From the NCBI RefSeq assembly GCF_009650095.1, contig NZ_CP045915.1:4030001-4094000 (forward strand): a stretch of DNA of 64,000 nt. Direction: 5' to 3'. Under the pieces are notes generated by a model, which did no database searches, was not told where the DNA came from, and saw only the letters and a list, made by a program, of their open reading frames with translations. Position 1 is the first letter of the stretch. The number at the start of each line of letters is the position of its first letter. A program made the translations under genes and the position numbers. Positions 1 to 64,000 of the stretch are shown here, piece by piece. The stretch is from Gracilibacillus salitolerans. Lineage in GTDB: Bacteria; Bacillota; Bacilli; Bacillales; Amphibacillaceae.

Positions 1-926
1 ATCCAAGCAACCATCACCCGTTTTCCTTCTTCAGACAAGATAGTTTGCGGAGCGTAAAAGTCGAAACCTTGATCCAGTTCCTGTTCGTTTTCCACTATGA
101 ATTCACCTGTCTCATAATCGAACTCACCGATTAAAGCCATCGTAGAATGAATATTTTCATAGCGATAGCCGATACGCGGAATTTCTTGAGGTGAAAAAAT
201 CAATACATGTTTTCCATCTAATTCAAATAAATCTGGGCATTCCCATGCTGTTCCATACTCTGGACCTAGTGAGAGTTGATTTAAATATTCCCATGTAACG
301 CCATCATTGGAACAATAGAATAAAACATGTCCAACATTCTCATGACTCTTTGCACCAACTATCATATAAAATCGATCATGGTGCTCCCAAACTTTTGGAT
401 CTCGAAAATCTTCCAATCTTATGTTGGAAGGAACTTGTTGGGAGGAAATGACAGGATTATGTTCATATTTTTCGTATGTTATACCATCCGCTGACTTAGC
501 TAAACATTGAACCTGTCTAATAGGAGAAACAATTTCTTCGCTTTCTATCACCCCCTCTTTCTTTTTCAAATTTTGATCATATAAAAAATCCAGGAATGAA
601 TCATTATGCCCGGTATAATAAAGCCAATGTTCATTCCCTACTTGAAGCCCTGATCCTGAGAAAACACCATTTTTGTCATAACTTTTATCAGGTCTTAAAG
701 CGATTTTTTCATGATCCCATTTTATTAAATCATCACTAACGGCGTGAGCCCAATGCATTGGCCCCCATACAGTATCATATGGGTAATACTGATAAAATAG
801 ATGATAGCTATTGTTAAAAAATGAAAAGCCGTTAGGATCATTCATCCAGCCATATTCCGGCATTAGATGATAATGATGTCGATAAGTCTCGTTTGTATTT
901 TTTGTATTTATTGTATTTATTGTCAT
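1..926 (-). CDS. GH32 beta-fructosidase (sucrose/fructan hydrolase), 3' end outside window
   Basis: Reading the minus strand from an ATG at 926 gives a typical glycoside hydrolase family 32 protein; its C-terminus lies beyond the window edge. Visible family motifs are WMNDPNG with the nucleophile Asp at about residue 30, an FRDPKVW segment (RDP transition-state stabiliser) and WECPD with the acid/base Glu. There is no signal peptide, so the enzyme probably acts in the cytoplasm on imported sucrose or fructo-oligosaccharides. It starts 2 nt after the stop of the upstream GH32 gene and is the last visible gene of the LacI-controlled importer operon. The N-terminus (TINTINTKNTN) is encoded by near-identical 9-nt tandem units. 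Family assignment is secure; the exact substrate (sucrose, sucrose-6-phosphate or fructan oligomer) is not. Confidence 0.93.
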   Translation of the reverse strand, partial: MTINTINTKNTNETYRHHYHLMPEYGWMNDPNGFSFFNNSYHLFYQYYPYDTVWGPMHWAHAVSDDLIKWDHEKIALRPDKSYDKNGVFSGSGLQVGNEHWLYYTGHNDSFLDFLYDQNLKKKEGVIESEEIVSPIRQVQCLAKSADGITYEKYEHNPVISSQQVPSNIRLEDFRDPKVWEHHDRFYMIVGAKSHENVGHVLFYCSNDGVTWEYLNQLSLGPEYGTAWECPDLFELDGKHVLIFSPQEIPRIGYRYENIHSTMALIGEFDYETGEFIVENEQELDQGFDFYAPQTILSEEGKRVMVAW

Positions 927-928
927 AT

Positions 929-3139
929 CTAATCACTCATTTCTTTCTGTTTCCAAATAGATTGAAGTCTGAAAATTTTGATTGATTTAATTCTAATATC
1001 AGTGTTACCAACAATAGACAAGTAATCACTATTGGATGATACGGGGGAGGCTCTGCTGGATATCATTTTTTTCTGATTCAAATAACATTCCATCGCAGAA
1101 TGATCAATAAAAATATGGGCTTTAAAACCTTCATCCAGTTTTAGTGATCCGCCTTGAATGTCACCCTCTTTATCCTTTCTGCTTTCCGTTCTATCCAGCC
1201 AAACCCTATCGTTTGCTTTGTCAAAAAGCAGCTTTGTTTTTTCTTGATTAGCGGGATCCTTCTTTAACTCGAGTCCAACTAGATTCTCGGTTTCTTCAAA
1301 TTCAATCATGATCTCTAGCATTTTATCCTGAATATTTTTCACTTTATGATTGGCTTCTTCAATAGATTTATTGCTTTCATGGATTAACAGCTCTTCTCTT
1401 AATGAAGCTAAATTTTCTAAAGGTTGGATACGTAATTCCTGATTCTCCAAGAATAACTCAATTGGCAGGCCTGCATGATGAGCCCATCCTGCTTCATATT
1501 CTTCTTGTTCCTCTCGATCTCCTTGAAGAATGGAGAAAACAATCGTTTTATTCGTAACAGGATCCACAAATCCACTTGGACCGCTAAATTTAAATCGACC
1601 GTAATCCATTAATTCCGGCTCTATTGTATCCGGGATAAATTGGACTTTTTGCTTATCGAATTCTCCTAAATAATAATAAGTATCCACTTCATATTTCGAT
1701 TCATCATCAAAGAAACTCATAAAAATAAAGGCATACTTCACTTGCCCCTGCTGATCACGTACTGGTAATAAAACAGGGAGCTCCCAATTGGTTCCGAGGT
1801 ATGGATAAAGGCTACTATCTACTGAAAATAATTCCCCTTTAAAATCCCAATGCTCACAATCAGTGGATGTATATATCCAAACTGTAGGTCCCTTATCTTT
1901 CACACCGCCTCCAATGATCAAATACCATTTTTCTTCTGTTTCATCTTTCCAAACAAATGGATCTCGAAATTGTGAAGGGATTCCTTGTTGGTCGGTTTGA
2001 TAGATAGCTCCTTGTGGTTCCATTTTCCAATCGACTAAATGGGGATCTTCAACATTTTCAGGACGAGCAATCGCTACACCTTGATTGTATTTTTTGTTGA
2101 AATTGGCAAAGGTATAGAAAAGATAAGGCTTGTTATTGGGCCCTATAGTTGCAGAGCCAGACCATACACCTGATGGCGACAATTCTCCCTTTTGCGGAAA
2201 GAGAGCCGTTTTTTCATTTTCCCAAAATACTAAATCATCACTCGTCCAATGCCCCCAATGTAAATGGGAAAAATAAGGACCAGATGCATTTTTCTGATAG
2301 AATAAGTGATATTTCCCTTTATAGTAAAAAGGGGCATGCGGCTCATTCATCCAATGTTGCGGAGGAATGGCATGATATTGAGGACGATGCACATCATCTA
2401 ATAGTTTTTGTTCATCGAGATCGATATCCTCTAATGGCACTGATCGCTTGTCACGTATTTTGTCATATTCTTTTTGAATGTCCTTATCTGTCAGTGCATG
2501 ATCATATACCTTTATAAAATCTATCAGTCCAGCAAACATGCCCCCTTTAAACACCTCACTAATCTCAAATGGGTGATTATTTAATCCGATGGATAACGCG
2601 ATATCAGCTGGACGGAAATATTTTATGTTAGTACTTTCAAGCTCCTTCTTTCCATTGATATAAATCGTAACGGAGAGTTCTTCTTGGTTATATGACACCG
2701 TTAGGAAAGATTTTGTAAGCAATTCAAGTTGTCTATCGGTTCTAAATCGATAAATATTTCTTCCATCTCCTAATTCGAATTGCACTTCTCCGTGTCGAAA
2801 AATACTTAAAGCGAATCCTTGTTGACTCGACTGATTAATCTGATCGATTATGGTAGTAGGTACATCCCCGTGACATGCTTCAAAACACCGAGGTGCAAGA
2901 AAGGCAGATATAGAAAAAGACCCATTTACTTCTAAAGGTTGATCTTTGATATAAGTGGAATATCCATCAAAGTCCACTGCATATCCAGATACGGGTGATT
3001 CCACCCAATTAGGAGAACAACTTGCTTTATATTTTGCGTGATTGAATACATAATGAATGGGCAATATATTGCCGCGAATTGCTTCTTTTGTTTGATTACC
3101 TTTTCCTTCACGAAAAGGAAGATCATATATTAAACTCAT
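929..3139 (-). CDS. GH32-family enzyme with N-terminal LamG-like domain and variant NEP motif
   Basis: A 736-residue protein. Residues about 50-225 look like a concanavalin/LamG-type beta-sandwich (ADIALSIGLN, GLIDFIKVYDHAL), followed by a GH32 five-bladed propeller from about 255 and a C-terminal beta-sandwich to about 725. The catalytic signature reads WMNEPHAP, so the usual nucleophile Asp is Glu266. The RDP motif (FRDPFVW, D393) and acid/base Glu (NWELP, E453) are present. There is no signal peptide. It lies 13 nt after an ABC permease gene and 2 nt before a second, canonical GH32 gene, so both are probably co-transcribed and act on the same imported fructan-type substrate. The altered motif could mean a specialised activity such as a fructotransferase or anhydride-forming/cleaving enzyme; that part is speculation. 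Confidence 0.88.
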   Translation of the reverse strand: MSLIYDLPFREGKGNQTKEAIRGNILPIHYVFNHAKYKASCSPNWVESPVSGYAVDFDGYSTYIKDQPLEVNGSFSISAFLAPRCFEACHGDVPTTIIDQINQSSQQGFALSIFRHGEVQFELGDGRNIYRFRTDRQLELLTKSFLTVSYNQEELSVTIYINGKKELESTNIKYFRPADIALSIGLNNHPFEISEVFKGGMFAGLIDFIKVYDHALTDKDIQKEYDKIRDKRSVPLEDIDLDEQKLLDDVHRPQYHAIPPQHWMNEPHAPFYYKGKYHLFYQKNASGPYFSHLHWGHWTSDDLVFWENEKTALFPQKGELSPSGVWSGSATIGPNNKPYLFYTFANFNKKYNQGVAIARPENVEDPHLVDWKMEPQGAIYQTDQQGIPSQFRDPFVWKDETEEKWYLIIGGGVKDKGPTVWIYTSTDCEHWDFKGELFSVDSSLYPYLGTNWELPVLLPVRDQQGQVKYAFIFMSFFDDESKYEVDTYYYLGEFDKQKVQFIPDTIEPELMDYGRFKFSGPSGFVDPVTNKTIVFSILQGDREEQEEYEAGWAHHAGLPIELFLENQELRIQPLENLASLREELLIHESNKSIEEANHKVKNIQDKMLEIMIEFEETENLVGLELKKDPANQEKTKLLFDKANDRVWLDRTESRKDKEGDIQGGSLKLDEGFKAHIFIDHSAMECYLNQKKMISSRASPVSSNSDYLSIVGNTDIRIKSIKIFRLQSIWKQKEMSD

Positions 3140-3152
3140 AACTCACCTCTCA

Positions 3153-3995
3153 TTATTTAATCCCAGATGAAGAATTCTGAGGAGTAATGTATTTTTGCCC
3201 CAAAATATAGATTAATAGAATCGGAATGGTGGTGACAGTTAATCCTGCCATGACTTGGTTTAAATAAGCAGGCTTCGTTTCATTCATAATATTTACCGCA
3301 ACTGATAATGGATATTTACTCTCTTCTGTAAAAACCATTAGTGGCCAAACATAATCATTCCAAGCGCCGACAAAAACCAATATACCAATGGTCATAAAAA
3401 TAGGTTTGGAGATTGGTACCACTATTTTGGTAAATATCTTCCAATTAGATGCCCCATCTATATAAGCAGATTCCCTTAGTTCTTTAGGGATTTTTTGAAA
3501 AAACACCATAAACAGATAAATATAAAAGGCACTTCCAATATGAGGAAGCGCTAATCCCCAAACTGTATTCGTCAGATTCCATTGATTGATAATGATAAAA
3601 ATTTGAATAAATACAGATTGAAATGGAAAAATAATTAAAATAATTAAAGCGCCTGTAATAAACTTTTTAAAGGGTACATCAAATACAGCTAAAGCATACC
3701 CTGCCAACGAATTAACGAATAAGCTTCCGAATACAATAATAAAAGTGTAATAAACACTGTTAAAGAAATGGATCGAGAAATTAAATCGGCTAAACATTTC
3801 TTGGTAAGGTACTAACCAATTTTGAATATTAGTGAAGTTCGGTATAAAACTTTGCATCGAACCTATTTCTTCTGAAATTTCCACCACGGTTTTTGTACTG
3901 CTTACAAACATCCAAACAGTGGGAAATAAGAACAAAATAGCAAAGGCGATTAATACGATATATTTTAATAAACGAATGACCGTAATCCCTTTCAC
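3153..3995 (-). CDS. Carbohydrate ABC transporter permease, MalG type
   Basis: A 280-residue CUT1 family inner-membrane permease with about six hydrophobic helices. The cytoplasmic EAA loop is visible as ELRESAYIDGASNWKIFTKIVVPISKP near residues 170-195, where it would contact the ATPase. The start codon overlaps the stop of the upstream permease by 4 nt (ATGA arrangement), indicating translational coupling. It is the second permease of the SBP-permease-permease-GH32-GH32 operon. No ATP-binding subunit is encoded nearby. Substrate is inferred from the GH32 neighbours to be a fructose-containing oligosaccharide. Confidence 0.93.
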   Translation of the reverse strand: MKGITVIRLLKYIVLIAFAILFLFPTVWMFVSSTKTVVEISEEIGSMQSFIPNFTNIQNWLVPYQEMFSRFNFSIHFFNSVYYTFIIVFGSLFVNSLAGYALAVFDVPFKKFITGALIILIIFPFQSVFIQIFIIINQWNLTNTVWGLALPHIGSAFYIYLFMVFFQKIPKELRESAYIDGASNWKIFTKIVVPISKPIFMTIGILVFVGAWNDYVWPLMVFTEESKYPLSVAVNIMNETKPAYLNQVMAGLTVTTIPILLIYILGQKYITPQNSSSGIK

Positions 3996-4897
3996 CCTTC
4001 TTCCTCCTTTACTAGCTTTCTTTGGACAAAGGCAATCATAATCAATATGATGGCAAAAATGACGGTGATGGCACTGGCATAACCTATTTGACGATACCTT
4101 GTTCCTTGTTCAAACATATATAAAAGAATACTTGATGTACTGCCTTGCGGTCCGCCATTTGTTATAACTAAAGGTTCAATGATGATTTTAAAAGTTCCTG
4201 TGGTCACGACAATTAGTACAAATACGACCTGACCTTTTATACTAGGAAGCGTAATATGTTTGAATTTCTGCCAAGCATTTGCCCCTTCCATAGAAGCTGC
4301 TTCATAAAGAGAAGATGGTATATCCTGAAGAGCAGCCATTAAGATTAACATCTGAAAACTGATCCCTTGCCAAAGAATAATGAAGGAAATGGTCGGGAGT
4401 GCTAAATTTGGGTCAGAGAAAAACTCTTGTTTTGCAAAGCCTAATGAAGCCAAAAATTCGTTTACAATTCCTGAATTGGGATCTAAGATGTTTTTCCACA
4501 ATAAGGAAACAACGATAATAGACAAAATATACGGCGAAAAGAAAGCCGTTCGAAAAAGTGTGTTCGTTTTGGACTTTTTCGCAATCAGCGTGGCCAAAAA
4601 TAAAGATAAAATAACCTGTAATGGCACAATATAAATAACGTATTTCGCTGAATTAAAGAAAGCCTTCTTAGCATATTTGTCATAAGCTATTTCCATGTAG
4701 TTATCAAAGCCAACAAAAGATATATCATTTGGTTTCAGCAAATAATAATCAGTAAAAGAATAACCAACGGCTAAAATTAGTGGATAAATAACAAAGATAC
4801 TGATCAACGCAAAAGCCGGAAGCAAAAATAATATTTTTCCACTAAAAATAAAATCAAGAGTTTTATTTTGTTTTATCTTTTGCTTGATATTATGCAT
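3992..4897 (-). CDS. Carbohydrate ABC transporter permease, MalF/UgpA type
   Basis: A 301-residue CUT1 permease. The start at 4897 is preferred over an upstream ATG at 4945 because AAAGGAG lies just before it (AAAGGAGTATTTGTT-ATG) and because the longer start would sit inside the hairpin that follows the binding-protein gene. It has six predicted membrane helices and an EAA loop (SSLYEAASMEGANAWQKFKHITLPSIK). It pairs with the MalG-type permease downstream, overlapping it by 4 nt. It probably forms the translocation pore for the sugar delivered by the lipoprotein encoded at 4963-6279. Confidence 0.92.
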   Translation of the reverse strand: MHNIKQKIKQNKTLDFIFSGKILFLLPAFALISIFVIYPLILAVGYSFTDYYLLKPNDISFVGFDNYMEIAYDKYAKKAFFNSAKYVIYIVPLQVILSLFLATLIAKKSKTNTLFRTAFFSPYILSIIVVSLLWKNILDPNSGIVNEFLASLGFAKQEFFSDPNLALPTISFIILWQGISFQMLILMAALQDIPSSLYEAASMEGANAWQKFKHITLPSIKGQVVFVLIVVTTGTFKIIIEPLVITNGGPQGSTSSILLYMFEQGTRYRQIGYASAITVIFAIILIMIAFVQRKLVKEEEG

Positions 4898-4918
4898 AAC
4901 AAATACTCCTTTGATGGG

Positions 4919-4952
4919 ATAGCAAGTGTACGATTTAGCGTACACTTGCTAT
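4919..4952 (-). other. Intercistronic stem-loop after the sugar-binding-protein gene
   Basis: A perfect 14-bp inverted repeat (arms 4919-4932 and 4939-4952, 6-nt loop) sits 10 nt after the stop of the binding-protein gene and upstream of the permease start. No T-run follows it on the minus strand, so it looks like an mRNA-stabilising or partially terminating stem that would favour binding-protein over permease expression. Confidence 0.75.
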
Positions 4953-4962
4953 TTTCTAATTC

Positions 4963-6279
4963 TTACTTAAACCTATCTGCCTCACGATCTACTTTTTCCT
5001 TCGCATCATTGATGAGACTTTCGAGTGATCCATTATCTAATGCAATTCCTTCCATAATGTCACCAAGTGCATCTTCCAACACTGGGAAAATAGGAGATTT
5101 TGGCTTAAGATGGTTCGTATTGACTAACTGATCTAACATAAGCTTTCTTGGGTAATCGCTATATGTTTCGGATGAATCTAGCAACTCTTTATGACCTGGA
5201 ATTAATCCAGCCGCTTCTTCCATTTTGATCGCACTATCTTTGTTTGTTAAATGCGCTACTAGCTCAGCTGACAGTTCTGGATACTCTGTGTTTTGTGTTG
5301 CTGCGATATACCAGCTGCCATGCGGTGCTGATTGATGCCCATCTTTTCCATACGGGTAAGGCATGATCGACCAATTTAAATCTGGATACTCACTTTGAAA
5401 TACATCTACCATCCATGGTCCTTCAAAACTAATCGCCGCTTCCTCTAATGCAAAAGCGTCTTCTCTTGTTGTGGAAGCTACAATGCCATCTCTAAATAAT
5501 GTGTCTAAAAATTGTAATGCTTCCATTGTGTTGTTGCTATCTAAATATCCCTCTGTATCAAGACCATTTTCTCCGACCATTCTCGCATCATTGGAAAAGA
5601 TAATAGGAGAATGGGCATACATATGCCAACCGTTATTTTCTGTAAACATATGGACAGGCTCTTGACCCATGTGATCTTTAAGCTTTCTCGCATTCTCTAA
5701 AAATTCTTCATAACTCCAAGCTAAATCCAACGTCCAATTACCATTTTCATCTGCTGGCACCTCAATGCCTGCTTCTTCAAATAAATCGACGTTATAGTAA
5801 ACGGGTGATGATAAATCAAATGATTGCAAGGCGTAAATATTATCTCCTACACTACCAGCTGAAATAATGGTATCTAGGTATGAATCCAATGTTGCTTGAT
5901 CTAAATATTCATTGAGCGGTAAAAGAATATCAGAATCCGTATACGAAGCAGCATATACGCTCTCTAATGCGATAATATCTGGCAGTTCTCCAGTAGTGAT
6001 CGCTGCATTGAGCCGATCATTATAGCCGCTTCCTCCTCCTGTTTTGACGATATGTTCTACCGTCACGTCTACATTTTCATGAGCTTCTTCGAATTCTTTC
6101 GCTCTCACATCATAGTTTTCTCCTTCTGGTTCATCAGCAGGAACATGTACCCAAACTTCCAACTCTTTTACATCCTCTTCTGCATCACTGTTTTCCGAAG
6201 TATTATTTGATGAATTAGAACAAGCAGCTAATGCCAAGAAAATCAACGGGATCACCAGAAAACTAATTATATTTTTCAT
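4963..6279 (-). CDS. Extracellular sugar-binding lipoprotein of ABC importer
   Basis: A 438-residue family 1 solute-binding protein. Start at 6279 is set by AAAAGGAGGAGAAGTT before the ATG; an in-frame upstream ATG at 6315 would run across the operator and has no ribosome site. The N-terminus MKNIISFLVIPLIFLALAACSNS is a signal peptide with a lipobox (LAAC), so the mature protein is lipid-anchored outside the membrane. The SBP fold is seen in ELEVWVHVP near the start and in the AISFEGPWMVDVF segment near residue 280. It is the first gene of the operon with two permeases and two GH32 enzymes and would capture the substrate, probably a fructo-oligosaccharide. Expression is likely repressed by the adjacent LacI protein through the operators at 6300 and 6356. 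Confidence 0.93.
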   Translation of the reverse strand: MKNIISFLVIPLIFLALAACSNSSNNTSENSDAEEDVKELEVWVHVPADEPEGENYDVRAKEFEEAHENVDVTVEHIVKTGGGSGYNDRLNAAITTGELPDIIALESVYAASYTDSDILLPLNEYLDQATLDSYLDTIISAGSVGDNIYALQSFDLSSPVYYNVDLFEEAGIEVPADENGNWTLDLAWSYEEFLENARKLKDHMGQEPVHMFTENNGWHMYAHSPIIFSNDARMVGENGLDTEGYLDSNNTMEALQFLDTLFRDGIVASTTREDAFALEEAAISFEGPWMVDVFQSEYPDLNWSIMPYPYGKDGHQSAPHGSWYIAATQNTEYPELSAELVAHLTNKDSAIKMEEAAGLIPGHKELLDSSETYSDYPRKLMLDQLVNTNHLKPKSPIFPVLEDALGDIMEGIALDNGSLESLINDAKEKVDREADRFK

Positions 6280-6299
6280 AACTTCTCCTCCTTTTATAA

Positions 6300-6311
6300 G
6301 GAAACGTTTCC
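6300..6311. promoter_or_regulatory. LacI-type operator O1 (perfect palindrome)
   Basis: GGAAACGTTTCC is a perfect 12-bp palindrome about 20 bp upstream of the binding-protein ATG and just before its ribosome site. It shares the GAAA-TTTC core with the sites at 6356-6371 and 7429-7443, so it is probably bound by the LacI protein encoded at 6433-7398. It also resembles a cre box but lacks the usual TG at the left arm. Confidence 0.7.
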
Positions 6312-6325
6312 ACATTAGTAAATTT

Positions 6326-6347
6326 AAAAAGGGGTTAGCCCCTTTTT
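6326..6347. terminator. Terminator-like hairpin inside the operon leader
   Basis: A9-mer AAAAAGGGG, loop TTAG, then CCCCTTTTT forms a compact stem with a T-run on both strands. On the minus strand it lies downstream of both the lacI gene and the promoter at 6382-6410. It therefore sits in the leader of the sugar operon, between two operators. It may end lacI transcripts, attenuate the operon, or both. Confidence 0.7.
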
Positions 6348-6355
6348 AATGTTAT

Positions 6356-6371
6356 ATGGAAATGTTTCCAT
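6356..6371. promoter_or_regulatory. LacI-type operator O2 at the transcription start
   Basis: ATGGAAATGTTTCCAT is a near-perfect palindrome (one central mismatch) beginning about 10 bp downstream of the -10 box of the minus-strand promoter. Binding there would block transcription initiation or early elongation. Confidence 0.72.
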
Positions 6372-6381
6372 CTTTGAAATT

Positions 6382-6410
6382 AGTATATATAATCCCCTTC
6401 ATATTGTCAA
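6382..6410 (-). promoter_or_regulatory. Sigma-A promoter of the GH32/ABC operon
   Basis: On the minus strand TTGACA (6410-6405), a 17-nt spacer and TATACT (6387-6382) form a near-consensus sigma-A promoter. It lies between lacI and the binding-protein gene, so the operon can be expressed apart from lacI. Confidence 0.8.
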
Positions 6411-6432
6411 TCCGTATTTTTATATTTTTCCA

Positions 6433-7398
6433 TTAACGCGTTGTTTCCCCTTTTACAAATTCAACCGGGTGTATTACTGGCGTTACATAAGAACCTTTTA
6501 TTCTTTTGATTAATAATTCCACCAAACTTCTTCCCATTACTTCTACTGGTTGTCTAATCGATGAAAGTTTTGATTTTAACACTTCATAAACTTTAATGCC
6601 ATCATACCCTATAATAGACAGCTCTTCGGGAACTTTAATATTTTGTTCCTTTGCCAGTTCAAAAAGCTCCAATGCCATAAGATCATTTTCAGCAAAAACC
6701 CCATCTACGTTTTTATATTGAGATAGAAATCGCTTTAAAAATGCTGTTTGGTCTTTTATCGGGTCTTCTTCTGTATAAATAATATAATCCATCCCATCTT
6801 CTTTTGCTGCATCTTCAAACCCTTTTTGCCGTTTCTCAACCTCTGTTAGTACGCTGTTTGAATAAGATCCAATATAAGCAAGATGCTGACACCCCGTGTC
6901 CTTTAATACTTGAAAAGCGATTTTTCCTCCACCGTAATTGTCACTGGATACATAAGGAATTGTACCAATATGGCGATCTACCAACACAATCGGCATAGAA
7001 TTATGAATTTCACTTTCAATTTCGTTATAAGAAATCCCGATAATACCAGAAACTTTGTTCTGTTTAAGCATACTGATGTAACTCAACTCTTTTTGAATGT
7101 TGCCGGTAGAATTACATAAAAGCATTTTGTAACCGTTTTTATCTAGTGCATCTTCAATATAATAAGCAAGTTCCGAGAAAAAGGCATGATGAATGGACGG
7201 TAAAAATAGCGCCACAATTTTACTATCTTGCGTCACAAATGCTCTAGCCGTTTCATTGGGAACATATCCTAATTTATTAATAGCATCTTGGACTTTTATT
7301 TTTGTACTTTCACTCACATATCCAGATTTATTAATAACTCGCGAAGCCGTGCTAATCCCTACACCAGCTAGCTTCGCAACATCTTTTATCGTTGCCAT
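6433..7398 (-). CDS. LacI family transcriptional regulator
   Basis: A 321-residue LacI/GalR repressor. The N-terminal helix-turn-helix is plain (ATIKDVAKLAGVGISTASRVIN), with the hinge near residues 50-60 (ETARAF) and a periplasmic-binding-like sensor domain from about 63 to the end (GIIGISYNE, ILVDRH, DGVFAENDLMAL, IIGYDG). An ATG with GAGGTGATACT upstream fixes the start. It lies immediately upstream of, and in the same direction as, the GH32/ABC operon. GAAACGTTTC-like palindromes occur on both sides of it, so it probably represses both itself and the operon, with a fructan-derived sugar as the likely inducer (inference). Confidence 0.93.
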   Translation of the reverse strand: MATIKDVAKLAGVGISTASRVINKSGYVSESTKIKVQDAINKLGYVPNETARAFVTQDSKIVALFLPSIHHAFFSELAYYIEDALDKNGYKMLLCNSTGNIQKELSYISMLKQNKVSGIIGISYNEIESEIHNSMPIVLVDRHIGTIPYVSSDNYGGGKIAFQVLKDTGCQHLAYIGSYSNSVLTEVEKRQKGFEDAAKEDGMDYIIYTEEDPIKDQTAFLKRFLSQYKNVDGVFAENDLMALELFELAKEQNIKVPEELSIIGYDGIKVYEVLKSKLSSIRQPVEVMGRSLVELLIKRIKGSYVTPVIHPVEFVKGETTR

Positions 7399-7428
7399 AG
7401 TATCACCTCAAATAAAAGCATACCATAA

Positions 7429-7443
7429 ATGAAAACGTTTCTC
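7429..7443. promoter_or_regulatory. Operator or cre-like site upstream of lacI
   Basis: ATGAAAACGTTTCTC lies 31-45 bp upstream of the lacI start. It has the AAACGTTT core of the operators at 6300 and 6356 and also matches most of the cre consensus apart from the last two positions. It is a likely autoregulatory site or a CcpA site. Confidence 0.55.
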
Positions 7444-7529
7444 TATTTTTAGAAAAGTTATGTTTCCATCACCAATTTTTTTGTTCATGGTTCTTTCTAT
7501 TCCGAGCTATGGTGAAAAAGGCGACATTT

Positions 7530-7781
7530 TTAACCAATACGCAAATAGTGAGATGAGGGGGAATTAGAAGGTTTTTCTGATTCTTTTCCTATATTGTATG
7601 CAGGTTGCCTTTCTGGCCATTTTCGCTTTACTAGCAATCTAAAAAAGAAGCTGCGTAAAAAGTTTCTAGCTTGCTTACGCTTCCCCCTCACATTAAAATA
7701 ATCTAGAAAATCTTTAAATTGTGCTAGTACTTCTTGGTTCCTCCAACATAAAGCTATTATACAATAAGAAAAGGTAAGCGG
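7530..7781 (-). other. Unassigned open frame without a start codon (possible gene remnant)
   Basis: The minus strand is open for 83 codons between two stops, with no ATG. It reads as a basic, coding-like stretch (segments such as EVLAQFKDFLDYFN and RNFLRSFFFRLLVKRKW). I do not recognise it; the character would fit a C-terminal scrap of a transposase-like protein, but there are no terminal repeats. The promoter and cre-like site of the GH3 gene lie inside it. This frame is the only content I can point to in the 7444-7733 part of the intergenic region. Confidence 0.2.
7734..7763 (+). promoter_or_regulatory. Candidate promoter of the GH3 gene
   Basis: TTGGTT (7734-7739) and TATACA (7758-7763) are separated by 18 nt, with the overlapping alternative TTATAC at 17 nt. 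It is about 150 bp upstream of the GH3 ATG and has no closer competitor that I can see. Confidence 0.45.
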
Positions 7782-7787
7782 TTACAA
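7773..7787. promoter_or_regulatory. cre-like site just downstream of the GH3 promoter
   Basis: Read on the minus strand, TTGTAACCGCTTACC matches the cre consensus WTGNAANCGNWNNCW at all but the last position. It begins about 10 bp after the candidate -10 box, a usual roadblock position for CcpA repression. Confidence 0.55.
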
Positions 7788-7910
7788 TATTAGTGCCGCT
7801 TTATGATAATCCACACAAAGGAGTGATTCATGAAAGTAAATTAGTACACACCTTAGGAACCACTAATCACACGCTTCACAGTTAACTATCCAATTTCAAG
7901 GAGGAAAACT

Positions 7911-10268
7911 ATGCTAAAAGGATGGAAAAAGGCAATTGGGGTTGCATCGATCACCGCATTAGTGCTAGGGATGCCTGGTCCTGTTTTCGGTGCAAGTGAC
8001 AGTAACAATGGTAAAGGTGTCGGCCAAGGTTTATCAAAAGACAACGGTCGCAAATGGTCGGTTACCGAATCAGATGATATGATCTATATCTCCAACAGAG
8101 ATGGAGCCACTTTAGGCTATTCAGCCAATTCTGGTGTGGAACATATTATCCGTGCAGGGTACGCATTTAAAGATCTAAACCAAAATAACCAATTAGACGA
8201 CTATGAAGATTGGCGGCTCCCTGTTGAAGAACGTGCAGAGGATTTAGCATCGAAAATGTCAAAAGAACAAATAGCTGGTTTAATGCTATACAGTTCCCAC
8301 CAGAGCATTAACTCCTCAGAACTCACGGAAGCGCAGACAAGCTATATCGTGAACGACAACCTACGTCATGTACTAATCACAAGTGTAAAAAGTCCCGAAA
8401 CAGCTGCACAATGGACTAATAACGCACAAGCATTGGCAGAAGGATTAGGTCTAGGTATCCCTTTAAACAATAGTTCGGACCCACGACACGGATCAGATGC
8501 AAGTGCAGAGTATAATGCTGGAGCTGGCGGTGACATCTCCATGTGGCCGGAGTCAATTGGATTAGCAGCAAGTTTTGACCCTGAACTTGTTGAAAAATTT
8601 GGTGATATTGCATCCGAAGAATACCGCGCACTCGGTATTTCAACTGCTCTTTCACCTCAAATTGATATTGCTACAGATCCACGTTGGTACCGATTCCCTG
8701 GTACTTTTGGTGAAGATCCGAAGCTATCAGCTGACTTAGCCCGCGCCTATGCAGACGGATTTCAAACATCAAAAGACGAGGACGAAATTGAAAATGCATG
8801 GGGCTACAACAGTGTTAACACAATGGCGAAACACTGGCCAGGTGGTGGATCCGGTGAAGGTGGGCGTGACGCACATTATCCATTCGGAAAATATGCCGTC
8901 TATCCAGGAAATAATTTTGATGAACACCTTGTACCTTTTTTAGATGGGGCCTTTGATTTACAAGGCGGAACAGATTCCGTTGCCGCAATTATGCCTTATT
9001 ATACGATTTCTTGGGATCAGGATCCGAAATATGGAGAAAATGTAGGAAATGCTTATAGTAAATACATGATCGATGACCTGCTTCGTCAAAAATACAGCTT
9101 TGATGGCGTCGTAACTACCGACTGGGGTATTACAGGTGATATTGGATATGAAATCGAGGATATGGAGAACTTCGGCTATGGCAGCTCTTGGGGTGTAGAA
9201 CACCTTTCTGTACCTGAACGATTCTATAAAGTGATCATGAATGGAGTCGACCAATTTGGTGGTGTAGATGAATCAGATGATATTCTTAAAGCTTATGAGC
9301 TTGGCGTGGAGGAACATGGTGAAGAGTTAATGCGCGCCCGCTTTGAAGAGTCTGCAGTCCGTTTATTAAAAAATGTGTTCCAAGTAGGATTATTTGAAAA
9401 CCCTTACCTTGATGTTGCAGAAACAAGTGAGGTTGTCGGTAATCCGGAATTCATGCAAGCAGGTTTTGATGCACAACTTCAATCGATTGTCATGCTAAAA
9501 AATAAAGAAAATGTTCTACCACTTCAGGCTGAAGGCAGTGATCAGTTAACTGCATATGTGCCAGAACGCTGGTATCCTCCAGTTAAATCACGTTTCGGTG
9601 GCGGCGTTACTCCTGGTTACTATGAAGTACCGTTTAATATGGAGGTTGTGGAACAATATTTCAATGTGACAACTAATCCGGATGAAGCGGACTTCGCACT
9701 TGTCGGCATCATGAGTCCTGACGGCGGTTTGGGTTATTCTGTAGAAGACCGTAAAGAAGGTGGAAATGGTTATTTACCGATCAGTTTACAATACAGTGAA
9801 TACACAGCAGATTACGCACGGGCAGAAAGTGTTGCCGGCGGTCACCCAACTGAAGACTTTACGAATCGAACGTATAAAGACAAAACAGTGACTGCAGCAA
9901 ACACACAAGACCTTGATCTTGTTCTAGAAACAAAAGCACAAATGGATGACAAACCAGTGATTGTCTCCGTTCAGACAAACAATCCATTCGTTATTGGTGA
10001 ATTTGAAGATCACGCAGATGCCATATTAACTAATTTTGGTGTACAAGATCAGGCCCTGCTTGAAATTGTTTCAGGTAATGTAGAACCATCTGGTCTCTTA
10101 CCATTCCAAATGCCGGCTGACATGAAAACAGTGGAAGAGCAATTTGAAGATGTGCCACATGACATGGAAGTACATGTAGATTCAGAAGGAAATGTTTATG
10201 ACTTTACATTCGGTTTGAACTGGGATGGCGTGATTAATGATGAACGTGTAGAGAAATATAGTCAATAA
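7911..10268 (+). CDS. Secreted glycoside hydrolase family 3 protein
   Basis: A 785-residue protein with an N-terminal signal peptide (basic MLKGWKK, hydrophobic core, probable cleavage near VFGA-SD at about residue 28) and no cell-wall anchor, so it is probably released outside. A calcium-loop-like DLNQNNQLDDYEDW segment (88-101), common in this GH3 branch, precedes the TIM-barrel. The barrel has the substrate-binding KHWPGGG (308-313) and GRDAHYPFGKY, and the nucleophile Asp404 in VVTTDWG. The alpha/beta sandwich domain follows to the end. Beta-glucosidase or beta-xylosidase activity is usual for the family; the exact substrate is open. The gene is monocistronic, between a cre-bearing promoter region and a strong terminator. 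AAGGAGGAAAACT before the ATG fixes the start. Confidence 0.92.
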   Translation: MLKGWKKAIGVASITALVLGMPGPVFGASDSNNGKGVGQGLSKDNGRKWSVTESDDMIYISNRDGATLGYSANSGVEHIIRAGYAFKDLNQNNQLDDYEDWRLPVEERAEDLASKMSKEQIAGLMLYSSHQSINSSELTEAQTSYIVNDNLRHVLITSVKSPETAAQWTNNAQALAEGLGLGIPLNNSSDPRHGSDASAEYNAGAGGDISMWPESIGLAASFDPELVEKFGDIASEEYRALGISTALSPQIDIATDPRWYRFPGTFGEDPKLSADLARAYADGFQTSKDEDEIENAWGYNSVNTMAKHWPGGGSGEGGRDAHYPFGKYAVYPGNNFDEHLVPFLDGAFDLQGGTDSVAAIMPYYTISWDQDPKYGENVGNAYSKYMIDDLLRQKYSFDGVVTTDWGITGDIGYEIEDMENFGYGSSWGVEHLSVPERFYKVIMNGVDQFGGVDESDDILKAYELGVEEHGEELMRARFEESAVRLLKNVFQVGLFENPYLDVAETSEVVGNPEFMQAGFDAQLQSIVMLKNKENVLPLQAEGSDQLTAYVPERWYPPVKSRFGGGVTPGYYEVPFNMEVVEQYFNVTTNPDEADFALVGIMSPDGGLGYSVEDRKEGGNGYLPISLQYSEYTADYARAESVAGGHPTEDFTNRTYKDKTVTAANTQDLDLVLETKAQMDDKPVIVSVQTNNPFVIGEFEDHADAILTNFGVQDQALLEIVSGNVEPSGLLPFQMPADMKTVEEQFEDVPHDMEVHVDSEGNVYDFTFGLNWDGVINDERVEKYSQ

Positions 10269-10274
10269 TAATAG

Positions 10275-10312
10275 AAAAGCCACTTATGATTACCGTTATG
10301 AGTGGCTTTTTA
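10275..10312. terminator. Intrinsic terminator after the GH3 gene
   Basis: AAAAGCCACTTAT pairs with ATGAGTGGCTTTT (one wobble) and is followed by a T-rich tract. It lies 7 nt after the GH3 stop and probably works in both directions. Confidence 0.85.
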
Positions 10313-10368
10313 TTCTAAAAACTATTACTTTACACTTTCTCTTCGTCATTTACTTTCGAAGGATACGC

Positions 10369-10776
10369 CTATTTATTTAATTGCGGAGAGTCTGGATGTA
10401 GTTGCATAAATTCGATTCGGTTACCATCTGGGTCTTTTATCCAACATTGATGGTTTAAATCTAATCCTTGCTGTGGTTCCACATCTAACGTTAGCCCTTT
10501 TTCTTTTAAATGGCCTGCAATTTCATTTATATCGTCTACTTCTAAACACAAATGATTATAACCAATAGTCTCACCATCTATGCTATTACTTTTCTTTCCA
10601 CCATAAAATAATTCAATAAATTGCCCTTCACACACTTTTAGATAGATAATCCATGGCTCGTTATCTTGATTATGTAATTCAAATAACTTTTCAAAACCTA
10701 AATGATCACAATAAAACTCTAACGACCTCTCCATATTTTTAACGGTAAATGCTGTGTGACCTATTCTTTTAATCAT
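10369..10776 (-). CDS. VOC-superfamily (glyoxalase-like) protein
   Basis: A 135-residue protein with the two beta-alpha-beta-beta-beta modules of the vicinal oxygen chelate fold: IGHTAFTVKNMERSLEFYCDHLGF at the N-terminus and YNHLCLEVDDINEIAGHLKEKG then WIKDPDGNRIEFMQL in the C-terminal half. Probable metal ligands are His8, His73 and Glu124 or nearby, as in glyoxalase I. The function could be lactoylglutathione-lyase-like detoxification or a sugar-related isomerase; the neighbours do not decide. It is a single gene with an AGGAGGAGAAACG ribosome site. Confidence 0.8.
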   Translation of the reverse strand: MIKRIGHTAFTVKNMERSLEFYCDHLGFEKLFELHNQDNEPWIIYLKVCEGQFIELFYGGKKSNSIDGETIGYNHLCLEVDDINEIAGHLKEKGLTLDVEPQQGLDLNHQCWIKDPDGNRIEFMQLHPDSPQLNK

Positions 10777-10965
10777 CGTTTCTCCTCCTCGTCTCTTTTA
10801 GTGATCAATATTATGGTAGCGTTTTCAGTAAAGCTTATCATATCCCTACCATTACTTTCAACTTTTTACAACGGTTGCTACAGAGTATTATGACAATATG
10901 AAAACGAAGACAACAATTCAAATATTTCTTGAATCACATTTTTTATTCCTTTCTCATACAAATAG

Positions 10966-10996
10966 GCCCAATTCAGATTAATTGCTGGAATCGGGC
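10966..10996 (-). terminator. Hairpin downstream of the enolase-superfamily gene
   Basis: Arms 10966-10974 and 10988-10996 form a 9-bp stem (all paired on the minus strand, counting one G-U). It is about 180 nt after the stop of the gene at 11173 and is the only structured element I see in the 10777-11172 interval; the T-run is weak. Confidence 0.4.
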
Positions 10997-11172
10997 TTTA
11001 TCATAGTAAATTATTCACAATAAATATCTTTATTTGAAAGGCCCTTCGATGTAAATTAATTTTCGTATTGGGATATCCCGGAAGTTTGGCGACAATTGTG
11101 ACGATGACTTCTTTCCTGTCTAAGTATTTAAATTTTCAACGCTTGACCACTCTGGTATGATTTACAATTTCT

Positions 11173-12333
11173 TCAGATCCTTTGTTTATGATTCCATTCA
11201 ACATGCCAACCATTATTATTTAATAGATTAGTATAATAATCATCGTCTAAATTCAACCCAAATCCTGGTGAATTAGGTACAGAAACTTCTCCTTCTTTAA
11301 TAACATAAGCAGAGTCATCAATACCTTGAATATCCATTCCATCCCACTCAACAAACAAAAAGCCGTTAATATTTGGCGCTAAATGCATGAGTGCAAAATT
11401 ACCATAGGATCCCCCATAATTATGTGGTGCTGTGTGCACATTAGCCTTATCTAATTCTTCACCAAGTTCCAACCATTTATGGAATCCATACTGACGAATA
11501 TCGTATTGAATGGCATCAAGCAGACCATCTTTAGCCCATCGAACAATATTAACATCTGCGTTTCCTTCCCCATCAACAACCATAATATTCAGGTTTTGTT
11601 TTTCCAACCATGATTTTAACTCTGATAAATATTCTGGGTCTTCATGAAACGGTTCCTCAATCCAAGTTAAATTGGCATCAGCAGTTTCTGTAAGTACTTC
11701 TTTTGTTAAGTTAAGATTGTATCCATTATTTGCATCAATCATAATCTTTGAATCAGGTCCTAATACTTCCCTAACCCCACGAATAATTGCAATATCTCGT
11801 TTTTTCCCTTTTTCCAGCTGCATATGCATGGCACCTCTGCCAACCTTAATTTTAAAGTGACGATGCCCCTTTTTGACTCCTTCTAAAGCCTCCATCTGGA
11901 TTAACTCGACGGCATCTTCATCACTTTCCAAATGTAGATCATCAAAATAGAGGGAAGTATCATAACAAGGAACAGAGTATTCATCAACACTTGAGTCTAA
12001 AAATAATTGATATACAGGTTTTTTTGTATATTTTCCTAACCAATCCAATAAAGGAAATTCTATAGCATAATAACTTGGTTTTACTTTCCCCTCTGTTGTA
12101 AAAAGATCGCTCACTGTCAATCCAACTAACTGCTTTGCGTTCTCTTTTGAAATACGAGACCAGCCGAAACCAGTAACACCCTCTATGGTTATTCTAACTA
12201 TATCCATAGGGACTTCTTTTCCGTGAACACCTAACCTAGCATTGCCTCCCGCTGGTCTTGACCTTACTCCCTTAAGTAGCGCCCATTCTATTCTTTCTAC
12301 TTTTCCATCTCTTTTAAGCCTAGACATTACCAT
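11173..12333 (-). CDS. Enolase-superfamily (mandelate racemase/muconate lactonizing) enzyme
   Basis: About 386 residues from the preferred ATG at 12333 (AAAGGGAG 7 nt before it); ATGs at 12351, 12339 and 12327 are also in frame. The superfamily pattern is clear: a capping N-terminal domain, then a barrel with the KxK-type lysines (HFKIKVGRG), metal ligands IMIDANNGYN, WIEEPFHEDP and VVDGEGN, and the late histidine HNYGGSYGN. Such enzymes abstract the alpha-proton of a carboxylate and often dehydrate acid sugars, so an aldonate or uronate-derived substrate is plausible but not shown. It stands alone on the minus strand and diverges from the sulfatase-fold gene at 12721. Confidence 0.85.
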   Translation of the reverse strand: MVMSRLKRDGKVERIEWALLKGVRSRPAGGNARLGVHGKEVPMDIVRITIEGVTGFGWSRISKENAKQLVGLTVSDLFTTEGKVKPSYYAIEFPLLDWLGKYTKKPVYQLFLDSSVDEYSVPCYDTSLYFDDLHLESDEDAVELIQMEALEGVKKGHRHFKIKVGRGAMHMQLEKGKKRDIAIIRGVREVLGPDSKIMIDANNGYNLNLTKEVLTETADANLTWIEEPFHEDPEYLSELKSWLEKQNLNIMVVDGEGNADVNIVRWAKDGLLDAIQYDIRQYGFHKWLELGEELDKANVHTAPHNYGGSYGNFALMHLAPNINGFLFVEWDGMDIQGIDDSAYVIKEGEVSVPNSPGFGLNLDDDYYTNLLNNNGWHVEWNHKQRI

Positions 12334-12351
12334 GCACATTCTCCCTTTCAT

Positions 12352-12720
12352 AAATAACTAAAATTATTTATTACCAGTAAAAGATATCCCCTTATCCTCT
12401 CCTTTAACGTCCCCTAACCCTATGATACAATAACTCTTTTAATGCCCAAAAGATTAGGATTAGATGCTGTATCCTTGCAACTTCCTGCATTTGTTTGCAA
12501 CTCTGGCTTTTTATTAGCAACTTTCCGCATTTATAATTTCTAATTCGAGACAGTGAACGGATAGATACCCTTCCCAATGGCCTAATTGACCATAAATATG
12601 GCTTAATCAGTGTCGATAAAGTATTCGTATGTATTTAAAATGAATATATACGCAAACAACGCATATTAACGGATACAAATAGCTAATTCTGGTTTAGTCT
12701 GATAAAGGAGGCTTTCACAT
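12352..12720. other. Divergent intergenic region, no clear element
   Basis: This 369-bp AT-rich gap separates the enolase-superfamily gene (minus) from the sulfatase-fold gene (plus) and must hold both promoters. I found no convincing -35/-10 pair, palindrome or ORF; only the ribosome site AAAGGAGG just before 12721 is clear. Confidence 0.5.
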
Positions 12721-14130
12721 TTGAAAACCATAATGATTTCACTTGATTCTCTCCGAGCTAAAAGATTAGGCTGCTACGGATATTCTAAACCAACAAGCCC
12801 TTATATGGACCATATAGCCTCAGAGGGGGTTCTTTTTGAAAATGCATTTGCATCTGACATACCAACTGAGGCAGCTCACACCTCCATCTTCACCGGAAAA
12901 GTAGGGCTTCGGACGGGAATTGTTTCTCACGGCTCACAATTAAACAACCTTTCCAAATCAACAGCGTGGCTCCCCACCATGTTACGTCAAGCAGGATTTA
13001 CCACTGGAGCGGTAGATAACTTATACCAATTAAAAGAATGGTTTGCCAGAGGCTTTCGTTACTATATTAATAGTGTCGGTAATAAAAGATGGATAGACGG
13101 GGAAACAATAAACGAATTAACGAAACCATGGCTCAGAGAGCACAAAGACGAGGACTTTTTCTTATTCCTTCATTACTGGGATCCCCATACACCTTACCTG
13201 CCTCCAAAAAAATATGTGGCTGACTTTTATGACTTAAACAAAGATCCATATGACAAGCAAAATAACAGTATGAAACCAGCATATAATCATTTAGCCTATC
13301 CTTTTTTTAAACATCACCATTTTGATTTATTAGGTCCTGTCACAGATGCCGAATACATTAATGCATTATACGACGCGGAAGTACGGTATTTAGATGATAA
13401 ATTGAAAGAATTAGATAATTATCTAGAAGAATTAGGAATCAAAGAGGATACGCTGCTCATTATTTTTGGCGATCATGGAGAAAGTTTAACAGAACATGAT
13501 ATCTATTGGGATCATTGCGGTCTCTATGACACAACCGTTCAAGTACCATTGATAATGAGATGGCCTAATCAGCTTCCATCAGGAAAACGAGTGCAAGGAA
13601 TCGTCCAACAAGTAGATCTTATGCCTACTATATTCGAAGCAATTAATAAAAGGGACGAAGCGAATATTCAACCTCTATCTCTTCCAGAAGATATTGATGG
13701 CAAAAGTCTATGGCCATCTATTTTTGGAGAAGAAGAAGGGACCCAATCTACCATTTATTTAAGTGAGTGTGCATGGCAAGCAGCACGGGGCGTACGTACG
13801 GAGCGATACAAATTTATTCGAACAAGGGACAGTGGTCCTTTCACTCGCCCACCAAGAGAACTGTATGATTTGTACACAGATCCAGAAGAAACGGTTAATC
13901 TTGCTCACTCACAACGTCAAATCGCAAAACAATTAGAGCATGAACTAGATACATGGATAGAGCGTATTTTACAAGGCAAAGAAGATCCTATGGAAAGACA
14001 AATCACTCAAGACGGACTTCCATTCCGTAGAAGAATTGAAAATATTCTAAGCAATGTTGGGCTTACTTGGGAAGAATGGCTAGAGAACCATTCTTCTGAA
14101 AGATTAGAAAAACTTTTAAACAAAAATTAA
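12721..14130 (+). CDS. Sulfatase-fold hydrolase with Thr in place of formylglycine Cys/Ser
   Basis: A 469-residue member of the alkaline phosphatase/sulfatase superfamily, starting at TTG with AAAGGAGG upstream. N-terminal metal site IMISLDSLRAKRLGCYGY, C-terminal metal site IIFGDHGESLTEHD and DHCGLYD. The position of the sulfatase CxPSR motif reads PTEAAHTSIFTG: the Cys/Ser that becomes formylglycine is Thr, and Pro-Ser-Arg is Ala-Ala-His. The usual second metal Asp (DD) is Ser. Thr nucleophiles occur in phosphodiesterases and phosphoglycerol transferases of the superfamily (NPP, LtaS, phosphopentomutase), so a phosphatase or phosphodiesterase role is as likely as sulfatase. No signal peptide. 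Its paralogue is at 14962-16338, convergent, with a YesL gene between. Confidence 0.82.
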   Translation: MKTIMISLDSLRAKRLGCYGYSKPTSPYMDHIASEGVLFENAFASDIPTEAAHTSIFTGKVGLRTGIVSHGSQLNNLSKSTAWLPTMLRQAGFTTGAVDNLYQLKEWFARGFRYYINSVGNKRWIDGETINELTKPWLREHKDEDFFLFLHYWDPHTPYLPPKKYVADFYDLNKDPYDKQNNSMKPAYNHLAYPFFKHHHFDLLGPVTDAEYINALYDAEVRYLDDKLKELDNYLEELGIKEDTLLIIFGDHGESLTEHDIYWDHCGLYDTTVQVPLIMRWPNQLPSGKRVQGIVQQVDLMPTIFEAINKRDEANIQPLSLPEDIDGKSLWPSIFGEEEGTQSTIYLSECAWQAARGVRTERYKFIRTRDSGPFTRPPRELYDLYTDPEETVNLAHSQRQIAKQLEHELDTWIERILQGKEDPMERQITQDGLPFRRRIENILSNVGLTWEEWLENHSSERLEKLLNKN

Positions 14131-14212
14131 AAAAGACAGTTTCAGTGTTGATTTCTTTTTAAAAATGTTATATGTAATTATCTAAAGACCGCATCGTTAC
14201 TATTTTCTAACT

Positions 14213-14249
14213 AAAAGTGTTATTAGCGACATTCTAATAACACTTTTTA
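14213..14249. terminator. Bidirectional terminator between convergent genes
   Basis: A perfect 14-bp stem (14213-14226 with 14234-14247) flanked by A and T tracts lies between the plus-strand sulfatase-fold gene and the minus-strand YesL gene. Confidence 0.88.
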
Positions 14250-14275
14250 TCGCCTCTTCTTTATCGAAACTGTTA

Positions 14276-14905
14276 TTAGGAACTCTCGAGTTTTACTGCT
14301 TTGCTTTTTATGAGCTTCGTAAAGGATAGATAAACCGAACACATAACTAAAAACGCAAACAAGCTTGGACCTAAAATCACAGCTAATCCAAGAAAATTCC
14401 TTAACGAAAAATAAAGAATAACGCTTCCCGCCATCATCATAATAGTGGAAAGCGGAGAAACAATCATGGTTAGAAATGAGGTTTTTAACACTTTAAAGAC
14501 CGGAATCTCATAGTGTACAAAAACCGGGAAAACGTATAAAAGAGTTAAGATATACATCAAGGTAATAGTCGCTACAACGTATGAAATAATCGTTATCCAA
14601 ACACTATCACTAGCATATTGAAGCAACTGAAAATCAATATATAACGTATAACCAATTACCAAAAGAAGCAGACCTAACCTATTGCTCTTTAGGAAATCCT
14701 TTTTATAATATCTCCAAAAGCTTCTAAAAATCGGAATATCTGTCTCCCCCATGATCCATTTACGAAATATTGCAAACATGGCAACAGTTGCAGGAAAAAG
14801 CCCAAACATAACCAAACCAACGAGAGAAAAACAAATCCATAAAAAATTCACGTACAAGAACTTCAACATCCATTCTGGTATTTTTAAAATTCCAAAAGCC
14901 CCCAT
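14276..14905 (-). CDS. YesL/DUF624 family membrane protein
   Basis: A 209-residue integral membrane protein with four to five hydrophobic helices; start at 14905 is set by GAAAGGAGGGAAATC. Family features include GLFPATVAMFAIFRKWIMGETDIPIFRSFWRYYKKDF near residues 30-65. YesL proteins recur next to CUT1 sugar importers in Bacillaceae and their biochemical role is unknown; they are thought to assist importer assembly or regulation. Here it follows a sulfatase-fold gene and is the last gene of that run. Two more copies occur at 32890 and 53861. Confidence 0.85.
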   Translation of the reverse strand: MGAFGILKIPEWMLKFLYVNFLWICFSLVGLVMFGLFPATVAMFAIFRKWIMGETDIPIFRSFWRYYKKDFLKSNRLGLLLLVIGYTLYIDFQLLQYASDSVWITIISYVVATITLMYILTLLYVFPVFVHYEIPVFKVLKTSFLTMIVSPLSTIMMMAGSVILYFSLRNFLGLAVILGPSLFAFLVMCSVYLSFTKLIKSKAVKLESS

Positions 14906-14937
14906 GATTTCCCTCCTTTCTTCTATCAAATGGGAGG

Positions 14938-14962
14938 AGGACCTACCCACTCGGCAGGTCCT
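14938..14962 (-). other. Stem-loop overlapping the sulfatase-fold stop codon
   Basis: AGGACCT and AGGTCCT arms (14938-14944, 14956-14962) with further GC pairing inside form a hairpin between the sulfatase-fold gene and the YesL gene. No T-run follows on the minus strand, so it is more likely an mRNA processing or stability element. Confidence 0.5.
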
Positions 14963-16338
14963 TATTTGGCTTGGATTTTTCTAGCATTCGAAATCGAGCC
15001 AAGATATAACTTATCATAGGCTTCTTGAGAAGATTTCAACGGTCCTTCTTTTAATCCGTGATAATGAATATTCGTGTACATTGGATTTATTCTTCCTGTC
15101 TCCGCTTCACGCTTCGCAATATAATCTTCCATTCGTTGCTGTAATAGATTCACTACCTCAGGCTCCTGGCTTGCTACATTGTGATTTTCCTCAGGATCCT
15201 TCACTAAGTTATATAATTCTATCTCTGGTTTAAAATGAAAATCCGGTTCTAATGCTTGAATCAGCTTCCATTCGGAGGTACGCCACCCATGCTTCCTCAT
15301 CCAAGTACATTCTGTTATATAAAACTCTGATACAGAAGCCAATTTCTCACCCTTCAAAGGACGAACTATACTCTGTCCATTAAATGCTATATCTGTTTCG
15401 ATTCCTAATAATTCTAAAATGGTCGGTGTCACATCTTGTATCACCGTAGTATCTGTAATGCGTTTACCCTCAGGCAATTCTCCTGGAAATTTTAGAATGA
15501 GTGGTACAACTAAACAATTGTCATACATACCATGATGGTCAAAATAGCATTCATGCTCATATAAGGTTTCCCCATGATCAGAGGTCAAAACAATTAACGT
15601 TTCCTCTTCGATTCCAAGCTCTTCAACGGTTGCAAATATATTTTGAATACATGCATCCATATACGCTATAGCACCTTCATATTGCGCACAGACATAGCGC
15701 TGATCGGTAACTCCTTCAGGAATCCATGACTTAAAAAAGTCTGCATGTGGTTTGAAATGATACACTGATTCCATTGATTTGTTTGCTGGATCTTTTTCAT
15801 CTCCATCATAGAAAATTCGTTCAAATGGTTTTGGTGGGAGATATGGAGAATGCGGATCCATATGTCTTAAAAATAGAAAGAAAGGTTTGTCTGCTTCATT
15901 CAATCGCTTCAACTCAGGAATGGCAACCTCGTTCAAATTATCTGCTTTTGGACACTTTCCTGTTTCATCTGGTTGCCATGCTTCGTAATCTAAGTATTTT
16001 TGGAATCCTCTTGAAGAAGGGTTATTAGAAAAACCCACACAAGTCGTATTATAATCATGCTCAGCTAATATTTCTGGCAATGTTTTGAGATGATTTCCTA
16101 AGCCACCTTGATGCCGTAGTGCTACCACATCTGTCCCAAAACAGTCCATACCTGTCAGCATGGATGCATAAGCTGGTGTAGTCGGGATACTTGGACTAAA
16201 ATGATTTTCAAATAACACTCCTTGACTTGCGATTTTATCCATATGAGGAGTAGTTAATCGGTGATACCCGTAACTACTCATATAATCGCGTCTTAAGCTA
16301 TCGATACCAAAAACAATAACATTTGGTTGTTTCTTCAT
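14962..16338 (-). CDS. Second sulfatase-fold hydrolase with Thr in the active-site motif
   Basis: A 458-residue paralogue of the protein at 12721. N-terminal metal site VIVFGIDSLRRDYMSSYGYHRLTTP; active-site segment SIPTTPAYASMLTG with Thr where sulfatases have Cys or Ser and no PSR; C-terminal metal site VLTSDHGETLYEHECYFDHHGMYD; later WRTSEWKLIQ and LYNLVKDPEENHN as in family S1. No signal peptide. GGGAGGATTTCC precedes the ATG. Upstream on the same strand lie an AraC regulator and the sugar importer module, suggesting this enzyme removes a phosphate- or sulfate-type group from the imported sugar inside the cell. Phosphodiesterase, phosphatase or an unusual sulfatase are all open. Confidence 0.82.
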   Translation of the reverse strand: MKKQPNVIVFGIDSLRRDYMSSYGYHRLTTPHMDKIASQGVLFENHFSPSIPTTPAYASMLTGMDCFGTDVVALRHQGGLGNHLKTLPEILAEHDYNTTCVGFSNNPSSRGFQKYLDYEAWQPDETGKCPKADNLNEVAIPELKRLNEADKPFFLFLRHMDPHSPYLPPKPFERIFYDGDEKDPANKSMESVYHFKPHADFFKSWIPEGVTDQRYVCAQYEGAIAYMDACIQNIFATVEELGIEEETLIVLTSDHGETLYEHECYFDHHGMYDNCLVVPLILKFPGELPEGKRITDTTVIQDVTPTILELLGIETDIAFNGQSIVRPLKGEKLASVSEFYITECTWMRKHGWRTSEWKLIQALEPDFHFKPEIELYNLVKDPEENHNVASQEPEVVNLLQQRMEDYIAKREAETGRINPMYTNIHYHGLKEGPLKSSQEAYDKLYLGSISNARKIQAK

Positions 16339-16389
16339 GGAAATCCTCCCTATAAAAGTTTCGTTTATTTACGTGCGTGAACAACCTCT

Positions 16390-17313
16390 TTAACAACCAG
16401 AAACTTCACTCTCCAAAGTCTCTACATTACTTTCTTCACGATATTTCCCTGGTGAGCAACCGACCTTTCGAGTAAATAATCGTGTAAAAAATGCTGGATC
16501 ATCATAGCCTACATCCATGGCAATGGTTATCACCTTTTCGTTTGTCTCAGTTAATAATTTCATTGCCCTCGTGATCCGTATGTGATGGATAAACTCAATC
16601 ACGGTTTTTCCTGTCTCTGCCTTAAAAATCCTATTCAAATGACGTGTGCTAATACTGAATAATTCTGCTAAATTAGCTATCGTTATCTTCTGGTCATAGT
16701 GTCTTTCCAAATAACCGCAAATCCGTTGAATAAACATTTTTCTTTCATGTGCTTTGACATTTAATTGTTCCGTCGTAACGTTACGCCTCACATAAATTCT
16801 AGATAATAAGATGAGCAGTTGAACTAGTTGTAAACGAATCAACGGGGAATAACCATTCCGCTTACTTTCAAATTCATCTGAAAGCTCCTCTAATTTATCA
16901 AGCATATCTTCTGCTTCTTGTCCTCTTAATTTTAAGCAACGGTGAAATCGCTCGCATTTCTCTAAAAATGGGTGAACATAGAAATAGTCCATAGATTCAG
17001 AGATCCCCAATCCACGAAGCCACGCTTCATCAAATAAACTTGGCATAAACAGACAATTAACGATTCCCAATTCATTACCTGGATTTACTTTATACGTGTG
17101 GACTTCTCCAGGATTAATGATAAAAACATCGCCTTTTGACAATGGATAATGCTTTCCTTCAAAAAGGTGTTCTGCTTCCCCTTCTGTTACATAGACTAAT
17201 TCAATAAAATCATGCGCATGTATGGGTGGCGTGTTATGAGCTGTATGAACTTTGTGATCAATCCAAAATGGAAATTCCTTTTCCTTCATATACAGACTGC
17301 TTTTAATTTTCAC
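16390..17313 (-). CDS. AraC family transcriptional regulator with cupin sensor
   Basis: A 307-residue protein: residues about 20-100 form a cupin-like ligand-binding domain (PPIHAHDFIELVYVTEGEAEH, GDVFIINPGEVHTY), and residues about 205-300 carry the two AraC helix-turn-helix motifs (ITIANLAELFSISTRHLNRIFKAETGKTVIEFIHHIRITRAMKLL, then VITIAMDVGYDDPAFFTRLFTRKVGCSPGKYRE). Start is a GTG at 17313. It lies between the Gfo/Idh gene and the sulfatase-fold gene on the same strand and probably activates this cluster in response to its sugar. Confidence 0.9.
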   Translation of the reverse strand: MKIKSSLYMKEKEFPFWIDHKVHTAHNTPPIHAHDFIELVYVTEGEAEHLFEGKHYPLSKGDVFIINPGEVHTYKVNPGNELGIVNCLFMPSLFDEAWLRGLGISESMDYFYVHPFLEKCERFHRCLKLRGQEAEDMLDKLEELSDEFESKRNGYSPLIRLQLVQLLILLSRIYVRRNVTTEQLNVKAHERKMFIQRICGYLERHYDQKITIANLAELFSISTRHLNRIFKAETGKTVIEFIHHIRITRAMKLLTETNEKVITIAMDVGYDDPAFFTRLFTRKVGCSPGKYREESNVETLESEVSGC

Positions 17314-17427
17314 TTCACATTCCGCTCCTTTATTCCAAATATTTGTGAAATTTCAGCGGTTTCATACAGTCCTCCCTTTCTTTACTTGTTTTCTATGACA
17401 AAGCAAACACCTCTTGTGAAGTACCTA

Positions 17428-18447
17428 TCATAACAAGATCTCCTTATCTGTCTTCGGTACTTCTATTACTGCTCCGTTAGCCATTTGGGATTGAATAGCT
17501 GCTTCAATCACTTCCTGTCCTGCTAAAGCATGCGCACCAGAGGCTTCCATTTCGTCTGGCTCCACCCCATCTTGTACTTGTTTAACAAAATGGTCCAACC
17601 TATTTTTAAACGTTTCTTGAAAGCTCCCAACTCCAGTCATGATCGAATTACGAAGAACTAACAACTCGTCGCTATCATGTGGATAGAAAGTAAAATTTTC
17701 ATAGACATTATCGATCACAAATCGCCCCCTGTTGCCTGCGACTTCACAGTACTCAATTGGATGACGTCCAGCCATGTCGTAACTACCAGTCAAATGACCA
17801 ACAGCTCCTGAAGCAAATTCTAGGTTAATAGAGGCTGTCGACCAAATACTTCTTCCTGGTGCTTTGGTCATAAATGCTTGCACACGTTTGATATCTCCAG
17901 CAAAATAACGCATGACATCAACAGAATGAGGATGAAGTGCTCGTAAATGGAACCATGGACTCGTTTCATTTGGATTTTGAATCGTTAATTTCATATTTAA
18001 GAAAAGCAACGTACCTAAATCACCTTTCTCAATTAATTCTTTTCCTTTGTAAGCAGCCGGAACAAAGCGGTGATTTAAATTACTTACTAATCGCACATTA
18101 TTTTTAGCAGCAAGCCGAACCATCGATCTAGCCTCTTCTATATTATTGGAAATCGGCTTTTCCACTAACACATCTTTTCCCGCTTCAATTGCCATCACTG
18201 CAGGCCTATAATGATCACTACCATTTTCTTTCCCTGCTGTTGCGATACTAACAATATCAACCTCTTCATTCTCAAGCATTGTTCCCATGTCCTGATAAGC
18301 TTGTGCTCCGTAATGATCAGCTATTGTCTGAGCACGCTCTTCAATTAAGTCACAAGCCGCTACTAATTCCACATTTGGATTTTCATTATAATACCGGCAA
18401 TGAATTTTCCCGATATTGCCAACGCCAACAACCGCCACTTTTAGCAC
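17428..18447 (-). CDS. Gfo/Idh/MocA family NAD(P)-dependent oxidoreductase
   Basis: A 339-residue dehydrogenase from a GTG start. N-terminal Rossmann fold with GVGNIGKIH (about 8-16), the VLVEKPIS motif near residue 95 whose Lys is part of the active site, and HPHSVDVMRYF near 175 containing the family Asp/His region. It is the same length as, and most of its sequence is identical to, the protein at 22720-23739. It overlaps the upstream TIM-barrel gene by 7 nt, so the two are translationally coupled and probably perform consecutive redox and isomerisation steps on a sugar, as in inositol-type pathways. Confidence 0.9.
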   Translation of the reverse strand: MLKVAVVGVGNIGKIHCRYYNENPNVELVAACDLIEERAQTIADHYGAQAYQDMGTMLENEEVDIVSIATAGKENGSDHYRPAVMAIEAGKDVLVEKPISNNIEEARSMVRLAAKNNVRLVSNLNHRFVPAAYKGKELIEKGDLGTLLFLNMKLTIQNPNETSPWFHLRALHPHSVDVMRYFAGDIKRVQAFMTKAPGRSIWSTASINLEFASGAVGHLTGSYDMAGRHPIEYCEVAGNRGRFVIDNVYENFTFYPHDSDELLVLRNSIMTGVGSFQETFKNRLDHFVKQVQDGVEPDEMEASGAHALAGQEVIEAAIQSQMANGAVIEVPKTDKEILL

Positions 18448-19271
18448 TGTAATTCCTCCCTCTTTTCCTTCGCCTCTTCAAATAAACGACTTAAATAACC
18501 ACGACTTTCCGCCGCAATTGCAGTAACCTCTGGTAAGGCATAGTCTTTTGCCCCAATAATCTCAAGCACTGTGGCACCTTCATAATCTATTTCAACCATT
18601 TTATCGACCACTTCTTTTAGAGGGACGGTTCCTCTTCCAGCCGTTTGAAATTCAGGAGCAGCAATCTTTAATTGTTCGATAAATGTGTCACGGATGTGAG
18701 AATGAATAATATGTTCCGAAAGGGATCCAATTGCTGCGACAGGATCATCTCCTACACGCCCAACGTGTGTCGCATCAAAATTCAGTCCCAATGCTGGGTG
18801 TTTTACTTCTTCCATTAGTCTAAGAGCCGTTTTCGTATTGTAAATACTTTGCCCATAATGTAGTTTTAATGCATAGCGTATACCAACATCACTAGCAGCT
18901 TGTGCTAATTCTTCAATTGCTCGAATGGAAGCCTCTGTACTCTCTTCATCATCGGATTTTCCGGCACTTCCTGTCGTAACCATCGGAATACCTAACTTAG
19001 CAGCGCGTTCAAAAACTCTTTTGGTTCGTTCACGATTCTCTGGAACGAGTATATTAGTGGCCGCTTCCACACAATAAAAGTCAAGTTCGGCCTCCTCTAC
19101 CATTTTTCGTATTTCCGAAAGTTCAGGTTCACTTGCTGTGTCTGTCAGATGTTCCACCATTCCAACAATGGATGATAATTCTATACCGTCATAGCCGGTA
19201 AATTTGATGTATTGGATGGCTGTTGCTAAATCATAACCGCTGAAAAGAACAGAGTTAACGCCTAATTTCAT
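18441..19271 (-). CDS. Sugar phosphate isomerase/epimerase-like TIM-barrel protein
   Basis: A 276-residue member of the xylose-isomerase-like/AP endonuclease 2 barrel family. Conserved parts are FTGYDGIELSS, VTTGSAGKSDDE, LNFDATHVGR with metal-binding Asp/His, HSHIRDTF, and TVLEIIGAKDY with the last metal Glu. The usual first Glu of the ExH strand reads ALKLHYGQ here, so the metal site may differ from the standard set. ATG preceded by AAGGAGGAAGAAAA. A terminator lies upstream at 19346-19402, so with the Gfo/Idh gene it may form its own transcript or depend on read-through from the importer genes. Confidence 0.85.
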   Translation of the reverse strand: MKLGVNSVLFSGYDLATAIQYIKFTGYDGIELSSIVGMVEHLTDTASEPELSEIRKMVEEAELDFYCVEAATNILVPENRERTKRVFERAAKLGIPMVTTGSAGKSDDEESTEASIRAIEELAQAASDVGIRYALKLHYGQSIYNTKTALRLMEEVKHPALGLNFDATHVGRVGDDPVAAIGSLSEHIIHSHIRDTFIEQLKIAAPEFQTAGRGTVPLKEVVDKMVEIDYEGATVLEIIGAKDYALPEVTAIAAESRGYLSRLFEEAKEKREELQC

Positions 19272-19345
19272 TTTTCTTCCTCCTTCAGTTTATTTAATTA
19301 AACGCTAAATATAGACCATCTCGCGTATAATTAAATCATATAGGT

Positions 19346-19402
19346 TAAAAAAGATGCTTGCATGGTTCATCCCGCCTTCAGGTAGGCTATTCAAGACATC
19401 TT
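19346..19402. terminator. Terminator-like hairpin between importer genes and isomerase gene
   Basis: On the minus strand AAGATG-T-CTTG pairs with CAAG-C-ATCTT across a long loop and is followed by TTTT. It begins just after the MalG-type gene and could cut or reduce transcription into the TIM-barrel and Gfo/Idh genes. Confidence 0.55.
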
Positions 19403-19403
19403 C

Positions 19404-20288
19404 TTATCCTTTTACTGCCCCAGCTGTCATACCATCCACAATTTTTTTATTAAAGAAAATAAATAAAATGAGTGGCGGAATCGAAATTAATAGCACGTCG
19501 GCAAACAACAAGTGATAGGACGTTCCATAAATTCCTGTGAAATTATACAGGGTAAGCTGTACCGTAGCATTATCCGCTCCGGGAAAGAAGTACAACATGT
19601 TTTCAAAGTCATTATAGATTTGAATCGACGACAATACGATAACTGTTGAAGTGACTGGTTTTAATAAAGGGAAGATAATTTTAAAGAACAATTGAAATGG
19701 CCCACATCCATCCATTAGTGCTGCTTCGTCAAGTTCTCGCGGAATCGTAGCGACAAAGGCTGTATACAACAAACAGGCAAACGAAAAGTGCAACGCAGAT
19801 TCAAGAAAGATGATGCCGGGAAATGTTTTGAATAATCCCAGTTTTTGTAACACCCAAATGGTAGGTACTATTGTCGGTGGAATCATCAGCCCCATTAGAA
19901 TAACGTAATTAAGTCTTTTAGCCATTCCTTGCCTGCGCGAAAGAATAAATCCAGCCATGGAACAAATCAAAATAATGATGGTAATAGATGATATTGTTAT
20001 GATAGAGCTGTTCAAAAATGCTCTCCATACAATTCCATCGTTCAGCATAAGAACTTCTTTATAATTCGCTAAAAATTGAAATGATTCTGGCCATGCCAAG
20101 CTTAGTTCTGCTGCACCTGTGCTATCCTTCAGAGAGTTAATGATGACAAAATAAAATGGAACTCCAAAAAAGATAGTGGCAAGCAAAACGGCTAAAGACT
20201 CGAATGCAAACCATTTCTTTGAAACTTTTTTCTTTGTTTGAATTTGTATCGATGTTTCCTCCATAACACCTTCTTGTTTCGTACTCAT
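19404..20288 (-). CDS. Carbohydrate ABC transporter permease, MalG type
   Basis: A 294-residue CUT1 permease with six hydrophobic helices and the EAA loop RELDEAALMDGCGPFQLFFKIIFPLLKP at about 190-217. The ATG overlaps the stop of the preceding permease by 4 nt and has GAGGTG upstream, so translation is coupled. It belongs to the importer of the sulfatase/Gfo-Idh cluster; the transported sugar is unknown. Confidence 0.92.
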   Translation of the reverse strand: MSTKQEGVMEETSIQIQTKKKVSKKWFAFESLAVLLATIFFGVPFYFVIINSLKDSTGAAELSLAWPESFQFLANYKEVLMLNDGIVWRAFLNSSIITISSITIIILICSMAGFILSRRQGMAKRLNYVILMGLMIPPTIVPTIWVLQKLGLFKTFPGIIFLESALHFSFACLLYTAFVATIPRELDEAALMDGCGPFQLFFKIIFPLLKPVTSTVIVLSSIQIYNDFENMLYFFPGADNATVQLTLYNFTGIYGTSYHLLFADVLLISIPPLILFIFFNKKIVDGMTAGAVKG

Positions 20289-21151
20289 AGGTCCACCTCT
20301 TTCCTATTTAAAAGTTTAAAGATTGGGAAAGCAATAAGACCAACAAACAAAAACAATAAGACATTACCGGCTGTTGCCAAGCCAAAAAACCCACTTGCAT
20401 ATTGCTTATATACAATCGATGCTAAAAGGTCTGAGCTGAATCCTGGTCCTCCACCAGTCATTGCCCATACTAAATCAAAAGTTCGTAGACCGCCGATTAA
20501 CGCTAGGATAACAACGGTATTAAATGCTGGCCGTGAAAGTGGTAACGTAATATGAAGAAACGATTGAAATGCATTCCCGCCATCTATTTTGAGCGCCTCA
20601 TAATAATGGCCAGGTATCGCCATAATTCCCGCAATAAAAATTACGGTAGCAATTCCAACCCCTTTCCATATATCAGTCATTGCAACAGATAACAAAGCTA
20701 TTTTTGCATCACCTAGCCAATTTGGTCCTGCAATACCCACTAAGGCTAAGGCTTTATTAATGATCCCATTCGTTGGGTGCATTAACGCGCTAAAGGTATA
20801 CCCTACAGCAATCGTACTTAGTAGCGCTGGGAAAAATACAATGGATCTTAGAAAATCCTTATTTCTAATCTTTGAACAGAGAAACACGGCAAGAAATAAC
20901 CCTAGTACAACTTTTCCACCCATGGTAGTAAAAGCATAAATTAAGGTATTTCGAAACCCAATCCTTAGTGACGGTTCTTGAAAAAACTGAACAAAGTTGT
21001 CGAATCCAATAAATTCCCAATCATCTAATGTCCACCAAGTCATACTATAAAAGAACGCCATTGATGTCGGGAACAAGAAAAATGTACAATACACCAATGC
21101 TGCAGGGATCAAAAAAGCTAAAGGGTACATCTTTTTGGTCGAACTGTTCAT
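20285..21151 (-). CDS. Carbohydrate ABC transporter permease, MalF type
   Basis: A 288-residue CUT1 permease with six hydrophobic helices and EAA loop GHYYEALKIDGGNAFQSFLHITLPLSRP near 180-207. GGAGATGACATAAG precedes the ATG. It is separated from the binding-protein gene by a stem-loop and overlaps the next permease by 4 nt. Confidence 0.92.
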   Translation of the reverse strand: MNSSTKKMYPLAFLIPAALVYCTFFLFPTSMAFFYSMTWWTLDDWEFIGFDNFVQFFQEPSLRIGFRNTLIYAFTTMGGKVVLGLFLAVFLCSKIRNKDFLRSIVFFPALLSTIAVGYTFSALMHPTNGIINKALALVGIAGPNWLGDAKIALLSVAMTDIWKGVGIATVIFIAGIMAIPGHYYEALKIDGGNAFQSFLHITLPLSRPAFNTVVILALIGGLRTFDLVWAMTGGGPGFSSDLLASIVYKQYASGFFGLATAGNVLLFLFVGLIAFPIFKLLNRKEVDL

Positions 21152-21183
21152 CTTATGTCATCTCCTTTCTTAAGGAAAATGGA

Positions 21184-21223
21184 GCTATCTTAAAAGCCAG
21201 ACTCGCTGAACTTTCAAGACAGC
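21184..21223 (-). other. Intercistronic stem-loop after the sugar-binding-protein gene
   Basis: On the minus strand GCTGTCTTGAAAG (21223-21211) pairs over 13 bp with CTTTTAAGATAGC (21196-21184), counting two G-U pairs. It lies just after the binding-protein stop, as at the other SBP genes in this window. Confidence 0.65.
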
Positions 21224-21231
21224 CTATTGTA

Positions 21232-22587
21232 TTAGTCCCAATCGAGCCCCAGTTGCTTCGCTTGCTTCTCTACGTCATCATCGTACATTTTAGCCGCTTC
21301 TGCTGCTGTCATTTGTCCACTTCCAACCGATGTACAGATCTGAGGTAAGTTAGGTCCTTTTATGGGAGAAACAAACTCTAAAGCCGGTGCAACATTATCT
21401 GACTCAAAATAAGGTACTAAGTCTTTTACTGCTGTATAAGAGTCTTCAGGCAATTCAACCCCTTCGATAACATAAGGACCAATACTTTTAGAATTTTCTT
21501 CGTAAAGCTGAATCGCTTTATCTGATATGAAGTATTCCATCCATTTCTTCGCTGCCTCTACCTTATCTGACTCTTTGTTAATCAAATACGCATTAGGCAT
21601 CCAAACCGTATGTCCATTAATATCCGGGTCATCACTTGGCTGAGGAAAAATGCCGATATCATTTACTAGCTCAGGGAAATCTTCATTAATATTCTCTAAT
21701 ACTTGGGTCAACATTGGGTAATGAACTCCTTCACCTTCTGCTAACATTTGTCTACCCTGCCCGTACTCGGCAACAGTATAATCTTCATTCATAAAGCCAC
21801 GTTCATGAAGTTCCTGAATTCGTTCAAATCCTCTTTGTGCTTGTGGAGTATTGGCGAATTTTGCCTCTCCAGCTGTATATTCTTCAGCAAAGTTTGGTGC
21901 CTCTGCTTGCACGTTATAGAAATCAGCAAGAATTGGAAGCTGGGATGTCCAAATTTCCCCATAAGTACCAATGACTGCTACCTTACCCGCTTCTTTAATG
22001 ATCTCGTTATTTTCCATCAATTCATCCCATGTTTTCGGAACTTCTAAATCCAGCTCTTCATATACTCGTTTGTTATATAACCAGCCACCAACTTGACTCG
22101 AACCTTCTGGAATTCCATATACTTTTTCATCAGAACTAACAACCTCTTTATAGGAATCCATCATTCTATCAACAAACGGTTCATCCGATAAATCGACAAA
22201 GTATTTTTCTGGATTAAGTGCCATCAATAAGGATCCCGAATTGAATAACAAAATATCTGACATTTCACCAGTTGCAAGACGTGTCTTTACAATATTTTCC
22301 CCTTCAGGTCCACCTGGCCGTAATTCAATCTTTGTTTTAATACCGATGTCTTCTTCCATCGCCTCTATTACTGATCTAAAGCCTAGAGTATCATCAGCTT
22401 CACCCATTAATAAGGTGATCTCTGTCAGTTCATCATCATCGCTACTTTCTGTGTCTTCAGTTGAAGTATTGTCTGTATTCTCTTCATTAGATGTTGTTTC
22501 TTCATTAGAACTGCTACAGCCCACAAGAAGAATAAATAAAAACAAACTAGCTAACAGTGTGAGGATATTTAATTTAACCTGACCCAT
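21232..22587 (-). CDS. Extracellular sugar-binding lipoprotein of ABC importer
   Basis: A 451-residue solute-binding protein. Signal peptide MGQVKLNILTLLASLFLFILLVGCSSS has a lipobox (LVGC), followed by an acidic, Ser/Thr-rich linker (about 28-52) typical of lipoproteins of halotolerant bacilli. The family 1 SBP fold follows (GGWLYNKRVYEELDLEVPKTWDELMENNEII; PNAYLINKESDKVEAAKKWMEYF). AAGGGGAGGAAAAAAATC precedes the ATG. A full-consensus cre site lies 62-76 bp upstream. It is the second gene after a Gfo/Idh dehydrogenase gene, and precedes the two permeases. Confidence 0.92.
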   Translation of the reverse strand: MGQVKLNILTLLASLFLFILLVGCSSSNEETTSNEENTDNTSTEDTESSDDDELTEITLLMGEADDTLGFRSVIEAMEEDIGIKTKIELRPGGPEGENIVKTRLATGEMSDILLFNSGSLLMALNPEKYFVDLSDEPFVDRMMDSYKEVVSSDEKVYGIPEGSSQVGGWLYNKRVYEELDLEVPKTWDELMENNEIIKEAGKVAVIGTYGEIWTSQLPILADFYNVQAEAPNFAEEYTAGEAKFANTPQAQRGFERIQELHERGFMNEDYTVAEYGQGRQMLAEGEGVHYPMLTQVLENINEDFPELVNDIGIFPQPSDDPDINGHTVWMPNAYLINKESDKVEAAKKWMEYFISDKAIQLYEENSKSIGPYVIEGVELPEDSYTAVKDLVPYFESDNVAPALEFVSPIKGPNLPQICTSVGSGQMTAAEAAKMYDDDVEKQAKQLGLDWD

Positions 22588-22648
22588 GATTTTTTTCCTC
22601 CCCTTTTTTTGATATCAACCCTCTTTCAAAAACGTCTTTTGTCGAATG

Positions 22649-22663
22649 TTGTAATCGCTTTCA
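22649..22663. promoter_or_regulatory. cre site (CcpA box) upstream of the binding-protein gene
   Basis: TTGTAATCGCTTTCA fits every position of the cre consensus WTGNAANCGNWNNCW. It lies between the Gfo/Idh stop (22720) and the binding-protein ATG (22587), suggesting catabolite repression of the importer, perhaps from an internal promoter. Confidence 0.65.
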
Positions 22664-22719
22664 TTTTGTGAGTTGAAACATTTGAAGTTTTTTCAAGGAT
22701 AGCTACTGTCGTGGAAGAA

Positions 22720-23739
22720 TCAATGGATAGTGTGGTTTTTAATTTGTGGAACTTCCATAACTGCGCCATTGTTTTGGTGGGATCGAATAGCTGCCTCGAT
22801 CACTTCCTGTACAGCAAGAGCATCCTCACCAGAAGCATTCATTTGCTCAGGTGGTACCCTGCCCTTAATCTGACGAATAAAATCAGCAAAACGATTAGCA
22901 AAAGTATCATGAAAACTCCCGACACCCGATAAAATAGAATTACGCTGAGCAAGCAGCTCATCTCTTTCATGCGGAAAAAAAGTAAATCTTTCATAGACAT
23001 TATCAATTTCAAAACGCCCTCTATTTCCAGCGACTTCACAATACTCAATCGGGTGAAGTCTAGACATATCATAACTCCCCGTTAAATGACCAACAGCCCC
23101 TGAAGCAAATTCCATATTAATAGAAACAGTAGACCAGGTATTTCTTTTTGGTGCCTTCGTCATAAAGGATTGAACACGGCGTATGTTACCACCAAAATAT
23201 CGCATAACATCAATAGAATGTGGATGCAGTGCCCGCATATGGAACCACTTCGTCATGTCCTTTGGATTTTGAATGGTTAATTTCATATTTAGGAATAATA
23301 ACGATCCTAAGCTACCTTCTTCTATTAATTCCTTTCCTTTACTGGCTGCAGGTACAAATCTATGGTTTAAGTTAGATACGAATCGTACTTTCTGTTGTGC
23401 AGCAAATTGCACCATTTCACGTGCTTCCATTATATCGTTGGATATTGGCTTTTCCACTAATACATCTTTTCCTGCTTCTATTGCAGTCATAACCGGAAGA
23501 TAATGATGGCTGCCATTTTCTTCACCTGCAGTGGCAATACTAACAATATCTATCTCTTCTGAATCAAGCATTTTATCTAAGTCTGTATAGCATGTTGCAT
23601 CATATTTATCTGCCATCAATTGAGCACGTTCTTCAACCAGATCACAAACTGCTACAAGTTTCGTGTCAGGATGAAGGTGATAATATTGGCAGTGAAGCTT
23701 ACCAATTTTGTTAACCCCTACGACAGCAACCTTTAGCAT
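22720..23739 (-). CDS. Gfo/Idh/MocA oxidoreductase, paralogue of 17428-18447
   Basis: A 339-residue dehydrogenase from the ATG at 23739 (AAAGG 10 nt upstream; an earlier in-frame ATG at 23790 lacks a ribosome site). Rossmann GVNKIGKLH, active-site VLVEKPIS and HPHSIDVMRYF are present. By eye most residues match the second copy at the other end of the same cluster. It is the first gene of the run that leads into the sugar-binding protein. The two copies probably act on related intermediates, for example oxidation and later reduction of the same ring position, as known for paired Gfo/Idh enzymes in other sugar pathways. Confidence 0.9.
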   Translation of the reverse strand: MLKVAVVGVNKIGKLHCQYYHLHPDTKLVAVCDLVEERAQLMADKYDATCYTDLDKMLDSEEIDIVSIATAGEENGSHHYLPVMTAIEAGKDVLVEKPISNDIMEAREMVQFAAQQKVRFVSNLNHRFVPAASKGKELIEEGSLGSLLFLNMKLTIQNPKDMTKWFHMRALHPHSIDVMRYFGGNIRRVQSFMTKAPKRNTWSTVSINMEFASGAVGHLTGSYDMSRLHPIEYCEVAGNRGRFEIDNVYERFTFFPHERDELLAQRNSILSGVGSFHDTFANRFADFIRQIKGRVPPEQMNASGEDALAVQEVIEAAIRSHQNNGAVMEVPQIKNHTIH

Positions 23740-23847
23740 CTTAATCAACCTTTCATCATGAAATACTTTACTTTTATGCTTCACCTCCAACGAATTGGTT
23801 AGTTATATAGTAAAGCAACTTTTAAATGCCTTCATAGCCGATTGCGC

Positions 23848-23873
23848 CAACTTTTACGAATAGCAAAAAGTTG
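23848..23873. promoter_or_regulatory. Inverted repeat upstream of the Gfo/Idh operon
   Basis: CAACTTTT (23848-23855) and AAAAGTTG (23866-23873) form an interrupted palindrome about 110 bp upstream of the operon start, and the half-site AAAAGTTGC recurs closer to the gene on the minus strand near 23815. It could be the binding site of the AraC regulator. Apart from this, 23874-24120 shows only AT-rich sequence without a clear promoter. Confidence 0.4.
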
Positions 23874-24120
23874 AAAGAAACGATATACACATTTTATATT
23901 TTTTATAACTCATAACTTTCTATAATAATTTAAATTGTTTTCTCAAAATGCATTCGTTTTATCCTAGCCATTTTTCATAAATAAAAGAATTTTTTTCTTG
24001 TTCATTTGCGCCATTTTATTATTAACTGAATTTTGGTTAAGATAGCGTGAAATAAAAGTAATAGTCGCGAAGAGGACAAATTCAAAGGGGAACGTCAATT
24101 AAACAAGCTCTATGACCATA

Positions 24121-24170
24121 AAGAAAAACTTATCTTATCGCCAAGTACAGGCGAAAGACAAGTTTTTCTT
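24121..24170. terminator. Terminator downstream of the GH172 gene
   Basis: AAGAAAAACTT at 24121 pairs perfectly with AAGTTTTTCTT ending at 24170, with an inner CGCC/GGCG stem. It sits about 75 nt after the GH172 stop and can act in both directions. Confidence 0.8.
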
Positions 24171-24246
24171 GCATTGGCTAACTTTGTTCCTATCCGTTCC
24201 CTTGTCATCAGTAATAAAAGCATTATGACCTGGCCCCAAAAAGAAA

Positions 24247-25329
24247 TTATATACTTTCGAGTTCATCTAAACTTGGTAATTTAGGGAAGCTAGCATGTGG
24301 CTCTGCCTGATACCAATAACTAACAGATGCAATATCATCTTGCAACGGTAAGTATCTTCCTTTGGAACGCCACCCTAATGCTTGAATCGTCACCTTTAAG
24401 TCTTTCTCAAATCTAATAGGATCCTTCACATGCCAACGGTACATTCCGAATCGTTGTTGAGCATTATATAACCCATCTGGTTTGATAACTTGGTGCATTC
24501 CAAGATAATTGGTCGAATATGTGTTATATTCACCTTTAGGTTGTTCCCAATTCCATGCACCGCCAAAATAATCTTCTGTACCAGTGCCGCAAATGGTCGG
24601 GTATTCTTGATCACCATCCATGTAAAACTTGATCTCTCCTTCACCCCACCAACCATTATTGTTCACTTGCCATGCTAAATAAGTGCCTACATAGTGACCT
24701 TGACCTTTTACACCATCAAGGATGGTATAAACGTCTTTATATTTCACAGGATTCGTCCTTCTCCATTGAGCATGGAAGTAAGCAGCATGATCTGGAACAT
24801 TTGTTAAAACATAATCAATTTGGTAGTAAAGAATAGAGTCATCAGTGCCGATATTTTCTATCACGACTTTAGCAGCCTTTCGAAAAGGCATCTCCCAGTA
24901 GCTATTAAATCCTCCTGATGGAGCAACTACAATTGGTTCAGATGTAACATTGACCCGCTTCCCCCAACCGTTACAGAAGAAATCACCAATTGGAACTAAA
25001 ACAGAAGGCTCTTCCTCATCATCCCAATATATTTTGATAATGAGGCTCCTATAAAATACTGAATCACAAGTCATCCATATATGTTGTATCGCTCCAGGTC
25101 CATCGATACCCGCAAGTACAAACTCACTTTCTGCAGGAATAGAAACAGAGGGCGATACTTTCCAACCCACCCCTAAATCTCTGGCAGCTTCTTGACCCGT
25201 ACCTTCTGTGGCCATACCTCCTTTCCCCTTTTCCCCTGTAAAGTTCTCAGCACTTATGGAACGACTTTTGGCTGATGAAAGCAGGGAGATATTATGTAAT
25301 CCCATTCCTAATCCATCAAATTGTTTCAA
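24247..25329 (-). CDS. GH172 (DUF2961) family enzyme
   Basis: A 360-residue protein, starting at TTG (25329), chosen because AAAGGAG lies 8 nt before it; the ATGs further upstream (25374, 25416) have no ribosome site. Family hallmarks are GPGAIQHIWMT (about 77-87), WWGEGEIKFYMDGD with candidate catalytic Glu230/Glu232, and CGTGTEDYFGGAWNW with Glu252. Characterised GH172 enzymes are alpha-D-fructofuranosidase/difructose dianhydride I synthase-hydrolase and alpha-D-arabinofuranosidases. No signal peptide, so it acts in the cytoplasm. It diverges from an AraC gene. With GH32 genes and a fructose PTS in the same window, a fructose-containing substrate is attractive but unproven. Confidence 0.85.
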   Translation of the reverse strand: MKQFDGLGMGLHNISLLSSAKSRSISAENFTGEKGKGGMATEGTGQEAARDLGVGWKVSPSVSIPAESEFVLAGIDGPGAIQHIWMTCDSVFYRSLIIKIYWDDEEEPSVLVPIGDFFCNGWGKRVNVTSEPIVVAPSGGFNSYWEMPFRKAAKVVIENIGTDDSILYYQIDYVLTNVPDHAAYFHAQWRRTNPVKYKDVYTILDGVKGQGHYVGTYLAWQVNNNGWWGEGEIKFYMDGDQEYPTICGTGTEDYFGGAWNWEQPKGEYNTYSTNYLGMHQVIKPDGLYNAQQRFGMYRWHVKDPIRFEKDLKVTIQALGWRSKGRYLPLQDDIASVSYWYQAEPHASFPKLPSLDELESI

Positions 25330-25410
25330 CTTTACCTCTCCTTTACTATGATGTTTTTTGTTTACTAACCCCATTATAGAACGCTTACACAATTTGTATT
25401 TAGCATAAAT

Positions 25411-25523
25411 TTGCAATTTGTTAACATATATTGCTTTATTATTAAACTTCCATTGTATATATGTATAAAGTTATAATAGATTTATACAGTTCTTGCAATT
25501 TTTAATGATTAACAGAAATTGCA
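25411..25523. promoter_or_regulatory. Three TTGCAATTT half-sites in the divergent GH172/araC promoter region
   Basis: TTGCAATTT occurs at 25411-25419 and 25493-25501, and its inverse AAATTGCA at 25516-25523, the last two forming an inverted pair. They lie between the GH172 start and the AraC start and are candidate binding sites for that AraC protein. Core promoter boxes are not clear; TATAAT occurs at about 25473-25478. Confidence 0.5.
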
Positions 25524-25543
25524 TATCAGAATGAGGTGCTGGC

Positions 25544-26416
25544 GTGGAATTCAAAAACTTAACACCATATATTCGAGTGGCAATGGATAGTAAAATTAAG
25601 CCTCCCTTTTATATAAACCGGTCCATTTTTGATTATGAGTTAATATTTTTAAAAGAAGGAGAAATCCTTCTCGCAGTTGAGGATAATTCCTATCATTGTG
25701 TTCCAGGTGATATTATTTTTCTAAAACCTATGCAACATCATATGTTAAAGTCCATTAATGAAAACACTATTTATCAGCCACACATTCACTTTGATTTTTT
25801 TCATAGAGAAGATAGTAAGGATGTCAAAGTATCCTTTAAGAAAATGCATGAAATGACTCCAAAAGAGAATTCGTGGTTTAGAGAGGATATAACGAAGCAG
25901 GTTAATATAGATATATCACCTGTTATTCGTTTGAAAAATCCGATCATTATTGAAAATCTATTATTCGATATCATTAATGAATTTGATCAAAAGCTACCTT
26001 ATTATGAGGTTACGATCCAAGGGTTATTTTCACAATTATGGGGGTACATACAACGTGAGATTCATTGGCAAAAAAACACCCAAATTCAAAAATATTGGGA
26101 AGAAATTCAACATGTAAAAGCCTACATAAACCACCATCATGCCAGAGAGGTAACGCTTGAAGAACTGGAGAAAGTAGCAAATATTAGTAAGTATCACTTA
26201 GTCCGTTTATTTAAAATGACATACAGAGTGACTCCTATTAAGTATCACTTACAAATTCGAATAGAAAAAGCAAAGGAACTCATTCAGTATTCTGAGCTCT
26301 CAATCAACGAGATTGCAGAACGATTTGGTTTTAACTCTATTCATGCGTTTAGTCGATCATTTAAGAATATGGAAGGCGTCCCACCATCCTTTTATCGGAA
26401 ATCTAGTAAAGAGTAA
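25544..26416 (+). CDS. AraC family transcriptional regulator
   Basis: A 290-residue protein from a GTG start (GAGGTG 6-11 nt upstream). The N-terminal half is a cupin-type sensor (IFDYELIFLKEGEILLAVEDNSYHCVPGDIIFLKPMQHHML) and residues about 190-285 hold two AraC helix-turn-helix motifs (VTLEELEKVANISKYHLVRLFKMTYRVTPIKYHLQIRIEKAKELI; LSINEIAERFGFNSIHAFSRSFKNMEGVPPSFYRK). It is transcribed away from the GH172 gene and most likely activates it when the sugar is present. Confidence 0.9.
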   Translation: MEFKNLTPYIRVAMDSKIKPPFYINRSIFDYELIFLKEGEILLAVEDNSYHCVPGDIIFLKPMQHHMLKSINENTIYQPHIHFDFFHREDSKDVKVSFKKMHEMTPKENSWFREDITKQVNIDISPVIRLKNPIIIENLLFDIINEFDQKLPYYEVTIQGLFSQLWGYIQREIHWQKNTQIQKYWEEIQHVKAYINHHHAREVTLEELEKVANISKYHLVRLFKMTYRVTPIKYHLQIRIEKAKELIQYSELSINEIAERFGFNSIHAFSRSFKNMEGVPPSFYRKSSKE

Positions 26417-26448
26417 ACAAAGTTGATGGATTTAAAGTTGGCGTCACC

Positions 26449-26486
26449 ATTTACGTAGAACACTTCAGGTAGTGTTCTACGTAAAT
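26449..26486. other. 38-bp perfect inverted repeat between araC and rpiR genes
   Basis: A 16-bp perfect stem (26449-26464 with 26471-26486) with a 6-nt loop. It lies 33 nt after the AraC stop and 47 nt before the RpiR start. No T-run follows, so it may be a factor-dependent terminator, an operator, or an mRNA element. Confidence 0.6.
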
Positions 26487-26532
26487 CTTGGTTAAGATAG
26501 AATCAAAAGCTTAGATTAAAGGGGGCTCTCTC

Positions 26533-27309
26533 ATGAGCAACATATTATTTGATATTCCTGCGAACACTTACAAAACGTTAAGCGAAACGGAAAAGTATTT
26601 ACTAGAATATATTCACAATCATTTAGATGAGATTTCGTCTATGTCAATTGTCAAACTAAGTGAACATGCTAATGTATCCACTGCCACTATCGTAAGGTTA
26701 ATGAAGAAAATTGGATATGACGGGTATACTTCATTTAAGTATAGTCTAAAAGAAAAAGTGAAGCTTTCAGATGAAAATAATGAAATGGAAAACATTGACC
26801 AAAAGATTAAGCAAGCCATTCAAAAGAATGAGCATGAAGTTATCAAAACCATTCAATTACAAAGTATCGGCCAAATAGAAGACGCTGTCCAAAAAATGGA
26901 TGATGCGGAGAAAATTTTTGTGTTTGGGCGCGGTTTCTCTGAAATGATTGCTAAAGAAATGACAATCAAGCTACAGTTAATGGGAAAAAATTGCGAAGTA
27001 CATAACGATCCTAATATCATTAGAATAAAATCAAGAAATATACAACCAAATGAAATAGCTATTTTTGTTTCATTAAATGGGGAAACAGAGGAACTGGTCG
27101 AAGCTTGTAAAAACTTAAATATTAGGCAAATCACTACGATCACACTCACTACGAGAATGGAATCAAGCCTGGGACAAATGTCGGAAATGACATTTGTCGG
27201 GTACAAGGGAACCCAATCCTATTTCCCTGATTACGAAGTACGCTCCCGCCTTCCTCTAAGTGTTATCTCGCGAATATTATTAGATGCCTACGCAATACGA
27301 ATGCTTTAA
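26533..27309 (+). CDS. RpiR/MurR family transcriptional regulator
   Basis: A 258-residue regulator. N-terminal RpiR-type helix-turn-helix (LSETEKYLLEYIHNHLDEISSMSIVKLSEHANVSTATIVRLMKKIGYDGYTSFKY, about 17-75) and a C-terminal SIS phosphosugar-binding domain (about 110-240; KIFVFGRGFSEMIAKEM, EIAIFVSLNGETEELVEACKN). AAAGGGGG precedes the ATG. It lies directly upstream of the fructose PTS operon on the same strand but is separated from it by a terminator, and is its probable regulator, sensing a sugar phosphate such as fructose-1-phosphate. Confidence 0.9.
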   Translation: MSNILFDIPANTYKTLSETEKYLLEYIHNHLDEISSMSIVKLSEHANVSTATIVRLMKKIGYDGYTSFKYSLKEKVKLSDENNEMENIDQKIKQAIQKNEHEVIKTIQLQSIGQIEDAVQKMDDAEKIFVFGRGFSEMIAKEMTIKLQLMGKNCEVHNDPNIIRIKSRNIQPNEIAIFVSLNGETEELVEACKNLNIRQITTITLTTRMESSLGQMSEMTFVGYKGTQSYFPDYEVRSRLPLSVISRILLDAYAIRML

Positions 27310-27340
27310 AACTTGGCTATACGCCAAGTTTTTCTTTTTT
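27308..27340 (+). terminator. Intrinsic terminator after the rpiR-type gene
   Basis: AAAACTTGGC and GCCAAGTTTT form a 10-bp stem with a 5-nt loop, followed by TTTCTTTTTTT. It separates the regulator from the PTS operon, whose promoter must lie in 27341-27433, where I see no strong consensus pair. Confidence 0.9.
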
Positions 27341-27433
27341 TCATCGAACGAAAACCTTTACATAATCTGAAAACATTTACGCTATTTTCTATGCCATAAT
27401 GAAGGCAAATAGAAAAACAAGGCAGGTGGGGAC

Positions 27434-28372
27434 ATGATTTATACACTGACACCAAATCCAGCTATCGACCTTTATGTTGGATTAGACCAATTAAAACCTA
27501 GTGTTGTAAATCGAACATATGAAGAAGACTATCAGCCAAATGGTAAGGCAATTAATATATCTATTATGCTAAGCAAACTAGGAATTACCAATACAGCCAT
27601 GGGCTTTATCGGGGGATTTTCAGGAGAATTTATCGAACAAGAATTAAAGGAGATGTCCATTAACACTTCCATGATTTATGTAAAAGGAATTACTAGAATA
27701 AATGTATTCGCTAATGCTGACAAAGAATACAAAATTGTCAATAAAGGACCACTTGTTCCACACTCAAAAATAGTAGAAATGCTCGAAGAAATTCGGCGAA
27801 TACCTACTAACTGCACACTCTGTGTTTCAGGTAGTTTGCCTAGAGGTATCAAAGATGATTTTTATATCGAGATAGCTAAAATATGTCATCAAAAAAATAT
27901 CAAACTGATTTTAGATATTAGTTCACATGTTTTACTAGAGTGCTTGAAATATAAACCGTTACTAATTAAACCAAATGATGATGAGCTTGCCTCCCTTTTT
28001 CAACTGTCACCAGCAGAGCTCACTGAAGAGAAAATCATGGAGCTTAATAATACGCTTTTGAAAATGGGCGCTCAGCAAGTACTTGTTTCCAGAGGGGAAA
28101 AAGGAGCTATTTATTCCTCTCCTCAACGTATTGTGAAAGTAAGCTCAGCTAAAGGAGAAGTAGTGAACACTGCTTGTGCAGGTGATGCTATGCTAAGTAC
28201 TTTTATCGGAAAGTTAGAACTAAATGAATCAGTAGAAGATGCTTTAATCTATGCTTCTGCTGCAGGAGCAGCCACAGCTTTTAGTAAAGGTCTTTGTAGC
28301 CTTTCACATATTCAGGCACTTATATCAGATATTCTAATAGAAACATTAAAGGAGGAGAGTTTTTATGGCTAA
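27434..28372 (+). CDS. fruK: 1-phosphofructokinase (PfkB family)
   Basis: A 312-residue PfkB sugar kinase. It starts MIYTLTPNPAIDLYV, typical of FruK/LacC enzymes, with the substrate loop PNGKAINISIMLSKLG near residue 36, the GSLPRG motif near 136, and the C-terminal ATP/anion-hole signature NTACAGDAM near 250 with the catalytic Asp; the first Gly of the usual GAGD is Cys. It should convert fructose-1-phosphate from the PTS to fructose-1,6-bisphosphate. Its stop overlaps the EIIBC start by 8 nt. Tagatose-6-phosphate kinase is the main alternative, made less likely by the fructose-type EII. Confidence 0.87.
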   Translation: MIYTLTPNPAIDLYVGLDQLKPSVVNRTYEEDYQPNGKAINISIMLSKLGITNTAMGFIGGFSGEFIEQELKEMSINTSMIYVKGITRINVFANADKEYKIVNKGPLVPHSKIVEMLEEIRRIPTNCTLCVSGSLPRGIKDDFYIEIAKICHQKNIKLILDISSHVLLECLKYKPLLIKPNDDELASLFQLSPAELTEEKIMELNNTLLKMGAQQVLVSRGEKGAIYSSPQRIVKVSSAKGEVVNTACAGDAMLSTFIGKLELNESVEDALIYASAAGAATAFSKGLCSLSHIQALISDILIETLKEESFYG

Positions 28373-29807
28373 TATTAAAATTGTTGCAACAACAGGTTGC
28401 CCGACAGGTATTGCGCATACTTTTATGGCAGAAGAATCCCTAAAGAAAGCAGCAAAGAAGCTTGGGGTGGAGATTAAAGTAGAAACACATGGGCAAGTTG
28501 GAGTTGAAAATGAGCTTTCCAAAGAAGACATTGCCGAAGCTGATGGAGTCATTATTGCTGCAGATAAAGATGTCTATGCCTATCGTTTCCATGGAAAGCC
28601 AACAGTGGAAGTATCTGTTGCGAAAGGAATCCATGAAGCGGAGAAATTAATTCAAACAATCATTGACGGGAAAGCAACGGTATACAAAGCGAAGAAGAGT
28701 GATACCACTGAGGAAGATGAAAGCGCATCAAACAAAGGCGGTAATAACATCGCACATTCCATTTACAAACATCTAATGAATGGTGTTTCCCACATGCTTC
28801 CATTTGTTGTAGGTGGTGGGGTTCTGATTGCACTATCATTTTTATTTGGTATACATTCCGCTGATCCAGATCACGAAAGCTATAGTCCTATTGCTGCAAC
28901 GCTAAATGATATTGGGGGTCTTGGTTTTCAAATGATGGTGCCAATTCTGGCAGCATTTATTGCAGAGTCTATTGCTAAGAGACCCGGTATGGTAGTTGGT
29001 TTTATCGGTGGTTTAATTGCAAGCAATGGCGGAGCCGGATTCTTAGGAGGTATTGCCGCTGGTTTCCTTGGTGGTTTCATTATTGTATTGCTAGGTAAAT
29101 TACTAGAAAGAATGCCAAAATCACTAAACGGACTTAAATCGATATTTTTATATCCTTTAATCGGCATCTTATTAGTCGGTGTAATCATGACTTTATTGGT
29201 AGAGCCAATGACAGCAATAAATGAAGGCATGATGTCTTTCTTAAGTAGTTTCCAAAATGCAAATCCTATTTTACTTGGCGTAATTGTTGGTGCCATGAGT
29301 GCCTTTGATATGGGTGGCCCAGTCAATAAAGCTGCCTACGTAACGGGTACTGCTTTACTTGGAGAGGGGAACTACTACTTTATGGCCGGTGTTTCTGCAG
29401 CTTGTATTACACCACCACTTATTACAGCATTTGCAACGGTATTTTTCAAAAAATATTTTAATCAGGCAGAGCGTAATGCCGGTGGGGTTAACTTTATTCT
29501 TGGATCCACTCACATTACAGAAGGCGCCATCCCGTTTGCAGCGAAAAACCCTATTGTCGTGATTCCTATATTAATGATCGGTTCATCTGTATCCGCTATT
29601 TTGACGTATATGATGAACATCGAAGTACCAGCTCCACACGGTGGATTCCTCGTATTACCAGTTGTTACAGGAGCTATACTATGGATCATTGCAATATTAA
29701 TCGGTTCCCTGGTTGGGGCAGTTATATATGGTTTTTATAAAAAACGTGCTTATTTAAAAGATCAAAAAACTAAAGGTGGGGAAAATGATGGACAACAAAT
29801 TGCTTGA
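28365..29807 (+). CDS. PTS fructose-type EIIBC transporter
   Basis: A 480-residue fructose-family enzyme II. The N-terminal EIIB domain (1-100) begins with IVATTGCPTGIAHTFMAEE and phosphorylatable Cys12. After a hydrophilic linker (about 105-125), the EIIC domain has eight to ten membrane helices, with MAGVSAACITPPLITAF and ITEGAIPFAAKNP. EIIC takes up and EIIB phosphorylates the sugar, probably giving fructose-1-phosphate. It lacks a fused EIIA domain; the separate EIIA gene overlaps its 3' end but is interrupted. GGAGGAG precedes the ATG inside the kinase gene. Confidence 0.92.
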   Translation: MANIKIVATTGCPTGIAHTFMAEESLKKAAKKLGVEIKVETHGQVGVENELSKEDIAEADGVIIAADKDVYAYRFHGKPTVEVSVAKGIHEAEKLIQTIIDGKATVYKAKKSDTTEEDESASNKGGNNIAHSIYKHLMNGVSHMLPFVVGGGVLIALSFLFGIHSADPDHESYSPIAATLNDIGGLGFQMMVPILAAFIAESIAKRPGMVVGFIGGLIASNGGAGFLGGIAAGFLGGFIIVLLGKLLERMPKSLNGLKSIFLYPLIGILLVGVIMTLLVEPMTAINEGMMSFLSSFQNANPILLGVIVGAMSAFDMGGPVNKAAYVTGTALLGEGNYYFMAGVSAACITPPLITAFATVFFKKYFNQAERNAGGVNFILGSTHITEGAIPFAAKNPIVVIPILMIGSSVSAILTYMMNIEVPAPHGGFLVLPVVTGAILWIIAILIGSLVGAVIYGFYKKRAYLKDQKTKGGENDGQQIA

Positions 29808-30243
29808 TATTAACCAAATTAAATTAAAACAACAGCTGACAACACAGGAAGAGGTTTTTGAAGAAATCGCAACTATTGCCATTAGTCAAGGCATTGCTAC
29901 AGATTCCAACGAGGTTGTGAATGGATTACTAACGCGTGAAAATGAAAGTACAACAGGCTTTCAAGATGGATTTGCCATTCCACATGCACAAGTTGATGCG
30001 ATTAAACGGCCTGCTATTGTCGTTGTATCTTCTAAAGAAGGAGTGTAATGGGATGCTTTAGATGGAAAACCAGCTATCTTCTTTATCGCTCTATTAATTC
30101 CAAAACAAGAAGCAGGTACTACTCATATTCAAGCACTTGCATCTATTTCGAGAATGTTAATTTATGAAGAAAAACGGGAAGCACTAGCAAATGCTAAAGA
30201 TGCAGACACCGTAATGGAAGAGCTAGCAGGAGCTTTCGCATAA
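29788..30243 (+). pseudogene. PTS fructose EIIA gene interrupted by an in-frame TAA
   Basis: From ATG 29788 (or 29785; GGTGGGG upstream) the first 86 codons encode the N-terminal part of a fructose/mannitol-type EIIA, including the phosphorylation site FAIPHAQ (His66). Codon 87 (30046-30048) is TAA. The same frame continues without frameshift for 64 sense codons to TAA at 30241: WDALDGKPAIFFIALL, then a normal C-terminal half. In this family the residue before WDALDG is commonly Glu, so one GAA-to-TAA change explains the stop. The rest shows no decay, which points to a recent mutation, a sequence error, or readthrough. If real, EIIBC would need another EIIA. Confidence 0.88.
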
Positions 30244-30293
30244 ATTACGGACGGTTAACGTCGTAATAAAATTTTACCTAGGGGGAGAATCAT

Positions 30294-31205
30294 ATGACAC
30301 TCGTATCATCTACACCAATGTTACAAGAAGCTAGAGAATCCGGTTATGGCATTGTTGCCTTTAATGTTCACTCTTTCGATATGCTTTATTCGGTTGCAGA
30401 AGCGGCAGCTGAGATAGATGCACCAGTTATTATTCAAACAACGGTTGGGACAGTTCAAAATTTAGGTCCAGACAGCATTGTGAAAACAGCACATGCTGCA
30501 TCTGAAAAATATGATATTCCAATGGCACTCCACTTAGATCATTGTACTGATTTAGATGTAATAATCAAGTGCATTCGCGCAGGTTACACATCTATCATGA
30601 TTGATGCTTCGATGCATCCATTTGAAGAAAATGTACGTCTTACAAATCAAGTAATGAATATTGCTAAATATATTGATGTAAATGTAGAAGCAGAATTAGG
30701 AAAAGTTGGTGGCGTAGAAGATAATATTATTGTTTCCGATAAAGATGCGGAAAAAGCAGTACCTGCTGAATGCAAGGAATTTATCGAACGAACCGGCGTA
30801 CCAACATTAGCCCCAGCAATCGGCACTGCACATGGTATTTACAGCGGTGATCCGGATATAGACTTTGAGCGAATTAAAGAAATCGCCAACCTTATCGATG
30901 AACCGCTCGTTCTGCATGGTGGATCTGCTATTCCAGCAGAGGATGTAAAACAATGCATATCATTAGGAATGGCAAAAATGAACGTATCAACAGAATTAAA
31001 AAACGCTTACTCAGAAGCAATAAAGGAACACTTTTCTGAAACACCAGATTCATTAGATCCTAGAAAGTATCTATCCAAAGCAAAAGAAGTAGCAAAAGAA
31101 CTAGCAAAAGAGAAAATGACATTAGTCGGATGCGCTAGGAAAGCGCCAGAAATAAAGGTAAAGGCATATCCAAATCGAAATAAATTAGATTCCTTGCATG
31201 TATAG
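30294..31205 (+). CDS. Class II (metal-dependent) ketose-bisphosphate aldolase
   Basis: A 303-residue class II aldolase. Metal-binding ALHLDHCTD (about 80-88), the MIDASMHPFEENVRLT segment, EAELGKVGG, IGTAHGIY and the phosphate-binding VLHGGSAIP are all present. It should split fructose-1,6-bisphosphate (or tagatose-1,6-bisphosphate) to DHAP and glyceraldehyde-3-phosphate, completing the route from PTS sugar to glycolysis. It starts 50 nt after the EIIA frame, with TAGGGGGAG upstream, and is the last gene of the operon. Confidence 0.9.
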   Translation: MTLVSSTPMLQEARESGYGIVAFNVHSFDMLYSVAEAAAEIDAPVIIQTTVGTVQNLGPDSIVKTAHAASEKYDIPMALHLDHCTDLDVIIKCIRAGYTSIMIDASMHPFEENVRLTNQVMNIAKYIDVNVEAELGKVGGVEDNIIVSDKDAEKAVPAECKEFIERTGVPTLAPAIGTAHGIYSGDPDIDFERIKEIANLIDEPLVLHGGSAIPAEDVKQCISLGMAKMNVSTELKNAYSEAIKEHFSETPDSLDPRKYLSKAKEVAKELAKEKMTLVGCARKAPEIKVKAYPNRNKLDSLHV

Positions 31206-31228
31206 GGATGGATTGTTGTATTAGTTGA

Positions 31229-31259
31229 AACGCCTCACTTTTTTTAAGAGTGAGGCGTT
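31229..31259 (+). terminator. Hairpin after the fructose operon
   Basis: AACGCCTCACT pairs with AGTGAGGCGTT (11 bp) with a T-rich loop. Only a weak T tract follows. It lies 23 nt after the aldolase stop. Confidence 0.65.
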
Positions 31260-31650
31260 GATATTTATTACTTGTGAGAAGCTGAAAAAAAGTAAGTATG
31301 CAAAATCCCCACAATAGTCTATGAGTATTTCACAACGAAATCGCCATCTTCTAAAAAGGTTAGGATGACCTATCTCTTTTTAAAATCCTTATTCCAAGTA
31401 CCCATACATAAATCATCCATATACATTTCTGCAGAATTGTATTCTAAAACATTACGTGTAGACATAGTATTTTTGACCGCGTATAGAGAAATGTGCCTTT
31501 TTGGTCCGTATACTGCTCTGCAAATGACAATTGTATATTGTAGTTTTCCCCATTTGTATCAAACAAGGTAATATTAAGCGCTTAAGAAATACATTAAAAT
31601 AACGATTAATATGAATCATACATTAGCTATCTCCTTTTCTACTATAATCT
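31260..31650. other. Intergenic region between converging transcription units
   Basis: An AT-rich gap between the fructose operon (plus) and the GntR gene (minus). I see no convincing gene; the only distinct element is the 12-bp palindrome TTAAGCGCTTAA at 31574-31585, whose role is unknown. Confidence 0.4.
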
Positions 31651-32760
31651 TTATAACTCTGAAGTAATGACACTAACAATCGGCTTAGTAGAGTTCCCTT
31701 CATGGAAGGTAGCTTTGATCTGTTCTTTATCCGAATCTAAACCGTTCTCACGCATTTTTAATAGCTTTTGAATAGATCGTCTGCCAATTTCCTCCTCATT
31801 CTGCTTTAAGTGAGTAAAGCGCCAATCCATTGTAGTTACAGTTGGGCTGTCAAAGGATAGGATCGAAATATCTTCGGGCACATTTTTATCAAGCTGTTCC
31901 ACTGCAATTTTCGCTAAGATGGCAATTTTATATTCTAATGCCATTAATGCGGTTAAGTCAGGATTATCAATTAAATACTGTTTAATCAATTCAATATCTC
32001 TTTTTTCCGTAGTGGAATCTCTTCTGATGGTGTCACACCAGTACGCTTTATTTACACTAACCTTATTTTCCGCGAAGGCACTAACAATTCCATTTAGTCG
32101 TTCTTCAATGGTTGTAATTTCAAAGTCTTCCGGGATAAGTATACCTATTTGTTCATGACCGCTATCAAATAAATATTTAATGCCTTTCTTAGCAGCGGTA
32201 AAATTGTCCGTGGATACTGATGGAGCGGCAATACCTTTAAAACTACGATCTATTAATACAAATGGGAATTTATTCACAATCATTTTCAAAATTTCCAAGC
32301 TATAGTGCTCGGATTTGGCAGGAAATACGATCAGTCCATCGACACCATACGCCAGCATTTCCTTGATCGCTTTCTCTTCACGTTCTGGTATACCAAGTGA
32401 ACGCTTCAGCATTATGAAACACTTCCCATCTGCCTCTTCTTCGATTGCTTCAATAATCCCTGTACCATAGCTTTCGGCAAACCTTGGTACAATTAAGCCG
32501 AACACAGGCTTAGTTTGATTATTTTGTTCAACATTTACGGATATTTGACTGTTGTTCAATACAAACGTTCCTTTGCCTCTTTGCCGATATACATGCCCTT
32601 CCTGAACTAACTTTTCTAGTGCCTTTTTACTAGTTATACGACTCACTGAAAAATCATCTGCTATCTCTTTCTCAGAAGGTAACTTTTCACCTATCTTATA
32701 TTTCATAGAAAGAATATCATGTTTCAGAGATTCATACACTTGCTCATACAATGCTTGCAT
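31651..32760 (-). CDS. GntR/LacI hybrid regulator (AraR-like)
   Basis: A 369-residue regulator with a GntR-type winged helix at the N-terminus (LYEQVYESLKHDILSMKYKIGEKLPSEKEIADDFSVSRITSKKALEKLVQEG, about 1-75) joined to a LacI/GalR-type periplasmic-binding sensor domain (VFGLIVPRFAESYGTGIIEAIEEE; GVDGLIVFPAKSEHYSLE; ILSFDSP). This is the architecture of the arabinose repressor AraR. The start at 32760 has GAGGTG 6-7 nt upstream; a GTG at 32769 is also in frame. It follows a terminator at the end of an ABC importer operon on the same strand and is its likely regulator. Confidence 0.9.
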   Translation of the reverse strand: MQALYEQVYESLKHDILSMKYKIGEKLPSEKEIADDFSVSRITSKKALEKLVQEGHVYRQRGKGTFVLNNSQISVNVEQNNQTKPVFGLIVPRFAESYGTGIIEAIEEEADGKCFIMLKRSLGIPEREEKAIKEMLAYGVDGLIVFPAKSEHYSLEILKMIVNKFPFVLIDRSFKGIAAPSVSTDNFTAAKKGIKYLFDSGHEQIGILIPEDFEITTIEERLNGIVSAFAENKVSVNKAYWCDTIRRDSTTEKRDIELIKQYLIDNPDLTALMALEYKIAILAKIAVEQLDKNVPEDISILSFDSPTVTTMDWRFTHLKQNEEEIGRRSIQKLLKMRENGLDSDKEQIKATFHEGNSTKPIVSVITSEL

Positions 32761-32863
32761 TCTTATCACCTCAAGTTCAACGATGTACTTTATCCTATTA
32801 ATATACGATTATATCAAAAATAACAAGTCGCCATAAATCATTCATTCCTCTTTTGTACAAAAG

Positions 32864-32900
32864 AAAAAGGTTAACCAGCTGTTAACTAGTTAACCTTTTT
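32864..32900. terminator. Strong bidirectional terminator overlapping the YesL stop
   Basis: AAAAAGGTTAAC pairs perfectly over 12 bp with GTTAACCTTTTT (32889-32900). It overlaps the stop codon of the YesL gene and separates it from the GntR gene. Confidence 0.9.
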
Positions 32901-33600
32901 CAGATGTTATTGGCATTGTATCCATTATTTTTGTGAAGAAGCGATAAAAGCCATAAAAAGCGATATACGCTATGAGCGACCCAAGGAAAAACGGAATCAA
33001 GAATGTAGTTACTTGAAAGCTGCAATAAATAACAATTAAACTGACGATGCCAATAATAAGTGTTAATAATGGATGAACCAAACTTATGATCATGGCATTT
33101 TTCATAGCTTGAAAAAGCTTCGAATGAACATGTACTGTCACAGAAAAGAAATGCAAAGTCATAACAATAAGAAAAAAGCCAATCAACATAAATAAATACA
33201 TAAAGTTCTCATTTACATGATTTACGAAAAAGAAATAATCAACCACTAATATAACCCATAGAAGTGTAAAAATGCTTCCTCCAAGCATACTTCTAACAAA
33301 ATTGGCTTTCCAATTCTTAATAAAAAGCTTAAAAATGCTTGCATCATCTTCCGAAAACATTATTTTATACCGCAATACTGCAAACATTGCTGTAGTCGCT
33401 GGAAAAAACAGCAATGGTGCTAAAATAAGGATGTATATGGTAAATGCAATAACTTCTATCAGATTATCAACGAGTAATAACATAAAACCTAAATAAGCGA
33501 TTGGCATATTAAATAAAAACCATAGCAAATTAGTGATAACGATCATCATTAACCAGTTGGCAACTTTATGTGCTTTTCCTGTCAGACCTTCTAATTCCAT
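32890..33600 (-). CDS. YesL/DUF624 family membrane protein
   Basis: A 236-residue membrane protein with about five hydrophobic helices and the family segment LLFFPATTAMFAVLRYKIMFSEDDASIFKLFIKNWKANF (about 60-100). It is the last gene of the importer operon 38825-32890, 24 nt after a Gfo/Idh gene. More similar to the copy at 53861 than to the one at 14276. Confidence 0.87.
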   Translation of the reverse strand: MELEGLTGKAHKVANWLMMIVITNLLWFLFNMPIAYLGFMLLLVDNLIEVIAFTIYILILAPLLFFPATTAMFAVLRYKIMFSEDDASIFKLFIKNWKANFVRSMLGGSIFTLLWVILVVDYFFFVNHVNENFMYLFMLIGFFLIVMTLHFFSVTVHVHSKLFQAMKNAMIISLVHPLLTLIIGIVSLIVIYCSFQVTTFLIPFFLGSLIAYIAFYGFYRFFTKIMDTMPITSEKG

Positions 33601-33624
33601 GTTATCACTTCCTTAGTCAATTGA

Positions 33625-34710
33625 TTATATTTCTGGTATATGAATCTCTACTTCTCTTCCTAAATCTGACGATCGCAAGATACCATCAATAATGGCTTGA
33701 TTGACTAAGATCTCTTCTGCAGGAATCGGTGCTGGTTTTCCTTCTTTTACTGCAGTAACGAAATCGCGTACTTTTTCTCTAAAAATATCAATAGTGTGCT
33801 CCTGAACAGGAATGGATGTCTCTACATGATGATTATTTAGATCATGGAATAATTCAATTGATCCGATACCACCGTCCCAGACACCGCTCCATGGACCATT
33901 ACCTGCCGGCGTCAATTTCAGACCGGCCTCTGTTCCAAGGAATAAGGTTGGTCCTAAAGAATCCATATGCATAGCCCAAGAGATTTTGAAATTCAATACT
34001 TTACCACCTTCTAGACGGACCATCGCAACACCAAAGTCTTCTACTTCAAACTTATCTGCTTCAGGGTGATAAGCTGGATTCGTTCCAAATAAATTAGACG
34101 TATAGGCAGATACAGTCAATGGCTTAGGATAATTTAAAGCATTCAAAACTAAATCCAATGAATAACAACCAATATCCGCCATCGCACCTGCTCCAGCTAA
34201 TTCTTTGTTAATAAACGTTCCGCCAGGCATTCCTCTGCGACGACCACCGCCAGCTTGCATATAATAGACATCACCTAGTTTACCAGAATTGATTAATTCT
34301 TTTATCGCTTTCATATTAGGATCATATCTTGGTTGGAAGCCTACACTTAAAATTTTCTCATTAACTTTTGCTGTTTTCACCATATCAATACCTTGATCTA
34401 ACGTTACAGCTAGTGGCTTTTCAACTAATACGTGTTTTCCTGCATTCAGAGCCTCAACGGAGGCAGAGTGATGGGCGACATTCGGTGTACAAACACTTAC
34501 AGCTTCGATATCTAAAGCTAATAAATCTTTTACACTATCACATGCTACTGCACCTTCTATACCAAGCTGATCAATAAAGCTTTGGGCTTTGCCTGGTATA
34601 ATATCTGAAACACCAATAATTTCAACATCTGGAAAACTTAGATAAGCTCTCGCATGAGCAGCTGCAATTCCACCACTTCCTATAATTCCTATGCTAACTT
34701 TACTAGTCAT
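33625..34710 (-). CDS. Gfo/Idh/MocA family oxidoreductase
   Basis: A 361-residue dehydrogenase; start 34710 has GAGGAG upstream, unlike the in-frame ATG at 34737. Rossmann GIIGSGGIAAAHARAY (about 8-23), active-site HVLVEKPLAV near 95 and DIGCYSLDLVLNAL near 180 are visible. It is distinct from the two near-identical paralogues at 17428 and 22720. Located between a TIM-barrel isomerase gene and a YesL gene, it probably oxidises a sugar brought in by the importer upstream. Confidence 0.9.
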   Translation of the reverse strand: MTSKVSIGIIGSGGIAAAHARAYLSFPDVEIIGVSDIIPGKAQSFIDQLGIEGAVACDSVKDLLALDIEAVSVCTPNVAHHSASVEALNAGKHVLVEKPLAVTLDQGIDMVKTAKVNEKILSVGFQPRYDPNMKAIKELINSGKLGDVYYMQAGGGRRRGMPGGTFINKELAGAGAMADIGCYSLDLVLNALNYPKPLTVSAYTSNLFGTNPAYHPEADKFEVEDFGVAMVRLEGGKVLNFKISWAMHMDSLGPTLFLGTEAGLKLTPAGNGPWSGVWDGGIGSIELFHDLNNHHVETSIPVQEHTIDIFREKVRDFVTAVKEGKPAPIPAEEILVNQAIIDGILRSSDLGREVEIHIPEI

Positions 34711-34765
34711 AATAACACTCCTCGTATTTCGATCCATAAATATTTTACTTCCAATGCGTACAATC

Positions 34766-35644
34766 TTATTTAAAATATCTCTCTAAATGTTCCTTCGCTT
34801 TTATAATACCTTGTTTTTCTAAGGCGAGTGAGCCCCAATATCTATGGTCTTCTAACTCGATACTTATCGGCCCTTGGTAACCTATTTTTTCAAGACCTAT
34901 TGCTACTTTGCCCCAGTCCACTTCTCCATGACCTGGTATCGTATATCGCCAAGACCCTTCTGAAAAATCAATATTTGTTCCAAATGTAGCTGGTAAAGTC
35001 CCGAATTCATATAATTCCTGTTGTAATATTTCTGTGTCTTTACCATGACAGTAATTAATATGATCACCGAATTCCGATAATACGCGCATGTAATCTATTC
35101 CTAAGCGTACTAAGTGAGATGGATCATAATTCAAACCAAAATGTTTAGAAGGAATAGCTTGAAACATCGCTCTTAGTATCTCAGGGGTGCACCCGATAGT
35201 TGGATAGTATGGAGACGGACCAGGATAACCTTCTAATGCGATATAGAGATCTTCTCTTTCTGCATGTGCTACAACTTCAGGAAACGTTTCTTTCCATAAT
35301 TCAAAACTTTTTGACCTCGGTGTGCTATTATCCTCTGGAATCAAGCACATGAATATCACTTTACCACCTAAGGCAGCAACCTCTGACATCTGTTCTGTTA
35401 AATCGGCAACCGCTTGTTTCCTTTTATCAGCATCTAGACTTAATAGCTTTGTGTTACCCACTGCACCTCGACCATCAATCGATCCTACTTTAAGCCCATA
35501 CTTATCTAGAACTTTTTTTATATCTTGATTCCATTCCGGAACATCGATCACATCTAAACCAATGCTCGCTGCCCACTTGGCAACATATTCCATACCTTCT
35601 CCTCCAATATTTGGAGATAAACGCATACCAATTGAATAATTCAT
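34766..35644 (-). CDS. Sugar phosphate isomerase/epimerase-like TIM-barrel protein
   Basis: A 292-residue xylose-isomerase-like barrel with the standard metal ligands visible: YIALEGYPG (Glu), LNYDPSHLVRLGID (Asp, His), INYCHGKDTEI (His) and PISIELEDHRYWGS (Glu). AATAGGAGGTTTTTAAG precedes the ATG. With the adjacent Gfo/Idh dehydrogenase it probably forms an oxidation/isomerisation pair for the imported sugar. Confidence 0.88.
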   Translation of the reverse strand: MNYSIGMRLSPNIGGEGMEYVAKWAASIGLDVIDVPEWNQDIKKVLDKYGLKVGSIDGRGAVGNTKLLSLDADKRKQAVADLTEQMSEVAALGGKVIFMCLIPEDNSTPRSKSFELWKETFPEVVAHAEREDLYIALEGYPGPSPYYPTIGCTPEILRAMFQAIPSKHFGLNYDPSHLVRLGIDYMRVLSEFGDHINYCHGKDTEILQQELYEFGTLPATFGTNIDFSEGSWRYTIPGHGEVDWGKVAIGLEKIGYQGPISIELEDHRYWGSLALEKQGIIKAKEHLERYFK

Positions 35645-35672
35645 CTTAAAAACCTCCTATTGTGAAACAAGT

Positions 35673-36506
35673 TTATTTAATGCCGCTAAAAGTAATCCCT
35701 TGAATAAATGTACGTTGCATAAAGAAAAATAAGATAATAATCGGCAATGTCATCATGGTGGACACAGCCATCATTAAGCCCCATTCTGTCCCTTTCTGAC
35801 TTTGGAATTGCTGTAAACCTAGTGACAACGTATATTGTGATTCATCCGTAAGATAAAGTAATGGCCCGATAAAGTCAGTCCATACATTCATAAACTGAAA
35901 CAATCCAACCGCTAACACAGCTGGCTTAGCAAGCGGAAGCATAATTTGCCAATAAATTCTGAATTCACTAGCTCCATCAATTTTCGCCGCATCTCGCAAT
36001 GTGTTGGGCAAGCCCATAAAAAATTGTCTCATTAAAAAGATGGAGAATGGTACACCGAAAAATGCAGGGACAATTAATGGTAACGGTGTTCCTACCCAGC
36101 CCACCTTATTAAACAAGAGAAAGAGCGGAATCATCGTAACTTGCATCGGAATCATCATCACTGCAATAGTGATAATAAACATCGTATTGCGGCCTGTCCA
36201 TTCTAGCTTAGCGAAGCTGTAAGCTACGAGAGGACAGGATAACATAACCCCTATCGTACTTAACACAGTAATAATCGCCGTATTAGATAAATAGGTAAAG
36301 AACGGAATATATTCTGTTGCCTCAATATAATTGCTCCATTGAAATGGATTTGGTATAAATTCAGGCGGATACGTAAAGATTTGTGTCACTGGCTTCAGTG
36401 ATGTTGACACCATCCACAAGAACGGCACCAAGAAAAATGCCGAAGCAATTAATAAACCAATGTGAGCAGATGTTGTCAAAAGATTTTTTTTGACTTTTGG
36501 CTGCAT
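35673..36506 (-). CDS. Carbohydrate ABC transporter permease, MalG type
   Basis: A 277-residue CUT1 permease with six hydrophobic helices and EAA loop NTLRDAAKIDGASEFRIYWQIMLPLAKP (about 165-192). AAAAAGGAGGTAGTTAAT precedes the ATG, 17 nt after the partner permease. Confidence 0.93.
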   Translation of the reverse strand: MQPKVKKNLLTTSAHIGLLIASAFFLVPFLWMVSTSLKPVTQIFTYPPEFIPNPFQWSNYIEATEYIPFFTYLSNTAIITVLSTIGVMLSCPLVAYSFAKLEWTGRNTMFIITIAVMMIPMQVTMIPLFLLFNKVGWVGTPLPLIVPAFFGVPFSIFLMRQFFMGLPNTLRDAAKIDGASEFRIYWQIMLPLAKPAVLAVGLFQFMNVWTDFIGPLLYLTDESQYTLSLGLQQFQSQKGTEWGLMMAVSTMMTLPIIILFFFMQRTFIQGITFSGIK

Positions 36507-36523
36507 TATTAACTACCTCCTTT

Positions 36524-37474
36524 TTATTTACCTTGGTAATGTACCCAACGTTTGGATGAAATGAAAATGACTGCTGTTAATAGCATGATAACGATAAAGA
36601 GAATCCATGCCATTGCAGACGCATAACCCATCTTAGAATATTTGAAGGCATTGTCATATAAATACATAACATAAAAGGTCAATGAGTTATCGGGGGTTCC
36701 TTGTCCCTGCGTCATCGTATATGGCAGGGTAAATTGTTGGAAAGCACCGATTGCCCCCATTACCAAATTAAAGAAAATAACAGGTGTTAACAATGGCAAT
36801 GTTACTTTAAAAGTTTTCTGCAACCAGCTTGCACCATCCACATCAGCAGCTTCATACAATTCTTGAGGAATGTCTCCAAGCCCTGCTAAATAAATTATTA
36901 CAGGCTGTCCAATCGCCCATAAGGACATTAAAATTAACGATGGCTTCGACCATGTTACACTTCCTAACCAATTTGGCCCTGTAAGCCCAATTGCGTCTAA
37001 CACGCCATTCACTAAACCAAATCCTGGATTTAATAGCCACATCCACAATACTGCTAATGCCACGTGAGGGACTAAGGTTGGCAGAAAGAAAATGGTACGA
37101 TAGACCGCCATTCCTTTCACTCTCATATTCAGCAGCATAGCTAATGCAACCCCAATAATGATGCTTAAAGGTACAAAGAAAATGGCGAAGTAAACGGTAT
37201 TATAGATTGATTTCCAAAATATCCCATCAACCATTAGTTGTTTATAGTTACTGAAGCCAATGAATTCACCAGGGCTTAATATACTATATGTAGTAAAACT
37301 ATAATAAATGGAGGAGAAGAGTGGAAATGCATAAAATAGAATTAAACCTATTACCCAGGGCGAAGCAAATAACCAGCCATTAATTGATGATCCACTTATT
37401 TTAGACTTCTTCTTTATGGAGGCTTCCATGCCTTCCTCTACTAAAGCTTGATCAGATTGTTCCATCTTTTTCAT
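36524..37474 (-). CDS. Carbohydrate ABC transporter permease, MalF type
   Basis: A 316-residue CUT1 permease. The start at 37474 is used because AAGGAGG lies 8 nt upstream and overlaps the alternative ATG at 37492. A charged N-terminal tail of about 35 residues precedes six helices; EAA loop ELYEAADVDGASWLQKTFKVTLPLLTP near 205-230. It pairs with the permease at 35673. Confidence 0.93.
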   Translation of the reverse strand: MKKMEQSDQALVEEGMEASIKKKSKISGSSINGWLFASPWVIGLILFYAFPLFSSIYYSFTTYSILSPGEFIGFSNYKQLMVDGIFWKSIYNTVYFAIFFVPLSIIIGVALAMLLNMRVKGMAVYRTIFFLPTLVPHVALAVLWMWLLNPGFGLVNGVLDAIGLTGPNWLGSVTWSKPSLILMSLWAIGQPVIIYLAGLGDIPQELYEAADVDGASWLQKTFKVTLPLLTPVIFFNLVMGAIGAFQQFTLPYTMTQGQGTPDNSLTFYVMYLYDNAFKYSKMGYASAMAWILFIVIMLLTAVIFISSKRWVHYQGK

Positions 37475-37501
37475 TCGGATTACCTCCTTCATTTAAGAGA
37501 G

Positions 37502-37527
37502 AAAGGAGAAGTGTTATCTCCTCCTTT
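37502..37527 (-). other. Short stem-loop after the sugar-binding-protein gene
   Basis: AAAGGAG (37502-37508) and CTCCTTT (37521-37527) form a 7-bp stem between the binding-protein stop and the permease start. It is weaker than the equivalent hairpins of the other four importer operons. Confidence 0.4.
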
Positions 37528-37532
37528 ACAGA

Positions 37533-38825
37533 TTATTCTTCCAAAGCTTCTGTAACTCGCTGGGTCACCTCTTCTAAATTCTCTTTCGGCGTACCGTTTT
37601 CACGTGTTGAAGATTCCACTGCATCCGCTAATGCATTCCAATATAGCGAACCTGCTGTCATTACGGGACGAGAATTAGATTCTGGCAAAATATTAATAAA
37701 CTCAGAAAAAATGGGATCATCGGTATATCCTAAGGATTCATTTACTGAATCAATTACAGAGAAGTCTCTACTTCCTTCACTGAAAATCTTCTGACCTTCT
37801 TCACTTCCAAAGAACTTCAGGAATTCCCAAGCACCATCCTGATTGTTAGCACCTTTCGGTATCACTACCGACCAGCCACCAGACCATGTCTTGAAATTAT
37901 CGCCAGTCGGAGTTGGAATTGGCGTCACTCCATAATTTAAATCAGGAGCAAATTTCTCTAGAGATGCTACCCCAAAGTTACCATCAATTTTCATACTAAT
38001 CTGACCTGATACAAAGGGATCCATCGCACCCGAACCTTGAGAATCTGTGAAACCTGCAATATCTTCCACACCGTATTTTTTACCAAACTCTGTAATCCAC
38101 TCTAGTGCTTCAACATTCTTAGGATCATCAGCGGTTACTTCTCCTGTTTCTGGATCATAGAAATCCCCACCAAATGACCAGCCCCAGCTATAGAACGAAC
38201 CTTGAGCAAACCATGGAATAAAACCTATTCTTTCAAACCGATTTCCGTCTTTAATCGTTAATTTTTCTGCAGCTTCTTCCAATTCATCAATTGTTGTAGG
38301 TGGATTCTCTGGGTCTAAACCTACTTCTTCGAAATGATCTCTATTATAGAAAAGCAATCGTGAATCGGTCGTCGTTGGAATTCCGTACAAATCTCCTTCA
38401 TAAATAAGTTCGTCCCACGCAAAATCATAATAATCATCTTTACTTATCCCGGCTTCTTCTGCCAAATCTGTTAGTGATTCCAACGATCCCTCAGCAGCCC
38501 ATGTAGCTACTTCAAATCGGTCAAAATAAGCGACATCAGGAGGATTTCCACCGGCGATAGCTGTTAATAATTTTTCATTTTGACCCTCACCTTGATTTGC
38601 TACATACGTGGCTTTAATATCGATATCTGGATATTCTTTTTCGAATTCTTCTATAACCTGTTCTACTGCGTCACCTGCCGTATCCGTCATAGAATGCCAG
38701 AATTCCACCGTGTTTTCCCCACTAGCACTCTCACTAGCTTCATCATCTGATGAACAAGCAGCTAAAACCATTACTAGTACTAAACAGAAGCTAAACATTA
38801 ATTTATGAAAGATAGAATTACTCAT
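37533..38825 (-). CDS. Extracellular sugar-binding lipoprotein of ABC importer
   Basis: A 430-residue family 1 solute-binding protein; start 38825 has GAGGGGG 8 nt upstream, an ATG at 38858 does not. Lipobox signal peptide ending VLAACSSD, then NTVEFWHSMTDTAGDAVEQVIEEFEKEYPDI, typical of the glycerol-3-phosphate/oligosaccharide-binding branch, and SMKIDGNFGVASL near 290. First gene of the importer-TIM-Gfo/Idh-YesL operon, controlled by a readable promoter with a cre site and palindromes upstream. Confidence 0.94.
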   Translation of the reverse strand: MSNSIFHKLMFSFCLVLVMVLAACSSDDEASESASGENTVEFWHSMTDTAGDAVEQVIEEFEKEYPDIDIKATYVANQGEGQNEKLLTAIAGGNPPDVAYFDRFEVATWAAEGSLESLTDLAEEAGISKDDYYDFAWDELIYEGDLYGIPTTTDSRLLFYNRDHFEEVGLDPENPPTTIDELEEAAEKLTIKDGNRFERIGFIPWFAQGSFYSWGWSFGGDFYDPETGEVTADDPKNVEALEWITEFGKKYGVEDIAGFTDSQGSGAMDPFVSGQISMKIDGNFGVASLEKFAPDLNYGVTPIPTPTGDNFKTWSGGWSVVIPKGANNQDGAWEFLKFFGSEEGQKIFSEGSRDFSVIDSVNESLGYTDDPIFSEFINILPESNSRPVMTAGSLYWNALADAVESSTRENGTPKENLEEVTQRVTEALEE

Positions 38826-38920
38826 ATTTACTACCCCCTCATTTTTCTGAATATTCATAAGACATAAGCGGTGAACCTGCTTTCCCCTCCCTTCAGTTAT
38901 TTAATAACAGCTAACTCACC

Positions 38921-38940
38921 AATAATGATATATCATTATT
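38921..38940. promoter_or_regulatory. 20-bp perfect palindrome in the operon leader
   Basis: AATAATGATATATCATTATT is fully palindromic and lies 28-47 bp downstream of the -10 box. Related ATGATAT half-sites occur beside the -35 box (about 38995-39003) and as an imperfect palindrome at 39156-39176, so this is a probable operator set, most simply for the GntR/LacI hybrid regulator at 31651. Confidence 0.6.
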
Positions 38941-38949
38941 GATTTATTT

Positions 38950-38964
38950 TTGTAACCGTTACCA
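38950..38964. promoter_or_regulatory. cre site (CcpA box)
   Basis: TTGTAACCGTTACCA matches all positions of WTGNAANCGNWNNCW and lies immediately downstream of the -10 box, where CcpA binding would block the start of transcription. Confidence 0.75.
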
Positions 38965-38967
38965 ATT

Positions 38968-38995
38968 ATTATAAATAGTATACTTATATTGTCAA
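38968..38995 (-). promoter_or_regulatory. Sigma-A promoter of the ABC/TIM/Gfo-Idh operon
   Basis: On the minus strand TTGACA (38995-38990), a 16-nt spacer and TATAAT (38973-38968) give consensus boxes about 140 bp upstream of the binding-protein start. Confidence 0.85.
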
Positions 38996-39155
38996 TGATA
39001 TATTTATATGTTTTTATAAATAAAGATATGCATTAAAATAAAAAATACTCTCTCACCAAGGGTTTAAAGAGTTTTTTAGTAGTTAAAATAGTAATCACCA
39101 AAGTTTTTCATTTAAACAGGCTATTCACTCTATAAAATAAACAACTCTAACATAC

Positions 39156-39176
39156 ATGATATGTTAAATATATCAT
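39156..39176. promoter_or_regulatory. Imperfect palindrome with ATGATAT arms
   Basis: ATGATATGTT and its near-inverse AAATATATCAT form an upstream copy of the palindrome at 38921. It may act as a distant operator for repression by looping. The rest of 39177-39340 holds only a stem at 39305-39339 (TACTATCA/TGATAGTA). Confidence 0.4.
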
Positions 39177-39340
39177 TAGATGACACTCTATTCTTATATC
39201 ACTTATAAAATGTTCATTTGTATATTTAATAGAATAATAGGGAGCTATTTCATTAGAAAAACTTGGCTTATAGCCAGGTTCTCGCGGAAGCTTTAGTATT
39301 CTTATACTATCAACCATAAAATTTTATCTTCTGATAGTAC

Positions 39341-39375
39341 AAAAATAGCTGTTGAGAAATACTCTCTCAACAGCT
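39341..39375 (-). terminator. Terminator of the MFS gene
   Basis: AGCTGTTGAGA and TCTCAACAGCT form a perfect 11-bp stem (39347-39375), followed on the minus strand by ATTTTTG. It is about 50 nt after the MFS stop. Confidence 0.8.
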
Positions 39376-39426
39376 TGATGCCTCCACTAAATGGAATTAT
39401 CTTTATTACCTGTCTCCTACTCCATT

Positions 39427-40614
39427 TTAAACCGCTTCTCGCTCCCGAACCTTCTTATCTTTCATCAACAATGATATATATAATAAAATCGAAATCATAG
39501 CTGAGACGGCGCCTGTAAGATAAATGTAGCTGTAACCCAATGAGGATGCGATAAAGCCAAAGCCAATCGCACCAACCCCTACACCTAAATCAAAGAAGGA
39601 AAAGAAAGTTGCATTCGCCATTCCTTTGCGATTATCAGGTGCTTGATTTACTGCCCACGCTTGAAGCGCTGGCTGTACCGTACCAAATCCTAAGCCATAC
39701 AATGCAGCAGCTACAAACAGAACAAAGGAATTTGGCAACCATGCTAATAATACCATAGCCATCAAAATCAAAAACGTCCCAGGTAAAAACACGACAATAT
39801 GCCCTCTTCGATCATACAGTTGTCCGGCAAACGTTCTCGTAATCATTAAGAAAATCGCAAAAACAAAAAAGTAAGCCTCAATTCCTGCAATTCCTTCTTG
39901 CTCCGTATATAACGGAAGGAATGAAGCAATTCCGCCAAAACAAGTCGTAATAAAAAACAATAATAACGACGGTCGTAATGCCTTTTTCTCAAATACATCA
40001 AACCTTGGAGTAACCACCTTTTTCGCTTCAGGATCAACAGGCTTGTATCTAATCTGACTAGACAATAATAACGCTACTAATCCTAACGCTGAACAAATCA
40101 AAAACAATGTAGTAAACGAAATATAACCGTATAAAGTAAGCCCTAAAGCCGGTCCGAAGGCAAGCGCAATATTACCAGACAGACCAAAATAGCCCATTCC
40201 TTCCCCTCGTCTGCTTACCGGAATCAAATCTGTCGCAATCGTACCTGTAGCCGTTGTCGAAAAGCCCCATCCTAACCCCTGGACACAACGCATAATAAAT
40301 AAAAAGACAATACTTGTAATAAACGCGTAAGAACCAATCGAAATCACAAAAATGCCCAGACCAATCATATACACAAACTGTCTTCCTCTAGTTTCCAACG
40401 CATGCCCGGCAGTCGGTCGTAAAAGTAATGCCGAAAATGTAAAAATACCTGTAATAATTCCAATAAACTCATCACTGCCGCCCAATTGCTGAACAAATAA
40501 CGGAATCGTCGGTAACGTCATCTGAAACCCTAAAAATATAAAAAAATTTGCCATACAAATCAGGGCAAAATCCTTCGTCCAAATCTTCTCTTTTTTCTTT
40601 TGTGATTGATCCAC
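39427..40614 (-). CDS. Major facilitator superfamily transporter
   Basis: About 395 residues from a GTG at 40614, chosen because AAAGGAG lies 8 nt upstream and because the longer frame to 40770 adds residues that do not fit the fold. Twelve hydrophobic helices are expected; the loop 2-3 motif reads GIFTFSALLLRPTAGHALETRGRQ and the matching C-half loop RTFAGQLYDRRGH. It resembles drug/sugar efflux-type MFS proteins of Bacillaceae (YfcJ/staphylopine-exporter-like branch). Substrate unknown. It is monocistronic, with its own terminator. Confidence 0.88.
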   Translation of the reverse strand: MDQSQKKKEKIWTKDFALICMANFFIFLGFQMTLPTIPLFVQQLGGSDEFIGIITGIFTFSALLLRPTAGHALETRGRQFVYMIGLGIFVISIGSYAFITSIVFLFIMRCVQGLGWGFSTTATGTIATDLIPVSRRGEGMGYFGLSGNIALAFGPALGLTLYGYISFTTLFLICSALGLVALLLSSQIRYKPVDPEAKKVVTPRFDVFEKKALRPSLLLFFITTCFGGIASFLPLYTEQEGIAGIEAYFFVFAIFLMITRTFAGQLYDRRGHIVVFLPGTFLILMAMVLLAWLPNSFVLFVAAALYGLGFGTVQPALQAWAVNQAPDNRKGMANATFFSFFDLGVGVGAIGFGFIASSLGYSYIYLTGAVSAMISILLYISLLMKDKKVREREAV

Positions 40615-40775
40615 AAGCAGGACTCCTTTATTTCGATAGTCGAAATATATTATAACGCAAGACGCACTGATGATAAAAACAATATGCACAACGTTAACGT
40701 ATATCCAACTGTTTTTTGGTAAAAAATGATATGTGTAACTCGGCATATGTACATCTAAAGAGAGGGTCATGCGAT

Positions 40776-40892
40776 ATGTGGTGGTGGATTGTCGGAGGGG
40801 TGTTATCGTTGATAATGTTTGTGTTATACTGCTGTCTAGTTGTAGCTGGCAGGTGTGATGAAGAAATGGAACAGTATATGAGGGGGAAGTAG
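40776..40892 (+). CDS. Small membrane protein (38 residues)
   Basis: An ATG at 40776 with AGAGAGGG about 10 nt upstream opens a 38-codon frame: MWWWIVGGVLSLIMFVLYCCLVVAGRC followed by an acidic, charged tail DEEMEQYMRGK. This is one membrane helix with a short tail, a layout seen in many short conserved membrane proteins of Bacillaceae. The stop lies within the terminator hairpin that follows at once. Too short for most gene callers; function unknown. Confidence 0.55.
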   Translation: MWWWIVGGVLSLIMFVLYCCLVVAGRCDEEMEQYMRGK

Positions 40893-40920
40893 CACTTTAT
40901 ATGCCACTTCCCCTTTTTTT
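40883..40920. terminator. Terminator between the small ORF and the YdcF-like gene
   Basis: GGGGAAGT (40883-40890) pairs with ACTTCCCC (40906-40913), extended by GC/GC, and is followed by TTTTTTT on the plus strand. It serves the small ORF on plus. Confidence 0.8.
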
Positions 40921-40923
40921 GTT

Positions 40924-41502
40924 CTATAGACGAAAAAGTTCCCAAACGAATTTTAATACTTCGCTTGCTCCGTGCTTTCTTGATTCATGGTCTTTCCACC
41001 AATTCTTGTCATAGATATCATCACGAACAGGGACAGAGATTACTTCGATATTTTCATCATTCAATGTTTTTTGAAAGATCCATTTGGCCCGTGCGGAGTG
41101 ATATTTATTAGTCACTATCAGTAGAGTCTCAACGTTTAGCTGGCGCAGTAGCGGTTGGGACAGTTCTGCTTCTTCTCTGGTGCTGGTCACTTCTTTGAAC
41201 GAATAAATAGCGTCTTCAGGCACATCCAATTCAATCAGATGCTCCGTCATAATCTCTGATGAGTAAGTTTCCCAACCGATGAGCGCACCGGTGACGATAA
41301 CGGAATCACTCCAACCTTCGTGATAGAGCTTAGCTGCCTCTGCCTCTCGTTCGCCTTTTCCACCACTTAATACTAAAATAGCATCTGCTTTTTTCGGCTG
41401 CTGTTCTAACACCAACAACTTATGTAAATTAATCAAAACAATAATGCTAATTAGCAACAAAAATAGAGGTGCTGAGACGAATAGCCATTTTTTCCAATCC
41501 AT
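40924..41502 (-). CDS. YdcF/SanA family (DUF218) membrane protein
   Basis: A 192-residue protein; start 41502 has GGAGGAGGTGGT upstream. One N-terminal membrane helix (about 5-27), then the DUF218 domain: ADAILVLSGGKGEREAEAAKLYHEGWSDSVIVTG, VTSTREEAELSQPLLRQLN, LLIVTNKYHSARAKWIFQK. Members include SanA and ElyC, linked to envelope maintenance. Not obviously tied to the sugar genes around it. Confidence 0.85.
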   Translation of the reverse strand: MDWKKWLFVSAPLFLLLISIIVLINLHKLLVLEQQPKKADAILVLSGGKGEREAEAAKLYHEGWSDSVIVTGALIGWETYSSEIMTEHLIELDVPEDAIYSFKEVTSTREEAELSQPLLRQLNVETLLIVTNKYHSARAKWIFQKTLNDENIEVISVPVRDDIYDKNWWKDHESRKHGASEVLKFVWELFRL

Positions 41503-41586
41503 ACCACCACCTCCTCCTGACAAATCAGATGCCATTCTATCTTATCATCCAAATATTAATATAGATACGGATTCAGTATCTTCTGC

Positions 41587-42549
41587 CTAATACCCCTTCT
41601 CATAATCTACAACATTCATATTTGGTGTACTAGACTCAAGGTAATGCCTTAAGTTAGGAATAAAAATATCTCGAATAACACGCTCTGTATAGTGTTCTGT
41701 TGCTCCTGCAGTATGCGGGGTTACGATGACGTTATCCATAGTCCATAATGGACTGTCTTCTGGTAAAGGTTCCGCCTGAAACACGTCAAGTCCAGCTCCG
41801 GCAATTTCATGATTTTCCAACGCTTGAATGAGCTCGTCCTCCTTCACAATCGGTCCCCTTCCAATGTTAATTAGAAACGCACTATTTTTCATTAGACGGA
41901 GCTCTTCTGCCCCAAACATGCCTGTTGTTTCTTCTGTCAACGGAAGTGTAATGACAACATAGTCACATAGAGGTAAAATATCAGCTAATTGATCAGGTGT
42001 ATACATTTCATCAACATGATCTGCTCGTTTACCTGAATGACGAACACCAAGTACTTTCATGCCAAAAGCTTTGGCAATTTTAGCTGTTTCTTGACCAATA
42101 GCACCGACACCAATAATGCCAATCGTTTTTTCGTGCATTTCTAATTTTATCCCCGCATTGTGCCACGTTTTCTCCTGCTGTTGGCGCACATATGTATGAA
42201 TTTTTCGAGTTAAACCCAGCATAAGAGCAAAAATCGTTTCGGAAATCGGATAGGCATGTACGCCGTTTGCACTCGTCAATGTCACGTTTTTTTGTTGTAA
42301 AGGTTCGAGCGGAAGACCGTTAACTCCTGCACTCCAGGTTTGAACCCATTTTAAACGCTTATTTTCCTCCAACAAAACCGGTGCAGCAGCTCTTTTCCAA
42401 TGCAGCACTACCTCCGCCTCGGCCATTTCGTCCTGAATCTTGTCAGTGTCTTTGTTTGCGATGACGTTCCAGTCAGGGATTTCCTGCTTGATTTCATTGA
42501 ACAGGTTTTCATCTAAGTTCATATTTATTACTAGTGTTCGTGCACTCAT
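41587..42549 (-). CDS. D-2-hydroxyacid dehydrogenase family protein
   Basis: A 320-residue NAD-dependent dehydrogenase. NAD-binding GIIGVGAIGQETAKIAKAFGMKVLGVRHSG (about 143-172), catalytic Arg in INIGRGPIVKEDEL, catalytic Glu in GLDVFQAEPLPEDSPLW, and catalytic His in VIVTPHTAG are all visible. It probably reduces a 2-keto acid such as hydroxypyruvate or glyoxylate. AAAAGGAGGTTTTTT precedes the ATG. Monocistronic, followed by a short AT-rich gap. Confidence 0.9.
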   Translation of the reverse strand: MSARTLVINMNLDENLFNEIKQEIPDWNVIANKDTDKIQDEMAEAEVVLHWKRAAAPVLLEENKRLKWVQTWSAGVNGLPLEPLQQKNVTLTSANGVHAYPISETIFALMLGLTRKIHTYVRQQQEKTWHNAGIKLEMHEKTIGIIGVGAIGQETAKIAKAFGMKVLGVRHSGKRADHVDEMYTPDQLADILPLCDYVVITLPLTEETTGMFGAEELRLMKNSAFLINIGRGPIVKEDELIQALENHEIAGAGLDVFQAEPLPEDSPLWTMDNVIVTPHTAGATEHYTERVIRDIFIPNLRHYLESSTPNMNVVDYEKGY

Positions 42550-42741
42550 AAAAAACCTCCTTTTATGAAACTACCTTGATTTATATGTAGTTTATCATGT
42601 TTTTAGACATATCTGATAATTATCTATCTTAGAAGTAACCGTCACACTCTTTCCCTTCATTCTCTTAAAAACTACTTGATTAGTGAACAGGATTTAGAAC
42701 TAGTTAATGTAACCAATTCGACATCTGATTTCAACAAGTAA

Positions 42742-42784
42742 AAAACGAGGTACAACCCTACTACAAAAGGTTCTACCTCGTTTT
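42742..42784. terminator. Bidirectional terminator downstream of the ABC/GH31 operon
   Basis: AAAACGAGGTA-CAACC pairs with GGTT-C-TACCTCGTTTT in an 11-bp outer stem with inner pairing and flanking A/T tracts. It lies about 95 nt after the MalG-type gene stop (minus), which it probably serves; the rest of 42550-42878 shows no other element. Confidence 0.85.
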
Positions 42785-42878
42785 CTCATTCTTCCTTGTA
42801 CTCCTGATTCATGTACCGTTTTTAGTCTCATACTGATTTTAAAGCAATCCTCAGTATCATCATTCTCTCTCTATTAAA

Positions 42879-43697
42879 CTACTTAACAGATCCGCTTACT
42901 AACCCTTCCACTAAATGTTTTTGCAGAAGAACAAAGATGATAATTACAGGCAAGACGGAAATCGTAGCAAATGCCATTAAGTTATTCCATTCGATCCCAT
43001 AGCGTCCTACCGCATTAAAAATACCTGCCGTAAGCGGCCATAATTCTTGATCTCTGTTAAATGTAATACTAAAAATTAAATCGCCCCAAGCAAAAAAGAA
43101 AGAAATTGCTCCACATACTAATACACTTGGTAGGGAGATCGGAATTATCACTTGCAAAAATGCTCTTAAACGGCTACAACCATCTATATTAGCCGCTTCT
43201 TCTAATTCTTTTGGTATACCCATAAAGAAGGTTCTTAGTAATAATACAGAAAAAGGTACTCCTAGAGTAGCTGTTGCCAGTACGGGGGCAACATACGTAT
43301 TTAACAACCCTAAATTGTTGAACACAATGAATAGCGGAGTTAATACAACCGTAGCAGGTAACATTTGAGTGACAAGAAAAATAAGCATCATGGATGAAAC
43401 TCCCTTAATCTTAAATCTTGCCAAGCCATATGCTGATGGCACCGCTAATAATAAAACAACCAAGGTTGCCAGACCAGCAATAATGACACTATTAAGAAAA
43501 TACTGTCCGACATCCCCTTGCATGACTGCTATAAAACTATCGATCTGAAAATTTTGCGGAAATAATGTAGGTGGTGTTTGAAATATTTCCGTTTGTGCTT
43601 TAAAGGCAGTTATCACCATCCAATAAACTGGAAAGAGAAACAAGGCAACAATCACAATACCTACTATGCTTAGTATCCAACTTTTTCTATGACTCAT
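42879..43697 (-). CDS. Carbohydrate ABC transporter permease, MalG type
   Basis: A 272-residue CUT1 permease with six hydrophobic helices and EAA loop KELEEAANIDGCSRLRAFLQVIIPISLP (about 160-187). Its ATG directly follows the TAG of the partner permease gene (no spacer). Last gene of the GH31 importer operon. Confidence 0.93.
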   Translation of the reverse strand: MSHRKSWILSIVGIVIVALFLFPVYWMVITAFKAQTEIFQTPPTLFPQNFQIDSFIAVMQGDVGQYFLNSVIIAGLATLVVLLLAVPSAYGLARFKIKGVSSMMLIFLVTQMLPATVVLTPLFIVFNNLGLLNTYVAPVLATATLGVPFSVLLLRTFFMGIPKELEEAANIDGCSRLRAFLQVIIPISLPSVLVCGAISFFFAWGDLIFSITFNRDQELWPLTAGIFNAVGRYGIEWNNLMAFATISVLPVIIIFVLLQKHLVEGLVSGSVK

Positions 43698-44597
43698 CTA
43701 TATCGCCTCATCTTTCTTAATCATTCGTAGATAAATTAAACTAATCACGAATAATATGATAAATAGCACGTTAGCGACAGCTGCACCTAAACTGAAATCA
43801 AAATCACTAAATGAATACCTAAAGGCCAAGGTCGAGAGTACCTCTGTTGAATTAATTGGTCCTCCACCAGTCATGACATACACAACATCAAAAACTTTAA
43901 ATGTATAAATAAAGCCAAGCATTAATACCACCATGATTACCGGCTTTAATAATGGTAATGTAATATGAACAAGCTTTTGCCACCAATTCGCTCCATCCAG
44001 GCTGGCACTTTCATAAACATCCTGTGGCAGACTGCTTAACCCAGTGGATAACAATAACATGTTAAACGGAATACCGATCCAGATATTAGCTATGATTACA
44101 CTCCACAGCGCGATGTCAGGACTAGATAACCACCCAATTGGGTCTTCGATAAAATGAAATGTCATTAACATCTGGTTCAGTATTCCTTCTTCAGATCCCA
44201 TCATAAATTTAAACAATAAAGCTGTAACCGTCATAGGAATCAGCCAACTGATCATCATAATACCTCTTAAGAAACCCGCTAACTTAAATTTCATACTAAA
44301 AAACGAAGCAAGACAGAATCCAATAATTACTTGAAAAAATACACTGCCTACGGTGTATATCAACGTATTTTTTATGGAAATACCAAACACATCTTCCTCT
44401 GCGACAGTTCGATAGTTATCAAAGCCCACAAATTCTCTATTACCTCCTGCTAAATTACTTAAATCAACATTTTGAAAGCTAAGAATAATATTGTACAGCA
44501 ACGGATAGCCTATCAACAGCAGCATAAATATAACAGCAGGGAGCACAAACAAATAACCTCCTGCTTGCTTTCTAAGTTTCTTCCACACTCGGAGCAC
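43698..44597 (-). CDS. Carbohydrate ABC transporter permease, MalF type
   Basis: A 299-residue CUT1 permease. The start is a GTG at 44597; a second GTG at 44588, better spaced from GAGG, is an equally good choice. Six hydrophobic helices; EAA loop QDVYESASLDGANWWQKLVHITLPLLKP near 195-222. It follows the GH31 gene by 33 nt and abuts the next permease. Confidence 0.92.
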   Translation of the reverse strand: MLRVWKKLRKQAGGYLFVLPAVIFMLLLIGYPLLYNIILSFQNVDLSNLAGGNREFVGFDNYRTVAEEDVFGISIKNTLIYTVGSVFFQVIIGFCLASFFSMKFKLAGFLRGIMMISWLIPMTVTALLFKFMMGSEEGILNQMLMTFHFIEDPIGWLSSPDIALWSVIIANIWIGIPFNMLLLSTGLSSLPQDVYESASLDGANWWQKLVHITLPLLKPVIMVVLMLGFIYTFKVFDVVYVMTGGGPINSTEVLSTLAFRYSFSDFDFSLGAAVANVLFIILFVISLIYLRMIKKDEAI

Positions 44598-44630
44598 CTC
44601 ATTCCTTTCTTACAGAATTTTCATTACTAC

Positions 44631-46640
44631 CTATTCTTTTATAGGTAATTTCGCATCATCTTTTAAAAATAACGGAATCGTATCAAGCGATGCATCACAT
44701 TCTACCTGTTGACCACCATCAAACACTTCACCTGTATGTGCGTTTGTCCATGTTGCACCTTCTGGTAAATAAACATTTCTAGATCGCTTTCCTTCATATA
44801 ATACCGGTGCCACAAGCAAATCTGGCCCAAACATATATGAGTCCTCTACATTCCAAGCTCGTTGATCAGAATAAAAATCGTAAAACAGTGGTCTCATCAA
44901 TGGTGTACCTTTTTCATGTGCTTCTTTCATCAATTCTTTGATATATGGTCTAAGTCGTTCTCTCATCAACATATATTTCTTAAAAATGTGATAGGCTTCC
45001 TCTCCATAACTCCACACTTCATTGTCTGCACCACTTGGACAAATACCACCACCACTTGATCCGAGTGGCTCTGAATGAGGTTCTCGATCTCCATGAAGTC
45101 GGAACACTGGACAAAATGCACCATATTGAAACCATCTAATCATACATTCTCTAAAATCAGGATCTTCTGTATAAGCCCCCTGAAATCCACCAATGTCAGT
45201 AGTCCACCACGGTATACCAGCTAATCCCATATTAAGTCCCGTATTAAATTGGTTCCTTAATGATTCAAAACTGGAATCAATATCCCCTGACCAAACTAGG
45301 GCACCATAGCGTTGACTGCCTGCCCAAGCACAGCGTACAAGATTTACGATATTTTCTTGTCCTTCTTCTGCCATTCCATCATAAAATGCCTTAGAAAACA
45401 TCATCGGATAGATATTGCCAACTTGTGCATTGGAACCAATATGATAACGATAATTCTCAAAGTCATACACGTTATACTCCGGTTCTGCCTCATCTAACCA
45501 AAATAATTTAATACCCTTGTCATAATAATTTTTCTTTGCCTTTTCCCAAACAAATTCTCTAGCACCAGGGTGGGTGGTATCAAAATAAACGGTATTCCCT
45601 AAGAAATCATGAGTAATACGTATACCTTTCTCCGTTCTCGTCAAATAACCTTTCTGTAACATTTCCTGATAGTTTTCACTTTTTTTGTCAACTGTTGGCC
45701 AGACCGAAACCATTAACTCGATACCCATTTCTTCTAACTCTTTTACCATCGCTTCTGGGTCCGGCCAATAATCTGAATCGAATTTCCAATCACCTTGTGT
45801 TGGCCAATGGAAATAATCAATTACAATTACATCAATTGGTAGCTCTCTCCTTTTATATTCACGAGCAACTTCCAATAACTCCTCTTGTGTTTGATATCGG
45901 AGTTTACATTGCCAAAAGCCCATTCCATAGTCAGGCATCATGGGAACAGTACCAGTTGCTCTTGCATAAGCTTCTTCAATTTCTGCTGGTGAGTCGCCAG
46001 CAGTAATCCAAAAATCAAGTTGTTTAGTGGAATTAGCCACCCACTCCGTTACATTTTTGCCAAAGGTAACCTGTCCAATTGCTGGATTATTCCAGAGGAA
46101 ACCGTACCCTAAACTGGAGAGAGCAAAAGGTACACTTGCTTGTGAGTTACGATGCGCCAACTCTAATGTACAGTTTTTCAAATCCAAAAACGGCTGCTGA
46201 TATTGCCCCATCCCATATAGTTTTTCATTTGGATCTGATTCGAACCTTTGTGTTAACTGAAAATCCCCGCCAAGATTTGCTTTGAATTCTCTGGCATCTA
46301 TTTTCAATGCACTTGTGAATTCTTTTAAATTTTTACGATTCCGTACATATTCTTGAAGCAAAATCTCACCTTTCTGATTATAAAAGGTGACTTTACCTGC
46401 ACCTCCCTCTGAAATAACCGCACGAATTTTGCCGTTTTCTATGATGGCACGGTCTTCTTCTACTGTAATATTTGTATTTATATTTGACTGCGGCAATAAC
46501 GCCCAATCCTCTTCGGTCATGGAGGATAAATAAGTAGACCGTACTCTTAGACTATTTTCTCCCCATGGTTCAATCCATACTTTCTCACCATCAAATTCCC
46601 GTATAAGTCGATTTCCTTGTACTGTAAATACACTGTCCAT
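44631..46640 (-). CDS. Glycoside hydrolase family 31 (alpha-xylosidase/alpha-glucosidase type)
   Basis: A 669-residue cytoplasmic GH31 enzyme (no signal peptide). The N-terminal beta-sandwich (1-230) has GMGQYQQPFLDLKN; the barrel has GFWQCKLRYQTQEELLEVAREYKRRELPIDVIVIDYFHWP (241-280), nucleophile Asp383 in LFWLDEAEPE and acid/base Asp453 in VWSGDIDSSF; the C-terminal domain has RPLFYDFYSDQRAWNVEDSYMFGPDLLVAPV. The YFHWP and WLDEAEPE forms are typical of alpha-xylosidases, so an imported xyloglucan-type or isoprimeverose-like oligomer is a reasonable guess. The gene sits between the binding-protein and permease genes, an unusual order that ties it firmly to the importer. Confidence 0.92.
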   Translation of the reverse strand: MDSVFTVQGNRLIREFDGEKVWIEPWGENSLRVRSTYLSSMTEEDWALLPQSNINTNITVEEDRAIIENGKIRAVISEGGAGKVTFYNQKGEILLQEYVRNRKNLKEFTSALKIDAREFKANLGGDFQLTQRFESDPNEKLYGMGQYQQPFLDLKNCTLELAHRNSQASVPFALSSLGYGFLWNNPAIGQVTFGKNVTEWVANSTKQLDFWITAGDSPAEIEEAYARATGTVPMMPDYGMGFWQCKLRYQTQEELLEVAREYKRRELPIDVIVIDYFHWPTQGDWKFDSDYWPDPEAMVKELEEMGIELMVSVWPTVDKKSENYQEMLQKGYLTRTEKGIRITHDFLGNTVYFDTTHPGAREFVWEKAKKNYYDKGIKLFWLDEAEPEYNVYDFENYRYHIGSNAQVGNIYPMMFSKAFYDGMAEEGQENIVNLVRCAWAGSQRYGALVWSGDIDSSFESLRNQFNTGLNMGLAGIPWWTTDIGGFQGAYTEDPDFRECMIRWFQYGAFCPVFRLHGDREPHSEPLGSSGGGICPSGADNEVWSYGEEAYHIFKKYMLMRERLRPYIKELMKEAHEKGTPLMRPLFYDFYSDQRAWNVEDSYMFGPDLLVAPVLYEGKRSRNVYLPEGATWTNAHTGEVFDGGQQVECDASLDTIPLFLKDDAKLPIKE

Positions 46641-46668
46641 TACTTCTCATCACTCCTGTTTCTTCTGT

Positions 46669-46712
46669 TTGGAGAGGCAGTGTTTACCTAATAAGATACA
46701 TACTGCCTCCAA
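46669..46712 (-). other. Intercistronic stem-loop after the sugar-binding-protein gene
   Basis: TTGGAGAGGCAGTGT and ACATACTGCCTCCAA pair over about 13 bp with one bulge. It starts 5 nt after the binding-protein stop and precedes the GH31 gene; no T-run follows. Confidence 0.65.
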
Positions 46713-46716
46713 TTAA

Positions 46717-47955
46717 TTACTCTGATGCTTCAATTTCTGCTATATTTTCAGTTGCTTCACTTAAGGCGTCCTCTACTGGTTGTTCATCTGTTAAGATTTT
46801 TTGAATCGCCAGTTGAATTTCTTCTGATACGCCCGGCCAGTCTGGTGAAGGTCCACGAGCCTCAGCCACTTCCATAATTGGAATGAACTCTTTTACAACC
46901 TCTTCATTCTTCCAATAATCTGCTTCATTTAATACATCCGATCTTGTTGGATAATAACCAGTTTCCATTGCGAATCTTTCATTTTGCTCAGGTTCAAACA
47001 ACCATGTTATAAAATCCCAGGCAGCCTCGTGATTGCCAGTTTCTGTGATCGAAATATTATCTCCACCTGTAACAGAAGCAAATTCTTGATCTTTTGGAAT
47101 ATTGGTAACACCAAAATCTAAATCCTCATTTTCTTGAATTCGTTCAATCATCCATGGGCCATTTATCATCATTGCTAAATTTTCTTCGATAAACATGCGT
47201 GTCAGGTCATCCTGTGTTGCGGTTAAGATATCTTGACTCATATAACCTTGGTCAAACATGTTTTTCAAGAAATCAAAAGTACCTGCCACTTCCGGAGAAT
47301 CCAATTCTTTGTAGGTTCCTCCCGCCGAATAAATGAAAGGATAGAATTGAAAGGTTGCTTCTTCCGATCTGACAGCAGATAAACCAAATCCTTTAGTTTC
47401 ATCAGTTGTTAAAGCTGCTGCTGTTTCTTCTAATTCCTCCCATGTTGTTGGAGGCTCTTCAATCCCAGCTTCTTCTAACATTTTTTTATTGTAGAATAAA
47501 CCTAACGAATTTGTAGTGAGCGGTAGCCCATACTGTTTGCCCTCATATATTGTAGAATTAAAAGGTCCTTCTAAGAATTGGTCCGCTTCTCCCCACTCTT
47601 CTACATAGTCTGTAATATCAGCCAAAATTCCCATCGATGCCATCGAAACATTGTTGACCGTATCTGCAATAACAACATCAGGTAACGTATTGCCAGCTGT
47701 TCCCACAGATAATTGTCTATTCATCTCATCAAATGGGACATATTCCGCTACTACTTCTACTTCATCTTGAGACTCATTATAATCTGCTAAAATTTCGTTT
47801 AACGCTTCTTCGGATCCAGTGTAGTAATGCCATAATAAAATTTCCTGTTTCCCATCATTCTCTTCTTGCTGTGTATTCTCCTCACTATTTCCACATGCAG
47901 TTAACACAACTAAAAATAAAATCAAAGTTAAACTAACAACTATTTTATTCTTCAT
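46717..47955 (-). CDS. Extracellular sugar-binding lipoprotein of ABC importer
   Basis: A 412-residue family 1 solute-binding protein with lipobox signal peptide MKNKIVVSLTLILFLVVLTACGNS. SBP features include ILLWHYYTGSEEALNEILADYNE, QYGLPLTTNSLGLFYNKKMLEEAGIEEPPTTWEELEE and NLAMMINGPWMIERI. AAAAGGAGTGTAAAA precedes the ATG. First gene of the GH31 operon; two copies of the LacI operator lie in its upstream region (48042, 48111). Confidence 0.94.
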   Translation of the reverse strand: MKNKIVVSLTLILFLVVLTACGNSEENTQQEENDGKQEILLWHYYTGSEEALNEILADYNESQDEVEVVAEYVPFDEMNRQLSVGTAGNTLPDVVIADTVNNVSMASMGILADITDYVEEWGEADQFLEGPFNSTIYEGKQYGLPLTTNSLGLFYNKKMLEEAGIEEPPTTWEELEETAAALTTDETKGFGLSAVRSEEATFQFYPFIYSAGGTYKELDSPEVAGTFDFLKNMFDQGYMSQDILTATQDDLTRMFIEENLAMMINGPWMIERIQENEDLDFGVTNIPKDQEFASVTGGDNISITETGNHEAAWDFITWLFEPEQNERFAMETGYYPTRSDVLNEADYWKNEEVVKEFIPIMEVAEARGPSPDWPGVSEEIQLAIQKILTDEQPVEDALSEATENIAEIEASE

Positions 47956-48041
47956 TTTTACACTCCTTTTATTTGATTACGCTTCCAAACTAAACATAAC
48001 AACAATCTATGGATTTGTTATACCTTGTTTAACACCTCCTT

Positions 48042-48065
48042 GAAATGATTAGCGCTCCTCATTTC
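48042..48065. promoter_or_regulatory. Operator for the adjacent LacI regulator (copy 2)
   Basis: An imperfect palindrome centred on AGCGCT with arms GAAATGA/CTCATTTC, clearly related to the perfect palindrome at 49208. On the minus strand it lies just downstream of a TATACA -10-like box (about 48067-48072), consistent with repression. Confidence 0.65.
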
Positions 48066-48110
48066 TTTGTATAAAAAACACTCATTTTACCGCATGTATT
48101 ATTCAAATAT

Positions 48111-48131
48111 ATGATGAGCGAACCTCATTTA
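48111..48131. promoter_or_regulatory. Operator for the adjacent LacI regulator (copy 3)
   Basis: ATGATGAGCG followed by AACCTCATTTA: the left arm matches the 49208 palindrome exactly, the right arm is degenerate. It lies between the lacI-type stop (48145) and the binding-protein promoter region, about 70 bp from copy 2. Confidence 0.55.
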
Positions 48132-48144
48132 AGACAGCCAAATT

Positions 48145-49179
48145 TTATTTTAAATAATATTTGGCATTACCTTTCGTAACAATTTCCAACTTTACAATGT
48201 TATCTTGCTTCTCAGGATATTTTTCTAACATCAAATAATTAAATGCTAAACGTATTGCTAAACTCCCCTGGTATAAGGGGTCCTGGCAAATGGTAGCTGC
48301 CACAATATCATTCTGTAATTGCTGATATATCGCTTCACTCATATCATGACCGATGAGGACAGGTTTATCTGTCTCTATCTCTTTTACTATTTTTGCAACT
48401 TCGTCTAATGCACCGCATGCAACATAGATACCATCTACATCCAAAATATTCTGTTTTATTTTTTGTAATGATACATCCATATGTTGATTATCCAATTTAA
48501 GCATTTTGACAAATTCAACTTGCTTGTTTTCGAGAGCAAATGCTTCGAATCCTCTTCGTTTTTGTTTCATTTGGAAGGTGTCTGCTTCATCAGTAATAAT
48601 CGCGAATTTTTTTGATGTACCTGTCAGTTTGACAGCTAACTCTCCAGCTAATCTCCCTGCATCATTATAATCTGCCCCTACGTACGAAATTCGCTTGCTT
48701 GATGGCGAATCATTGTTGAATGTAAAAATCGGAAAATCATTGTTGATTCCTGATTCTATAATTTTTGCAAGCGGAACACCATCCGTCGGGCAAATAACAA
48801 GTCCGTCATACTTTTGGGACTGAATAATGTTTTCTACTACCTCCACCTGTTTATGGATGGTATGAGGAGTTTTTAAGATATCTACATGAAATCCATAATC
48901 CTTAATATCTTCGAGAGTTGTTTTGATCCCGCCTTCTATTTCTTCCCAAAAGTACTCTGGATACTCAGGGAAAACACAAGCCACTTGTATCGATTTCTTT
49001 TTCGCTAAAAAACTTGCTGATTTATTCGGCTTGTAATTAAGCTCTTTTGCTTTGTCCAATACTTTCTTGGCAGTCTTTGGACTAACACCTCCTCTATTAT
49101 GTAATACTCTATCTACCGTAGCTGTTGACATATTTAGTTGTTTAGCGATAGTCTTTGCGGTTACCTTCATTTCTCTCAC
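48145..49179 (-). CDS. LacI family transcriptional regulator
   Basis: About 344 residues from a GTG at 49179 (GGAGG 6 nt upstream; ATG at 49170 also possible). N-terminal helix-turn-helix MKVTAKTIAKQLNMSTATVDRVLHNRGGVSPKTAKKVLDKAKELNYKPN, then a periplasmic-binding-like domain (QVACVFPEYPEYFWEEIEGGIKTTLEDI; YDGLVICPTDGVPLAKIIE; PVLIGHDMSEAIYQ), resembling RbsR/CytR relatives with a ribose-binding-protein-like sensor. It is encoded upstream of the GH31 importer operon and has three related operators around it, including a perfect one before its own gene, so it most likely represses both. Confidence 0.92.
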   Translation of the reverse strand: MREMKVTAKTIAKQLNMSTATVDRVLHNRGGVSPKTAKKVLDKAKELNYKPNKSASFLAKKKSIQVACVFPEYPEYFWEEIEGGIKTTLEDIKDYGFHVDILKTPHTIHKQVEVVENIIQSQKYDGLVICPTDGVPLAKIIESGINNDFPIFTFNNDSPSSKRISYVGADYNDAGRLAGELAVKLTGTSKKFAIITDEADTFQMKQKRRGFEAFALENKQVEFVKMLKLDNQHMDVSLQKIKQNILDVDGIYVACGALDEVAKIVKEIETDKPVLIGHDMSEAIYQQLQNDIVAATICQDPLYQGSLAIRLAFNYLMLEKYPEKQDNIVKLEIVTKGNAKYYLK

Positions 49180-49207
49180 CAATTTCCTCCATCTACTCTG
49201 TTGAATT

Positions 49208-49231
49208 AAAATGATGAGCGCTCATCATTTT
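49208..49231. promoter_or_regulatory. 24-bp perfect palindrome, main LacI operator (copy 1)
   Basis: Left arm AAAATGATGAGC is followed directly by its exact inverse, 24 bp in all, with the central GC typical of LacI-family operators. It lies 29-52 bp upstream of the regulator start and downstream of that gene's -10 box, indicating autorepression. Confidence 0.82.
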
Positions 49232-49266
49232 TAGATAAAAAATCGCTTACATATAACTTGGCTACT

Positions 49267-49295
49267 AGTTTACTTATTAAGTTTTGTTTTGTCAA
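49267..49295 (-). promoter_or_regulatory. Promoter of the LacI regulator gene
   Basis: On the minus strand TTGACA (49295-49290), 17-nt spacer and TAAACT (49272-49267). Confidence 0.65.
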
Positions 49296-49370
49296 TACTT
49301 TTTTCATCATTCTTCATAATTATTAAACACAAACAAAACCACTAAAACAAAAACATATAAACATTATTTT

Positions 49371-49399
49371 TTGACTTTATTTTTATTCGTTAGTATAAT
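49371..49399 (+). promoter_or_regulatory. Promoter of the TRAP transporter operon
   Basis: TTGACT (49371-49376), a 17-nt spacer and TATAAT (49394-49399), about 80 bp upstream of dctP and divergent from the LacI gene. Confidence 0.8.
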
Positions 49400-49480
49400 C
49401 GGAGTCGAATTATGTAACTTTCCCACAAATGTAAGGGATTTCCCATTAAACATCAAAGAAACTAAGTGCTTGGGGGTACA

Positions 49481-50497
49481 ATGATGAAACGAACAATTTT
49501 ATGGTTTCTATTTAGTCTCTGCATCATGCTTTTTGTAACCGGATGCAATAAACAAACACATGCAGATGAGCATGTCGTCTTACGCTTTGCTTATGCTAGT
49601 AATGCTCAGCCGGTGAAAGATGCTATGGCAAAGTTCGGAGAACTAGTAGATGAAAAGACAAATGGACAAGTAAGTGTGGAATATTTCCCTGATGGACAAC
49701 TCGGCGGGGAACGTGAATTAATTGAATTAACTCAAACAGGGGCAATTGATATTACCAAGGTAGGCGGTTCTGCACTAGAGAGTTTTTCCGATAAGTATTC
49801 CGTCTTCGGCATCCCTTATCTTTTCGATGATATTGATCATTTCAACCGTGTCATGGAAAACGAAGAAATTATGCAACCGATTTATCAGTCTACTCAAGAT
49901 TTAGGATTTATCGGATTGACCTACTATAACTCAGGCCAACGTAGTTTCTATTTAACGGATGGTCCTGTCCAAACACCAGAGGATATTCAAGGTAAGAAAA
50001 TTCGTGTTATGGAAAGTGAAACCGCTATCCAAATGATCGAATTACTGGGTGGAACCGCGGTACCACTCGGAAGCGGTGAAGTATATACATCTTTACAACA
50101 AGGCATTATTGACGGCGCTGAGAACAATGAGTTTGCTCTTGTTACAGCAGGCCATGGAGATGTGGCTTCCTATTATTCCTACGATGAGCATACACGAGTG
50201 CCAGATATTGTGATTATGAGTGATAACGCACTAAAGCAACTAACCGAAGACCAACAACAAGCTGTACATGAAGCTGCTAAGGAATCCACCGAATATGAAA
50301 AACAAGTTTGGAAAGAAGCAGTGGAAGCAGAAAAAAAGGAAGCCGAAGAAGAATACGGTGTAACCTTCAATGACGTAGAGAAAGAGCTTTTTTTAGAGAA
50401 AGTGCAACCCATTCATGAATCGTTTAAACAAGATGAGACATTAAGTGACCTATATGAAGCGATTCGAAATCAAAGTCATCATTCAGAAGGAGAATAA
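49481..50497 (+). CDS. dctP: TRAP transporter substrate-binding lipoprotein DctP
   Basis: About 338 residues; two ATGs in tandem at 49481 and 49484 follow GGGGG. Signal peptide with lipobox (MFVTGC). DctP family features: VVLRFAYASNAQPVKDAMAKFGELVDEKTNGQVSVEYFPDGQLGGERELIELTQTGAIDI near the start and the signature Arg/Asn region GLTYYNSGQRSFYLTDGPVQTPEDIQGKKIRVMESE (about 145-180), which binds the substrate carboxylate. TRAP systems use sodium or proton gradients to import organic acids, often uronates or sugar acids. Here it lies next to sugar hydrolase genes, so an acid sugar is plausible. First gene of dctPQM. Confidence 0.93.
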   Translation: MMKRTILWFLFSLCIMLFVTGCNKQTHADEHVVLRFAYASNAQPVKDAMAKFGELVDEKTNGQVSVEYFPDGQLGGERELIELTQTGAIDITKVGGSALESFSDKYSVFGIPYLFDDIDHFNRVMENEEIMQPIYQSTQDLGFIGLTYYNSGQRSFYLTDGPVQTPEDIQGKKIRVMESETAIQMIELLGGTAVPLGSGEVYTSLQQGIIDGAENNEFALVTAGHGDVASYYSYDEHTRVPDIVIMSDNALKQLTEDQQQAVHEAAKESTEYEKQVWKEAVEAEKKEAEEEYGVTFNDVEKELFLEKVQPIHESFKQDETLSDLYEAIRNQSHHSEGE

Positions 50498-50501
50498 GTG
50501 T

Positions 50502-50993
50502 ATGAACAAGACGTTGCGAAAATATCTTGACCGTACGATGGAAACTATTACATGCACATTGCTAATGATAATGGTTGCTATCACGAGCTGGCAGGTGATC
50601 AGCCGATATATTTTGAACAATCCAAGCTCCGTAACAGGCGAATTTCTTCGATTTGGTTTAATCTGGTTCTCTTTATTAGCAGGCGCCTATGTCGTCGGCA
50701 AAAAAAGCCATATTGCGATAACTTTTCTTAGTAACAGGATAAAAAGTGAACCGAAAAAACGAATCTTGGAGATTATCGTGCAAATTAGCTTTATCCTCTT
50801 TGCTGCTATGATGATCATGGGAGGTTTTAAAGCTGTATCACTGACGATGGCACAAATTTCGCCATCACTTAATCTACCGATGGGATATGTGTATTTATCC
50901 CTTCCTGTTTCGGGAGTAGCCATCCTATTATATTGTTTCATTAATTTAATGGACCTACTCGATTCGAAACAATTACTACAAGAAAACTCTTAA
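50502..50993 (+). CDS. dctQ: TRAP transporter small permease DctQ
   Basis: A 163-residue four-helix membrane protein from the ATG at 50502 (AAGGAG upstream, 5 nt after the dctP stop). Family features are VISRYILNNPSSVTGEFLRFGLIWFSLLAGAYVVGKKSHIAI and the closing LPVSGVAILLYCFINLMDLL. It links DctP-loaded substrate to the large permease. Confidence 0.92.
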   Translation: MNKTLRKYLDRTMETITCTLLMIMVAITSWQVISRYILNNPSSVTGEFLRFGLIWFSLLAGAYVVGKKSHIAITFLSNRIKSEPKKRILEIIVQISFILFAAMMIMGGFKAVSLTMAQISPSLNLPMGYVYLSLPVSGVAILLYCFINLMDLLDSKQLLQENS

Positions 50994-51012
50994 AGAAGTA
51001 GGTGACTTAAAT

Positions 51013-52317
51013 ATGGTTGCAGAAGCTAGCATTATGTTAGTTCTTGTTTTTGCTATATTACTAGCAGTCGGAATACCGATTGTTATATGTATTGCCGTAG
51101 CATCATTGGCCACTGTACTCTTGATGCTACCACTTGATATTGCAGTTTTTACTGCTGGACAGAAAATGGTGTCAAGCCTGAATAGTTTTTCATTAATTGC
51201 GGTACCTTTCTTTATTCTGTCAGGCGTTATTATGAATAATGGTGGGATCGCCCATAAATTAGTAGAATTCGCAAAACTGATAGTCGGCAGAGTACCAGGA
51301 TCTTTAGCCCACACGAATATAGTAGGAAACGCTTTGTTTGGTTCGATTTCCAGTTCTGCTATTGCCGCTTCCACCGCAATTGGTGGAGTCATGGTACCCT
51401 TACAGGAAAAAGAGGGGTATAGTCGAAAATTCGCCGCAGCTGTCAATATCGCTTCTGCCCCATCAGGAATGGTAATACCTCCGAGTACTGCGTTTATTAT
51501 CTTTTCGCTAATAAGTGGAGGTACATCGATTGCAGCATTGTTTGTCGGTGGATACTTAATTGGCATACTATGGGCGATAACGATTATGGCGGTTGCATTT
51601 ACTATTGCTAGAAAACGAAAGTATCCAATTGTTCAAAAGTCTGAAATCGCAAACATAAATAAAAAGAAAATTATCTTAGACGCAATCCCTAGTATTCTCT
51701 TAATCTTCATTATTATCGGTGGGATTTTGACGGGAGTATTTACTGCAATTGAAGCTTCTGCTGTCTGTGTAGTTTATGCTTTATTTTTAGCACTTGTTTA
51801 TTATCGAACGTTAACGATTAAGCAATTACCTGAAGTTTTAATCAAAGCTGTAGAAATGTCTGGTATTGTCATGTTACTCATCGCTGCATCTTCACTGATG
51901 TCGTTTGCAATGGCTTTCACCGGCATTCCTGATGCTCTGAGCCAGTTTATTCTCGGTTTATCTACTAATCCATTGATTATCTTGTTACTGATTAATATCT
52001 TCTTGTTGATTATTGGTATGTTCATGGACATTGCACCAGCCATTCTAATATTCACACCGATTTTCCTGCCAATCGCAGAAGGAATTGGTATTGACCCAGT
52101 ACACTTTGGCATTTTCTTTATCTTAAACTTGTGTGTCGGTACGATTACACCACCTGTTGGAACCGGTTTATTTGTTGGATCGATGGTTGGAAAAGAAAAA
52201 GTCGAAAATTTGATCAAACCGTTAATGCCTTTCTATGTTGCCATGTTTGTTTTATTGATGGTTGTTACCTATGTTCCGGAAATTAGTTTATTCCTTCCTA
52301 ATTTGTTAGGGTTGTAA
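51013..52317 (+). CDS. dctM: TRAP transporter large permease DctM
   Basis: A 434-residue permease with about twelve helices. Family motifs are SLNSFSLIAVPFFILSGVIMNNGGIAHKLV, GSISSSAIAASTAIGGVMVPLQEKEGYSRKFAAAVNIASAPSGMVIPPSTAFI and, at the C-terminus, NLCVGTITPPVGTGLFVGSMVGKEKVENLIKPLMPFYVAMF. Third gene of dctPQM, 19 nt after dctQ, ending at a terminator. A rearranged partial copy of its 3' part lies at 62263-62876. The 51801-52217 and 50976-51566 antisense frames are shadows. Confidence 0.94.
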   Translation: MVAEASIMLVLVFAILLAVGIPIVICIAVASLATVLLMLPLDIAVFTAGQKMVSSLNSFSLIAVPFFILSGVIMNNGGIAHKLVEFAKLIVGRVPGSLAHTNIVGNALFGSISSSAIAASTAIGGVMVPLQEKEGYSRKFAAAVNIASAPSGMVIPPSTAFIIFSLISGGTSIAALFVGGYLIGILWAITIMAVAFTIARKRKYPIVQKSEIANINKKKIILDAIPSILLIFIIIGGILTGVFTAIEASAVCVVYALFLALVYYRTLTIKQLPEVLIKAVEMSGIVMLLIAASSLMSFAMAFTGIPDALSQFILGLSTNPLIILLLINIFLLIIGMFMDIAPAILIFTPIFLPIAEGIGIDPVHFGIFFILNLCVGTITPPVGTGLFVGSMVGKEKVENLIKPLMPFYVAMFVLLMVVTYVPEISLFLPNLLGL

Positions 52318-52325
52318 TATAGAGG

Positions 52326-52356
52326 GGCTGGCAGAATTTTCTGTCAGCCTTTTTAT
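52326..52356 (+). terminator. Intrinsic terminator of the TRAP operon
   Basis: GGCTGGCAGAA pairs with TTCTGTCAGCC (one wobble) and is followed by TTTTTATT, 8 nt after the dctM stop. A mutated copy follows the dctM fragment at about 62886. Confidence 0.85.
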
Positions 52357-52451
52357 TGTTTAGTGGTCATTTCTCTTTATAACTGTTATATAGACTGTCT
52401 AACTACACCTTCAGTCAAAGTGTTATTAGTAGTCAGTTATTCGTGGGGATC

Positions 52452-52781
52452 ATGCCAATGACAGAAATAGTGACGCAGTATGTAACACGTATCAGCAGAC
52501 TATTCAGCTTTATCCTGGCATTATTATTCGGATTTTTATTTGTGAGCGTGGTACTTCGGCCATTGTACAACCTTAAGCAAGGGGATATTGGAAGTGGTAC
52601 CCACACTATGGTTACGAGTCGATCAAAAGATGAAATTTCTTCTGTGAAATTTGAACGAGATGAGATAGAAGATATCATATGCGCACTAGAAATAACATTG
52701 TCAAAAAAAAATCAACTAGATTTAGCGGCGGATCGTAAAAAACGTTTCAAAAAATTATATACTTCAGATAAGTGTCATTAA
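52452..52781 (+). CDS. Hypothetical membrane protein with HAMP-like segment, possibly a gene remnant
   Basis: An open frame of about 109 residues (GTG at 52443 or ATG at 52452; GTGGGG just upstream). Residues about 10-35 form one membrane helix (FSFILALLFGFLFVSVVL) followed by RPLYNLKQGDIGSG and SRSKDEISSV, which resembles the HAMP linker of methyl-accepting receptors and sensor kinases. Then a charged, helical tail (EIEDIICALEITLSKKNQLDLAADRKKRFKK). No signalling domain follows. It may be a truncated receptor or a small membrane protein; I cannot assign a function. The rest of 52782-52924 shows nothing. Confidence 0.4.
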   Translation: MPMTEIVTQYVTRISRLFSFILALLFGFLFVSVVLRPLYNLKQGDIGSGTHTMVTSRSKDEISSVKFERDEIEDIICALEITLSKKNQLDLAADRKKRFKKLYTSDKCH

Positions 52782-52924
52782 TTGATTGCCTTTTATTGTA
52801 TAATTTGTAATTAGATAGGCATTGTAATTCCATATTCATTGAATATATTAGAATTAACAATGAAACCATGATACCTAATATTTGCCCTTTTTTGTTATAT
52901 CTCTACCTATGTTATTGATCTAAT

Positions 52925-53809
52925 CTATGTGTATCTAATTTGTTTATCCACATTAACAACCGGTCGGCCATCGATAAAATCCACTCTACTAATACAAGTC
53001 TCTCTCAATAAAGACTTCTTGGGATCTATTAGCCGGTGATATATTAAATACCATTCCCCATTATATTCTGTCATTGAAGCATGACCAGTTCCAAAAACAT
53101 CTTTTGAAGCAAGTGTCACTCTATTATCTGCTGGAGTTTCGTAAGGACCATAGATACTTTGACTTGTCGCATAACAAATTTGATATCTAGGATCACGTGT
53201 ATCATAATTACTCCAAGTTAGTAAATAAGTATCTCCCAATCTCTGCAAGTGTGGGCCTTCATTATAAATGCCAATATCAAATTCGTCTGGGTCTTTCCCA
53301 TGGCTCTCATATATTTGTTTGGATAATAGCTTTGGCTCAGACTTAAACGTAACCATATCTTCTTCTAAGGGTACGATCCAACATTTACCTTGTCCCCATA
53401 ATAAATATGGTTGGTTATTGTCGATAAATAAGTCAGCATCAATACTTTGACAATCGTATTGATGCTTTTTAATTAAAGGAAAACCAAGCAAATCTCGGAA
53501 TGGACCTAAGGGAGAGTTAGATTCTGCTACCCCTATTTGTGCTTCAGCGGAAAAATACATATAATATTTGCCATTGTACTTATTTACAGCTGGTGCCCAC
53601 GCCCTTGAACTCGCCCATCTTACATTATTCAAATCCAAAGCTAAGTATGGTCCATCCCAATTCACTAAATCAGTACTATGAAATACATGAAATTTTTCGT
53701 ATAACCAACCATCACTATCTTTTGTTGGATATAAATAATAATCTTCCCCATCCTTCAATATGAATGGGTCGGCCCATTCACCTTTTATAATTGGTCCCTG
53801 CCTAATCAT
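52925..53809 (-). CDS. Glycoside hydrolase family 43 protein
   Basis: A 294-residue single-domain five-bladed propeller without signal peptide. The three acidic residues are visible: general base Asp in GEWADPFILKDG (about 14), pKa-modulating Asp in CQSIDADLFID (about 125) and general acid Glu in IGIYNEGPHLQRLGDTYLLTWSNYD (about 190). The family includes beta-xylosidases, alpha-L-arabinofuranosidases and galactan hydrolases. It is the last gene of the LplABC importer module and should act on the imported oligosaccharide. TTGAGGGGGAGAAGG precedes the ATG. Confidence 0.92.
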   Translation of the reverse strand: MIRQGPIIKGEWADPFILKDGEDYYLYPTKDSDGWLYEKFHVFHSTDLVNWDGPYLALDLNNVRWASSRAWAPAVNKYNGKYYMYFSAEAQIGVAESNSPLGPFRDLLGFPLIKKHQYDCQSIDADLFIDNNQPYLLWGQGKCWIVPLEEDMVTFKSEPKLLSKQIYESHGKDPDEFDIGIYNEGPHLQRLGDTYLLTWSNYDTRDPRYQICYATSQSIYGPYETPADNRVTLASKDVFGTGHASMTEYNGEWYLIYHRLIDPKKSLLRETCISRVDFIDGRPVVNVDKQIRYT

Positions 53810-53860
53810 TCCTTCTCCCCCTCAATCTATAAATATCGTTTTTCCTACCTTTAAAATAAT

Positions 53861-54562
53861 TCACACACTTTCCTGAACCGATTGAACTTTGTCATATACA
53901 CTTGTAAAACAAATATAGGAGCTAAAAGCAATAAGCGATCCCATGAAAAAAGGTAGCATAAACGTTAAGATTTCAAAACTGATGTAAATGATTAAAAAAC
54001 TAACAACTCCTAATGAGAGAGTTAAAATAGGCTTCCCTAAAGTAATTAATAGCGAATTTTTCAAAATGGTCATTAACTTCATATCCAGATGAACAGTTAT
54101 AGAGAAAAAATGTAGGGTAAATACTATACAAATATTAATTAGCATAAAAAGAACTAGTGTGAAAACTGGATTACTAAAGCTTAGATAATTTCTCAGATAA
54201 AAGTAATCTATGGATAACACAAGCAACACTATGCAAATGATACCCCCACCAAACATACTCTTTAAATAATTCGCTTTATAATACTTTAGAAATGGTTTAA
54301 TAATAGGGATATCTTGTCCCAATGTCCATTTCCGGATTAACGCAAACATGGCAGTTGTAGCTGGAAAGAAAATAAAAGGGGCGAGACCTATTACTGTTAC
54401 ACCTAAAATTATTAGATGATTAACACTAGTTATTAATAAAAAATTTAACATCAAAAATAATATAGGTAAATTAAAGATTAGCCATAATAAATTTACAGCT
54501 GTAAACCTCAGTACCCATTCCGCGACTTTAATAAATAGCCCCATAAATCGGCTAGAATTCAT
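53861..54562 (-). CDS. YesL/DUF624 family membrane protein
   Basis: About 233 residues (ATG at 54562; a GTG at 54571 is also possible). Five hydrophobic helices and the family segment FIFFPATTAMFALIRKWTLGQDIPIIKPFLKYYKANYLKS (about 60-100). It lies between the LplC-type permease and GH43 genes, as YesL lies with rhamnogalacturonan genes in Bacillus subtilis. Confidence 0.87.
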   Translation of the reverse strand: MNSSRFMGLFIKVAEWVLRFTAVNLLWLIFNLPILFLMLNFLLITSVNHLIILGVTVIGLAPFIFFPATTAMFALIRKWTLGQDIPIIKPFLKYYKANYLKSMFGGGIICIVLLVLSIDYFYLRNYLSFSNPVFTLVLFMLINICIVFTLHFFSITVHLDMKLMTILKNSLLITLGKPILTLSLGVVSFLIIYISFEILTFMLPFFMGSLIAFSSYICFTSVYDKVQSVQESV

Positions 54563-54639
54563 AATTTTCACCCAACTTCTCTGACTAATTTTACATCTAC
54601 TGTTAAGGATTTTCTTTATAGTTGCATAACATTAAATAG

Positions 54640-55551
54640 TTATTCTTTAACAGAACCTAATGTAATACCTTTTACAAAGTACTTCTGAAGAAATGGATAG
54701 ATCACCAGAATTGGAAGCATAGTAACTACTATCTTAGCAGCATTAAATGTTCTACTAGATGCTTTTTGCATTATCTCATCCTTATTGGCTGAGGTAATTT
54801 CATCCGGACGAATTACTAACTGTTGAATATATGTTTGTAGTGGCATATTTTCAGTTTTATTCATATAGATCAATCCATCAAAGAAAGAATTCCAATGCAT
54901 AACAATGCTAAATAAAGTTACTGTTGCAATTGCAGGAAGTGCTAAAGGTATATATATTTGAATAAGCATTCGCCAAGGTCCAGAACCATCAACTATAGCA
55001 GCGTCTTTTAAGGCCCTTGGTAACCCTCTAAAGAAGTTCATTAAGATAATCACATTAAAAATTGGTACGGCAGTTGGAAGAACCAAAGCCCATAAAGTAT
55101 CAATTAAACCCGTAGACTGTACCACCATATACGTTGGGATTAAACCACCATTAAACATAAAAGCAAAAACAATGATCCACATATATAAATTTCGACTTCG
55201 AAATTCTGATTTTTCATTAGAGAGAGCAAATGCCATCATTACAGTTAATACAAAGTTAACAATTCCGCCAAGTAATACTCTCTTTACAGAGACAAAAAAT
55301 GAATTAAAAAAATATGGATCATCAATTATTTGTGTATATGGCGCAAACGTAAAATCTATTGGAAACACTGTAACTATTCCTGCAGAGGCGGCAGAACTAC
55401 TGCTAAAAGATAAAGCAAATATATGGATTACTGGTAGCAAACAAAGAATGGATATTACCAGTAGAATTGTTAGAATTATCATATCAGTTATATTAAGTTT
55501 TTTTCCTTTAACATTCATTGATATACTCGCTTTTTTTCCTACAAGATCCAT
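54640..55551 (-). CDS. ABC transporter permease, LplC/YtcP type
   Basis: A 303-residue CUT1 permease of the LplC branch with six hydrophobic helices, MWIIVFAFMFNGGLIPTYMVVQSTGLIDTLWALVLPTAVPIFNVIILMNFFRGLPRALKDAAIVDGSGPWRMLIQIYIPLALP containing the EAA loop, and the typical extended end ASSRTFNAAKIVVTMLPILVIYPFLQKYFVKGITLGSVKE. It partners with the LplB-type permease 30 nt upstream. Confidence 0.93.
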   Translation of the reverse strand: MDLVGKKASISMNVKGKKLNITDMIILTILLVISILCLLPVIHIFALSFSSSSAASAGIVTVFPIDFTFAPYTQIIDDPYFFNSFFVSVKRVLLGGIVNFVLTVMMAFALSNEKSEFRSRNLYMWIIVFAFMFNGGLIPTYMVVQSTGLIDTLWALVLPTAVPIFNVIILMNFFRGLPRALKDAAIVDGSGPWRMLIQIYIPLALPAIATVTLFSIVMHWNSFFDGLIYMNKTENMPLQTYIQQLVIRPDEITSANKDEIMQKASSRTFNAAKIVVTMLPILVIYPFLQKYFVKGITLGSVKE

Positions 55552-55581
55552 CTAAACACATCCTTTCATGCAATCTCAAAA

Positions 55582-56472
55582 CTAGAATATTCTATAATTT
55601 GCATATCGATATGCAAGTCGATATGATAATATAATTAACACAAATCCAATAACAGCTTTCATCATTCCGACTGCAGTAGCTAAACCAAATTGGGCATTGA
55701 TTAATCCTGTACGATAAACATAAGTATCAATAATATCGCCGGATTCATAGACTAGTGGATTATATAAGTTAAAGATCTGATCAAATCCAGCATTAAGAAT
55801 TTGACCTATACTTAATGTTGATAATAATACAATAGTCGGCGCAATACCCGGTAAAGTAATATGCCAAATTTTTCGTAAACGACTAGCTCCATCTATATCA
55901 GCAGCTTCATATAATGCAGGATTAATAGCAGTGAGTGCAGCTAATATAATAATTGCATTAAAGCCAAACTCCTTCCAAACATCACTTAAAACAATTACAA
56001 CCGGAAACCAAGTATTACTTGCTAAAAAGAACATCGTTTCCCCTGTAAAAAATGAAATTACTTTATTTATTAAACCATTTCCGGATAACATATCTATTAA
56101 CACACCAGCGAGCACTACCCATGATAAAAAATGAGGTAAATAAACAATTGTTTGAATCGACCTTTTAATTTTCATAAATATTACTTCATTTAAAAGTAAT
56201 GCAAATGTTACGGGAACTATAATATTCATGATTATTTTCATACTGGCAATAAAAATAGTATTAAAAAATACTCTTCTACTACTCTCTAATTCAAACATGT
56301 AAGTAAAATTTTCAAATCCAATCCATTCTGAACCGGAAATTCCTTTTGCAGGAATATAATCTTGAAAAGCCATAATATTACCAGATATTGGTAATAAATT
56401 GTAAATGAATAAAATGATCATTCCTGGTAGTAACATTAAATGGTAGTGTATAGTTACTCCTTTATACTGCAT
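55582..56472 (-). CDS. ABC transporter permease, LplB type
   Basis: A 296-residue CUT1 permease of the LplB branch (ATG at 56472 with GAGGA 9 nt upstream; GTG at 56481 possible). Family features are LLPGMIILFIYNLLPISGNIMAFQDYIPAKGISGSEWIGFENF and EAA loop PALYEAADIDGASRLRKIWHITLPGIAP. Works with the LplC-type permease and the large binding protein. Confidence 0.93.
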   Translation of the reverse strand: MQYKGVTIHYHLMLLPGMIILFIYNLLPISGNIMAFQDYIPAKGISGSEWIGFENFTYMFELESSRRVFFNTIFIASMKIIMNIIVPVTFALLLNEVIFMKIKRSIQTIVYLPHFLSWVVLAGVLIDMLSGNGLINKVISFFTGETMFFLASNTWFPVVIVLSDVWKEFGFNAIIILAALTAINPALYEAADIDGASRLRKIWHITLPGIAPTIVLLSTLSIGQILNAGFDQIFNLYNPLVYESGDIIDTYVYRTGLINAQFGLATAVGMMKAVIGFVLIILSYRLAYRYANYRIF

Positions 56473-56514
56473 TTCTTCCACTCCTCGTTATAACAAATGT
56501 CACTAATTAATGAT

Positions 56515-56550
56515 AAGCGAGAAATGGCACCATAAATCCATTTCTCGCTT
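56515..56550 (-). other. Intercistronic stem-loop after the sugar-binding-protein gene
   Basis: AAGCGAGAAATGG and CCATTTCTCGCTT form a perfect 13-bp stem with a 10-nt loop, 8 nt after the binding-protein stop and upstream of the LplB-type gene. Confidence 0.78.
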
Positions 56551-56557
56551 GTGAATT

Positions 56558-58186
56558 TTATTCCCCATTAACAATTTGACTTACTTCTTTTGTTATAGTA
56601 TCTCCACCTTGGCTTTTCCATTTTGAAACAAACTCATCAAAATAATCTAAAGGCTCGGAGCCAAGAATTATCTGCAGAAATACCTCATCTTCCATTGTTT
56701 GCAGGTTTGCCCAACGTTTTTCCATTGTTTCTGTTTGACCATAAAATACTCCCTGGATCTTGTTTACGTCAGTTTTATTGATAACATCTGCGCCTGACAA
56801 GAAAGCATTAGCTCGAGCCCACGCAGAAAGATCCTTTTTCGGATTCTCTTGATTTATTAAATAATCTTCATAAACTTTCTTTGGTTCTCCCATTAAATCA
56901 TCTGCTGAAGCATTTCCTTCTATCACATCTCGTACCTGAGCTGCTTTCACTTCTTTATCATCATATCTACTTAATAATAAGGAGAAAGGCATATTTGCCC
57001 AGTTAAATCCCATGTCTTCTACATCCTCATAGAAACCATAACCATCACCCTGAACCTGATCAATGTCAAATTGATAGTTTAATGTTTCTACAATAACTTC
57101 AGGCTTTTCAAATCCTTTTTTAACAACTAAATAAGATGAACTCGGTGCTGTCATGTGTGTATTCATTGTTCCTTGAGTATTCTTTGGCGCAGATAATGCT
57201 GTCCACTCTGCCTTTGGATCCTGTTCTAGCTGACTTCGAAGTACCGAAAATGGTGCCCACCAAGGGTAAAAGATAATACCTGTTTTTCCACTGACTACAA
57301 GTTCTTCCGAATCCTCAGGTTTTTTCACACCAAACTCTGACTCAAAGACACCTTCCTCATACATGTCTCGTAATTTTCCAAGTGCTTCCTTTGTTTCAGG
57401 TTGTATAGATCCATAAACAACATCTCCATTCTCATCTTTTATCCACATTTCAGGATAGGCATTAAAATAGCTAAAAATAGTATCAAATCCAAATAAACTA
57501 TTTCCAATGTTCACTATATCTTGACTACCTGGAAGTCCAACAGTATCATCATTCCCATTCTGATCCGGATCCTGTTCTTTAAATGCTTTAGCTACTTCGA
57601 TGATATCTTCTATGGTTTCAGGTTTTTCAAGGTTAAGTTGATCCAGCCAATCCTCACGAACCCAAAGTAAATTAATCCCATCTGCACCTGGGTTAATATT
57701 AGGAATTGCCATTAGCCTTTCATCATAAGTCGCTTGTTCTAAACCATAGTCACCCGTATCTTCAAATGCACTTCTTAAATCATCAGATACTGCATTATTA
57801 AATGCATCAGTCATATCCTCAATTAGATCAGCCTCGACTAACTGTGTAAGTTGTGTTTTATCCACAACCATGACGTCCGGTATATCCCCACTAGCAATTG
57901 CTAAACTATTTTTCTGCTCAATATCTTGTGAGCTACCTTGATAGGCAAGCGTATAATCTACATTCAGTTCCTCTTCCAAAAATCTCGTATATTCATTGTC
58001 CTCAACCGTATCACCATTAGGTAGGTCGGAGTCTAAATTCCCTGCTTTACCTATCGTGATTTCAATAGTACCAGACACACCTTGCTCTTGGTTATTATCA
58101 TCTGATGAAGTAGATTCATCTTTACTACAGGATACTGTAATCGCTAACAAAAATAATAAAGTTAAAAATATCCATGATTTCCTCAC
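56558..58186 (-). CDS. Extracellular sugar-binding lipoprotein, LplA type
   Basis: A 542-residue binding protein, larger than the other four, as usual for the LplA/YtcQ branch. Start is a GTG at 58186, preceded by AGAGGGG 9 nt away; an ATG at 58210 overlaps that site. Lipobox LLFLLAITVSCSKD. Family features: EITIGKAGNLDSDLPNGDTVEDNEYTRFLEEELNVDYTLAY, INLLWVREDWLDQLNLEKPETIEDIIEVAKAF and a DQNGNDDTVGL calcium-loop-like motif (about 200). First gene of the LplABC-YesL-GH43 operon, with a palindrome and a cre site upstream. Confidence 0.94.
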   Translation of the reverse strand: MRKSWIFLTLLFLLAITVSCSKDESTSSDDNNQEQGVSGTIEITIGKAGNLDSDLPNGDTVEDNEYTRFLEEELNVDYTLAYQGSSQDIEQKNSLAIASGDIPDVMVVDKTQLTQLVEADLIEDMTDAFNNAVSDDLRSAFEDTGDYGLEQATYDERLMAIPNINPGADGINLLWVREDWLDQLNLEKPETIEDIIEVAKAFKEQDPDQNGNDDTVGLPGSQDIVNIGNSLFGFDTIFSYFNAYPEMWIKDENGDVVYGSIQPETKEALGKLRDMYEEGVFESEFGVKKPEDSEELVVSGKTGIIFYPWWAPFSVLRSQLEQDPKAEWTALSAPKNTQGTMNTHMTAPSSSYLVVKKGFEKPEVIVETLNYQFDIDQVQGDGYGFYEDVEDMGFNWANMPFSLLLSRYDDKEVKAAQVRDVIEGNASADDLMGEPKKVYEDYLINQENPKKDLSAWARANAFLSGADVINKTDVNKIQGVFYGQTETMEKRWANLQTMEDEVFLQIILGSEPLDYFDEFVSKWKSQGGDTITKEVSQIVNGE

Positions 58187-58218
58187 AACTTTTTTCCCCT
58201 CTCTTTTCATAATGTTTT

Positions 58219-58235
58219 TTACAATTTAATTGTAA
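58219..58235. promoter_or_regulatory. 17-bp palindrome upstream of the LplA-type gene
   Basis: TTACAATTTAATTGTAA is a perfect interrupted palindrome 33-49 bp before the GTG start. It may be a binding site for the YesN-type response regulator or a stem in the leader. Confidence 0.45.
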
Positions 58236-58287
58236 TGTAAAAAGTAAGATGTAAGGGATAGAAAACTGTAAATAAAAATAGTTATTA

Positions 58288-58302
58288 TTGTAACCGTTTA
58301 CA
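58288..58302. promoter_or_regulatory. cre site (CcpA box)
   Basis: TTGTAACCGTTTACA fits every position of WTGNAANCGNWNNCW and sits inside a longer palindrome (arms TATTATTGTAA and TTACAATAATA, 58283-58308). It lies between the response-regulator stop and the LplA-type gene and suggests carbon catabolite control. Confidence 0.75.
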
Positions 58303-58326
58303 ATAATAGTTGAACAGTTTTCTGCA

Positions 58327-59718
58327 TTATTTTTTACGGTTTTCATACTTCTTTTGGTCTTTCATCTTTTTTCTATATTCAGAAGGCAAGCAGTTTACAG
58401 TATTTTGGAAAAACCTACTAAAATATCTCTCATCTTTGAAACCATTTTGTTCGGCAATTTCATAAATAGGCATATTCGATGTGGAAAGAATGTGTTTTGC
58501 CTTATCAATACGGAGTTTCTTTACAAAATCAGCAAAGTTGGTACCAACTATTTTTTTAAAATAGCGACTAAAGTAAACTCTACTCATGCAGGCAATTTCA
58601 GCAATATCCTCTTGTGTAAAATTAAGATTTTCTTGCGTTCGCATATACTCAATTGACCTATAAATACCAATAACAATTTCTTCCGGGTATTGACTATAGT
58701 TATATATTTTTTTTATAACTTCACGCACTTCTACTAACCACAATTTCCAATCATGCCATGAGTGAAATGCATCAAATTTACTTAACCATTCATGGATAAA
58801 ATGATTGACTTCGAATTCTTCAGTCCATTTAAACATTGCCTCATAGAATATTTGCCTAATATCACTTGGGTATGGACGCATCTTTTCAACTAAAGATTGT
58901 AATTCATGAAACAATCCATCATTAAACATCCATTCATAGCTCGACCATTGTGAGATTAATTTACTCAAGTCTATTGGGTTAGTTTCCTGTAAATTGTTAA
59001 TATTACATTCATAAATCTTCATATTGGGATTGTAATCATAATAAAACACATTATCTATGTAGTGGTTTAACAGTTTATATATTTTTTCCCAAGAATATCC
59101 TTCAAGATTATAAACTTTTACTACTACTCCCCCTTGATAGCCATTTATTTTTTCTTGTTCTTGAACTTCTTCTTCCATTTCCTCACCGTCACCATAAATT
59201 GGGATAAACCAAACACCTTCAGAAACAGGAAGATTGGTATGTATCGTTAACCATTCCTTTATTTCAATATCCTTATTTTTATTTAGAGAAATATACATAA
59301 GTCCGTTCTTAAAGTTATTAAATTTTTTATCTTGCAGTTTGAAGTGAAGCCGTTTTGTTATTAGTGCTAGAATTTCATCAACTTTATCATTCTCAAGTTG
59401 GGTTTTTAGAATGTAATCTATAGCCCCTAAGCGTAATGCTTCTTGAACAAAGTTAAACTCCTCATAACATGTTAATACTACAACGGAAATATCTTGATAA
59501 TGTTGGGAAATTTCCTTTAACAACTCTAACCCATCCATCTCAGGCATACTAATGTCTGTAAAAACTAAATCAACTTTATTTTTTCCAATAAAATCGAGTG
59601 CTTTATGCCCACTATTTGCTTCACCAATAACTTTAATACCATATTTATTCCACGGTAGAACGAAATTAAGCCCCTTTCTAACAAGAGGCTCATCATCTAC
59701 AATCAAGGCTTTAATCAT
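58327..59718 (-). CDS. Response regulator with AraC-type DNA-binding domain (YesN-like)
   Basis: A 463-residue regulator: receiver domain 1-120 (KALIVDDEPLVRKGL; phosphoacceptor Asp in DLVFTDISMPEMDG near 55; VVVLTCYEEF), a variable middle region, and two AraC helix-turn-helix motifs at about 365-455 (FTQEDIAEIACMSRVYFSRYFKKIVGTNFADFVKKLRIDKAKHIL; MPIYEIAEQNGFKDERYFSRFFQNTVNCLPSEYRKKM). Encoded 6 nt after its partner kinase and just upstream of the LplABC operon, which it presumably activates. Confidence 0.95.
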   Translation of the reverse strand: MIKALIVDDEPLVRKGLNFVLPWNKYGIKVIGEANSGHKALDFIGKNKVDLVFTDISMPEMDGLELLKEISQHYQDISVVVLTCYEEFNFVQEALRLGAIDYILKTQLENDKVDEILALITKRLHFKLQDKKFNNFKNGLMYISLNKNKDIEIKEWLTIHTNLPVSEGVWFIPIYGDGEEMEEEVQEQEKINGYQGGVVVKVYNLEGYSWEKIYKLLNHYIDNVFYYDYNPNMKIYECNINNLQETNPIDLSKLISQWSSYEWMFNDGLFHELQSLVEKMRPYPSDIRQIFYEAMFKWTEEFEVNHFIHEWLSKFDAFHSWHDWKLWLVEVREVIKKIYNYSQYPEEIVIGIYRSIEYMRTQENLNFTQEDIAEIACMSRVYFSRYFKKIVGTNFADFVKKLRIDKAKHILSTSNMPIYEIAEQNGFKDERYFSRFFQNTVNCLPSEYRKKMKDQKKYENRKK

Positions 59719-59724
59719 GGTTCT

Positions 59725-61437
59725 TCACCCTTTCTTGTAATGTAAAGAGATTCTAATCTCTGTTCCTTTATTCTTTTTACTTGATATCTCTAGCTTACTA
59801 TAAGGCCCAAAATAGCTTTTAACCATCTTATCAACATAGTTTAGGCCTATACCTAATCCATATTTCTTTTTTTTACCTGTCAATAATTCTTCAATATCAG
59901 CGTCATTCATCCCTTTCCCATCATCTGTAACTACAATCAATAAGCCATAATTACTTTTGGTGACGTTAACATCAATTTTACCTTCATTACCTTCTAAACC
60001 ATGGTACAATGCATTTTCCATAAGCGGTTGTAACAGAAATCTTGGTGTTTTGTAGTCCCATACATGTTCATCCACGTTTATTTCAACCTCAAAGATATTA
60101 TTATATCTAATTTTCTGTAATTCTATATAATCTAATAACGAATTGATTTCCTCTTTAATTGATACAACATAACCACCTTTTGCTAAATTATAGTTTAATA
60201 GCTTAATAAACAGGGATACAAATCGGTCTGTGCTTTCTTGTTCCCCCATTCTAGATAGCCATTGTATCGTATTTAGAGAATTATATAAAAAGTGAGGATT
60301 AATTTGTGCCATTAACTTTTCAATTTCAACTTCGCTTTTATACTTTTCTTCCTGCTCTACCTTCTTAACCAATTTTTTTATCTTATTTGTCATGTTATTA
60401 AACTCAAAAATGATAGAATCGAACTCTCTAATTCCACTAGCATCCATTTTTACATCTAAATGAGTATCTGAAATCATGGAGATCCCTTGATTAATTTTGC
60501 TTAACGGCTTGTAAACTATTTTTTTGATTAATACTGCAATAACTATACTGCAAAAAAGGGATAATAATGCAAACACTAAAAAGGTATATAACCATTTTCT
60601 AATTTCATATCCATAATCATTTCTATCAATTAATGCTACAATCATCCAGTTTTGACCACTTTCCTTACTAAACGTTTTATAACCTTTCATCTTATTTACA
60701 TCATAATCACTTCCTATTGAGAATAGCTTATTATTCTCTGTATAAATGACTTTGCCCTTACTGTTTACTAAAACATGGGAAGCATCCATTCCATATTGCA
60801 TTGAACTTAATATGTTTTCAAATGTGCTAAAATTAGTTTCTATATATATTATTATATTGGACGTTCTCTCATCATTGGTGATATCAAATTTTCTACTAAG
60901 AGAAAATACAGAGTTTGTACTATTCTTATATTGTGACTCGTGAGGACCATAAAAATCGCTGCCCTGCATTGTCGTTAATAAAGGTAAGTCTTTTAATTGG
61001 AAATTCTCTGTTTGCATATTAGTAAAAAGAGGGGTATTATTTTCCTCATCGTAATATAGTGTCATACCCACTATGGGATTTGTATAATTCATTAAAGATA
61101 TGTTGTGATCAATCTGATTTGTTTGTTTAATTCTCTCCACTAAATCATCCGAACTTAAATATTTGTAAACGTCTTGTCCAATTAAACCATTAAATGTAAA
61201 CTGTTGAGATGTATAATTGATATTCTCTAGGGTATTTTCTAGGCTTAAACTCACTTGTTCTACATTTTCTTCAAGACCCTTGTCAATTTTATTTACTAGT
61301 ATTGAATATATCGAGTAAACTGAAATCATTCCTATCAATACTAAGGGAATGATGGAACTTGCTGATAACATACAATAAAGCCGACTTTTAAGTGAGAGGG
61401 GGTACCTATAGAGATAGCTACTATATTTTTTTTTCAC
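59725..61437 (-). CDS. Sensor histidine kinase, YesM-like
   Basis: A 570-residue membrane kinase from a GTG start with GGGGGGAG upstream. Two membrane helices (about 17-40 and 283-305) enclose a large extracellular sensor domain; a HAMP linker (about 306-360) follows, then the His_kinase motif AQINPHFLYNSLNTIQWLSRMGEQES with the phosphorylated His, and an ATPase domain with RFLLQPLMENALYHGLEG and VVTDDGKGM. It pairs with the YesN-like regulator; the pair usually senses an extracellular oligosaccharide or its binding protein. Confidence 0.94.
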   Translation of the reverse strand: MKKKYSSYLYRYPLSLKSRLYCMLSASSIIPLVLIGMISVYSIYSILVNKIDKGLEENVEQVSLSLENTLENINYTSQQFTFNGLIGQDVYKYLSSDDLVERIKQTNQIDHNISLMNYTNPIVGMTLYYDEENNTPLFTNMQTENFQLKDLPLLTTMQGSDFYGPHESQYKNSTNSVFSLSRKFDITNDERTSNIIIYIETNFSTFENILSSMQYGMDASHVLVNSKGKVIYTENNKLFSIGSDYDVNKMKGYKTFSKESGQNWMIVALIDRNDYGYEIRKWLYTFLVFALLSLFCSIVIAVLIKKIVYKPLSKINQGISMISDTHLDVKMDASGIREFDSIIFEFNNMTNKIKKLVKKVEQEEKYKSEVEIEKLMAQINPHFLYNSLNTIQWLSRMGEQESTDRFVSLFIKLLNYNLAKGGYVVSIKEEINSLLDYIELQKIRYNNIFEVEINVDEHVWDYKTPRFLLQPLMENALYHGLEGNEGKIDVNVTKSNYGLLIVVTDDGKGMNDADIEELLTGKKKKYGLGIGLNYVDKMVKSYFGPYSKLEISSKKNKGTEIRISLHYKKG

Positions 61438-62262
61438 TTACTCCCCCCTCTTGAACAAAATTATATAATTAACAGATAGAAGTAAAATTAGTATTAGTAC
61501 TTAAAATTTAAAAAAAAGAAAACGCATTCATTTTATAACTATTAAACTATAGATAAATTACAACATTTCGATGAATTTACAATTAATTGGATGGCATTAA
61601 CCCTCTATAATACATCTATTATAGAGTGATATAATTTTAGCACTATTAAAATTTTGATTCAACAGACAGAAAGTTCTCATATTAATAAAACTATCCTAAA
61701 AACTCGTAATGATTCATGAATATAAGCTTATTAAAAATAGGTAGATCCACAATATTATTGTGTACCTACCTATTAATTATTAATTCATTGATAAGTTGTG
61801 ATTGCAGATAGTAGTGATGAAGTAACACTTAGTTTTCTTTTGTTAGCTTCAATGACACCTGTAATTGTAATATTCCAAGAGCATATCCTAAAATAATGGA
61901 TGAGTTTTTTCATGCTCCTCTCGGAGAATTCTAAGCTTAATTCTTTTCTACCTAGTAATATAGTTTATACAAAAATGCAATAAGCGAGTTGATGACATAA
62001 AAATCTCCGACTGCTATTAAACAGCTAATGTTTATTATTAATAGCAGAAACAGAGGACTTTAGTGACGCCAATCTAGTGAGTATATGTCTTTTTCCTTCT
62101 AGTCATCACTTTTAAAAATTTGATCTGTTTCGGTTTCTGGGATGTAGTATTTAAAAATACTAACAAAATCATTAATTCTGTGAAAAAGCCAATGGATTGT
62201 GCCAATGCTCCAATCGATCCGCCACCACTCGGAAAAACAAAAATAAGAATAAACAATACATC
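61438..62262. other. Non-coding AT-rich stretch with two large hairpins
   Basis: No supported gene is seen here. A hairpin at 61736-61774 (AATAGGTAG/CTACCTATT with inner CACAATA/TATTGTG) and another at 62011-62047 (CTGCTATTAA/TTAATAGCAG) are the only structures. The minus-strand frame 62074-62268 runs into the inverted dctM fragment and has no ribosome site; its non-dctM part is not recognisable. Confidence 0.45.
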
Positions 62263-62390
62263 AGACATTTCTACAGCTTTGATTAAAACTTCAGATAATT
62301 GCTTATCGTTAATGTTCGATAATAAACAAGCGCTAAAAATAAAGCATAAACCACACAGACAGCAGATGCCTCAGTTGCTTCTCCAGTCGG
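62263..62390 (-). pseudogene. Inverted fragment of a dctM gene
   Basis: The minus strand of this segment matches about 51731-51863 of dctM with few changes (ASAVCVVYALFLALVYYRT region through LIKAVEMS), including a 1-nt deletion in the stretch after the YYRT codons that shifts the frame. It is in opposite orientation to the following dctM fragment, so an inversion took place within the duplicated gene. Confidence 0.85.
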
Positions 62391-62467
62391 TGTATGGATT
62401 TTTCAACATATTATCGATGTTTCTTGAGAGCTGCTTGATCATAGTATTCTAGCATTACGTTTTTTAT

Positions 62468-62876
62468 TCTGTCATGTTACTCCTTGCTGCATCTTCACTG
62501 ATGTCGTTTGCGATAGCTTTCACCGGCATTCCTGATGCTCTGAGTCAGTTTATTCTCGATTTATCTACTAATCTGGTATGTTCAGGGACATTGCACCAGC
62601 GATTCTAATATTCACATCGATTTTCTTGCCGATTTCTGAAGGCATCGGCATTGATCCAGTACACTTTGGCATATTCTTTATTCTAAACTTATGTGTCGGT
62701 ACGATTACACCACTTGTTGGAACCGGTTTATTTGTTGGATCCATGGTTGGAAAAGAAAAAGTCGAAAGTTTGATCAAACCGTTAATACCTTTCTATGTTG
62801 CCATGTTTGTTTTATTGATGGTTGTTACCTATGTTCCGGAAATTAGTTTATTCCTTTCTAATTTGTTAGGGTTGTA
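62468..62876 (+). pseudogene. Truncated copy of the dctM 3' end
   Basis: This segment matches the last part of dctM (about 51868-52317), from VMLLIAASSLMSF to the final LLGL and stop, but lacks about 45-50 nt after the STN codons (51969 region) and carries scattered substitutions. The C-terminal 85 residues remain open. The match continues downstream through a mutated copy of the dctM terminator and the following sequence to about 63010. Confidence 0.88.
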
Positions 62877-63236
62877 ATGCAGAAGGGCTGGCAGGATTTT
62901 CTGTCAGCCATTTTATTATTTAGTGGTAATTTCTCTTTATAACTGTTATAGAGACTGTCTAACAACACTCTCAGTCCTCTTTTCTTATTGAAAGTGTTGT
63001 TAGTAGTTAGTTATTTAACAGTTTTATTCTTGTCTCTAGTCATCATCTAAGAATCTACCAAACTAAGAAAGTGACTAGCATCCTACAATGGCCAGTTTTT
63101 CCACCCTATGATCTACTATGAATGTTTAACTGCCGATTTTTTCAACTCATTAATAAATAAGTTTCACATCATAAAATCACCTTATTTTTTTATATCACCT
63201 CTCTTTCTTTTCTATGATAAATTTCTCTTTATCACT
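62877..63236. other. Duplicated post-dctM sequence, then featureless
   Basis: 62877 to about 63010 repeats the region after dctM (52318-52437), including the hairpin GGCTGGCAGGA/TCTGTCAGCC whose T-run is now broken. From 63011 to 63236 I see no gene or clear signal. Confidence 0.6.
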
Positions 63237-63499
63237 TTAAAAAATATACGTTTTTGCTTGTGAGATGTGAGCGTGTTTGAAGATTAGAAATATATCTTCT
63301 ACAGGAAGAGCATGAGAAAACTCAATCTTTATTTTAGGATGTGCTTCGTTGAATCCATCTATTAAAGGTGTCTTAGCTTCTTCACTATCCCAAGAAGTGA
63401 CACTAGCAGAATTCGCATCACTACCACTTCATTTTCTGAATTACTACATGCAACGGAAATAAACAATGACAACAATAATACAATCATTACTTTCTTCAC
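63237..63499 (-). pseudogene. Frameshifted, truncated sugar-binding lipoprotein gene
   Basis: From a GTG at 63499 the minus strand encodes a lipoprotein signal peptide (KKVMIVLLLSLFISVACSNSENE) with lipobox VAC; after about codon 24 the frame must shift by one base to continue as SGSDANSASVTSWDSEEAKTPLIDGFNEAHPKIKIEFSHALPVEDI, the N-terminal lobe of a family 1 sugar-binding protein. It ends at a TAA near 63237 after about 85 residues, where a full protein has over 400. A decayed importer gene. Confidence 0.75.
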
Positions 63500-63617
63500 T
63501 ATCAAAACCTGTGTTTATAAAAGAAAAGAGTTTTTCCGTTTTGAAAAATTACTAATTGCATGAGAAATAACCACAAATAAAGAATCTATCTCTAATTCAG
63601 CAGAAGACGTGATTATT

Positions 63618-63731
63618 ATGGCTACTGAGAATAGAAATGACCTTATTCAAGATGATTATTTACAGAAGAGTACTTTATGGAACCAGTTAGTGGCGCGAAT
63701 AAGCAACTTATTCAGAGATGGTAAAATGTAA
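63618..63731 (+). CDS. Small hypothetical ORF (37 residues)
   Basis: ATG at 63618 to TAA at 63731: MATENRNDLIQDDYLQKSTL then WNQLVARISNLFRDGKM. No good ribosome site. Its C-terminal segment (NQLVARISNLF) resembles the start of the ORF at 52452 (TQYVTRISRLF), so it may be a remnant of the same kind of gene. No function can be proposed. Confidence 0.25.
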   Translation: MATENRNDLIQDDYLQKSTLWNQLVARISNLFRDGKM

Positions 63732-63771
63732 AAAGGAGATGGTGTTTCCGCTTAAGAGGAAAAATTCTAAC

Positions 63772-63800
63772 TTAAACAATTGTAAGCACTTACTTATACT
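63772..63800 (+). promoter_or_regulatory. Candidate promoter of the BglG-type regulator
   Basis: TTAAAC (63772-63777), 17-nt spacer, TATACT (63795-63800), about 25 bp upstream of the ATG at 63826. TGTAAGCACTTACTTA in the spacer contains a TAAGCACTTA inverted repeat. Confidence 0.5.
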
Positions 63801-63825
63801 TTAAACAGAAAGGGGCAAATGAAAA

Positions 63826-64000
63826 ATGAAACTACTTAATAAAAGAGAGGTGGAAATTCTTCATTTGTTGCACGATAGTAAGGGGTTTCAAAATGGTAAA
63901 AGTCTCGCCCTGCTATTGGAAGTCTCAACAAGAACAATCAGAAACGATATTAAAAAAATAAATGAAACCATTGAAAAAAATGGTGCAAAGATCGTTTCAC
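63826..64000 (+). CDS. BglG/MtlR-type (PRD) transcriptional regulator, 5' end only
   Basis: The first 58 codons are in the window. AGAAAGGGG lies 10 nt before the ATG. MKLLNKREVEILHLLHDSKG then LALLLEVSTRTIRNDIKKINETIEKNGAKIVS is the N-terminal helix-turn-helix of PTS-controlled activators (LicR/MtlR/BglG family). The PRD and EII domains would lie beyond the window edge. Confidence 0.75.
   Translation, partial: MKLLNKREVEILHLLHDSKGFQNGKSLALLLEVSTRTIRNDIKKINETIEKNGAKIVS

Follow-up and report, generated by a model that had tools for sequence, protein, structure and literature searches.

The DNA analyzed here, referred to as the window, is a stretch of 64,000 nucleotides from Gracilibacillus salitolerans (positions 4,030,001 to 4,094,000 of contig NZ_CP045915.1, assembly GCF_009650095.1). 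It contains a sugar phosphotransferase (PTS) operon with genes for a kinase, EIIBC, EIIA, and an aldolase, in which the small gene for EIIA, the component required to energize the importer, is interrupted by a single in-frame stop codon. The features of this locus, in window coordinates and with the evidence for each, are as follows.

26533..27309, + strand: MurR/RpiR-type regulator, which adjoins the operon in close relatives (profile matches, alignment to relatives)
27308..27332, + strand: terminator-like hairpin between regulator and operon (hairpin scan)
27434..28372, + strand: ketohexose-1-phosphate kinase of the 1-PFK family, probably a tagatose-1-phosphate kinase (TIGR03828; identities)
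28365..29807, + strand: EIIBC, putatively of a tagatose-type clade (TIGR01427 and TIGR00829 above cut-off; tree; identities)
29788..30243, + strand: interrupted EIIA (PTS_EIIA_2) gene, whole frame including the natural stop (translation; PF00359, TIGR00848)
29788..30045, + strand: EIIA N-terminal part, 86 residues, with the putative phospho-acceptor His66 (PF00359, 76.6 bits)
30046..30048, + strand: premature in-frame TAA at codon 87 (translation; whole-genome search)
30049..30240, + strand: EIIA C-terminal part, 64 residues (PF00359, 37.0 bits; codon list)
30294..31205, + strand: class II ketose-bisphosphate aldolase, GatY-like (TIGR00167 above cut-off; identities)
31229..31259, + strand: terminator-like hairpin at the operon end (hairpin scan)

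The 3′ end of the EIIBC gene overlaps the start of the EIIA gene by 20 bases. The EIIA start thus falls within the final 20 bases of EIIBC (29788-29807), and the two genes are probably translationally coupled through this overlap. The hairpin scan found 8 hairpins in 26300-31400, compared with a mean of 3.7 in shuffled sequences. As originally predicted, the rest of the operon has open reading frames in the window, and its genes can be aligned from end to end with those of the closest relatives without a change of frame. The genome holds no second copy of the locus; the sole other DNA match spans 48 bases. Upstream of the operon (25544-26416) is a gene for an AraC-type regulator. Eight of nine relatives' loci had no match to it (the flanks of L014 and L015 are too short to tell), and the weak match in L042 (28.7 bits) is on the operon's other side; judged from these comparisons, the gene probably lies outside the conserved operon.

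Translation of 29788-30243 yields 151 residues with a single internal stop, directly followed by WDALDG in the same register. A whole-genome PF00359 search likewise counted one TAA at genome positions 4059800-4060225, which correspond to this EIIA. With X in place of the stop, the protein gives a full-length domain match to PF00359 (PTS_EIIA_2; 127.4 bits) and exceeds the cut-off of the fructose-type model TIGR00848 (120.9 versus 103.5 bits); the N-terminal and C-terminal parts are each above the PF00359 cut-off of 27 bits on their own. The gene therefore has the complete domain of this family but not an uninterrupted frame, and the original prediction of a TAA at codon 87, with an open frame in register on both sides, is confirmed. 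His66, in the sequence GFAIPHAQ of the N-terminal part, is the histidine of an AIPH motif, which we take to be the phospho-acceptor. The nearest solved structures are those of PtsN proteins (65 bits) and mannitol EIIA (28 bits).

We compared the locus with relatives fetched by means of EIIBC. Matches were present in 53 of 61 genomes, counting that of the window, from sets containing one genome per species; at least 80 loci of named organisms among the matches listed were taken into the comparison. EIIA was searched for in 110 loci (L011 to L120, including the window's own, L011, and some duplicates of one place), and 97 of those listed had a match of at least 25 bits while 13 did not. Among these, a stop within the aligned EIIA stretch occurs in the window alone: none of the other 96 loci listed carries one. 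A few of these 96 repeat a place already counted, and many are nonorthologous EIIA domains of the FruA type. The four closest genus mates are among the loci lacking the stop, and the gene thus bears a disabling lesion that is absent from its orthologs. With its open flanking frame, family-typical sequence, and no counterpart among the 96 other loci listed, the interruption goes beyond chance.

After removal of identical rows, 94 distinct EIIA sequences among the matches listed were left, 93 of them from outside the window. None of these 93 ends naturally at codon 87, and the closest relatives have intact copies. The original prediction had also named Glu as the typical residue at the stop column. 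This holds for the closer relatives (E in 31 and D in 1 of the 32 distinct listed rows above 100 bits) but not across the 93 distinct other rows listed, where Asp outnumbers Glu (D 44, E 37, S 4, T 4, N 2, K 1, and G 1). As a control, we inspected alignment stops in the relative L045, one in EIIBC and two in the aldolase. Its open reading frames end at 5398 (EIIBC) and 6746 (aldolase), short of the aligned stretches, which run to 5401 and 6782, so these stops are gene ends. An open EIIA frame directly follows EIIBC in all 22 of the closest named loci listed (L041 to L062), indicating that an EIIA in cis is normally kept; across the named loci listed, an EIIA-like frame lies within the fetched stretch in 76 of 80 and is lacking in 4.

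Signs of decay were sought with dN/dS (Nei-Gojobori), comparing the window with four genus mates and the mates among themselves. For the N-terminal part, values are 0.10 to 0.25 for the window versus mates and 0.075 to 0.18 among mates; for the C-terminal part, they are 0.135 to 0.24 and 0.04 to 0.16, respectively, with one mate pair not computable. The upper ends of the window's ranges are slightly above those of the mates (0.25 versus 0.18 and 0.24 versus 0.16); L015 is the mate behind these top values, and its comparison with the window also yields 0.21 for the kinase. Besides the stop, the window's EIIA has 6 private residues, compared with 5, 5, 11, and 1 in the four mates. Relative to these four mates, therefore, neither dN/dS nor private changes reveal clear decay of EIIA. 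The test is weak because the branches are long (window-to-mate dS in the N-terminal part ranges from 0.33 to 1.67). Low dN/dS in both halves and the lack of a clear private excess imply that the break is either young or not real, and the lack of decay is as compatible with an assembly base error as with a young break.

The original prediction called the interrupted gene a fructose EIIA. That one nonsense codon breaks an EIIA which is otherwise intact is borne out, but the fructose substrate is probably wrong. An EIIBC tree with 54 rows puts the window together with Klebsiella and Bacillus licheniformis-group loci in a clade of 36 (support 100/99), while the genome's own FruA is in a separate clade of 17 with the FruA-type rows of relatives (98/90). 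The tree includes, at its root, the genome's own paralogue L003, a very long branch whose join may be false. L003 is a fused fructose-superfamily EII that lies at 525473-528040 next to L007, another long frame containing an EIIA domain. Identities to the Bacillus paralicheniformis locus (L052) are 70% for EIIBC, 56% for the kinase, and 46% for the aldolase; to the Klebsiella pneumoniae locus (L082), they are 59%, 40%, and 45%. The genome's own paralogues are 48% (FruA, to EIIBC), 36% (FruK, to the kinase), and 39% identical (to the aldolase, the best of five own paralogues compared out of seven others known). Own FruK (4826202-4827107; 345.8 bits) and FruA (a 628-codon frame, with EIIA at 4825705-4826130 and EIIBC at 4824286-4825641) are without stops.

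Because its EIIBC groups with the Klebsiella and B. licheniformis-group loci and apart from the genome's own FruA, the window's operon is probably not a fructose operon. Several enteric bacteria and B. licheniformis possess a D-tagatose PTS with a class II aldolase, according to passages of one published study (PMC10101011). Going by organism and gene content, the B. paralicheniformis and K. pneumoniae loci appear to be, or to match, characterized tagatose systems. The window combines an EIIBC of this clade with an adjacent ketohexose-1-phosphate kinase and a class II bisphosphate aldolase, and its substrate is likely D-tagatose. Two observations speak against the assignment: the kinase passes the cut-off of the 1-phosphofructokinase model TIGR03828 (311.5 versus 292 bits), and the aldolase, for which tagatose-bisphosphate aldolase models rank top but all stay below their own cut-offs, misses that of the first-ranked GatY model (344.2 versus a curated 383 bits). 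Among the papers listed, no title or abstract opening deals with this operon in Gracilibacillus.

Of 16 genus mates, only 4 encode an EIIBC at least 91% identical to the window's (91 to 93%), which makes the operon appear optional. The other 12 lack one; among these, one has a relative of 59% identity and two are less than 85% complete. The operon is patchy in the genus, and losing it is probably of little cost. No defect is seen in the general PTS proteins, since EI and three HPr matches above cut-off are all free of stops. Nine further PF00359 matches, likewise free of stops, are present in the genome, and the closest to the window's EIIA by phmmer is the EIIA domain of FruA, at 32% identity. 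Two adjacent EIIA domains (L005 and L009), in frames of 651 and 148 codons, lie at 4095344-4096206, just past the end of the window, and a class II aldolase lies near them at 4099249; this neighborhood (4095344-4099249) is probably another PTS operon.

Taken together, these data make it probable, and we hold this with some confidence, that a second ketohexose PTS (kinase-EIIBC-EIIA-aldolase), whose substrate is probably D-tagatose, has had its EIIA cut short by a recent nonsense substitution in the lineage of this strain. Translation would end after 86 residues, and the fragment would retain the phosphorylatable His but lack the rest of the domain. Because such a truncated EIIA would presumably not fold or transfer phosphate usefully, EIIB would be left uncharged, and the system would no longer import its sugar, or would do so only weakly via another EIIA in trans. 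The patchy distribution of the operon suggests that the loss would be cheap.

Among the alternatives, the TAA could be a base error in the assembly, with the gene intact in the organism. A single-base difference could suffice to produce it, both EIIA halves have low dN/dS without clear decay, and the remaining operon genes are open. Against this, the assembly is a single contig of 5.09 Mb that is 99.68% complete, and there is no frameshift among the operon genes aligned to relatives. Long-read assemblies generally contain fewer substitution errors than indels, although the sequencing method used here may differ. We consider a base error unlikely, and in our judgement inactivation is the likelier of the two; overall, what is seen here is apparently either an optional gene's recent loss, of an ordinary kind, or an assembly base error.

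A further alternative, compatible with the truncation favored above rather than exclusive of it, is that the transporter functions despite a true loss of its EIIA, with EIIB being phosphorylated in trans by another EIIA, most likely the domain of FruA. Such substitution had been raised in the original prediction, and the nine stop-free PF00359 matches elsewhere in the genome make it possible; the kinase, EIIBC, and aldolase frames are moreover open and have low dN/dS. Fructose proteins handle tagatose in Escherichia coli, though phosphate transfer between systems is not what passages of the same study describe: E. coli adapted to tagatose needed endogenous FruA and FruK, and FruB was proposed as the EIIA (PMC10101011). 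A report on Azospirillum (PMC11837500) was set aside, the relevant passages concerning cross-complementation of FruA and not of EIIA. Weighing against supply in trans, even the nearest EIIA is only 32% identical and is fused to FruA, and the EIIA in cis at all 22 close loci listed argues that supply in trans is normally insufficient. We regard a transporter working in this way as quite improbable. More improbable still is a settled arrangement in which the open kinase-EIIBC-aldolase unit has dispensed with an EIIA of its own and is supplied with phosphate by that of FruA; if FruA did supply the phosphate, tagatose uptake would be tied to the fructose system.

Read-through or recoding of the UAA at codon 87 to give full-length EIIA, also raised originally, is hardly credible, although the frame after the stop is in register and has low dN/dS: none of the 62 tRNAs found carries a stop-reading anticodon (UUA, CUA, or UCA), no Rfam element reaches its gathering score in 25400-31400, and the lack of a stop in the 96 other loci listed leaves conserved recoding unsupported. 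These 62 tRNAs were read by ARAGORN in 13 stretches with 62 Rfam tRNA matches; the first pass scored 150 of 308 candidates, so that a weak tRNA could be missed, and a suppressor tRNA was rejected on this basis. Restart of translation after the stop was rejected as well: there is a purine-rich stretch upstream, yet the C-terminal part reaches residue 123 before its first in-frame ATG, GTG, TTG, or CTG. The only such codons after the stop are ATG at residues 123 and 143, with ATC and ATT occurring from residue 97 on.

Truncation by a recent nonsense substitution thus remains the preferred reading. Until tested, the tagatose-type PTS of this genome is best not listed among functional systems, and the label fructose EIIA should be avoided. 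If the stop is real, the organism would be a natural EIIA-null strain, usable for asking whether fructose-superfamily EIIAs substitute for one another. Beyond annotation the finding has little importance, and its mechanism is ordinary.

Compared with known systems, the operon shares protein superfamilies with the FruK-FruA fructose PTS, and its EIIA and kinase exceed the TIGR00848 and TIGR03828 cut-offs; it differs in that its EIIBC lies outside the FruA clade and in that the genome has a separate, stop-free FruK-FruA pair at about 4824 to 4827 kb. Like the D-tagatose PTS operons of Klebsiella and B. licheniformis (tagKTH and gatY), it has adjacent genes for kinase, EIIBC, EIIA, and class II aldolase, but here the EIIA is interrupted. 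The EIIA partner in Klebsiella, which passages of the literature describe as being of the EIIA/HPr kind, is only 26% identical to that of the window. Strain-level nonsense pseudogenes occur in bacterial sugar operons, and the window's EIIA resembles them in its one in-frame stop, its open neighbors, and its optional function, with nothing distinctive to set it apart.
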